From NCBI RefSeq assembly GCF_028330765.1, contig NZ_JAQMTY010000170.1:1-32416 (forward strand): a DNA stretch of 32,416 nt, written 5' to 3'. The translations under genes and the position numbers were made by a program. Origin of the DNA: Spirulina subsalsa CS-330. GTDB taxonomy: Bacteria; Cyanobacteriota; Cyanobacteriia; Cyanobacteriales; Spirulinaceae. Below the pieces are notes generated by a model. That model was not told the origin of the DNA and did no database searches. It saw only the letters and a list, made by a program, of their open reading frames with translations. Positions 1 to 32,416 of the stretch are shown here, one piece after another (within the stretch, counting starts at the first letter, position 1; every line of letters begins with the position of its first letter).

Positions 1-125
1 AATTAAAGGACTCGCTGTCGCTCGATTTGTTTGTTGGTGCAAATTCATCTCGCCACTAAAAGGCACGTCCGCCGTTACCTTCGGTAACTCTACTCGGACT
101 CGCTTTATAGTGGGAGTCTTCTTTG
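1..125 (+). mobile_element. Right end of an IS200/IS605-type element (truncated by window edge)
   Basis: The stretch carries nested imperfect hairpins typical of the subterminal ends of IS200/IS605 elements. The outer stem is CCACTA (53-58) with TAGTGG (108-113). Inside it are GTCCG (67-71) with CGGAC (95-99) and a perfect GTTACC/GGTAAC hairpin (74-79, 83-88). A short open frame (positions 3-59) runs in from the window edge and stops at TAA inside the outer stem. This is the arrangement expected where a tnpB-like gene ends within its right-end structure. A related hairpin (CCCACTA...TAGTGGG) is at the other end of the window. The family assignment rests on structure only, because the transposase body is outside the window. 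Confidence 0.45.
3..59 (+). CDS. C-terminal tail of a possible TnpB-like protein (partial)
   Basis: An open frame of 18 codons plus TAA enters from the left edge and ends inside the right-end hairpin of the putative IS200/IS605 element. The tail reads LKDSLSLDLFVGANSSRH. It is too short to identify on its own. The assignment depends on the stop codon lying in the terminal hairpin, as is usual for TnpB genes, whose 3' end overlaps the guide (omega) RNA. Another frame (2-136) is also open, so the frame choice is uncertain. Confidence 0.25.
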   Translation, partial: LKDSLSLDLFVGANSSRH

Positions 126-176
126 CACATTTAAGATAATACAGGCAACCCAGGGATTTCTGATCAGCAGGAAACT

Positions 177-947
177 ATGGCTGATTCCAATTATGAAACC
201 TATTGCGACCCTGCGATCGCTCGGTATTATCAACAGATTCACCAGATCCAAGGGGCCGAATCGGTAATTCTAGACGAGTTACGAGAGGATCTGGCGAGGG
301 CGAGACTATTGGATATTGGCGTTGGGGGTGGGCGCACGACGCAATATTTTGCGCCTGTGGTGGCGGACTATGTGGGGATTGATTATTCAGAGGTGATGAT
401 TCAGGGGTGTCGGCAACGGTTCCCAAGCTATCGGTTTGAGCAGATGGATGGGCGGGATTTGGGGCAGTTTTGCGATCGCAGTTTTGATTTTGTCCTGTTT
501 AGCTTTAATGGGTTGGACTATGTGGGACATCGCGATCGCCTCCAAATTCTCCAGGAAATTCACCGCGTTTTACGACCAGGGGGCTATTTGTATTTCTCAA
601 GCCACAATCTCCAAGGCCTCGAACTCGCCTTTAACGCCGTTCAACACATAAGCTGGAATCCCCTCACGACCTACGTTAACCTGGTGATGTGGCTCTGTCT
701 CCGTCTGAAGAATCGGGGCATCACCGCAGCGCGGCTTAAAACCATGGAGACTGCGATCGTCCGCGACGAATCCCACAATTTTCGCCTTGCTCACTACTAC
801 ATCCGCCCCCAACATCAGCTTCAACAGTTGCAACCTTGGTTTAACACCGTCCGCGTCTTCGCCTGGCAAACGGGCCGCGAAATCTTCACCCCCCAAGACC
901 TCGCCACCCACACCGAGCAATGGCTGTACTATCTCTGTCAATCTTGA
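177..947 (+). CDS. Class I SAM-dependent methyltransferase
   Basis: This 256-residue protein has a Rossmann-type methyltransferase fold. Motif I is LLDIGVGGGRTT, followed by the acidic loop VGIDYSEVM, a motif with FDFVLFSFNGLDYV, and the post-motif HRVLRPGGYLYFSSHN typical of the Methyltransf_11/25 families. The region after about residue 150 is less conserved and probably forms the substrate lid. The ATG is preceded by an AGGAAA-like ribosome site. The substrate cannot be read from sequence. The gene stands alone between an insertion-sequence end and hypB, and no operon partner suggests a pathway. Confidence 0.85.
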   Translation: MADSNYETYCDPAIARYYQQIHQIQGAESVILDELREDLARARLLDIGVGGGRTTQYFAPVVADYVGIDYSEVMIQGCRQRFPSYRFEQMDGRDLGQFCDRSFDFVLFSFNGLDYVGHRDRLQILQEIHRVLRPGGYLYFSSHNLQGLELAFNAVQHISWNPLTTYVNLVMWLCLRLKNRGITAARLKTMETAIVRDESHNFRLAHYYIRPQHQLQQLQPWFNTVRVFAWQTGREIFTPQDLATHTEQWLYYLCQS

Positions 948-1095
948 GTCTAGAGGGGGAAAATTCTCACTAGATGTCGTACCTTAACGTTCCGGGTGGT
1001 GATTCTCTAAAAAGATTGTGAGTAATTGGGTGAGAGGGGGCGATCGCCTCTAGGCTAAAGACGAGCAACCTTAAATTACTGGAGGGGTCTTAACC

Positions 1096-1884
1096 ATGTG
1101 CGGAACCTGCGGCTGCCATAGCGAAAACGGCGTGACGATTCTCACCGCCGATCACGATCATCACCATCACCCCAGCGACGATCATACCCACGACTCCCAC
1201 AACCATCACCACACCCACGCCCCCACCACCCGCACCCTTAACCTCACTGAATCCGTCCTCGCCAAAAACGATCGCCTCGCCGAACGCAATCGCGGCTATT
1301 TCCTCGCTAAAAATCTGCTGGTATTGAACGTGATTTCCTCCCCCGGTTCCGGCAAAACCACCCTCCTCCAAGCCACCGCGAGCCAAGGCGGCCTGCGCTG
1401 CGGCGTAGTTGTGGGAGATTTGGAAACCGACAACGATGCCCAACGGTTCCGCGCCGCCGGGATTCCCAGTGTCCAAATCACCACCGGAACCCTCTGCCAC
1501 CTGGAAGCGGACATGGTGCTGACGGCGGCTCAACACCTCGACCTCGACGCGATCCAACTGCTGATCGTGGAAAATGTGGGCAATCTGGTCTGTCCGGCGG
1601 CCTATGACCTGGGGGAAACCCTGCGCGTCGTGCTGCTCTCCACCACCGAAGGCGAAGATAAACCCCTGAAATACCCCACCCTCTTCAAATCCGCCGATGT
1701 GGTGCTGTTGACCAAGCTTGATATTGCCGAGGCGGTGGGGTTTGATCAGGAGGCAGCGATCGCCAACATCCAAGCCGTCAATCCCACGGCCAAACTTTTC
1801 ACGGTCTCCGCCAAAACCGGCCTCGGCCTCGCCGATTGGTATCAATATCTCGAAGAACACTGTGTTGAGGGTGCGATCGTCTAG
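1096..1884 (+). CDS. hypB: Hydrogenase nickel incorporation GTPase HypB
   Basis: HypB is a GTPase that delivers nickel to the active site of NiFe hydrogenases, working with HypA. This 262-residue copy has the N-terminal CxxCGC nickel motif (MCGTCGC, Cys2/5/7) and a His-rich stretch (about residues 20-41) thought to store nickel. Its P-loop is SPGSGKTT (82-89), the Switch/metal-site segment is [10 protein letters not shown] with Cys134-His135, and a third ligand candidate is NLVCPA (Cys166). The G4-like motif is TKLD. A strong GGAGG-like site lies about 10 nt upstream of the ATG. No other hyp or hox gene is in the window, so hypB is detached from its usual cluster here. Confidence 0.95.
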
Positions 1885-1959
1885 CGGAAAACTCCCAATG
1901 TCATAGTCAGGATTTCACACGATTGATAGTCTGTCATGTAAGCGTATCGCTCACCCGAA

Positions 1960-2658
1960 ATGCCCGAAACACCGTGGTTCACGAACCTTAACGACACACC
2001 TACCTATATGGTTGCCGACGCAGCCCGCTATATTCGTGTGCCCACCGTCACTCTCAGCACATGGCTCAACGGACGTACCTACACCACCAAAAACGGCAAA
2101 CGTCAAAGCCCGCCCCTCATCCAACGGCCCAACCCCAAAACCCCCCTGCTCAGTTTCAATAACCTCCTTGAAGGTCATGTCTTGCGCGTTATTCGAGAAA
2201 CCCACGGCATACCACTCTCCAAAGTGCGGGGTGCGATCGACTACCTCAGCCAAAAATTCGACACACCCCACCCCCTCATTCACAACCAATTCAAAACCGA
2301 CGGCGTAGACCTCTTCATGGAACGCGCTGATCTCCTGATTAACGTGTCGCGGGCCGGACAACTCGCCATCCGTGAAGTCATCCAAGACCTGCTCAAGCGC
2401 ATTGAGTGGGAAGACAATATTGCCGTCCGACTCTATCCTTTCATCAGCCCCATCGACCCCGCCGACAAAATCATCAGCATTGACCCCCGCTACTCTTTTG
2501 GTAAGCCCATCATCACCGCCACTGGAGTCCCCACCGATGTCCTCGCTGAGTTCTACAACGCAGGTGACTCCATCGAAGACCTAGCCGAAGATTACGACTG
2601 CACCCCCACTCAAGTCAGCGCCGCCATCCGGTTTGAGTCTTCGCGTCAAGCGGCATGA
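1960..2658 (+). CDS. DUF433-type antitoxin with N-terminal helix-turn-helix
   Basis: The 232-residue protein starts with a MerR-like DNA-binding segment (YMVADAARYIRVPTVTLSTW, near residue 13). It ends with a DUF433 domain (about residues 170-228) containing IDPRYSFGKPIITATGVP and the helix-turn-helix DLAEDYDCTPTQVSAAIRFE. DUF433 proteins are the antitoxin half of toxin-antitoxin pairs with PIN-like toxins. Its stop codon overlaps the next gene by 4 nt (ATGA), so the two are translationally coupled. An in-frame TAA 21 nt upstream of the ATG fixes the start. The extended form, with a full N-terminal DNA-binding half, fits an autorepressing antitoxin. Confidence 0.8.
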   Translation: MPETPWFTNLNDTPTYMVADAARYIRVPTVTLSTWLNGRTYTTKNGKRQSPPLIQRPNPKTPLLSFNNLLEGHVLRVIRETHGIPLSKVRGAIDYLSQKFDTPHPLIHNQFKTDGVDLFMERADLLINVSRAGQLAIREVIQDLLKRIEWEDNIAVRLYPFISPIDPADKIISIDPRYSFGKPIITATGVPTDVLAEFYNAGDSIEDLAEDYDCTPTQVSAAIRFESSRQAA

Positions 2659-3083
2659 TCCACCCGCAACCCCCCTACACCTACTTTCTTGACCACGCAC
2701 TCCCCAAGAGTGTCGCAACTACGCTCCGCAGCTTAGGATATGCCGTTGAACGACTCCAAGACCACTTTCCTGTCAATGCCCAAGATGTAGATTGGCTTCC
2801 CGTCGTTAGTCAACGCGGCTGGATCATCTTGACCAAGGATAAAAACATTGGCAAGCGCATCATTGAACTGGGAGCCGTAGCCAACTCAAACGCCCGTCTT
2901 TTTACACTCGTATCGGGCAATATTAGCTCTGCTGAGACCGCCCAAGTCTTTGCCAACGTGATCGGAAAATGTGAAGAAATCGTTCAGCAAGAAGCTGCTC
3001 CCTTTATCTTCAAAATTTATAAAGATGGCTCAGTAACACGGTGGCGCGACGCTAACACCATGCAGCAAAACAGATTGCCTTAG
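2655..3083 (+). CDS. PIN-like domain toxin (VapC45/DUF5615-like)
   Basis: This 142-residue protein reads as a compact PIN-like nuclease. It has an early acidic residue in FLDHALP, the conserved spacing LRSLGYAVERLQDHF, a central NAQDVDWLPVVSQRGWIILTKD-like core (quoted here as motif pieces DVDWLP and ILTKDKNIG), and then a divergent tail. Proteins of this type cleave RNA and are held in check by DUF433 or related antitoxins. It overlaps the upstream antitoxin gene by 4 nt. The target RNA cannot be inferred. I am confident of the toxin-antitoxin pairing but less so of the exact Pfam subfamily. Confidence 0.75.
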   Translation: MIHPQPPYTYFLDHALPKSVATTLRSLGYAVERLQDHFPVNAQDVDWLPVVSQRGWIILTKDKNIGKRIIELGAVANSNARLFTLVSGNISSAETAQVFANVIGKCEEIVQQEAAPFIFKIYKDGSVTRWRDANTMQQNRLP

Positions 3084-3210
3084 GGGTGAGGTCATGGAGT
3101 AGTACGACTATCATTGCTGTCTGTTGGCCTGCGAAAGGCGCGATCGCCTAGCTGAAGAACCCCCAAATCTGATAGCCTATCCTAAACGCTTTGGGAAGGG
3201 AAAAACAGTA

Positions 3211-4374
3211 GTGAGCATTCAAATTGGACGAGGGAAAACCGCACGGCGTGCATACGGGTTCGATGAAATCGCCCTAGCCCCCGGTCAATGTACCCTAGAC
3301 CCCGCCTTAGCCGATACCCGCTTCAGTATTGGTGGTATTGATTTAGAAATCCCCATCCTAGCCAGTGCCATGGATGGCGTTGTGGATGTCAAGATGGCCG
3401 CGCTCCTCTCCGAACTCGGTGCGCTTGGCGTGCTCAACCTCGAAGGCATTCAAACCCGCTACGCTGACCCCAACCCGATCCTCGATCAGATCGCCTCAGT
3501 GGGGAAAGACGAATTCGTCGGGTTAATGCAGAAACTCTACGCCGAACCGATTCAACCGGATCTGATTCGGCAGCGCATCCAGGAGATTAAAGCCCAAGGG
3601 GGTAAAGCGGCCGTTAGTCTGACCCCAGCCGGTGCATCTAAATTTGGGGCAGTGGTGGCCGAAGCCGGTGCGGATCTGTGCCTCATTCAAGCCACCGTCG
3701 TATCCACCTCCCACCTCTCCCCCGAAAACATTCAACCCCTCGACTTGGCGAAATTCTGTGCTGAAATGCCGATGCCCGTGGCCTTGGGGAACTGTGTCAC
3801 CTACGATGTGGCGCTGCAACTGATGCAGGCGGGAGCGGCGGCGGTGTTGGTGGGGATTGGCCCCGGTGCGGCCTGTACCTCTCGCGGTGTGCTCGGTGTG
3901 GGCGTTCCCCAAGCGACGGCGGTGGCAGACTGTGCCGCTGCCCGCGATGAATTTCACGCCCAAACCGGGAAATATATCCCGATTATCGCCGATGGTGGGA
4001 TTGTCACCGGGGGGGATATTTGTAAATGTATCGCCTGTGGTGCGGATGCGGTGATGATTGGTTCGCCCATTGCGCGATCGGCGGAAGCTCCCGGCCGGGG
4101 GTATCACTGGGGGATGGCAACGCCGAGCCCGGTGCTGCCCCGTGGGACGCGGATTAATGTGGGGACAACGGGGACGATTCAAGAAATCATGCGCGGCCCG
4201 GCTAAGCTCGACGACGGAACCCACAACCTCCTAGGGGCGTTGCAAACCAGCATGGGCACATTGGGAGCGAAGAACATCAAAGAAATGCAACAGGTGGAAG
4301 TGGTGATCGCGCCTTCTCTGTTGACGGAAGGGAAGGTTTACCAAAAGGCGCAACAGTTGGGCATGGGTAAATAA
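3211..4374 (+). CDS. guaB3: GuaB3 family IMP dehydrogenase
   Basis: IMP dehydrogenase converts IMP to XMP with NAD+, the committed step of guanine nucleotide synthesis. This 387-residue protein has the (beta/alpha)8 barrel without the CBS insert and starts with [20 protein letters not shown], the GuaB3 signature. The catalytic loop [10 protein letters not shown] carries the nucleophile Cys222. [23 protein letters not shown] and [16 protein letters not shown] follow as phosphate and flap segments. I chose GTG at 3211 because it gives the family length and has GGGAAGGG about 10 nt upstream. A longer frame opens at 3124 but its extra residues are unlike the family. The gene ends just before a strong terminator. 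Confidence 0.93.
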
Positions 4375-4410
4375 AGGGTTTTTGATCCAGATTGAAAACC
4401 GTATGATTGA

Positions 4411-4440
4411 GGGGGTTTGGTGTTCAAACCCCCGTTTTTT
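4411..4440 (+). terminator. Rho-independent terminator of guaB3
   Basis: A perfect 9-bp stem, GGGGGTTTG (4411-4419) with CAAACCCCC (4425-4433), has a 5-nt loop and is followed by GTTTTTT. It lies 37 nt after the guaB3 stop. Confidence 0.9.
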
Positions 4441-4512
4441 GTGGTTTATGTTTCTATTTTTGGCAATCTGTTCACTTTGTTATGGCGAATTGCAAAAAGA
4501 TGAGAACGCCAC

Positions 4513-4546
4513 CTCCCCCTTTTTAAGGGGGATTGAGGGGGATCTT
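4513..4546. repeat. Short C/G-tract palindromic repeat
   Basis: CCCCCTT (4515-4521) and AAGGGGG (4525-4531) form a hairpin followed by a second G-run (GAGGGGGAT). It resembles small CCCCCTTAAGGGGG-type repeats scattered in many cyanobacterial intergenic regions. It is not followed by a T tract on the plus strand. Confidence 0.45.
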
Positions 4547-4574
4547 TGTACCTTGTGTTTATGGAAACCGCTCT

Positions 4575-5732
4575 ATGACTCATCCGACGGTTTTGATTTT
4601 TAATAGTCTGCTGTTGCCGCCGTCTCAAACCTTTGTGCGGGATTTGACGGAGCAGATTCAAGATTTTACGGCTTATTATGTGGGGTCGCGGCGGGTGGCG
4701 GGGTTGGAGTTGCCGAACGATCGCACCCTCGTGATCAACCACGGCCAGCCCGGCGGCAAGGTGATTGAACAGTTATTTAAGCTGAGGGCGATCGCGCCTG
4801 ATTTTTATCGCCAATTGCAACGCCTTAACCCGGTGTTGATTAACGCTCAATTCGGCCTCAGTGGCGCGTTGATTCTCCCCTGGGCCGAACGCCTTAATAT
4901 CCCGCTCCTCGTCCATTATCGCGGCGCAGATGCCACCATCGACCCGAAGCAAGCCCGCTACCAATCCCTCAACCATTGGATCTATCACCGTCGCCTCGCT
5001 GCCCTCCAAGCGCGGGCGGCCCTCTTTTTACCCGTATCGGACTTTATCCGCCAACGGCTGTTAAATCAAGGCTTCCCCCCCGATCGCACGATTACCCATT
5101 ACGGCGGCGTGGATGTGCAGCGGTTCCAGGCTGATCCCGCCGTGGCACGGGAGCGGGTGGTGTTGTTTGTGGGACGATTGGCGGAAAAGAAGGGGTGTGA
5201 TGTGTTGATCCAAGCGATCGCCGCCGTCCAAGCCCAAGCGCCGGATGTGGAACTGATTTTCATCGGCGATGGCCCCCTCCGCGCTGACCTCGAAGCCCAA
5301 GCCAAGACGAGCCTTAAACGCTATCAATTCCTAGGGATGCAGCCGCCGGAAATGGTGAAAACCTGGATGAACCGCGCTCGCATTTTTGCCGCCCCCAGTG
5401 TCACCGCCGCTAATGGTGATTCCGAAGGATTACCCACGGTGATTGTTGAAGCTCAGGCCATGGGTTTACCCGTGGTGAGCACAATCCATGCGGGGATTCC
5501 GGAGGCGGTGATTCATGGTGAAACGGGATTCCTCACGCCAGAACGGGACGTGGACGGCCTCGCGCACCATTGTTTAGCGCTCTTGCAATCAGATGAACTG
5601 TGGGAGCGGATCAGTCGAGGGGGGCGATCGCACATGGAGCAGAATTTTAACCACATCACCCAAATCGCCTATCTCGAAGACCTCTATCGCGCCGTCCTCA
5701 ACGGTGAGCCACCCCAACCCCAGACCCGATAA
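4575..5732 (+). CDS. GT4-family glycosyltransferase
   Basis: This 385-residue protein has the two-domain GT-B architecture of GT4 retaining glycosyltransferases. The N-terminal acceptor half contains NAQFGLSGALILPWA and LLVHYRGADAT. The C-terminal donor half contains VLFVGRLAEKKGCDVLIQA, IFIGDGPLR and the nucleotide-sugar E-x7-E motif in SEGLPTVIVEAQAMGLP. It probably adds a sugar to a glycan or lipid, and the donor and acceptor are unknown. I use the ATG at 4575. The frame stays open to a TTG at 4533, but that extension lies inside a palindromic repeat. The gene is convergent with crtR, with only 3 nt between the stop codons. Confidence 0.88.
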   Translation: MTHPTVLIFNSLLLPPSQTFVRDLTEQIQDFTAYYVGSRRVAGLELPNDRTLVINHGQPGGKVIEQLFKLRAIAPDFYRQLQRLNPVLINAQFGLSGALILPWAERLNIPLLVHYRGADATIDPKQARYQSLNHWIYHRRLAALQARAALFLPVSDFIRQRLLNQGFPPDRTITHYGGVDVQRFQADPAVARERVVLFVGRLAEKKGCDVLIQAIAAVQAQAPDVELIFIGDGPLRADLEAQAKTSLKRYQFLGMQPPEMVKTWMNRARIFAAPSVTAANGDSEGLPTVIVEAQAMGLPVVSTIHAGIPEAVIHGETGFLTPERDVDGLAHHCLALLQSDELWERISRGGRSHMEQNFNHITQIAYLEDLYRAVLNGEPPQPQTR

Positions 5733-5735
5733 TCG

Positions 5736-6689
5736 TCACGGCGTGGAAGGCGATCGCCGTGCTGTCCACCATTTCACCCAAGCCCGTTGCCACGCCTGGG
5801 GTAAGCGAATCCCAATCAACACATCATAGAGAAACGTCCAAAAATCCCACTGGCTTTCAAAAATGCCCAACCGTAACGGGCTGCCCTTGGCTTCGAGGGT
5901 CGGTTTTACGAGGCTGTAGGCGTGCTGATATTTGTACCAGGGAATCGACGGCCAGAGGTGATGGACGAGGTGATAATTTTGCCCCAAAATCAGCAGATTC
6001 AGCAGCGGATTGGCATAGACCCGCGCATTTAACCAGCGATTCCGTTCCACAAAGGGGCGATGGGGTAAGTAATCAAAAAATAAACCCAACGCCATCCCGA
6101 CAATCCCGGCGGGCAAAAACCAATAGGTGACGATGTAGGAAAAAAACCCGTATTGCAACGATGCCCAGGTAATTCCCAATAAAAATGCCCGACTGAGGAA
6201 CCATTCCAGTAACTCATACTTGCGCCACAGTCGCCGCTGAAAAAAGAAAATTTCGTGATAAAAAAAGCGCGGCGCGATCAGCCAGAGCGGGCCAGCGGTG
6301 GAGACGAAATGATCCGGGTCGTTTTTCGGATCATTCACATGGGCGTGGTGTTGGAGGTGAACCCGTGTGAAGACGGGAAACGCGAAACCGATAATCAGGG
6401 CGCTGATGTGGCCGAGGGTGGCGTTCACGATGCGATTTGAGTGTGCTCCGTTGTGGCAGGCATCATGAATGACCGATCCGGAGAGATGAATCGCCACCAG
6501 GCTACAGGTGAAGCAGGCCCAATGCCACCAACCCCAGAGCCAAAACCCACAGTGAGCGCCGATCAGGAGGGCGATCGCACTCAGACAAAGCCACACATCA
6601 AGATTCAGTCCCCCCGGTGCATTGATCACATCACGGGGGATCAGGGAAGACGGCACAGTCGGGGCGGGGGCTTGCGCCTGCATAGTCAC
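5736..6689 (-). CDS. crtR: Beta-carotene hydroxylase CrtR
   Basis: CrtR adds 3-hydroxyl groups to carotene rings to make zeaxanthin-type xanthophylls. It is a di-iron membrane enzyme of the fatty-acid desaturase superfamily. The 317-residue product shows the three histidine boxes in order: HDACH (75-79), HLQHHAH (111-117), and H240 with HH243-244 in NYHLVHHLWPSIPW. Long hydrophobic stretches between them (about 31-73, 92-106, 164-207) are the membrane segments. Conserved cyanobacterial blocks such as NDPDHFVSTAGPLW and FFYHEIFFFQRRLWRK support CrtR over CrtW ketolase. The start may be Met1 or Met3. It is expressed away from the PEP-CTERM gene's terminator. Confidence 0.92.
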   Translation of the reverse strand: MTMQAQAPAPTVPSSLIPRDVINAPGGLNLDVWLCLSAIALLIGAHCGFWLWGWWHWACFTCSLVAIHLSGSVIHDACHNGAHSNRIVNATLGHISALIIGFAFPVFTRVHLQHHAHVNDPKNDPDHFVSTAGPLWLIAPRFFYHEIFFFQRRLWRKYELLEWFLSRAFLLGITWASLQYGFFSYIVTYWFLPAGIVGMALGLFFDYLPHRPFVERNRWLNARVYANPLLNLLILGQNYHLVHHLWPSIPWYKYQHAYSLVKPTLEAKGSPLRLGIFESQWDFWTFLYDVLIGIRLPQAWQRAWVKWWTARRSPSTP

Positions 6690-6768
6690 AATAGATGAAG
6701 GATAGTGAATTTTCTTGTCTGTATTTTAAGCGAGATTGGGGATGCTGAAGATATGGATGAAACGAAAA

Positions 6769-6794
6769 CCCCCGTGCGATCGCACGGGGGGACA
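6769..6794 (-). terminator. Terminator of the PEP-CTERM gene, built on a HIP1 palindrome
   Basis: A perfect 22-bp palindrome (6769-6790) has five C/G pairs at the base and GCGATCGC at its centre. On the minus strand it is followed by TTTTCG. It lies about 30 nt beyond the stop of the minus-strand PEP-CTERM gene and upstream of crtR, so it can separate the two transcripts. Confidence 0.7.
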
Positions 6795-6820
6795 GGCAAA
6801 GGCGGGAATCGGATTGAGCG

Positions 6821-7639
6821 TTAATGCTCAGATTTCGACGCATCCCGACGCTTCAGGAGGGTGGTTGCTGCCGCCGTTACCCCCAACAAGCCCAACAGAC
6901 TCGCCGGTTCGGGAACAGGCTGACTGCCCACGGTCATATCATCAAAGGCAAATTCATCCCCAGTCACCCCATTCATCCGGAAGTTCACTTGGTCAAAGGT
7001 TTGATTGCCGTTACCCACAAACCCAAAGTAAAAGGCTGACCCGTTAATCCCAGCCGTCTCACCATTGGGAATCAGGAGAGAACTGATCAGTTCGCCGCCC
7101 CGGTACAAATCCAGATAGGTTGTGGCATCATAATCACCCAAGTCATAGCCGTAGAACCCAAAGGCCGCCACTTCGGTATCAAAGTTAACCTGGAAGTCTT
7201 GCGCACCATTGGTCAGCCAATATTGCGTCCCGGAAGATGCGTTTCGCCCCTTCTCAATTTCGCGGAGGATATCGGCTTTGACGCTGGCGGGCGTGCCGGG
7301 ATCATCCAATAGGCTTTTATCAACCGTTTTCACTTCGGACGCGACACCTCCCCCGCTCAGGGTTGCCGTGGCAACATCATCAAAGAAAATATCTAAGGGA
7401 GCACCGGAGAAGGCCGCGAAGCCTTCAAAATCTTCCGTCCCTTTGTTGGTGATGTGGCTGAGGAATGCGGCTTCTGCGGCTTTGGAGTTAACGATATCGT
7501 CGAACGTATTGGCAAAGTCCGTGGGGTTAGGGTTTGCGTCTTGTCCGAAATAGATCGAGTAGGCGTGAGCGGGTAGGGCGGCGCTGAGGGATGCGATCGC
7601 TGTTCCGACAATTCCGAGGATGATTTTGGGCTGATACAT
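6821..7639 (-). CDS. PEP-CTERM sorting domain protein
   Basis: This 272-residue exported protein has an N-terminal signal peptide (IILGIVGTAIASLSAALPAHA). Its C-terminal PEP-CTERM tripartite signal has VPEPAS, a hydrophobic span (LLGLLGVTAAATTLL) and a basic KRR tail. That tail is processed by exosortase and marks proteins for the cell surface or matrix. The middle part is Asp/Gly-rich and beta-prone and has no domain I recognise. I use ATG at 7639. The longer frame begins with TTG three codons earlier. A CRP-like palindrome lies about 180 nt upstream, and a HIP1-based hairpin terminates the gene. Confidence 0.85.
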   Translation of the reverse strand: MYQPKIILGIVGTAIASLSAALPAHAYSIYFGQDANPNPTDFANTFDDIVNSKAAEAAFLSHITNKGTEDFEGFAAFSGAPLDIFFDDVATATLSGGGVASEVKTVDKSLLDDPGTPASVKADILREIEKGRNASSGTQYWLTNGAQDFQVNFDTEVAAFGFYGYDLGDYDATTYLDLYRGGELISSLLIPNGETAGINGSAFYFGFVGNGNQTFDQVNFRMNGVTGDEFAFDDMTVGSQPVPEPASLLGLLGVTAAATTLLKRRDASKSEH

Positions 7640-7800
7640 AAAACTCAATAATGGTAGTGTCTACGTAAATATCGCAGGAAACAAGGTCACTGCACTAACT
7701 TTAAAGTCTTGCTTAGTATCAGGATAAACACTGTAACCTGAATTCAGCAACGTTTTCTGCTAATACTTTAGCGAGAGAATTTTATTAGCTCTAATGTTAT

Positions 7801-7813
7801 CGGTCACTGACCG
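7801..7813. repeat. 13-bp inverted repeat between miaA and the PEP-CTERM gene
   Basis: CGGTCA-C-TGACCG is a perfect inverted repeat about 28 nt downstream of the miaA stop. It has no T tract in the minus direction, so a role as operator or weak terminator is open. Confidence 0.35.
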
Positions 7814-7820
7814 TAGCTCA

Positions 7821-7836
7821 CGTGATATAGATCACA
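7821..7836 (-). promoter_or_regulatory. CRP-like (SyCRP1-type) binding palindrome
   Basis: On the minus strand the site reads TGTGATCTATATCACG. This matches the TGTGA-N6-TCACA CRP consensus except for the last base. It lies just beyond the miaA stop and about 180 nt upstream of the PEP-CTERM start, so the PEP-CTERM gene is the likely target. The match is seen in sequence, and regulation by a cAMP receptor protein is inference. Confidence 0.35.
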
Positions 7837-7840
7837 TCCA

Positions 7841-8746
7841 TCACTTACGTTGATCAATCCTTTGATTTTGCTCAGTCAACCATTGCCAAACCTGCTCAAA
7901 AAGATCGGGGTGGTCGGCATCAAACCAGTGGATTTCAGGATAGGCCCGGAACCATGTTCGCTGACGTTTGGCAAATTGGCGGGTATGGAGACTGATGCGA
8001 TCTCCTAATTCCGTCGGGGCGAACTCTCCTCGCAACAGGGCACAGACTTCGGCATAGCCTAGGGTGTTTAAGAGGGGTAACTCTTCGCCATAGCGTTGAC
8101 AGAGGGTTTCGACTTCTGCCACGAGTCCTTGCTCGATCATGGCTGTGGTGCGGGTTTGGATACGGTGATCGAGGCGATCGCAATCTAAACCAATCTGTAC
8201 GATCGGATAGGTGGGCGGATTTTCCCCCTGTTGTTGCGAGATTGGCAACCCGGTCACATAAAACACTTCGAGGGCGCGGATTGTGCGGGTGGCATCGTTG
8301 GGGTGAATTTTCTGGGCGGCATCGGAGTCAAGGTGTTGTAAAAGGCTGTAACGATAGGGTTGATCGAAGGATTGGAATTGCGATCGCAGCTCTGGATGGG
8401 GCGGCACACGGGGAATTTTGAGACCCTTCGTAATTGCCTTGATATACAGTCCCGTCCCCCCCACCAGGAGCGGCGGCGTTGCTGCGGTATTAATTACGGT
8501 CTGGGCTTGGTGTTGATACTCTGCCAGGGTCAAAACGTCCGTTGGTTCGCAGACATCAATGAGATAATGGGGCACTTGGGCCAATTCCCTCGCCGTCGGC
8601 TTGGCCGTGCCAATCGTAAACTCGCGGTACACCTGCCGCGAGTCTGCACTGATAATCACCGTCTGCAACCGTTGCGCGAGGCGTAACGCTAAACTCGATT
8701 TGCCGCTGGCCGTAGGCCCACAAACCACAATCAATCCTGAAACCAT
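7841..8746 (-). CDS. miaA: tRNA dimethylallyltransferase MiaA
   Basis: MiaA transfers a dimethylallyl group to N6 of A37 in tRNAs that read UNN codons. The 301-residue product has the P-loop GPTASGKSS (10-18), ISADSRQVY, the GTAKPT segment, YLIDVCEPTD, the LLVGGTGLYIKAI block and HPNDATRTIRALEV. All of these are conserved MiaA motifs. I start at the ATG at 8746 because it begins right before the P-loop as in the family. An upstream in-frame extension of 33 residues lacks family similarity. The gene is followed by an inverted repeat and a CRP-like site. Confidence 0.95.
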   Translation of the reverse strand: MVSGLIVVCGPTASGKSSLALRLAQRLQTVIISADSRQVYREFTIGTAKPTARELAQVPHYLIDVCEPTDVLTLAEYQHQAQTVINTAATPPLLVGGTGLYIKAITKGLKIPRVPPHPELRSQFQSFDQPYRYSLLQHLDSDAAQKIHPNDATRTIRALEVFYVTGLPISQQQGENPPTYPIVQIGLDCDRLDHRIQTRTTAMIEQGLVAEVETLCQRYGEELPLLNTLGYAEVCALLRGEFAPTELGDRISLHTRQFAKRQRTWFRAYPEIHWFDADHPDLFEQVWQWLTEQNQRIDQRK

Positions 8747-8969
8747 GCTGAACTCAATTGCGTGAAATGACGAATTCTCTTTAACCTGCCAAAAATGGCA
8801 TTCATTCCACCATAAACCCGGTATGCCGATGCAGTCGCCCCTCATCGTGGGCTAATCAATCCGCTTTGATTGGGAGAGGCGCGATAATCATGATTTAGAC
8901 TCGTTATATTGTGCAATCAAGGGTCTTTGAGTCTGAAACATTCTTGCCGTGCAGCCACTTGTCACACCT

Positions 8970-10169
8970 ATGCCGAATTTAATCGCCTACCTACAAACCC
9001 CTGCGGCCATTCGCGCCCAAGCAGAGCAGATGTTTCAACTGGCGCAACAGGATCAACTGAAGCATTTTCGTTACCATCCTGAGGCGATCGCTACCGTCAT
9101 CACCTATGTTTTGGCGAATCTCCGCAGTAACTATCCGGATTTGGATGTACCGTTTCATAGTCGGTGGCGGCATTTTGAGGTGGGAGGGTGCGATCGCCTC
9201 GCCCAACTTCAGACCCTGATCCCTCATCTCTCCCCCCGCGATCGCGTCAAAACGCTCTATGAATTAGCGATCGCCAGTGTCCTGCTCGATGCCGGTGCAG
9301 GGCCGAGTTGGCAGTATCGCGAAGCCGAAACCGGCCAAACCTGGCAACGCTCCGAAGGATTAGCGATCGCCAGTTTTCGGATGTTCATCGCAGGCGGCTT
9401 CAGTAGCGATCCAGAGCATCCCTATCAAGCCGATGCCGTGGGCTTACAGGCGATCACCCCGGAGCATCTCGCCCCCCATTTTCAAGTCACAGAGAATAAT
9501 GGTTTAGTGGGGATACAGGGGCGATCGCAACTCCTGCGCACCCTCGGCCACATCGTCGCCACCACCCCGGATGTATTCGGCAGCGAAACCCCCCGCCTCG
9601 GCAATCTCGTGGATTATCTCGTCCCCGTCGGAACCCAAACCCTCCCCGCCCCGAAAATTTTTGCCGCGATCATCACCTACTTCGGTCGCATTTGGCCGGG
9701 GCGCTTGGTCTTGGATGGGGTGAATTTAGGGGATGTGTGGTCACATTCCCAAGTGGGGTATGTGCCATTTCATAAATTGTCCCAATGGTTGACCTATTCA
9801 TTAATTGAGCCATTGGCCCATTTGGGGGTGAGGGTGACGAATTTAGATCAATTAACCGGGTTAGCAGAATACCGGAATGGCGGTCTCTGTCTAGATTTGG
9901 GCTTGCTGAGTTTAAAAGATCCAGGCCAAGCCGCTCACACCCATCGCCCCGATTCAGAATTGATTGTGGAATGGCGATCGCTCACCCTCGCCTGCCTAGA
10001 TCGGATCGCGGCCGGCATTCGCACCCAGTTGAACCAATCCGCCCAAGAACTCCCCCTCGTCAAAATCTTGCAAGGCGGCACTTGGGCCGCCGGGCGCAAA
10101 ATTGCCGCCGAATTGCGCATCGATGGCCGCCCGCCTCTACTAATCGAAAGTGACGGCACAGTCTTTTGA
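8970..10169 (+). CDS. DUF1688 family protein (URC4/Urg3-like)
   Basis: The 399-residue protein matches the DUF1688 family through blocks such as VLLDAGAGPSWQYREAETG, SEGLAIASFRMFIAGGFSS, LGNLVDYLVP and the C-terminal LLIESDGTVF. The family includes fungal URC4/Urg3, which is needed for the URC route of uracil catabolism. Its biochemical role is not settled. No other pyrimidine catabolism gene is visible here. I use the ATG at 8970, since the N-terminus then starts MPNLIAYLQTPAAIR. A GTG at 8949 is an alternative. The 3' end is abutted directly by a truncated DrmD-like fragment on the other strand. Confidence 0.85.
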   Translation: MPNLIAYLQTPAAIRAQAEQMFQLAQQDQLKHFRYHPEAIATVITYVLANLRSNYPDLDVPFHSRWRHFEVGGCDRLAQLQTLIPHLSPRDRVKTLYELAIASVLLDAGAGPSWQYREAETGQTWQRSEGLAIASFRMFIAGGFSSDPEHPYQADAVGLQAITPEHLAPHFQVTENNGLVGIQGRSQLLRTLGHIVATTPDVFGSETPRLGNLVDYLVPVGTQTLPAPKIFAAIITYFGRIWPGRLVLDGVNLGDVWSHSQVGYVPFHKLSQWLTYSLIEPLAHLGVRVTNLDQLTGLAEYRNGGLCLDLGLLSLKDPGQAAHTHRPDSELIVEWRSLTLACLDRIAAGIRTQLNQSAQELPLVKILQGGTWAAGRKIAAELRIDGRPPLLIESDGTVF

Positions 10170-10347
10170 AGATGTCAGCTAATTCACGTTCCCAGAATAC
10201 TGTTAGCGCTTGTCCTTGAGCATCATCATCTAAACAAGCCAGTGTGATTGTTGTATCTCCTTCAGGTTCCTCAGAGGGCGCAATACTTTCCACCAAATAA
10301 CGACGGGATCTCACCTGTACAACTTGACCGAGTGCTGGGGGTAGCAT
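10165..10347 (-). pseudogene. Truncated N-terminus of a DrmD-like DISARM SNF2 helicase
   Basis: On the minus strand an ATG at 10347 with a good AAGGAG site starts GQVVQVRSRRYLVESI, then TITLACLDDDAQGQALTVFW and ERELAD. This is the N-terminal segment I recognise from DrmD-type helicases of DISARM phage defence. Family-like sequence stops after about 60 residues, right at the stop codon of the convergent DUF1688 gene. The frame then runs on into antisense of that gene. The SNF2 helicase body of many hundreds of residues is absent. The ribosome site is still intact, so the truncation may be recent. Confidence 0.5.
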
Positions 10348-10390
10348 GACTCATGACTCCTTAGCATTGCCAGACAGCTTCTATCTCTTA

Positions 10391-10622
10391 GGATAGGCGC
10401 GGATCTGTCCTTTGCTTTCTTTGCCGTGGAGGTCAGAGCCGTGCGGATTGCAGACTCACCCATTGCGCCGGTGTTTGAGGTGATCACACGCCCGAACAAT
10501 ACTTCGTTAGCACATTGAAATGCCAATCCCGCGACCAGAGCCAATGGGAACATCTCACAGACTGGCTTCACACCACCGCCGATCAATACGAGACACTTCT
10601 CAAAGACATTTCTGAAGCATAA
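10391..10622 (+). pseudogene. Broken remnant of a DUF4268-like protein
   Basis: One frame reads FFAVEVRAVRIADSPIAPVF and continues EVITRPNN, matching the strand-rich end of the nuclease-like half of DUF4268 proteins. A second frame then takes over and reads SQWEHLTDWLHTTADQYETL before ending in TAA (10620-10622), like the C-terminal DUF4268 end. The two pieces are out of frame and much of the protein is missing, so this is a deletion or frameshift remnant. Such proteins are often found near restriction and defence genes. The identification is from remembered family patterns. Confidence 0.4.
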
Positions 10623-10740
10623 GGGTAATGGCTCTTACCTTGGACGAGGGGTTCTAGAAAAAATAACGGCTGTAATGGGTCTTCGAGATATGGGGTGATA
10701 AGGAAAAGTTATCAGCTAAAGCAAGATAAAAATTGTTACA

Positions 10741-11474
10741 CCATTTTGTTCTTGTTCTGCGGTTCCTTTGTTTATCGGCTTTTTGGAAGCCGGTGTTCCT
10801 TTAGGTGTGACCTTTTCCTATCTGATGGCAGCACCCATGGTCAATGAGGTTGCTGTCATCCTGCTCTGGGGATTGTTTGGCTTAAAGGTGATGCTGATCT
10901 ACATTGGCTTTGGTGTGGGTTTAGCGATCGCCTCTGGATATATCATCGGACTGATGAAATTGGAAAAATGGGTAGAACTTTTTGTTTGGCAACTGCAAAA
11001 ATCTCGCCAAGCCACAACTCTAGACGGGGAAAATACCCTAGAACCCGTGGTGTTAAGTTGGAAACAACGGTTTGAGCAAGGACAGTTTCAATCTAGCGAA
11101 ATTGTGCGATCGGTTTGGCTCTATGTGGTGATTGGCATTGCGATCGGTGCGGGAATTCATGGCTATGTGCCGACAGATTTTATCACCCAATAGGCAGGGG
11201 CAAATAATCCTTTTGCAGTACCGATCGCAATCATTTTGGTGTTCCACTCTATGCTAATATTGCAGGGGTCATGCCAATTACTGAAGCCTTAGTAAATAAG
11301 GGAATGCCAATAGGTACAGTTTTAGCTTTTACAATGGCGGTAACAGCACTATCTCTTCCTGAAATGGTGATTCTCAAAAAAGTCCTGCAACCAAAACTGT
11401 TAGCTATATTTATCGGGTTGATGACCGTTGGCATTATCAGTATTGGCTACATATTCAACGCCATAATTAATTGA
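10741..11474 (+). pseudogene. Decayed ArsP/DUF318-type permease
   Basis: The reading begins with PFCSCSAVPLFIGFLEAG, a hallmark of the permease family PF03773 (ArsP-type, linked to organoarsenical or metal export). The N-terminal third is missing. The first frame ends in TAG at 11191-11193, where the family-like sequence continues as AGANNPFAVPIAIIL, so the codon was probably TGG. About 50 nt later one base appears lost after ATTTTGG, since VPLYANIAGVMPITEAL resumes in another frame and runs to 11474. Truncation, nonsense codon and frameshift together make it nonfunctional. The DNA is visibly more AT-rich than the neighbours. Confidence 0.75.
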
Positions 11475-11501
11475 CTTGCTCCCTTACCATTGCGAAATTA
11501 T

Positions 11502-12023
11502 ATGATATTCAAAAAACCAATTCAGACCATATTACTAGGACTCATTCTCTTGTTTTGCCTCTTGCTTGGCATTGAGCAAAACCCGATTCTCGCAGCAACC
11601 CTCATAGAAACCAAACCAATCTTGCAAGAAAAAATGCAAGCAATGTCTGAAAAAACCGTGAATCTGGAATCAGGAATCGATCGCTTTCTCACATCAATTC
11701 CACCAGGCTATTACACGATCGCTAGTGTGGAAGAGTTAAAAAACCGATTAAAGAACCCTCAAACCGTGTTGGTGGATGTGCGAGAAGTCTCTGAGTATAA
11801 GTCTGGACATATACCTGATGCTATCAATATTCCGCTCCGAACCTTGGCTGATAAGCAAGATCTAATTCCACGAGATTGCTCTGTAGTTTTGTACTGTTCT
11901 TCTGGTTATCGATCGGCCATGGGGGTAATGACGCTGCACCTATTGGGCTATGAGAATGTGCAAGGTTTCCCACTTAGTTTTGCCGGTTGGCAAGGTGCAG
12001 GAGAGGCGATCGCATTTAATTAA
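11502..12023 (+). CDS. Exported single-domain rhodanese
   Basis: The 173-residue product starts with a hydrophobic signal segment (TILLGLILLFCLLLGIEQ) ending near ILAA, so it should act outside the cytoplasm. The rhodanese domain follows (about residues 68-170) with VLVDVREVSEYKSGHIPDA, INIPLR and the catalytic loop LYCSSGYRS around Cys132. The family transfers sulfane sulfur or binds oxyanions. Because it follows an ArsP-type permease pseudogene, a past role in metalloid handling is plausible but is inference. A TTG at 11490 is an alternative start. The gene itself appears intact. Confidence 0.82.
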   Translation: MIFKKPIQTILLGLILLFCLLLGIEQNPILAATLIETKPILQEKMQAMSEKTVNLESGIDRFLTSIPPGYYTIASVEELKNRLKNPQTVLVDVREVSEYKSGHIPDAINIPLRTLADKQDLIPRDCSVVLYCSSGYRSAMGVMTLHLLGYENVQGFPLSFAGWQGAGEAIAFN

Positions 12024-12069
12024 AATCCCGAATTTCACTCTGCAATTGCAAAAGAATTAAACTTACTTC

Positions 12070-12615
12070 ATGAGGACTTTTGTGATGAACTCTATCTGCT
12101 TTAACGGGTTTAAAATTAACCCTTTGCGCTGGCTTCTCGCTGTTTTACGCTGCGTTTCACTGCTTGCCTGGAGTCCCTTACCCACTTTTGCATCTGTGAC
12201 GCAAATCGAAGAATATCCAGGGCAGATGCTCTACCAATCTCGGCAAAATTTGCAAGATCAGGACGGAAACTCTTGGCAAGCGATCGCCTTTAAGCGTATC
12301 CATCCTGAAGGTAGTGCGATCGTTTCTCTGCGATTAATCGGCTTTTATGGTGCGGCAAAATTAGATCGTAATCAACCGCTGACTCTGACAACATCTCTGG
12401 GACAAACTCTAACTGCTAAAGATATTTCTAGCGAAATTTCTCAGGACACATCCACCCCAGCGAACGTTGGAGAATATGACATTAAGCTTGTGCTACCACA
12501 GTTAAAGGCAGAGATTACTCTGCAACTGACATTACCAACCATTGACGGTGAATCTGTCAGCTTGTCTGTTCCCTCTGCTGCAATTCAGGAATGGCAAACC
12601 CTAATTAGCCGTTGA
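12070..12615 (+). CDS. DUF3122-like exported protein
   Basis: This 181-residue protein has a hydrophobic N-terminal segment (WLLAVLRCVSLLAWSPLPTF, about residues 19-38) with a likely signal cleavage near FAS. The mature part is beta-rich, with QDQDGNSWQAIAFKRI and SAIVSLRLIGFYGAAKLD, which I recognise as a small cyanobacterial DUF3122-like family of unknown function. It sits 46 nt after the rhodanese gene in the same orientation and shares its AT-rich composition, so the two were probably acquired together. The start could also be Met6 at 12085. Confidence 0.65.
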   Translation: MRTFVMNSICFNGFKINPLRWLLAVLRCVSLLAWSPLPTFASVTQIEEYPGQMLYQSRQNLQDQDGNSWQAIAFKRIHPEGSAIVSLRLIGFYGAAKLDRNQPLTLTTSLGQTLTAKDISSEISQDTSTPANVGEYDIKLVLPQLKAEITLQLTLPTIDGESVSLSVPSAAIQEWQTLISR

Positions 12616-12656
12616 TAAAAACCTGACACAAACCTAAATTTTCCAAGGAGTCAGAA

Positions 12657-12974
12657 ATGAATACCCAAAACCCGAAAAACACTGCAACAATGCTGGTTGC
12701 CGACGACAAAGGTCTGCTGGCGATGGATGAAAGTAATCCAACCTGTAACAAACGATTTGCTCAGATGGGCATTCCCCAAACAGCGGTTCCTGCCGCCGTG
12801 TCGGGGATTACATTCTTGTCGGGCGGTCAATCTGCTGAACTAGCTTCGGCACGTTTGAATGCGATCAATCTTCGATTCAAAACGCCTTGGGCATTAACGT
12901 TTTCCTTTGGCCGCGCCATCCAGCAACCCGCCTTAGAGCTTTGGCAAGGTAAAGAGGCGGGTAGTACATTTTAG
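12657..12974 (+). pseudogene. Class I fructose-bisphosphate aldolase with internal deletion
   Basis: The 105-codon frame joins two distant parts of class I aldolase. Residues 1-42 contain the N-terminal block [18 protein letters not shown]. Residues 44-100 contain the C-terminal blocks [17 protein letters not shown] and [18 protein letters not shown]. Family members are about three times longer, and everything between, including the Schiff-base lysine region, is missing. The join keeps the frame open. The natural C-terminus is also lost after GKEA. A normal AAGGAG site precedes the ATG. It cannot be an active aldolase. Confidence 0.8.
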
Positions 12975-13189
12975 TAAAGGACAGAGAAAAAGATGGAATC
13001 TTCCTATTCTGACAGCTTCTCTCTTTCGATTAAGTGGTTTCGTTGAACCAAGAATCCCCTCGCCTTCAGGCAGGGGAGTGTCAATTACCTCTCTTCTATC
13101 ACCCTGGGAGATTTCAACGAGTTTTCGTGATCACAGCCAACGAAAGAATCAGCGTTTGAACCCACTCTGACAGAAGAGAGGTAAATTCC
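12975..13189. other. Intergenic stretch without a recognised gene
   Basis: About 215 nt lie between the aldolase remnant and the small ORF. I see no RNA gene or convincing promoter here. The motif ACCTCTCTTCTATC near 13087 is mirrored by GACAGAAGAGAGGT at 13169-13182, forming a long-range inverted repeat that ends at the ribosome site of the next ORF. Confidence 0.4.
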
Positions 13190-13441
13190 ATGACCATTAA
13201 CAACGGCGGAGTCCAATCTCTCTGCGATCGCATTGAATCCCTAGAGGCTGAAGTACAACAACTCCGAGCAGTTGTCGATGTGTTCGACAATATCCCGATC
13301 AGCCAATCGAGCGCAGCCCGTGTACTCAAGATCACCGCCCACACCGTGGGAAACAAGCGTCGTCATCCGGATTACGCCAGGGCTTTCACAACATCGGGAC
13401 GGGTCAAGCTCCACGCCTTCATGAAAATCTGGTCAGCATAG
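13190..13441 (+). CDS. Small hypothetical protein with coiled-coil N-terminus
   Basis: An 83-residue frame has a fair ribosome site (AGAGAGG, 9 nt before ATG) and is followed by a clear terminator. Residues 9-30 (LCDRIESLEAEVQQLRAVVD) predict a short coiled coil. The rest, with ISQSSAARVLKITAHTVG and a basic KRRHPDYARAF, looks like a DNA-binding helix-turn-helix. It may be an accessory gene of the element whose integrase remnant lies just downstream. No family is recognised. The opposite strand has an 80-codon frame, but it has no comparable signals. Confidence 0.55.
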   Translation: MTINNGGVQSLCDRIESLEAEVQQLRAVVDVFDNIPISQSSAARVLKITAHTVGNKRRHPDYARAFTTSGRVKLHAFMKIWSA

Positions 13442-13479
13442 CATTAGCCTGATCCGAGTAGTGTAGTTCAATCACAAAC

Positions 13480-13507
13480 GGCGACTTCTGGAACGTCGCC
13501 ATTTTTT
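13480..13507 (+). terminator. Rho-independent terminator after the small ORF
   Basis: GGCGAC (13480-13485) pairs with GTCGCC (13495-13500), and the hairpin is followed by ATTTTTT. It lies 38 nt after the stop of the small hypothetical gene. Confidence 0.8.
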
Positions 13508-13690
13508 CATGTCTTCCAACCCCGGCGGAGGTCTTCCTCTGAGATCCAACGATGGTATTGGCGAAAGTGTTCTCCCAATGAATGCCCCATAGGTGGCGAG
13601 AATGCCATAGGCCCACCGCCATCGCTTCGACTTGAAGAAATCAATCCCAGCAATAATCTCGGCTTCGTCACAACTCGGAAAACCCTGAAA
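13507..13690 (-). pseudogene. Tyrosine recombinase (integrase) remnant
   Basis: On the minus strand, one frame reads DEAEIIAGIDFFKSKRW and then RWAYGILATYG, which is the start of the catalytic domain of cyanobacterial tyrosine integrases. A second frame then reads MGHSLGEHFRQYHRWISEED to a stop (13507-13509), the C-terminal block containing the H-x-x-Tyr catalytic end. The two frames meet at TATGGGGC, so an internal deletion seems to have joined ATGGG-type microhomologies and removed the Arg/His core. The N-terminal half is also gone. The remnant starts 5 nt from the 3' end of tRNA-Leu, the classic position for an element integrated in a tRNA gene. Confidence 0.6.
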
Positions 13691-13694
13691 CGAT

Positions 13695-13779
13695 GGGGGC
13701 GGTGGGACTTGAACCCACACGTCTTTTTACGGACAACGGATTTTAAGTCCGCAGCGTCTACCATTCCGCCACGCCCCCA
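13695..13779 (-). tRNA. trnL-UAA: tRNA-Leu (UAA anticodon), no intron
   Basis: On the minus strand an 85-nt class II tRNA folds with a 7-bp acceptor stem (GGGGGCG with CGCCCCC) and A73. Its anticodon stem-loop is GCGGA-CTTAAAA-TCCGT with anticodon TAA. It has a long variable arm and a T arm with GGTTCAAGTCCC. CCA is not encoded. Cyanobacterial tRNA-Leu(UAA) genes often carry a group I intron in the anticodon loop, and here the loop is uninterrupted. A spurious ORF overlaps it on the same strand. Confidence 0.95.
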
Positions 13780-13901
13780 AGAGCATTGACAGGCTTCCAG
13801 TTTAGCAGCAAATTCCCCCCTCTGGATGGGGAAGAACCCTCAGAAAATCTAATCAATGTTCCCCTTGCCGTCCGATGGGTGTAATTGTTTATGATGGGGA
13901 A

Positions 13902-14093
13902 GACATTTGCTACCGCGTTGGTGACTGCCAATATCGTTTATTTGATCTATGCTTGAACTACTTGGGAGTCCTAATTGCTCGCGTTGCAGTAGACCGGGCT
14001 TGTACCCGGAAACTTAAAAACGCTGAGGCATCGACACCCACCTGGAATTTTCCAGGTCAAAAGCTGAGGTAAAACGGCGTGGCGGTAAATGCC
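13902..14093 (+). ncRNA. ssrS: 6S RNA
   Basis: 6S RNA mimics an open promoter and binds sigma-70 RNA polymerase holoenzyme. The 3' half shows the conserved order ACTTAAAAACGCTGAGGCAT, CGACACCCACCTGG, a hairpin CCTGGAA-TT-TTCCAGG, and AAAAGCTGAGG. The ends pair in a long rod: GACATT with AATGCC and TACCGC (13911-13916) with GCGGTA (14082-14087). A second hairpin is CCGGG-CTTGTA-CCCGG. The length of about 190 nt is right for the family. A T-tailed terminator follows 11 nt later. The exact 5' end is approximate. A 65-codon frame over it is a shadow. Confidence 0.85.
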
Positions 14094-14103
14094 TTGATGT
14101 GAG

Positions 14104-14127
14104 AAGTCCCTGTCATAGGGACTTTTT
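14104..14127 (+). terminator. Terminator of 6S RNA
   Basis: AAGTCCCT (14104-14111) pairs perfectly with AGGGACTT (14117-14124) around a 5-nt loop and continues into TTTTT. It directly follows the 6S RNA rod and precedes the stop of the convergent SLH gene. Confidence 0.85.
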
Positions 14128-14133
14128 CACGTT

Positions 14134-16203
14134 TTAGGCGATGATGCGGGCTGAGGGGATGGTGGCCATGGTTCCTTGGTGGACGAGGCCTTGGTAGAGC
14201 ATGACGGCGGTTTCGGCGCGGGTTGCGTCTTGTTTGGGGGCGAGTTGTTGGTGGTTGGGGTCGCGGATGATGAGTTGGGCGGCGGTGGCACTGGCGACGG
14301 CGGCGCGGGCGTAGGCGGGAATGTCGGCAGCGTCGGGGTAGCGATCGCATTCCCCCTCAGCCGCTGGGGGCAACCGTAAACCGCTGGCGAGGGAGACGAT
14401 CACATGGATGCGGTGGAGGCGTTGGTCGGGGTGGAAGGTGCCATCGGGGAAGCCGGTGAGAAACCCGGCGCGATAGGCTTGCTGGATGGCGGCATGGCCC
14501 CAAAAGTCATCGGGGACATCGAGAAATTGAGTAACGGGGCGAATCGGGGTGGGGTTGAAGAGTTTGACGAGGAGGGCGGCGTATTGGGCGCGGTTGATCG
14601 GGGCATCGGGGCGAAAACTGCCATCGCTGAAGCCGCTGATCAGTTCCAAGCTGGTGAGGCGGCGCAGGAAGGGTTCCGCCCAATGGCCAGAAATGTCGAT
14701 GAAGGTGGGGAGATAGGGGTCTGGGTCAACGAGGTAGGAGGAGAAGAGGGGCGGGGCTTGGCCGATGGTGACGAGGGATTGGTAGAGAAAGGCGGCGATT
14801 TCGGCGCGGTTGATTTCGCGCATCGGGTGGAGTTCGCGGGGGTCGGGATGGGTGGCGATCAGGCGTTTTTCGGTGGCGATCGCAACGGCGGCCGTGGCAT
14901 AGCTGGGGATGAGGGCGCGATCGCGGTAGGCCATTAAGCTATCTAAATTCGCCCCCGCCAAGCCCAAACCATTCACCAAAGAAACGATCGCCTGCACCCG
15001 CGTCAGGTTCTGTTGCGGCCGAAACGTACCATCTTCATAGCCGGCGATAAAACCCATCTGGGCAGCTTTGGCGATCGCCTCTGCCCCCCAAAAACGCTCT
15101 TCCACATCCCGAAAACTGCGCCGCGTCCCCAACTGACGGGGCAGATCAAAGGATTTCGCAATCAAGGCGGCATATTCAGCGCGGGTTAATGCCCCATCGG
15201 GTCGAAACGTGCCATCCGGAAAGCCCCGCAACAGGTCTTTGCGGATTAACGCCTCAATGAACGGCGCGGCCCAATGGTCGGCAATATCCCGAAACAGGGA
15301 CGGGCCTAAGCTGCCCTGTTGGACTTGGATCGGGGGGAGGTCGGCGGGGCCTTGGATGCGATCGCGCTCCACCTGATTGCCGGATAACACCAAGGCTTGA
15401 TCCGTGTCGTTCTGCACATCGGCCCGGCCATTGTTGCGGAAGATGTTGCGGGCGGGGTCTTGGGGATGTCCCAAATCCGGGCGGGCCACTTCCTTCACCA
15501 TCAGCCCAACGGTGGTATTGTCTTCAATGCGATTGCGGCGCAACACCGGTTGCACCCGATGGGAAAGATACACCCCCACCTGATTTTTGGTGCAGGTGTT
15601 GTCTGTGACCAGGGGCGCACTGTCATCGCTGAGGGTGATGCCGTAGCCCGTGGCGTGGCAACGGTTGCGGGTGAGTTCGCCTTTGGCGTTGCGGCGGAGA
15701 AAAATTCCGGCCGAGCCGTTGTTGAGGATGTAGTTGTCTTGAATTTTCGGTTTGCTCGTGCCGGTGACGGCAACTCCGGCAAGACGGCAACGGGTGATGG
15801 TGGTGTTGGTGATGATTGGGGCGCTGGATTCGATCCAAATGCCGATGCCTTTGGGGTTGGGGTTGCTGACGGTGATGCCCCGGAGTTGCGCGGGGGGGGA
15901 GGGGCGATCGCTGAATAAAATTGTGATGTTTTGCTGGCGAAAGGTGGGGCTGTCGTAGAGGTTGCCGCCTTGGATTTCGATGTTTTCGCCGTGGTTGCGC
16001 TCTTGGCCGACGACGATCACCCCAGCGGGGATGGCGATGGGGAAGGATTCGCCGCTGGCTTGGCTGTAGAGACCGGGCAAGAGGGTGACAATATCATCGG
16101 GCTGGGTTTGCCGCAGGCTGTAGGTGAGGGTGCGTAAGGGATGGGTGCGATCGCCTGTGTTGCGATCGCTGCCGTGAACCGGATCAACATAAAACGTAGT
16201 CAT
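14134..16203 (-). CDS. DUF1565 beta-helix protein with SLH repeats
   Basis: The 689-residue protein has two halves. Residues 1-290 form a DUF1565/right-handed beta-helix (TFYVDPVHGSDRNTGD start, then repeated NxxxGI/ITN turns). Such folds often bind or cleave polysaccharide. Residues about 300-680 contain six S-layer homology modules in two sets of three, with FRDIADHWAAPFIEAL, GFPDGTFRPDGALTRAEYAA, FRDVEERFWGAEAI, FIDISGHWAEPF and FLDVPDDFWGHAAIQQ. SLH modules anchor proteins to cell-wall polysaccharide. No signal peptide is visible, and an in-frame TGA 12 nt upstream of the ATG rules out a longer start. The gene is transcribed divergently from the TolC gene. Confidence 0.85.
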   Translation of the reverse strand: MTTFYVDPVHGSDRNTGDRTHPLRTLTYSLRQTQPDDIVTLLPGLYSQASGESFPIAIPAGVIVVGQERNHGENIEIQGGNLYDSPTFRQQNITILFSDRPSPPAQLRGITVSNPNPKGIGIWIESSAPIITNTTITRCRLAGVAVTGTSKPKIQDNYILNNGSAGIFLRRNAKGELTRNRCHATGYGITLSDDSAPLVTDNTCTKNQVGVYLSHRVQPVLRRNRIEDNTTVGLMVKEVARPDLGHPQDPARNIFRNNGRADVQNDTDQALVLSGNQVERDRIQGPADLPPIQVQQGSLGPSLFRDIADHWAAPFIEALIRKDLLRGFPDGTFRPDGALTRAEYAALIAKSFDLPRQLGTRRSFRDVEERFWGAEAIAKAAQMGFIAGYEDGTFRPQQNLTRVQAIVSLVNGLGLAGANLDSLMAYRDRALIPSYATAAVAIATEKRLIATHPDPRELHPMREINRAEIAAFLYQSLVTIGQAPPLFSSYLVDPDPYLPTFIDISGHWAEPFLRRLTSLELISGFSDGSFRPDAPINRAQYAALLVKLFNPTPIRPVTQFLDVPDDFWGHAAIQQAYRAGFLTGFPDGTFHPDQRLHRIHVIVSLASGLRLPPAAEGECDRYPDAADIPAYARAAVASATAAQLIIRDPNHQQLAPKQDATRAETAVMLYQGLVHQGTMATIPSARIIA

Positions 16204-16536
16204 GGGCGTTCTTCAGCACAACATCACAAGACACAGTATCCCCTAGGATGTCGCCCCCATCGCAAATCACACCCAAGAAAATACCGTTCAGGAACGGCCA
16301 AAGGGGCAGGGTATTTTCGGGTTGTAGGGGTGAAAAAATGGGGCGATCGCATCGAAAATTCCTCCAATTCCTAGGATTAGACCGCTGCAACTCCAACCCT
16401 CGAACTAAATTTTCCAATGTAGCGTCCTAGACGCACAAATGACCCTAAAAATTGTTATCGTAACCGTCAGTCACTAAGATTAAGCTGTGCTGCTGCGTGC
16501 GCGTCCTGTTTACGAACTCTCAAGCTAAGATTATCA
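16204..16536. promoter_or_regulatory. Divergent promoter region of the SLH and TolC genes
   Basis: These 333 nt separate two divergently transcribed envelope genes and contain no supported gene. Only short frames that are antisense of each other occur. One HIP1 octamer is near 16343. The AT-rich part (16430-16480) ahead of the TolC gene is the best promoter candidate, but I see no confident -35/-10 pair. Confidence 0.4.
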
Positions 16537-18735
16537 ATGCTCAAGTTTCGTCCTCTCGTTGTTGTTAGTGCCGGGGCTGTTATTGCGCTGGGCTATGGTT
16601 TACCGGCTTCGGCTCAAGCGGTCTTTCCGTTTCGGTCGTCAGCATCTACTCAAACGTCCGATGCTGCCATAGTTCCGCCTGCCGTAGAGGTTGATACTGC
16701 TCCGGACTCGCTCTTGTCTTCGACCCCAGATGAACCGAATCTAGACAAACTCGCGAAAGCACCGAGTCCGGTGTTACCGGATGACGAGGTGAGCGATCGC
16801 AGCACGTCCCCCGCCCCGGACGTGACCCCGCCGCCGTCACCGTTGGCCGCAAGCTGGCAGGCTGATGATGCCGCTTGGGGCGATTCTGTGGTGGTTCGCA
16901 AACAGAATAAGCCGGGTGATCTCGATGCGATCGCCCTCACGCCGCCAGCGACAGAGCCGCCGTCCTCGGTGGTCATTCCCCGCCGCGCCCTGAGTGAAAG
17001 CGGCATGGCGATCGCGACTCCCCAACGAGCAGCGGATGATGTGGCGATCGCGCCTGCGAGCGTGCCGCCGGTCGATGCGATCGCCCCCAGCAAGACCCCT
17101 GATGATCTCGCCATCGCCACCACCCCCATCGCCCAGAATACCCCCGCCCTAGAATCTGCGGACGATCCCGCCGACACAGCCCCGCCCAGCAACACCTTTG
17201 AACTGCCCACCCCCGGCGACTCCTTCAGCGACGAGGCTCCCTTCGGCACAACCGACGACATCAACCTTGACCCTATCGATCCGCCGGCTGAACCCCCCGC
17301 TGCCTCCCCCGAACCCGTCAACGCCCTGCCCGATCCCGGCGAATCCGCCCAACTCCTCGGCCCCGAAAACCTCCAGAACATCACCACGCCCGACTACCTC
17401 AACCCCAGTAGCAACCCCCTCCTCTTCCCCACCGAAGTCGATGAAGTCACCATCGACATCACCCAACCGATTACCCTCCAAGAAGCGATCGCCCTCGCCC
17501 GCCGCAACAACACCGACCTCCAAACCGCCCGCCTCAACCTCGATCGCGCCTACACCACCCTCGAAGAAGCCAAAGCCGGCCGCCTACCCACCGTAGACGG
17601 CGGCTTGAGCCTCACCCGCACCAGTTCCGCATCCGGTGAACTGCAACAGGAAGCCGCCGGAGCCTTGAGCCAGGCCCTCGGCAATGACGACTCCACCAGC
17701 GACAGCCTCAACGCCGATGTCGAAGTCAACTACAACCTCTTCGACGGCGGCCGCACCACCGCCCTGATCCGCGAAGCCGAACACCGCATTCGCGTCAACC
17801 AACTCGAAGTTGAGCGGCTCACCGAACAGATCCACCTCGACACCACCAACGCCTACTATCAACTCCAAGAGCGCGATCAACGGGTTGGCATTGAAGAACA
17901 AGCCGTCGATCAAGCCCTGCAAACCCTCCGGGATGCGGAACTCTTGCAGCAAGCCGGATTAGGGACGCGCTTTGATGTGATTCGGGCCCAGGTGGATTTA
18001 GCCAATAGTCAACAGGCCCTCACCCAAGCCAACGCCGAGCAAAAGATCGCCCAACGGCAACTGGTTCAGGTGCTGGCCCTGGGTCAACAGGTCAACGTCA
18101 CCATTGCCGACGAAATCAAACCCGTTCAACCCTGGGAACTGTCCCTCGAAGAAACCATCGTTTTGGCCTATCGCAATCGGGCTGAACTCGAACAACAACT
18201 GATCCAGCGGGAAATCAACGAAGCCCAGCGCACCGTCGCCCTCGCGGCCGTGCGTCCCCAGGTGAGCCTGTTCGCCAACTACAACCTCCTCGACCAACTC
18301 GACGATGATCAAGGGTTGGCCGATGGCTACAGTGTGGGAGCCCGCGTTCAATGGCGCTTTTTTGATGGGGGCGCGGCCCGTGCTCAACGTCGCGGCGAAG
18401 AGATTGATATTGAACTGGCAGAAGTGGCGTTTGAAGACCAGCGCAATACGATCCGCCTTGAGGTGGAAACCGCCTACGAAAACTCAATTGCTAACCAGCA
18501 AAATATCCGCACCGCCAGTGCAGCGGTACAGTTGGCCGAAGAAAGTTTGCGCCTGGCTCGCCTCCGGTTTCAAGCTGGGGTGGGGACGCAGACCGATGTG
18601 ATCGATGCGCAAACGGAACTAACCCGGGCGCGGGGGAATTTGTTGACGGCGATCGTCACCTACAACCGCTCGATCGCAGCTCTCCAAAGGGCTGTGAGCA
18701 ATGTGCCGGATAACCGTTTGTTTGATCTGCCCTAG
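16537..18735 (+). CDS. TolC-family outer membrane efflux protein with long linker
   Basis: The 732-residue protein has a signal peptide (VVVSAGAVIALGYGLPASAQ). A Pro/Ala/Asp-rich low-complexity stretch of about 270 residues follows, and then a TolC outer-membrane factor domain from about residue 310. The domain shows ITLQEAIALARRNNTDLQTA, the internal duplication ELSLEETIVLAYRNRAELEQ and coiled-coil helices such as ARLRFQAGVGTQTDVIDAQT. TolC proteins form trimeric channels for efflux pumps and type I secretion. Many AIA segments of the linker are encoded by HIP1 octamers. No inner-membrane pump genes are adjacent. Confidence 0.9.
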   Translation: MLKFRPLVVVSAGAVIALGYGLPASAQAVFPFRSSASTQTSDAAIVPPAVEVDTAPDSLLSSTPDEPNLDKLAKAPSPVLPDDEVSDRSTSPAPDVTPPPSPLAASWQADDAAWGDSVVVRKQNKPGDLDAIALTPPATEPPSSVVIPRRALSESGMAIATPQRAADDVAIAPASVPPVDAIAPSKTPDDLAIATTPIAQNTPALESADDPADTAPPSNTFELPTPGDSFSDEAPFGTTDDINLDPIDPPAEPPAASPEPVNALPDPGESAQLLGPENLQNITTPDYLNPSSNPLLFPTEVDEVTIDITQPITLQEAIALARRNNTDLQTARLNLDRAYTTLEEAKAGRLPTVDGGLSLTRTSSASGELQQEAAGALSQALGNDDSTSDSLNADVEVNYNLFDGGRTTALIREAEHRIRVNQLEVERLTEQIHLDTTNAYYQLQERDQRVGIEEQAVDQALQTLRDAELLQQAGLGTRFDVIRAQVDLANSQQALTQANAEQKIAQRQLVQVLALGQQVNVTIADEIKPVQPWELSLEETIVLAYRNRAELEQQLIQREINEAQRTVALAAVRPQVSLFANYNLLDQLDDDQGLADGYSVGARVQWRFFDGGAARAQRRGEEIDIELAEVAFEDQRNTIRLEVETAYENSIANQQNIRTASAAVQLAEESLRLARLRFQAGVGTQTDVIDAQTELTRARGNLLTAIVTYNRSIAALQRAVSNVPDNRLFDLP

Positions 18736-18806
18736 GGAAGATTGCAAAAAACTTTAAAAAAGTTAGCATTTCTTCATAAAATGAAAGCAATCCGGATCGC
18801 GACGGC

Positions 18807-18952
18807 CTGGTTGACTGACTTGATATCCCTCACCCCCAACCCCTCTCCCAGAGGGTGAGGGGAGCCGATCCATTTTTCCAGTTCCCTCTCCCCTAGGGAG
18901 AGGGCTAGGGTGAGGGCTTGCCGGGATCTGGCTAATTTTGTCAGTCAACCAG
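18807..18952. mobile_element. 146-bp MITE with perfect inverted repeats and target duplication
   Basis: The ends are a perfect 13-bp inverted repeat, CTGGTTGACTGAC (18807-18819) and GTCAGTCAACCAG (18940-18952). Immediately outside is a perfect 9-bp direct repeat CGCGACGGC (18798-18806 and 18953-18961), as expected for a target duplication. The inside is made of further palindromes, with CCCTCACCC and CCCTCTCCC runs pairing with GGGAGAGGG and GGGTGAGGG. There is no coding capacity, so it would need a transposase in trans. It sits 74 nt upstream of the ferredoxin start. Confidence 0.8.
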
Positions 18953-19026
18953 CGCGACGGCTGCGGTTCGGGGCATCACTGATGATTGATGCGCGTACAT
19001 TATCACTGTCCGGAAGAGGAGAACGA

Positions 19027-19338
19027 ATGGCTGACATTACCTTTATCAACGAAAAACAAGATCTCAAGCAGGATGTGGTTGCGGCGGATGGTGCCAATTT
19101 GCGCCAAAAAGCGTTGGAAAATCGAGTGGATCTCTATACGTTGCGGGGTAAACTGACCAACTGTGGCGGCGCGGGCCAATGTGGAACCTGTATTGTCGAG
19201 GTGCTATCGGGGATGAATAATCTGTCGGAACGCACGGAGACGGAACAGAAGAAACTGAAGAAAAAGCCGGACACCTATCGTCTGGCGTGCCAAACCTTGG
19301 TGAATGGGCCGGTGACGGTTCGGACGAAGCCGCAATGA
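19027..19338 (+). CDS. 2Fe-2S ferredoxin-like protein
   Basis: This 103-residue protein has the ferredoxin fold with cluster ligands Cys46, Cys52, Cys55 ([11 protein letters not shown]) and Cys88 (YRLACQT). The spacing Cx5Cx2C is that of adrenodoxin-like rather than photosynthetic Cx4Cx2C ferredoxins. It should carry electrons in the cytoplasm, and the partner enzyme is unknown. I choose ATG at 19027, which has GAGGAGAA 6 nt upstream. An open frame reaching back to 18910 runs through the MITE and is not protein-like. psbM follows 59 nt downstream in the same direction. Confidence 0.88.
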
Positions 19339-19397
19339 GAGTTGATGCCGAGGAATGATATTCTAGGGGTGTCGATTTCCGCAAAGGCTAAGGTTAT

Positions 19398-19508
19398 ATG
19401 CAGGTAAACGATTTAGGGTTTGTAGCCACATTAATGTTTGTGCTCGTTCCGACCGTTTTCTTGCTGATTCTGTATATTCAGACGGCAAGTCAAAAGAGCA
19501 AAGGTTAA
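19398..19508 (+). CDS. psbM: Photosystem II reaction centre protein PsbM
   Basis: PsbM is a one-helix subunit at the photosystem II dimer interface in the thylakoid membrane. The 36-residue product starts [18 protein letters not shown] and continues [14 protein letters not shown], almost the textbook sequence of the family, and then has a short KSKG tail. The hydrophobic helix spans about residues 7-27. The gene is too small for a routine ORF scan. It lies between the ferredoxin gene and a terminator. Confidence 0.96.
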
Positions 19509-19659
19509 GTCCTGTTCTAGAACGGATTCAGTCGTTCGGGCAGAACTCGGTTGCTAGGGCAATGGTTGAGGGGGTATTGTTCACCCCAAGATTTGCCCGG
19601 ATTGATGCTTATTCCACCATCAAGACAATCTCATTTGTTAGATCATCCTGAGCCACTTG

Positions 19660-19687
19660 ATCGCACTCCCTGACGGGGCAGTGCGAT
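19660..19687. terminator. Hairpin between psbM and the EI24 gene
   Basis: ATCGCACT and AGTGCGAT form an 8-bp stem with an inner CCC/GGG pairing. It overlaps the stop codon of the minus-strand EI24 gene and lies downstream of psbM, so it may serve both converging transcripts. The following T tract is weak on either strand. Confidence 0.55.
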
Positions 19688-20505
19688 TATTCATTGGGGG
19701 CATGGCTGGGGCTGGGGGGCAGGCTGGGGGCGATGCGATCGCACCAAAATAGCGTCCCGGAGGCGACACAAAGGGGAATGGTGAGCAGGTTCACCAGGGG
19801 CACGCTAATCAGCAGACAGCAGAGCAGGCTAAAGCTGCCACTGGCGGGAAATGTTCGCAAGACGAGGCGGAGTTTGTGGCGAAAGCGGAAGCGGCGGCGT
19901 TCGGAGGGGCCGTCGAGAAAGTCGAGGCAGGTAATCAACGCAGTGAGGCTGAACCAGCCCACGGTAATCACAACGCCGCCGAGGCCGGGAATCCAACTGA
20001 GAAGAAGCAGGGCGATCGCACAACTCCCCCAGAGGGCTAATTTTTTCACTTCAAATAACAAAGCGCGGCCAATGTCGCGCACGATGCCCACATCGATCAC
20101 GGTGGCACTGCCGAGGCGCGATCGCTCAATTTCCTCCGAGAGTCGCCCATACCAGGGAGCGCCGATCAGCGTGCCAAATTGCAACAACAGAAAGCCGGTC
20201 AACAGCAGCAATGCCACGGTTAAGACGGCTTTCACCACGCCCGCCAAACCCACTAAGATCCAATCGATCACACCGAGCCAGGCCGGCAGGTTCGCCGTCC
20301 ATACATCCACTTGCTGATTGAGTTCCATTGCTGCCCAATCTAGCCCAGACCAGGCGGGCAAGAGCAAACCAGCGTAGAGGGCGATGCCCACCACAATATT
20401 GACCAACACGGGAATCGCAAAAAACTGTAACAGGCGGGGCGATCGCATCAACAATCGCAGGGCCCGCAATGGATAGGTCGTTCCCGCCACTAATCCCCGG
20501 ATCAT
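19687..20505 (-). CDS. EI24/CysZ-like membrane protein
   Basis: The 272-residue protein has the EI24 domain pattern. It has an N-terminal RSPRLLQFFAIPVLVNIVVG with the first membrane helix, a helix pair near residues 82-110, FGTLIGAPWYGRLSEEIE, then WIPGLGGVVITVGWFSLTAL and FLDGPSERRRFRFRHKLRLV. The family includes the sulfate permease CysZ, but cyanobacterial members are mostly uncharacterised, so transport is only a possibility. About four to five membrane segments are visible. It converges on psbM. Its C-terminal tail is Pro/Ser-rich and variable. Confidence 0.82.
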   Translation of the reverse strand: MIRGLVAGTTYPLRALRLLMRSPRLLQFFAIPVLVNIVVGIALYAGLLLPAWSGLDWAAMELNQQVDVWTANLPAWLGVIDWILVGLAGVVKAVLTVALLLLTGFLLLQFGTLIGAPWYGRLSEEIERSRLGSATVIDVGIVRDIGRALLFEVKKLALWGSCAIALLLLSWIPGLGGVVITVGWFSLTALITCLDFLDGPSERRRFRFRHKLRLVLRTFPASGSFSLLCCLLISVPLVNLLTIPLCVASGTLFWCDRIAPSLPPSPSHAPNE

Positions 20506-20614
20506 ACCTGACTCCTCAATGCCTAATCTTGCCTATCTTAGGGGCTGTGCGCGGGTTCAGTGAAGGGGTGGAGGGGGTGGGGTTTCCGATCCATTCCCTT
20601 GTTGAACGTCACTA

Positions 20615-20706
20615 TATAGCAATCCTATTTGATTCATGAACCGGCAAGGGGCTTAAGCCCCTTGTTGATGAGAAGATAAGATCTCCGATTGATTGAGGAT
20701 CGCTAT
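20615..20706. mobile_element. 92-bp MITE, copy 1
   Basis: The ends are imperfect inverted repeats (TAGCAATCCT on the left; AGGATCGCTA on the right). The centre is a perfect 20-bp palindrome, CAAGGGGCTTAAGCCCCTTG (20644-20663). A close copy lies at 31306-31398. Element and copy share most of their bases outside a short variable stretch right of the palindrome. It is noncoding and lies directly upstream of a truncated GAF coding segment. Confidence 0.75.
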
Positions 20707-20711
20707 CTTAA

Positions 20712-20960
20712 ATGCAAAAAGAGGACTCCCGCGCAGATATTGAAGTCGAGCCGATTGAAGACTGTCACCGTGAGTTTTTGCGGGGGTTGCGGGTGCGGGC
20801 GAATTTGGTTGTGCCGGTGTTGATTCCGGGTGATCTGTGGGGGCTATTAATTGCTCATGATCAGGCCCCCCGTTCTTGGCAGGCGGATGATATTGCCACC
20901 CTGCAAGCCAGTGCCCGCACCATTGCCAATACTGCCGCCATTCGTCAGATGCACCGATGA
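20712..20960 (+). pseudogene. C-terminal remnant of a GAF domain protein
   Basis: The 82-codon frame reads EDCHREFLRGLRVRANLVVP, VLIPGDLWGLLIAHDQAPR and WQADDIATLQASARTIA. This is the second half of a phytochrome-like GAF domain. The first half, and any signalling output domain, is missing. The frame starts 5 nt after the MITE end, with an in-frame stop just before the ATG, so the MITE or an associated deletion probably removed the 5' part. Its stop overlaps the next ATG by 4 nt. It could still be translated as a short leader, but as a domain it is incomplete. Confidence 0.7.
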
Positions 20961-22522
20961 TCTTTCGAGAGCGGTTGCACGCTTGGGCCTGCCATACGCC
21001 CGATGCGATCGCAATCCACGCAGCCCAAGGGACGCGCCTCACGTTCCAGCAATGGGAGCAGCAGAGCGAGCAATGGGGTCAACGCTTCGCCCAGGTGGGG
21101 ATCATGCCCGGCGATCGCGTCGTGCTCATGGTTCCCTTGGGTCTGCCGCTCTATCTACTGCTCGCGGCCCTGTGGCAGCGGGGGGCGGTGGTGGTGGTGC
21201 TCAATCCGGCGGTGGGGGAGGGGGCGATCGCTGCCGCTTGCGAGGCCCTGCAACCCCGCGCCTGGTTGGCCAGTGGGTTGGGGTTGATGGTGTTGGGGCT
21301 GCGATCGCCTACGTTGCGCCGAATTCCGGTGAAAATTCCCGTCGGCGGTTGGGTGGGGCAACTCTGGCAGAGACGGCGATCGCCCCGCCCGCTCGTCGTC
21401 AATCCCACCCCCAATCCCGACGCGGTGGCCCTAATTTCCCTCACCAGTGGCAGCACCGGCCCGCCCAAACTGATCCACCGCACCCATCACCAACTCCACG
21501 CCCAAGGGGAAGCCCTCGCCCCCATTCTCCACAGTCAACCGGGCGATCGCGAATTGGCGATCCTGCCCCTCTTTGGTCTTGTCCATCTTGCCGCCGGGGG
21601 GACGCTGGTTTTGCCGCCCTTTCCGGTGCGATCGCTGGCTAAACTGCCCGGCCGCGCTCTGCTTCGGGTGATCCACCAGCAACAGATCAGCCGCCTGATC
21701 GCCTCCCCGACGGTATTCACGACCCTAATCAAGGCCGCACGGCGCGATCGCACCACTCTCCCCCACCTCCGTCAACTCTTCATCGGCGGTGCGCCCGTCT
21801 CGTTCCGTTGTTTGGATCATCTCCAGGCGATCGCCCCCCACGCCCAGATCACCATCGTCTACGGCGCAACGGAAGTCGAACCCATCGCCACCCAACCCTA
21901 CGCAGACATCACCGCAGGCGATTATCACCAAACCCATAGCGGCCACGGCCTCCTCGTCGGTCATCCCGTCCCCGGTCTCACCGTAGCGATCCTGAACCCC
22001 CACGCCCCCAACCCCAGCACCCCCGCCGCCTTCACCGCCCACACCCTCCCCCCCGGCCAACCCGGCGAAATCCTTGTCACGGCTCCCCACGTCATCCCCC
22101 GGCCAGAGCCGCAACAGTTCACCCTCGCGGGCCAGCGGTGGCATCGGACGGGGGATTTGGGGTATTGCGATCGCGCTGGGCGGTTGTGGTTATTGGGGCG
22201 GCGGGTCGGGTTAATTGAGGATGAGCGGGGCCGGTTGTATCCTTGGGCAGTGGAGGCGGTGGTCAATGAACATCCGGCGGTGGTGCGATCGGCGGTGGTG
22301 GGATGGCAGGGGCAACGGTGGCTCTATGTGCAGTGCGATCGCACCTATCGACGCGGCCCCCGGTGGCACAATCTCCGCGCTACCCTGGCCGAGCAATTAA
22401 CCTGGGCGCAGTGCGATCGGATCATCCCCATCCCCCGCCTCCCCGTCGAACCCCGCCACCACGCCAAAATCGACTATCGCCGCCTCTATCACACCCTCCA
22501 ACACTCACACCCCTCCCGCTAA
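20957..22522 (+). CDS. AMP-forming acyl-CoA ligase family protein (OleC-like)
   Basis: This 521-residue enzyme belongs to the ANL superfamily, which activates a carboxylic acid with ATP and usually loads it on CoA. The ATP-binding P-loop is LISLTSGSTGPPK (about residues 160-172). YGATEVEPIA is the A5 motif, WHRTGDLGYCDRAGRLWLLG contains the conserved TGD, and the C-terminal hinge and catalytic Lys lie near PRHHAKIDYRRL. Overall it resembles OleC-like fatty-acid ligases more than LuxE or benzoate ligases. The substrate is not readable. Its ATG overlaps the stop of the GAF remnant. Confidence 0.85.
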   Translation: MIFRERLHAWACHTPDAIAIHAAQGTRLTFQQWEQQSEQWGQRFAQVGIMPGDRVVLMVPLGLPLYLLLAALWQRGAVVVVLNPAVGEGAIAAACEALQPRAWLASGLGLMVLGLRSPTLRRIPVKIPVGGWVGQLWQRRRSPRPLVVNPTPNPDAVALISLTSGSTGPPKLIHRTHHQLHAQGEALAPILHSQPGDRELAILPLFGLVHLAAGGTLVLPPFPVRSLAKLPGRALLRVIHQQQISRLIASPTVFTTLIKAARRDRTTLPHLRQLFIGGAPVSFRCLDHLQAIAPHAQITIVYGATEVEPIATQPYADITAGDYHQTHSGHGLLVGHPVPGLTVAILNPHAPNPSTPAAFTAHTLPPGQPGEILVTAPHVIPRPEPQQFTLAGQRWHRTGDLGYCDRAGRLWLLGRRVGLIEDERGRLYPWAVEAVVNEHPAVVRSAVVGWQGQRWLYVQCDRTYRRGPRWHNLRATLAEQLTWAQCDRIIPIPRLPVEPRHHAKIDYRRLYHTLQHSHPSR

Positions 22523-22980
22523 CTCGCCAATTTCGCGGCTGAGTAGTGGAATGACACCTTTTAAAAGGTGAATACTGAAGCCATCACAAATGCTGTATTT
22601 GACCCAGCAAATCAACTTTTCAAGTGCGATCCACCGACTGGGAAATATAGGATGCAATGCTTTTTTAGCTTATTACCCAACAGATCTAAGTAGATCAGGG
22701 TGAATTTCGTGAACTATGTAACGAATTGTAATGAAAGCTGGATTTCAGTGATGGTCAGGATTCTAGCCTGATTGGCTCAGATTTTTTGGTGTTGCAAATC
22801 CTGCCTGAGCTACTTATTTTAGCGATGAGGAATTTGAGGAATAGTGCGATCGCCTTTAATAGATAGATTGTTGATGCGATCGCCTAAAAATCACAAATCA
22901 TAGGGATGGCGATCGCAATACGTTTTATGATATATTTTAAAATAGCTAGATAAAAAAACTCTTGGAATGGAGAACTGTCA
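22523..22980. other. AT-rich intergenic region with three HIP1 octamers
   Basis: These 458 nt hold no supported gene. A perfect 16-bp palindrome CACCTTTTAAAAGGTG lies at 22555-22570, shortly after the ligase stop, and might act as a terminator hairpin though it has no T tract. Three GCGATCGC octamers lie at 22846-22853, 22876-22883 and 22909-22916. The last stretch before the cofilin-like gene (about 22920-22960) is very AT-rich and is the likely promoter. Confidence 0.5.
22969..22974 (+). promoter_or_regulatory. Ribosome binding site of the cofilin-like gene
   Basis: GGAGAA lies 6 nt upstream of the ATG at 22981. A clear bacterial ribosome site shows the eukaryote-like gene is set up for translation in this host. 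Confidence 0.75.
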
Positions 22981-23400
22981 ATGGCTGATTTAACTATTAG
23001 TGATAAAAGCATAGAATTATTCAACAGGGTAAAGATCGAAAAATATTATTCTTATGTTTTATTCGGATTGAGTCCTGATAATTCTACACTTGAATTTCGA
23101 GGCTCAGGTGATAGAAGCTATGACTTTGATTCCATTGCATCCGAACTTCCCAAGGCGGATGTTGCGTTTATTATTTATGATTTTGAATATGAAACGGATG
23201 AAAAGCCTCCTCGCAAAACTTCAAAACTAATTCTCATTTCTTGGTGTCCAGTATCAACTCCAGTGAGACAAAAGTTTGCTTTGGCTAGCGGAGAAAATCA
23301 ACTAAAAATGTCCTTCACGGGAATACAAAAAAGTTTTAAGTTAACTGAGTATGAAGAAGTTAGTTTTTCATCTTTAAGAAAGGCACTGCTTACTGCTTAA
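22981..23400 (+). CDS. ADF/cofilin homologue (ADF-H domain protein)
   Basis: The 139-residue product is a single ADF-H domain. Family blocks occur in order: LFNRVKIEKYYSYVLFGLS, LPKADVAFIIYDFEYE (residues 56-71), SKLILISWCPVSTPVRQKFA (81-100) and EYEEVSFSSLRKAL. ADF/cofilin binds and severs actin filaments. Residues matching key actin contacts of yeast cofilin are kept: Arg96 and Lys98 after TPV, and Lys82. The Arg-Arg pair of the long helix is here Lys109-Met110, and the regulatory serine at the N-terminus is not obvious. GC content is about 35% by hand count (145 of 420), with no HIP1 site inside, while neighbours are far more GC-rich. No actin or profilin is nearby. The identification is strong, and the function in a bacterium is unknown. 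Confidence 0.9.
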   Translation: MADLTISDKSIELFNRVKIEKYYSYVLFGLSPDNSTLEFRGSGDRSYDFDSIASELPKADVAFIIYDFEYETDEKPPRKTSKLILISWCPVSTPVRQKFALASGENQLKMSFTGIQKSFKLTEYEEVSFSSLRKALLTA

Positions 23401-23494
23401 ATTATAACGGAACTTCCACATCTGCTCCAAGAGGATGTCTGAAAAGAGTCTGAATGTAATGATTGTTGCATTCGTCTGAACGAAAAAGTAGCGA

Positions 23495-23704
23495 TTACAG
23501 ACTATAAGAATCATTAACCCGTGGATTTTCACGAACCCATGCGGGGTCTGGCTTTTTGATGTCTGGCACTGGGATTCCTCGATCCTGGAACCCACTTTCT
23601 GCAAATTCCGTACTACATTCTCGCCGCAACATCGCCCCCGCCGCCTTCGGGTTATAACAATTCGCCAAGATAAACTTCTCCGCCACCGACTCCGGGTTCA
23701 TCAT
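23495..23704 (-). CDS. Small hypothetical protein, possibly a frameshifted remnant
   Basis: On the minus strand a frame starting at Met-Met (23704) reads NPESVAEKFILANCYNPKAA, then GAMLRRECSTEFAESGFQDR and IKKPDPAWVRENP. I do not recognise a named family. Upstream, another frame on the same strand reads KKRKAKKPSPGQTSLLF, which looks like a basic protein tail. It would join the present frame if one base changed near TTTGCTATGGG, so this may be the end of a larger frameshifted gene. It lies between the cofilin-like gene and the Uma2 gene. Confidence 0.35.
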   Translation of the reverse strand: MMNPESVAEKFILANCYNPKAAGAMLRRECSTEFAESGFQDRGIPVPDIKKPDPAWVRENPRVNDSYSL

Positions 23705-23859
23705 TTCCCGCTGATCCCATAGCAAACAGCAAACTCGTCTGCCCTGGTGAGGGTTTCTTGGCTTTGCGTTTTTTCTGAGCGATCGTGTTCGGTTCAGTCC
23801 CCAACAGTGGATTATTGCCAGAATGCCTACTATTAAGACAGTGTGAACCGACAGGCGCA

Positions 23860-24468
23860 ATGGTACAAACTCCCGTATCCCCTCAACCCCTTTTCCTCGA
23901 ATTGCCCCCAGACCTCGCCCTACAGGTCACGCCGGAACAGTTCGCCGCTCTAGCCGTGACCAATCGTGATCTCAGACTCGAACGCACTGCAACCGGAGCA
24001 TTAATCGTGAACCCACCCACTGGCGGCATTTCTGGCAAACGGAATTTAAGTATCAGTATGCAATTAGGGAATTGGTCGGAAGCGAACGAGCAACGAGGTG
24101 AAGCGTTTGACTCATCCACGGGGTTTGAATTGCCCAACGGTGCGAATCGTTCCCCCGATGCCTCGTGGGTGCGGCGCGATCGCTGGGATGCCCTCACGCG
24201 GGAACAGCAGGAGGGGTTTGTTCCCCTCTGTCCGGATTTTGTTGTGGAGTTGCGATCGCGCAGCGACAGTTTAAACACCACTCGCGCCAAACTCCAAGAA
24301 TATCTCGACAACGGCACACAATTAGGCTGGCTCATCGACCCCCAAAACCAACGGGTAGAAATTTATCGCCCCGGTTGCGAGGTTGAAACCCTAGACCGCC
24401 CCGATACGCTCTCCGGTGAACCAATCCTGCCCGGATTTATCTTAAAATTGCAACGAATTTGGGCGTAA
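23860..24468 (+). CDS. Uma2 family endonuclease (DUF820)
   Basis: The 202-residue protein has the PD-(D/E)XK-type Uma2 pattern. It includes FAALAVTNRDLRLERT at the start, GKRNLSISMQLGNW, TGFELPNGANRSPDASWVRR with the catalytic Asp, FVPLCPDFVVELRSRSDSL with Glu, and YLDNGTQLGWLIDPQNQRVE. These genes are highly multiplied in cyanobacteria and their biological role is not established. I use ATG at 23860. A longer frame from GTG at 23785 adds residues unlike the family. The gene is monocistronic, followed by palindromic repeats. Confidence 0.9.
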   Translation: MVQTPVSPQPLFLELPPDLALQVTPEQFAALAVTNRDLRLERTATGALIVNPPTGGISGKRNLSISMQLGNWSEANEQRGEAFDSSTGFELPNGANRSPDASWVRRDRWDALTREQQEGFVPLCPDFVVELRSRSDSLNTTRAKLQEYLDNGTQLGWLIDPQNQRVEIYRPGCEVETLDRPDTLSGEPILPGFILKLQRIWA

Positions 24469-24489
24469 GGGGCTGGTGGATGTCAATGC

Positions 24490-24645
24490 AGCGCGGTTTC
24501 CCCATTCCTAGAGGTATGCACACCAGAGGAGACGTTCCCTCGTGTCATGGCTTTGCCGTGACATGCGCTTTGAGCGGCTCCGCCGCCTGGGGAGGAGGCA
24601 GAGCCTCCCATGAGCATTACTGGGCTCTGCCAAGTAACGAGATTT
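24490..24645. repeat. Cluster of palindromic repeats
   Basis: About 150 nt contain several stem-loops: TGTCATGGC-TTT-GCCGTGACA, GCGG-CTCCGC, GGAGGCAGAGCCTCC, and a perfect GGCAGAGCC (24597-24605) with GGCTCTGCC (24623-24631). The look is that of repetitive intergenic palindromes spread through many cyanobacterial genomes. No gene is supported in 24469-24834, which otherwise holds the leader of purH. Confidence 0.6.
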
Positions 24646-24834
24646 TCATCAGTTTGAAAACGATGTGGCAACAGGGCGATTAAATCATCCGGCGGATCGA
24701 GCATTGCAGCGCCGCAGGTAGAGCGATGAAGATTGAACCTGCCCGGCGATCGCCTTCAAAGTTTCAATTTTTTAAGGTTTGGGCGGTGGATCTGGTGGGA
24801 TAATAGCGGCGTTGTTCATCGCCGCCTGTGAATT

Positions 24835-26364
24835 GTGAGTAAATTAGCCCTGCTGAGTGTCAGCGATAAAACCGGAATTGTCGAACTTGCTCAAGCCCTG
24901 GTGCAAGACTTTGGCTTTGATTTGATCAGTAGTGGCGGCACGGCGAAAACTCTCCAAGCAGCGGGATTGCCCGTCACGAAAGTGAGCGACTACACCGGAT
25001 CACCGGAAATCCTGGGGGGCCGGGTGAAGACCCTCCATCCCCGCATCCATGGCGGGATTTTGGCGCGGCGGGATCTGCCGGAACATTTAGCGGAATTAGA
25101 AGCGAATCAGATCCGCCCGCTGGATTTGGTGGTGGTGAATCTGTACCCCTTTGAACAGACGATCGCAAACCCCGATGTCACCGTCGAGGATGCGATCGAA
25201 AATATTGATATTGGTGGGCCCACCCTCCTGCGGGCAGCGGCGAAAAATCACGCCCATTTAACCGTGTTGTGTCGCCCGGAACGGTACGGGGCCTATCTGG
25301 AAGAATTGCGAACGAACGGAGAACCGAGCGCGACGTTTCGGCGCGATCGCGCCCTCGAAGGCTTCCAGATGACCGCGAGTTACGATCGCGCCATCGCCGC
25401 TTACTTCGCCCAACTCACCGACAGCCCCGCCCCCTTCACCCTCACCGCCACTCCCCACCAAACCCTACGCTACGGCGAAAACCCCCACCAGCCCGCCACT
25501 TGGTACAAAACCGACGAGAGCGGCTGGAGTAGCGCCACCCAATTGCAGGGCAAAGAACTGAGCTATAACAATTTGGTCGATCTCGAAGCAGCGCGGCGGA
25601 TCATCATTGAATTTGGCGACAGTGGCGACCCGGCGGCGGCGGTGTTGAAACATACCAACCCCTGCGGCGCGGCCATGGGGGCGACCCTCGTCGAAGCCTA
25701 CGAGCGGGCGTTTAATGCCGATTCGGTGTCGGCATTTGGGGGGATTGTGGCGTTGAATCGGCCCATTGATGCCCCGACGGCGGCGGCCCTCTCGAAAACC
25801 TTTTTAGAATGTATCGTTGCGCCGGGCTGTGAGCCGGAAGCGGCGGCGATTCTCAAGAAAAAATCGAAGTTGCGGGTGTTGCTCTTGCCGGACTTATTCA
25901 CAGGGCCGAAGGAAACCGTGAAGGCGATCGCGGGCGGTCTCCTCGTCCAAGCGGCGGATGATGCCACCGATGACCCAGGGCAATGGCAAGTGGTGACCCA
26001 AAAGCAACCCACCGACGCAGAACGGGCAGAAATGCAATTCGCCTGGAAGTTGGCGAAACACGTTAAGTCGAATGCGATCGTGATTACCCGCGATCGCACC
26101 ACCATCGGCGTGGGCGCAGGGCAAATGAATCGGGTCGGCGCGGCTCAGATTGCCCTCGCTCAAGCTGGGGACGCGGCAAAAGGAGCCTGTCTCGCCAGTG
26201 ATGGGTTTTTCCCCTTTGATGATTCCGTGCGCACCGCCGCCGCAGCGGGGATCACGACCATCATTCAACCCGGCGGTTCGATTCGTGACAACGACTCGAT
26301 CGCCGCTGCCGATGAGTTAGGAATCGTGATGATTTGTACCGGAATGCGCCATTTCTTGCATTAA
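24835..26364 (+). CDS. purH: Bifunctional AICAR formyltransferase / IMP cyclohydrolase PurH
   Basis: PurH carries out the last two steps of purine synthesis, formylating AICAR and closing the ring to IMP. The 509-residue protein starts with the MGS-like cyclohydrolase domain (LLSVSDKTGIVELAQAL, LISSGGTAKTL, LGGRVKTLHPRIHGG). The formyltransferase domain follows (LRYGENPHQPATWY, LKHTNPCGAAMG, SNAIVI, GAGQMNRV and DGFFPFDD). The start is GTG, with no strong ribosome site. plsY follows after 35 nt in the same direction, so the two may be cotranscribed. Its product IMP is the substrate of GuaB3, encoded elsewhere in this window. Confidence 0.97.
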   Translation: MSKLALLSVSDKTGIVELAQALVQDFGFDLISSGGTAKTLQAAGLPVTKVSDYTGSPEILGGRVKTLHPRIHGGILARRDLPEHLAELEANQIRPLDLVVVNLYPFEQTIANPDVTVEDAIENIDIGGPTLLRAAAKNHAHLTVLCRPERYGAYLEELRTNGEPSATFRRDRALEGFQMTASYDRAIAAYFAQLTDSPAPFTLTATPHQTLRYGENPHQPATWYKTDESGWSSATQLQGKELSYNNLVDLEAARRIIIEFGDSGDPAAAVLKHTNPCGAAMGATLVEAYERAFNADSVSAFGGIVALNRPIDAPTAAALSKTFLECIVAPGCEPEAAAILKKKSKLRVLLLPDLFTGPKETVKAIAGGLLVQAADDATDDPGQWQVVTQKQPTDAERAEMQFAWKLAKHVKSNAIVITRDRTTIGVGAGQMNRVGAAQIALAQAGDAAKGACLASDGFFPFDDSVRTAAAAGITTIIQPGGSIRDNDSIAAADELGIVMICTGMRHFLH

Positions 26365-26399
26365 TGGGGGATGAATGAATTAATTGCTGCGGAGAGGTT

Positions 26400-27062
26400 A
26401 TGACTGGGTTAATTATTGTGGGGATTGCGATCGCCTCCTATCTGCTGGGGTCATTCCCCACGGGGTATCTTGTGACCAAATGGCTCACGGGCCTGGACAT
26501 TCGCGACCAAGGCTCCGGCTCCACCGGGGCCACCAACGTCCTCCGCACCGTCGGCAAATGGGCCGCCGCCACTGTCCTCCTCACCGATGCCCTCAAAGGT
26601 GCGATCGCCCTCGCCCTCGTCTATAGCCTCGCCTATATCCCCGCGATCGCGCCGTACATCCCCACCGCCGGGCTACCCTGGTTCGCCACCCTCGCCGGAC
26701 TCCTTGCCCTCGTGGGCCATAGTCGTTCCGTTTGGCTGCAATTCAAAGGCGGCAAATCCGTCGCCACCGGCATCGGTATCCTGCTGGTGATGAGTCCCGT
26801 TGTCGCCCTCGGCACGATCGCCGTCTTCGCCCTCACCCTCGCCGTCAGTCGGATCGTCTCTTTGGGATCGATCTTGAGTGCGATCGCCGTCACGCTCTTA
26901 ATGCTGCTGCTCCACGAACCCCTCGCCTACTGCCTCTTTGGCCTCCTCGCCGGCAGTTACGTCATTGTCCGCCACCGCACCAACCTCCAACGCATCTTTA
27001 ACGGCACAGAACCCAAAATCGGGCAAAAACTCCAACCCCAACCCGAATCCACCGCCTCATGA
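26400..27062 (+). CDS. plsY: Glycerol-3-phosphate acyltransferase PlsY
   Basis: PlsY moves the acyl group from acyl-phosphate to glycerol-3-phosphate, the first step of phospholipid synthesis, in the cytoplasmic membrane. The 220-residue protein has five hydrophobic segments and three conserved loops: LLGSFPTGYLV, GSGSTGATNVLRTVGK and GHSRSVWLQFKGGKSVATGI. GGAGAGG lies just upstream of the ATG. The C-terminal tail (NPNPPP-like region as QPQPESTAS) is short and variable. The gene directly follows purH, a pairing without obvious pathway logic. Confidence 0.95.
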   Translation: MTGLIIVGIAIASYLLGSFPTGYLVTKWLTGLDIRDQGSGSTGATNVLRTVGKWAAATVLLTDALKGAIALALVYSLAYIPAIAPYIPTAGLPWFATLAGLLALVGHSRSVWLQFKGGKSVATGIGILLVMSPVVALGTIAVFALTLAVSRIVSLGSILSAIAVTLLMLLLHEPLAYCLFGLLAGSYVIVRHRTNLQRIFNGTEPKIGQKLQPQPESTAS

Positions 27063-27179
27063 AACCGTGAGAACACGGATTAGTCGCGCCAATATGGCAC
27101 AATTCTCGGCCACTGGGGAAACATCGACCTAGAATAAAGACACTTAACGCTCGCTCGACATCCATGACGACGGCTCATC

Positions 27180-28286
27180 ATGCCTAAAACGATTCTGATC
27201 CTGTTTCCCAACGAATGGTTAGCCTATACCCCCACCCTTCTCAACCTCATTGAAAAGCTGAAAGCTGACTTTAAGATTCGAGTGATCACCCTCGATGATG
27301 GCAAACACCAAAATCATAATCTTCAGGGCGATGAATTTGAGTTCATTCCCATCTCTGAGCACCTCGCAACCGTTTTAATTCGTGTCGGTCAAGTCACCGG
27401 CCAAGGTTCCCGCCTTTACCAGTTTTTCAAAATGTGGCAAGTGTATTGGCGATCGCGAGGCCGCCAAGCCGATGAAGTGATCGCCGTCGATTCTGCCGGT
27501 TTAGTCATCGCCCAAAAACTGTTTCCCAGCAGCCATTTTTTATCCCTCGAACCCTACCGCGATCGCCTCTTTTTAAGTTGCGACCTCACCCGCGTTAAAT
27601 CCGTCCTGGCCCACAGTCCCGAACGCTACGACTACCTCTTTGCCGAAACCAAAATCCCCGCCTTTATTCTCCCCAACGCCCCCGCCCTCGATCACTATCA
27701 ACCCCCAACCTACCACCCCCCCGCAACCATCAACGCCATCTTTTTTGGCAATGCCAACTTCCGTAACGGCGTGTATGAATGTTTAGAAGTCTTTAATGTT
27801 CTCGACACCGAGACGTTTACATTGACCATTAAAGGCATCGTCAGCGAAGAGCATCAGGAGAGAATCGCTCAACAGTATCAACCCCTCATTGATGCCGGTC
27901 GTTTAATCATTGAGCGTCGCTACATTCCCCAAGAAGAAGTCATCGACTATTTAGCTCAGTTCAGCATTGGGTTTTGTTTTTATAACTTTGACCATACCGA
28001 TGAGATTACCCAATTTAATTTCATCTCTGTCCCGGCTGGAAAAATGTATAACTACTATGCCGCTGGTGTCCCTGTGATTGGATCGGATATTTTAGGACTC
28101 AAGAGTGTGTGTGATTTCCAAGCGGGACTCTTGTTAAACGAGGTCACACCGGCTGCGATCGCCGCCGCCATCCAAACCATCCACGCCGATCATCCCACCT
28201 ACCATGACAACGCCATCAAAGCCGCCCACCACTTCGACTTTAATAAAGCGATCGATCCCGTGAAAACTTACCTCATGAACTCATAA
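27180..28286 (+). CDS. Glycosyltransferase (GT-B type, GT4-like)
   Basis: The 368-residue protein looks like a divergent GT-B glycosyltransferase. The N-terminal half (ILILFPNEWLAYTPTLLNLI, VIAVDSAGLVIAQKLFP) is followed by AIFFGNANFRNGVYECLEVF, LTIKGIVSEEH, and the donor-side block QFNFISVPAGKMYNYYAAGV with PVIGSDILGLKSV. It heads a three-gene run with an ABC exporter and a pyruvyltransferase (gaps 50 and 67 nt), so it probably builds a surface glycan. No substrate is inferred. Confidence 0.75.
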   Translation: MPKTILILFPNEWLAYTPTLLNLIEKLKADFKIRVITLDDGKHQNHNLQGDEFEFIPISEHLATVLIRVGQVTGQGSRLYQFFKMWQVYWRSRGRQADEVIAVDSAGLVIAQKLFPSSHFLSLEPYRDRLFLSCDLTRVKSVLAHSPERYDYLFAETKIPAFILPNAPALDHYQPPTYHPPATINAIFFGNANFRNGVYECLEVFNVLDTETFTLTIKGIVSEEHQERIAQQYQPLIDAGRLIIERRYIPQEEVIDYLAQFSIGFCFYNFDHTDEITQFNFISVPAGKMYNYYAAGVPVIGSDILGLKSVCDFQAGLLLNEVTPAAIAAAIQTIHADHPTYHDNAIKAAHHFDFNKAIDPVKTYLMNS

Positions 28287-28336
28287 GTTCAATCCCTATT
28301 CATTGCTCTATTTATCGTTAGCAACTCAAGGCAAAA

Positions 28337-30136
28337 ATGTCACGCAAGCTCCAAAAACTGTTTTACATCATTGATCGTAAAAAATATGAAATTCCAGTCT
28401 TGGTGGCCATTTTTCTATTCGTCTCAGTTTTAGATACCTTTGGAATTGGCTTAGTCGGCCCCTTTATGGGATTGGTCAACAGGCCTGAATTAATTACCGA
28501 TAACGCCATCATTGCTAACCTCTATCAAACCTTAGACTTTACCACTCCTTCACAGTTCATCATCAGCATCGGGGGGCTGATCATTGCGCTCTTTTTTATT
28601 AAAGTGTGTTTCAATTTTAAGATGCAAGAATACATCTTTAAATTCAGCTTTTCTCAAACTGGCAGCGTCATGCGCCGTCTCCTCGAAGCTTACTTAAAAA
28701 CAGACTACACCTTTCACCTTTCCCGCAACACTTCTGTTTTAATCCAGACCCTCATTCTCGAATCACAAAACTTCTCACAAAAAATTCTGGTTCCGATGCT
28801 GGTTTCCCTCTCAAACCTGATGGTTTTAGGGCTATTACTCTGTTTGCTGGCTTGGACAAGCCCGATCGGAACTCTGTCCATTGTTGCGGTTGTTTTAATA
28901 ACCTACGGCATTACCAACTTATTTAAAGACCGGATGCGGGCATTGGCAGAAGATGCGGCGGCGGCCCAAGCCGATATGATTCGGATTGTGAACCATGGCC
29001 TAGGCAGTATTAAAGAAACCCACATCATTGGCTGTGCGCCATATTTTGAAGAACAGATTACCTACGAAGCAAAACGTTATGCGATGTCCATGGGGACGGT
29101 GATGGTGTTTAATAACTTGCCGCGCTTTATTATTGAGGCGTTGCTGGTGAGTTTTTTGATTGGGTTTACACTTTTAGTGTTGATCATCAGTGGTAATACC
29201 GATAGTTTGACTGCTACATTAAGTGTCTTTGCGATCGCATCGATTCGGATGCTGCCCGCTTCAGCCGCGATCGTTCAAGCCACCTCATCCATTCGGTTTA
29301 ATTCCTATATCATTGACAAACTCTATCAAGACCTCATTGAAGCTGAAGATAATCGTGGCACCTATGCCCTGTCTTCTGATCACGAATCGACCCCATCGCT
29401 TCCCTTTCAAAACACGATTGATCTCAGCCATATTTGCTACACCTATCCGAATATCGAAAATCGCGCCCTGAATGATATTTCTCTCCAAATTCAGAAAGGA
29501 CAATCCATTGGCTTTATTGGTCAATCGGGGGCCGGAAAAACAACGCTTGTAGATGTTATTTTAGGGCTGCTCATTCCTGAATCTGGGGATTTAAAAGTAG
29601 ATGGTCAGTCCGTATATGAAAATCTACGCGGCTGGCAAAATTTGATTGGCTATATTCCCCAGTCTATTTTTCTCCTCGATGACACGATTGAACATAATAT
29701 TGCGTTCGGGGTTCCTGATGAAACGATTAGTCAAGAACGTTTAAGGGCGGCGATCGCTGCGGCTCAACTGACGGATTTAATTGAACAGTTACCCAATGGA
29801 TTACAGGAAAAAGTGGGTGAGCGCGGGGTGCGTTTATCCGGGGGACAACGCCAACGAATTGGGATTGCTCGCGCCCTTTATCATCAGCGGGATATTTTGG
29901 TGCTTGATGAGGCCACATCTGCCTTAGATAATGAAACGGAGCAGCTTGTCAGTGATTCAATTCAGAACTTGGCGGGTAGTTTAACGATGATTTCGATCGC
30001 TCACCGTTTGACGACCCTCAAACATTGCGATCGCATCTATGTGCTGGAACAGGGTAAAGTGGTTGAATCGGGAACCTATGATGAAGTGATACTCAAGCAA
30101 CCCCCACTAGAAACACCTGTTTCAGAGATAGAATAG
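28337..30136 (+). CDS. ABC exporter, fused permease and ATPase (glycan/lipid flippase type)
   Basis: This 599-residue half-transporter has an N-terminal six-helix membrane domain (about residues 15-320) and a C-terminal ATPase. The ATPase shows Walker A GQSGAGKTT (about 394-402), Q-loop GYIPQSIFLLDDT, signature LSGGQRQR (about 500), Walker B ILVLDEATSALD and the H-loop SIAHRLTT. It would work as a homodimer in the membrane. The resemblance is to MsbA/PglK-type flippases, and the flanking glycosyltransferase and pyruvyltransferase suggest a lipid-linked oligosaccharide as cargo. That role is inference. Confidence 0.9.
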   Translation: MSRKLQKLFYIIDRKKYEIPVLVAIFLFVSVLDTFGIGLVGPFMGLVNRPELITDNAIIANLYQTLDFTTPSQFIISIGGLIIALFFIKVCFNFKMQEYIFKFSFSQTGSVMRRLLEAYLKTDYTFHLSRNTSVLIQTLILESQNFSQKILVPMLVSLSNLMVLGLLLCLLAWTSPIGTLSIVAVVLITYGITNLFKDRMRALAEDAAAAQADMIRIVNHGLGSIKETHIIGCAPYFEEQITYEAKRYAMSMGTVMVFNNLPRFIIEALLVSFLIGFTLLVLIISGNTDSLTATLSVFAIASIRMLPASAAIVQATSSIRFNSYIIDKLYQDLIEAEDNRGTYALSSDHESTPSLPFQNTIDLSHICYTYPNIENRALNDISLQIQKGQSIGFIGQSGAGKTTLVDVILGLLIPESGDLKVDGQSVYENLRGWQNLIGYIPQSIFLLDDTIEHNIAFGVPDETISQERLRAAIAAAQLTDLIEQLPNGLQEKVGERGVRLSGGQRQRIGIARALYHQRDILVLDEATSALDNETEQLVSDSIQNLAGSLTMISIAHRLTTLKHCDRIYVLEQGKVVESGTYDEVILKQPPLETPVSEIE

Positions 30137-30203
30137 AGGTGCGATCGCACCGCGATGTTTCGTCCATCAATACCGTTTTCCTGTCCCTCAACTGATAGTT
30201 AAA

Positions 30204-31223
30204 ATGACTCTGACTGAAGCCTTAAAAAACGACCTAAAAGGTTCCTGCGGTGTGACAATTTTGGGGTACTTCGGGGGCGACAATCTCGGTGATGATATTA
30301 TGCTCCGGGCGTTGATTGATGAACTGAATCAAAGTTGTGGGATGCCGATTCGGGTCGTAGCCTATGCCCCGATTCCCTGGCTAGAAGGCGAAGTTTCTGT
30401 GGATGTGTGGAAAAATAATTGGACGGATAATTATGCGATTTTACGGGCAAATCTAGAAAAAAGTTCTCATCTTCTTTGGGGAGGAGGAACCTGTTTCACC
30501 GATGAGGATTTAGACGGCGGCTATAAGCAGGTTTTATTTGCGAAAAAGCTCGGCAAAAAAGTGGCTTATGTGGGGGTCGGGGTTGGCAACCTGAAGAAAC
30601 TAGAGCGACAAGTGAAGACCTTGATTTTGATTAATCGAGCGGATTATCTATCCTTACGGGATGCGGTGTCCTATCAACGGGCGCGGCGGTTTTGTGTTTG
30701 GAACTCGAAGAAGTTAGAGCAAGTGGAAGACCTCAGTTATGGGTTTCTCCAACAGTGGGATCGCAACCATCCGCAACCGGACGCTGATCCGCATTATCTT
30801 CTGGTGGCCTGGCGCAATTTAACGGCCTATGGTGTGACCGATCGGCCGGCTTTTCTCGCGAAGGTGAGCGACTACATTTTAAAACGCTGCCAAGACCATC
30901 AATTAACACGCATTCTCCTCATCGATACGGATTCCCAAATTGACCCGGAGATGAATCAAGAATTGCTGATTCAGTTACAACAATTGGGCGGTGAACCGAT
31001 ACAGGTTGAATATGATCCAACGATTCACTACACCGAGAAATTAAAACGCCTTGCGGCATCCAGTGCCATGATCACCTCGCGTCTTCATGTTGCGGTGGCG
31101 GCTCACTTTTTTGGTAAGCCGTGCTATGCCTATAATTACTCTCCGAAAATTGGCTATTTTATCGACGAAGTGAAGAATCCTAAATTAACTCTGATTCCGA
31201 TTGAACAACTCCCGATGGATTAG
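30204..31223 (+). CDS. Polysaccharide pyruvyltransferase family protein
   Basis: The 339-residue protein begins with TILGYFGGDNLGDDIMLRAL, the signature of the family that includes CsaB and WcaK and adds ketal-linked pyruvate to sugars. HLLWGGGTCFTDEDLDGGYK, LGKKVAYVGVGVG and LRDAVSYQRARRF follow, and SAMITSRLHVAVAAHFFGKP matches the C-terminal block. In bacteria, pyruvylated wall glycan is the binding partner of SLH modules, and an SLH protein is encoded elsewhere in this window. It is the last gene of the polysaccharide run. Confidence 0.88.
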   Translation: MTLTEALKNDLKGSCGVTILGYFGGDNLGDDIMLRALIDELNQSCGMPIRVVAYAPIPWLEGEVSVDVWKNNWTDNYAILRANLEKSSHLLWGGGTCFTDEDLDGGYKQVLFAKKLGKKVAYVGVGVGNLKKLERQVKTLILINRADYLSLRDAVSYQRARRFCVWNSKKLEQVEDLSYGFLQQWDRNHPQPDADPHYLLVAWRNLTAYGVTDRPAFLAKVSDYILKRCQDHQLTRILLIDTDSQIDPEMNQELLIQLQQLGGEPIQVEYDPTIHYTEKLKRLAASSAMITSRLHVAVAAHFFGKPCYAYNYSPKIGYFIDEVKNPKLTLIPIEQLPMD

Positions 31224-31288
31224 CGCGGGCTGAGATCTATACAAGAATAGCTCACATTAATCTCTTTGCCTGTTTAGAGGACTGGAGT

Positions 31289-31305
31289 GGGAGCGTCTTG
31301 CTCCC
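31289..31305 (+). terminator. Hairpin after the polysaccharide cluster
   Basis: GGGAGC (31289-31294) pairs with GCTCCC (31300-31305) around GTCTT. There is no T tract because the MITE starts right after, so a terminator may have been split by the insertion. Confidence 0.35.
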
Positions 31306-31398
31306 TATAGCAATTCTATTTGATTCATGAACAGGCAAGGGGCTTAAGCCCCTTGTTAGCGGGGATTATAGATTTACGATTGATTGAGGATCGTTATA
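31306..31398. mobile_element. 93-bp MITE, copy 2
   Basis: This is a close copy of the element at 20615-20706. It has the same left end TAGCAAT, the same 20-bp palindrome CAAGGGGCTTAAGCCCCTTG (31336-31355) and the same right part GATTGATTGAGGATCG. It is flanked on both sides by TA, compatible with a TA target duplication as in IS630/Tc1-type elements. Its right end supplies the stop codon of the neighbouring minus-strand gene. Confidence 0.75.
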
Positions 31399-32230
31399 AG
31401 TAGCCGTGTTCTTTGAGGAATGCCCGTAATGCGGTGGGGAAGTCGGGGTGTTGGCCGATGATGTCGCCGTTGCGGTCGTAGATGTCGAGGCCCCAGTCTG
31501 AGGTGCGATCGTAGCGGGCGAGCATGAATTGCCAACCGGCTTCAAATTCACCGAGGAGAATTTTTTGGGCGACATATCCGGCTAATACTCCATTGATGTC
31601 GGAGTCTCGGTCTTGGATGGCTTGATACATTTGCCAGGCAGTGCCGCGTAGTTGTTCGGGATAGTCGCGGGTGACATCTTCGAGGCCGTTGGGGCCGATG
31701 CGGAGAATTTGTGAGGGGGGAAATGATCCGGCGTAGGAACTGAAGGCGTAGAGAAATGCACCGTCAAAGGTGCTGAATTCGACAATGCCGTCGTTGTCTA
31801 GATCTTGGAATGATCCACCGTAGCCATCACTGGGGCCGAGGGTGGTTTGTTCAAAGGTGTCGCCTGTCCATTGATATACGTCGTGGGTGGTGCAGCAATG
31901 AGCGCCGCCGCTGTAGTTTGAGACGATGACCTCGGCGGTGTTGTCGTTGTTCAAGTCTTGGAGCCATATTTCGCCGGACATGAATTCGGTTAGAGCGTCT
32001 TGGAGATAGGCTTGACCCTGATAGGAAAGGATGTAGTTAATGTTGCTTTCAAAGAGGTTTTCATTGGCGGTGTAGTTGGCTTCAACGCGAATATTGCCTT
32101 GGGATAGGGTTTTTTGGAAGGAGGGGGTTTGGGAATCAAATTCGAGGCGGGGTTGAGCGATCGCACCTGATCCCACTGATACCCCCCAGGCTGTGATTAA
32201 CAGTGAAATGACGGATTTAAATCGATTCAT
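31394..32230 (-). CDS. Exported protein of unknown function with Asp/Asn-rich calcium-like loops
   Basis: The 278-residue protein has a signal peptide (SVISLLITAWGVSVGSGAIA). Two FG-GAP/EF-hand-like loops, LQDLNNDNTAEVIVSN and FQDLDNDGIVEFSTFD, follow, with a CC pair in YSGGAHCCTTHDVYQW. Such Asp-rich loops often bind calcium. No named family is assigned. I start at Met (32230), because the six residues before it in the open frame are encoded by the end of the adjacent insertion element. The stop codon (31394-31396) lies within the MITE end, so the original C-terminus may differ slightly. Confidence 0.7.
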   Translation of the reverse strand: MNRFKSVISLLITAWGVSVGSGAIAQPRLEFDSQTPSFQKTLSQGNIRVEANYTANENLFESNINYILSYQGQAYLQDALTEFMSGEIWLQDLNNDNTAEVIVSNYSGGAHCCTTHDVYQWTGDTFEQTTLGPSDGYGGSFQDLDNDGIVEFSTFDGAFLYAFSSYAGSFPPSQILRIGPNGLEDVTRDYPEQLRGTAWQMYQAIQDRDSDINGVLAGYVAQKILLGEFEAGWQFMLARYDRTSDWGLDIYDRNGDIIGQHPDFPTALRAFLKEHGYL

Positions 32231-32244
32231 AACCAAAATAGTTG

Positions 32245-32416
32245 ACATACTCCCCCACTAAACCCTACGGGCTATAGTGGGAGATTCTGAACAGCCAGTT
32301 ACCTGACCATTTATCCACTCAAACAACGAGAGTTGCAGAGGGTTGCTAGGCTCAACGACTAACACCATTGATTTATCCTGATTTCTCAAATCTGTTAATT
32401 CAGATTTAGCCGTAAC
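32245..32416 (-). mobile_element. Right end of a second IS200/IS605-type element (truncated by window edge)
   Basis: CCCACTA (32254-32260) and TAGTGGG (32275-32281) form a hairpin with an inner CCC/GGG extension. This is the palindrome expected near the right end of an IS200/IS605 element. A minus-strand open frame enters from the window edge and ends in it. The element faces inward, opposite to the one at position 1. Its exact outer boundary is not certain, but probably lies in GTATGTCAAC just outside the hairpin. Confidence 0.5.
32258..32416 (-). CDS. C-terminal part of a TnpB-like protein (partial)
   Basis: A 52-codon frame enters from the right edge and ends in TAG inside the element's terminal hairpin. 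It reads MVLVVEPSNPLQLSLFEW and NGQVTGCSESPTIARRV. I cannot match this tail to a named family. The overlap of its stop with the right-end palindrome is the arrangement of TnpB genes, whose 3' end also encodes the guide RNA scaffold. The catalytic body is outside the window. Confidence 0.4.
   Translation of the reverse strand, partial: VTAKSELTDLRNQDKSMVLVVEPSNPLQLSLFEWINGQVTGCSESPTIARRV

Follow-up and report, generated by a model that had tools for sequence, protein, structure and literature searches.

The window, a 32,416-nt stretch of the genome of Spirulina subsalsa CS-330, encodes a true member of the ADF/cofilin family. Our overall reading, to which we assign a probability of about 0.72, is that this gene was recently transferred from a Spirulina-like relative, that it has a candidate actin partner in Spirulina sp. 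CCY15215, and that it is an orphan in the window organism. The gene and its likely translation signal are as follows:

22981..23400, forward strand: ADF/cofilin gene encoding P0001 (139 aa), with an intact open reading frame (PF00241; yeast cofilin 1cfy)
22969..22972, forward strand: GGAG, a likely ribosome-binding site read from the sequence, 8 bases before the ATG

The assignment of P0001 to the family is virtually certain. The ADF-H profile (PF00241) matches it with E 8e-25 and 87.4 bits (cut-off 22.4), residues 12-134 of P0001 covering positions 3-124 of the 125 in the profile, and a Pfam scan finds one ADF-H stretch in the 139 aa. ADF/cofilins contain a single ADF-H domain of ~130-150 aa, as opposed to twinfilin and drebrin. 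The best PDB relative found by phmmer is yeast cofilin 1cfy (E 3e-21; P0001 residues 4-133 aligned with yeast 6-133), and the same search returns 38 different PDB sequences with E no higher than 1. When three bacterial sequences are combined into a profile, 30 different PDB sequences match it with E ≤0.001; they bear ADF/cofilin-type names (cofilin, ADF, actophorin, destrin, actin severing protein), apart from a single glia maturation factor and a gene product that has no name. The sequence-only reading of this DNA had claimed that the whole product aligns with ADF/cofilin and had proposed a PF00241 search as a check; both the profile and the yeast cofilin match bear it out. Compared with eukaryotic ADF/cofilins (1cfy, and actophorin 7sog, which we take to be Acanthamoeba-type), P0001 has the same length and matches over the whole domain, but it is only 28-30% identical to the four eukaryotic stretches aligned and, unlike them, is bacterially encoded and an orphan in its genome. 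A search of NCBIfam assigned none of P0001, P0004 and the protein of the Streptomyces plasmid L036 (see below) to a family.

The open reading frame begins with ATG and runs through 139 codons with its frame intact and without an intron. A GGAG lies at equal spacing upstream of the CCY15215 cofilin (contig L004), and the intact frame and likely ribosome site described earlier are both in place. Between 22492 and 23800, a search with the promoter consensus picked out 4 promoter-like sites, compared with 2.9 expected, none of them immediately upstream of the cofilin gene.

P0001 carries W88, R96 and K98, as previously noted, and R96 and K98 fall in the columns of yeast R96 and K98 in two alignments. 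Yeast K82 corresponds to K in both the phmmer and MAFFT alignments, yeast R80 stands opposite K (MAFFT) or T (phmmer) depending on gap placement, and the aligned part of yeast cofilin stops at 133, short of the F-site residues R135 and R138. The helix residues K105, D106, R109 and R110 of yeast cofilin are actin-binding; in P0001 they are E, N, K and M, one of the four keeping its charge, and in our view these positions vary among family members and do not define the family. PMC3541276 places yeast R80 and K82 in the F-site and describes R96 and K98 as kinked-helix residues near G-actin.

The genome that contains the window (G000) is 4.70 Mb in 304 contigs, is 98.64% complete with a contamination estimate of 0.08, and holds one cofilin copy. 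The three nearest larger genes of the window that were scanned are AMP-binding, Uma2 and purH. The sequences flanking the cofilin region match a same-genus genome, G002, on the left (20733-22491) at 93.5% DNA identity and on the right (24704-27100) at 94.9%. In G002 the two flanks lie ~35 kb apart and are inverted relative to each other, leaving the following interval:

22492..24703, no strand assigned: interval without a collinear match in G002, containing the cofilin gene and a Uma2-family gene

The Uma2-family gene of this interval is present elsewhere in G002. The low GC of the cofilin gene relative to its contig could be taken as a sign of eukaryotic DNA contaminating the assembly, but we consider the probability of this to be negligible. 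The open reading frame has no intron, the contamination estimate for the genome is low, and a homologue 82% identical to P0001 is found in the separate assembly of Spirulina sp. CCY15215 (G008), where it has the same 92 bp upstream and shares contig L004 with DUF2254 and GmrSD genes. Contamination is rejected because the flanks match G002 and this homologue sits in the CCY15215 assembly, and the same observations support the cyanobacterial location that had been claimed for the gene. A viral origin was also rejected: viral_contigs scans gave 0 confirmed relatives from 6 (single sequence) and 390 (alignment) pattern matches. Phage records gave no match, and PHROGs none for P0001 or for the CCY15215 actin (P0005). 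Elsewhere in the window, 1960-3083 on the forward strand contains two adjoining, overlapping small open reading frames of 232 and 142 aa, which presumably resemble a DUF433 antitoxin-type/DUF5615-type pair.

Comparison of the two cyanobacterial loci indicates that the cofilin gene was very probably transferred laterally, and recently, between genera. Two features of the window are involved:

22889..23431, forward strand: block common to Spirulina sp. CCY15215, found by blastn and also in a whole-genome search
22837..22916, forward strand: GCGATCGC-rich repeat just upstream of the cofilin gene

The common block is 87.3% identical over 544 aligned columns and consists of the gene with 92 bp of upstream and 31 bp of downstream sequence. 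Blastn of L004 against the window finds no collinear similarity beyond it, the other matches being short repeat copies and matches of chance length. Within the gene, codon positions 1, 2 and 3 differ at 14, 14 and 13 of 137 codons, a third-position identity of 90.5%. For purH of the same two genomes, the one comparison gene on which the transfer inference rests, the identities at the three positions are 81%, 86% and 36.5% (507 codons; amino-acid identity 75%). Recent transfer is concluded because of this difference at third positions and because the collinear identity ends close to the gene on both sides.

The donor was likely a lower-GC, CCY15215-like (Spirulina-like) lineage. The GC content of the cofilin gene is 34.5%, within a window of 53.1% GC, and GC3 is 0.25 for the window cofilin and 0.67 for the window purH, the values for CCY15215 being 0.22 for the cofilin and 0.33 for purH. 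The GCGATCGC-rich repeat, in which GCGATCGC is presumably HIP1-type, has a single copy in the 32.4-kb window, not counting one 19-base match, and at least 7 partial matches of at least 24 bases in the 7.9-kb L004 and more across the CCY15215 genome. Low GC and GC3, together with the dispersal of the repeat in CCY15215, point to transfer into the window lineage.

Over 137 codons, the two cofilin genes differ by 41 nucleotides and 25 amino acids, with dN 0.095 and dS 0.153 (NG86). In simulations under neutrality, amino-acid changes are as few as those seen with P 0.28, so that their count does not fall below expectation, and stops are absent with P 0.34, which is unsurprising. The replacements are of a more conservative kind than neutrality predicts (mean BLOSUM62 0.56 vs -0.35, P 0.002), which weakly suggests that the protein is of consequence to at least one of the lineages.

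Cofilins are rare in cyanobacteria. PF00241 matches two of the 14 genomes of the same family group (the window genome and CCY15215), the same two among 389 relatives, and only the window genome itself among 386 cyanobacteria drawn evenly across the phylum; these draws overlap and are not independent. A protein query with P0001 matches 2 of 60 relatives. PF00241 matches none of the 14 control genomes, and no cofilin match is found in the same-genus genomes G001-G003, two of which are only 81-82% complete. The closest relative found outside cyanobacteria is encoded in a Methylococcales MAG (L005 1023-1436; PF00241 66.9 bits, 38-40% identity), on a contig that also encodes a peptidase M20 and has further open reading frames of bacterial appearance. 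In a tree of ten sequences (four eukaryotic stretches and six bacterial), the two cyanobacterial cofilins and the Methylococcales protein form one clade with support 0.992, apart from the Streptomyces proteins, and they have YETDE.PPRK and TGIQK in common. The tree is too small for the eukaryotic donor to be named.

Three cofilin-family genes (H1-H3) are located on Streptomyces plasmids:

L036, 7989-8393, forward strand: cofilin-family protein (PF00241, 71 bits)
L037, 6001-6366: cofilin-family protein
L038, 6001-6390: cofilin-family protein

These are likewise bacterial cofilin-family proteins, 44-74% identical to one another, but they occupy a separate branch, are only 23-27% identical to P0001 in the alignment behind the tree (24-28% in the search that found them), and in two of the three cases lack the equivalents of both R96 and K98. 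No actin is found among the annotated neighbours of L036, the only annotated record of the three. A Streptomyces cofilin homologue was noted in 2009 as a probable case of horizontal gene transfer (PMC2651865). The description of ADF-H domains as characteristic of eukaryotes therefore needs qualification, as the Streptomyces and Methylococcales members show that the domain is not wholly restricted to them. The earlier reading knew of no described cyanobacterial cofilin, and none was found in our search of titles and abstract openings, subscription journals lying mostly outside its scope.

In CCY15215, the cofilin gene is accompanied by a gene for actin:

L004, 5187-6299, forward strand: eukaryote-type actin (P0005), 371 aa, 2.4 kb downstream of the cofilin gene on the same strand

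P0005 matches PF00022 with E 3.5e-135 and its best PDB actin with E 2.3e-183 (74% identity over 356 columns). The D-loop and position 137 matter in actin; P0005 is without 10 D-loop residues and has Thr at position 137, and the CCY15215 filament may therefore not resemble F-actin. Compared with the full-length actin of another cyanobacterium, G086, it is identical at 18 of 19 nucleotide-site positions compared, and at 9 of the 13 actin positions that PMC3541276 gives as near cofilin. Between the cofilin and actin genes lie open reading frames of 220 aa (with sub-threshold Pfam matches only) and 75 aa, and L004 also carries GmrSD_N and HEPN genes upstream and the DUF2254 gene at its far end. 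The best reading of this locus, on the evidence of one 7.9-kb contig, is that of a laterally acquired actin-cofilin pair. Either co-adaptation or decay could account for the altered helix residues of the cofilin and for the missing D-loop of its neighbor.

The genome-wide search for actin and profilin that had been proposed as a check finds neither in the window genome. No eukaryote-type actin is detected there with the CCY15215 actin as query (E 1e-10) or with PF00022, which gives one 33-bit match, to an MreB-like open reading frame adjoining an MreC-like one (both named from sequence reading); PF00022 also matches 6 of the 14 control genomes, including E. coli and B. subtilis. A tblastn search of the window for an actin remnant gave nothing better than E 1.4. 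Since no eukaryote-type actin is found in the window organism, its cofilin is best regarded as an orphan. Profilin (PF00235) was matched in one of the eight genomes searched, G178, and not in the window genome or CCY15215, and it was rejected on these grounds as a partner of the cofilin and actin.

The CCY15215 actin query (E 1e-10) matches 5 of 100 relatives (G008, G086, G098, G006 and G009) and two genomes of the 386-genome phylum draw (G178 and G185). The loci outside CCY15215 are:

G086, L014:9026-10153, forward strand: full-length actin, on a 121 kb contig
G098, L015:9224-10393, reverse strand: full-length actin, on a 5.1 Mb contig, overlapping the end of a transposase-like open reading frame (sequence reading)
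G006, L016:9423-9947, reverse strand: N-terminal actin fragment, overlapping a transposase-like open reading frame at 8457-9455 (sequence reading)
G009, L017:9424-10221, reverse strand: short actin of 265 aa
G185, L035:7331-8128, reverse strand: short actin of 265 aa
G178, L034:5452-7264, forward strand: actin followed by profilin, a Microcystis-type pair

The full-length actins of G086 and G098, whose hosts belong to other cyanobacterial families, are 88-90% identical to a eukaryotic actin. Both genomes seem to be without cofilin, according to the PF00241 search of 389 relatives, in which their inclusion is deduced from list order; the same applies to the inclusion of G178 and G185 in the 386-genome PF00241 draw. 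The two short actins are 59% identical to each other, lack approximately the same stretches (the D-loop region and ~182-262) and are altered at nucleotide-site residues. Of the NCBIfam models, syringactin fits them best, with a score below its cut-off; the literature search gave no match for this name. Their retention in two families suggests that they are perhaps functional. In the Methylococcales MAG, no P0005-like actin is found even at E 10, in a search that had no positive control there and a MAG whose completeness is not given. Actins thus seem to occur without cofilin (G086, G098), and no eukaryote-type actin is found with the cofilins of the window organism and Methylococcales, and the pair is therefore not obligate.

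For CCY15215, we somewhat favor the view, drawn from the gene neighborhood and the conserved residues, that the cofilin works on the nearby actin. The most likely mechanism there is the standard one: the cofilin would loosen, sever or depolymerize the bacterial actin polymer, its kinked helix (R96/K98 region) docking in the actin cleft formed by subdomains 1 and 3 and its basic F-loop (RK.SK, which includes K82) touching the adjacent filament subunit. For the window organism, we lean to a similar degree toward the cofilin having no function yet; the orphan would be either a transient passenger or a protein that acts on something else. The earlier suggestions of probable expression and of a possible role in regulating a bacterial actin-like filament find no support in this genome, as no eukaryote-type actin or profilin is found in it and the changes are not below neutral; the candidate partner is in CCY15215.

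We give even odds to the window copy being a real cofilin by descent that is idle in its present host and will drift until lost. The lack of a detected eukaryote-type actin or profilin in a 98.6% complete genome, the change count compatible with neutrality, the recent arrival with a GC content that has not yet adapted, and the location within a rearranged interval are all in line with this, but the reading frame and GGAG are intact, amino-acid replacements are more conservative than neutrality predicts, and the protein still scores 87 bits to PF00241. This account overlaps with our best explanation for the window copy and has no bearing on the Spirulina copy. It is unlikely that the cofilins of the window organism and Methylococcales act on an MreB-like actin homologue or have a new, non-actin role. 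The window genome does contain the MreB-like reading frame beside the MreC-like one, no eukaryote-type actin accompanies the cofilin in either genome, and the shared clade and motifs unite the cyanobacterial and Methylococcales proteins; against this, the contacts of cofilin are known for eukaryote-type actin, and the Methylococcales actin search is limited as described above. Conservation of the equivalents of yeast R96, K98 and K82 would also suit a protein directed against actin in a grazing or host eukaryote, but this appears very improbable, given that the N-terminus (MADLTISDKSIELF) is like those of cytosolic cofilins and, on sequence reading, contains no hydrophobic stretch resembling a signal peptide, that the scanned neighbors are not secretion genes, and that the actin gene near the Spirulina cofilin is the bacterium's own.

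Our preferred reading, a transferred cofilin with an actin partner in CCY15215, can be compared with that of Microcystis, in which the actin ActM and the profilin PfnM are described (PMC3254629). In both cases, a cyanobacterium gained a eukaryote-type actin together with an actin-binding protein; the partner is the profilin PfnM in Microcystis and the cofilin in CCY15215. By this comparison, a eukaryote-type actin in the same genome is found in CCY15215 and not in the window genome, and profilin in neither. In PMC3254629, PfnM is called the only known prokaryotic homologue of a eukaryotic actin-binding protein, despite the Streptomyces cofilin noted in 2009, neither "cofilin" nor "ADF" occurs, and bacterial actin is argued to change readily since most of its binding proteins are missing.

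A locus encoding actin and cofilin would provide a natural minimal system for filament severing and turnover by two proteins, would open to study how an actin could polymerize with its D-loop cut, and bears on the spread of eukaryotic cytoskeletal genes among bacteria. Tentatively, and with somewhat less confidence than we place in the pairing itself, some Spirulina-type cyanobacteria may run a two-part cytoskeleton of eukaryotic descent, in which a D-loop-poor, Q137-less actin forms a polymer that a dedicated cofilin turns over, profilin playing no part, and the cofilin may also move alone between genera as a small cassette. The finding suggests that some bacteria took over the actin filament together with its regulator.
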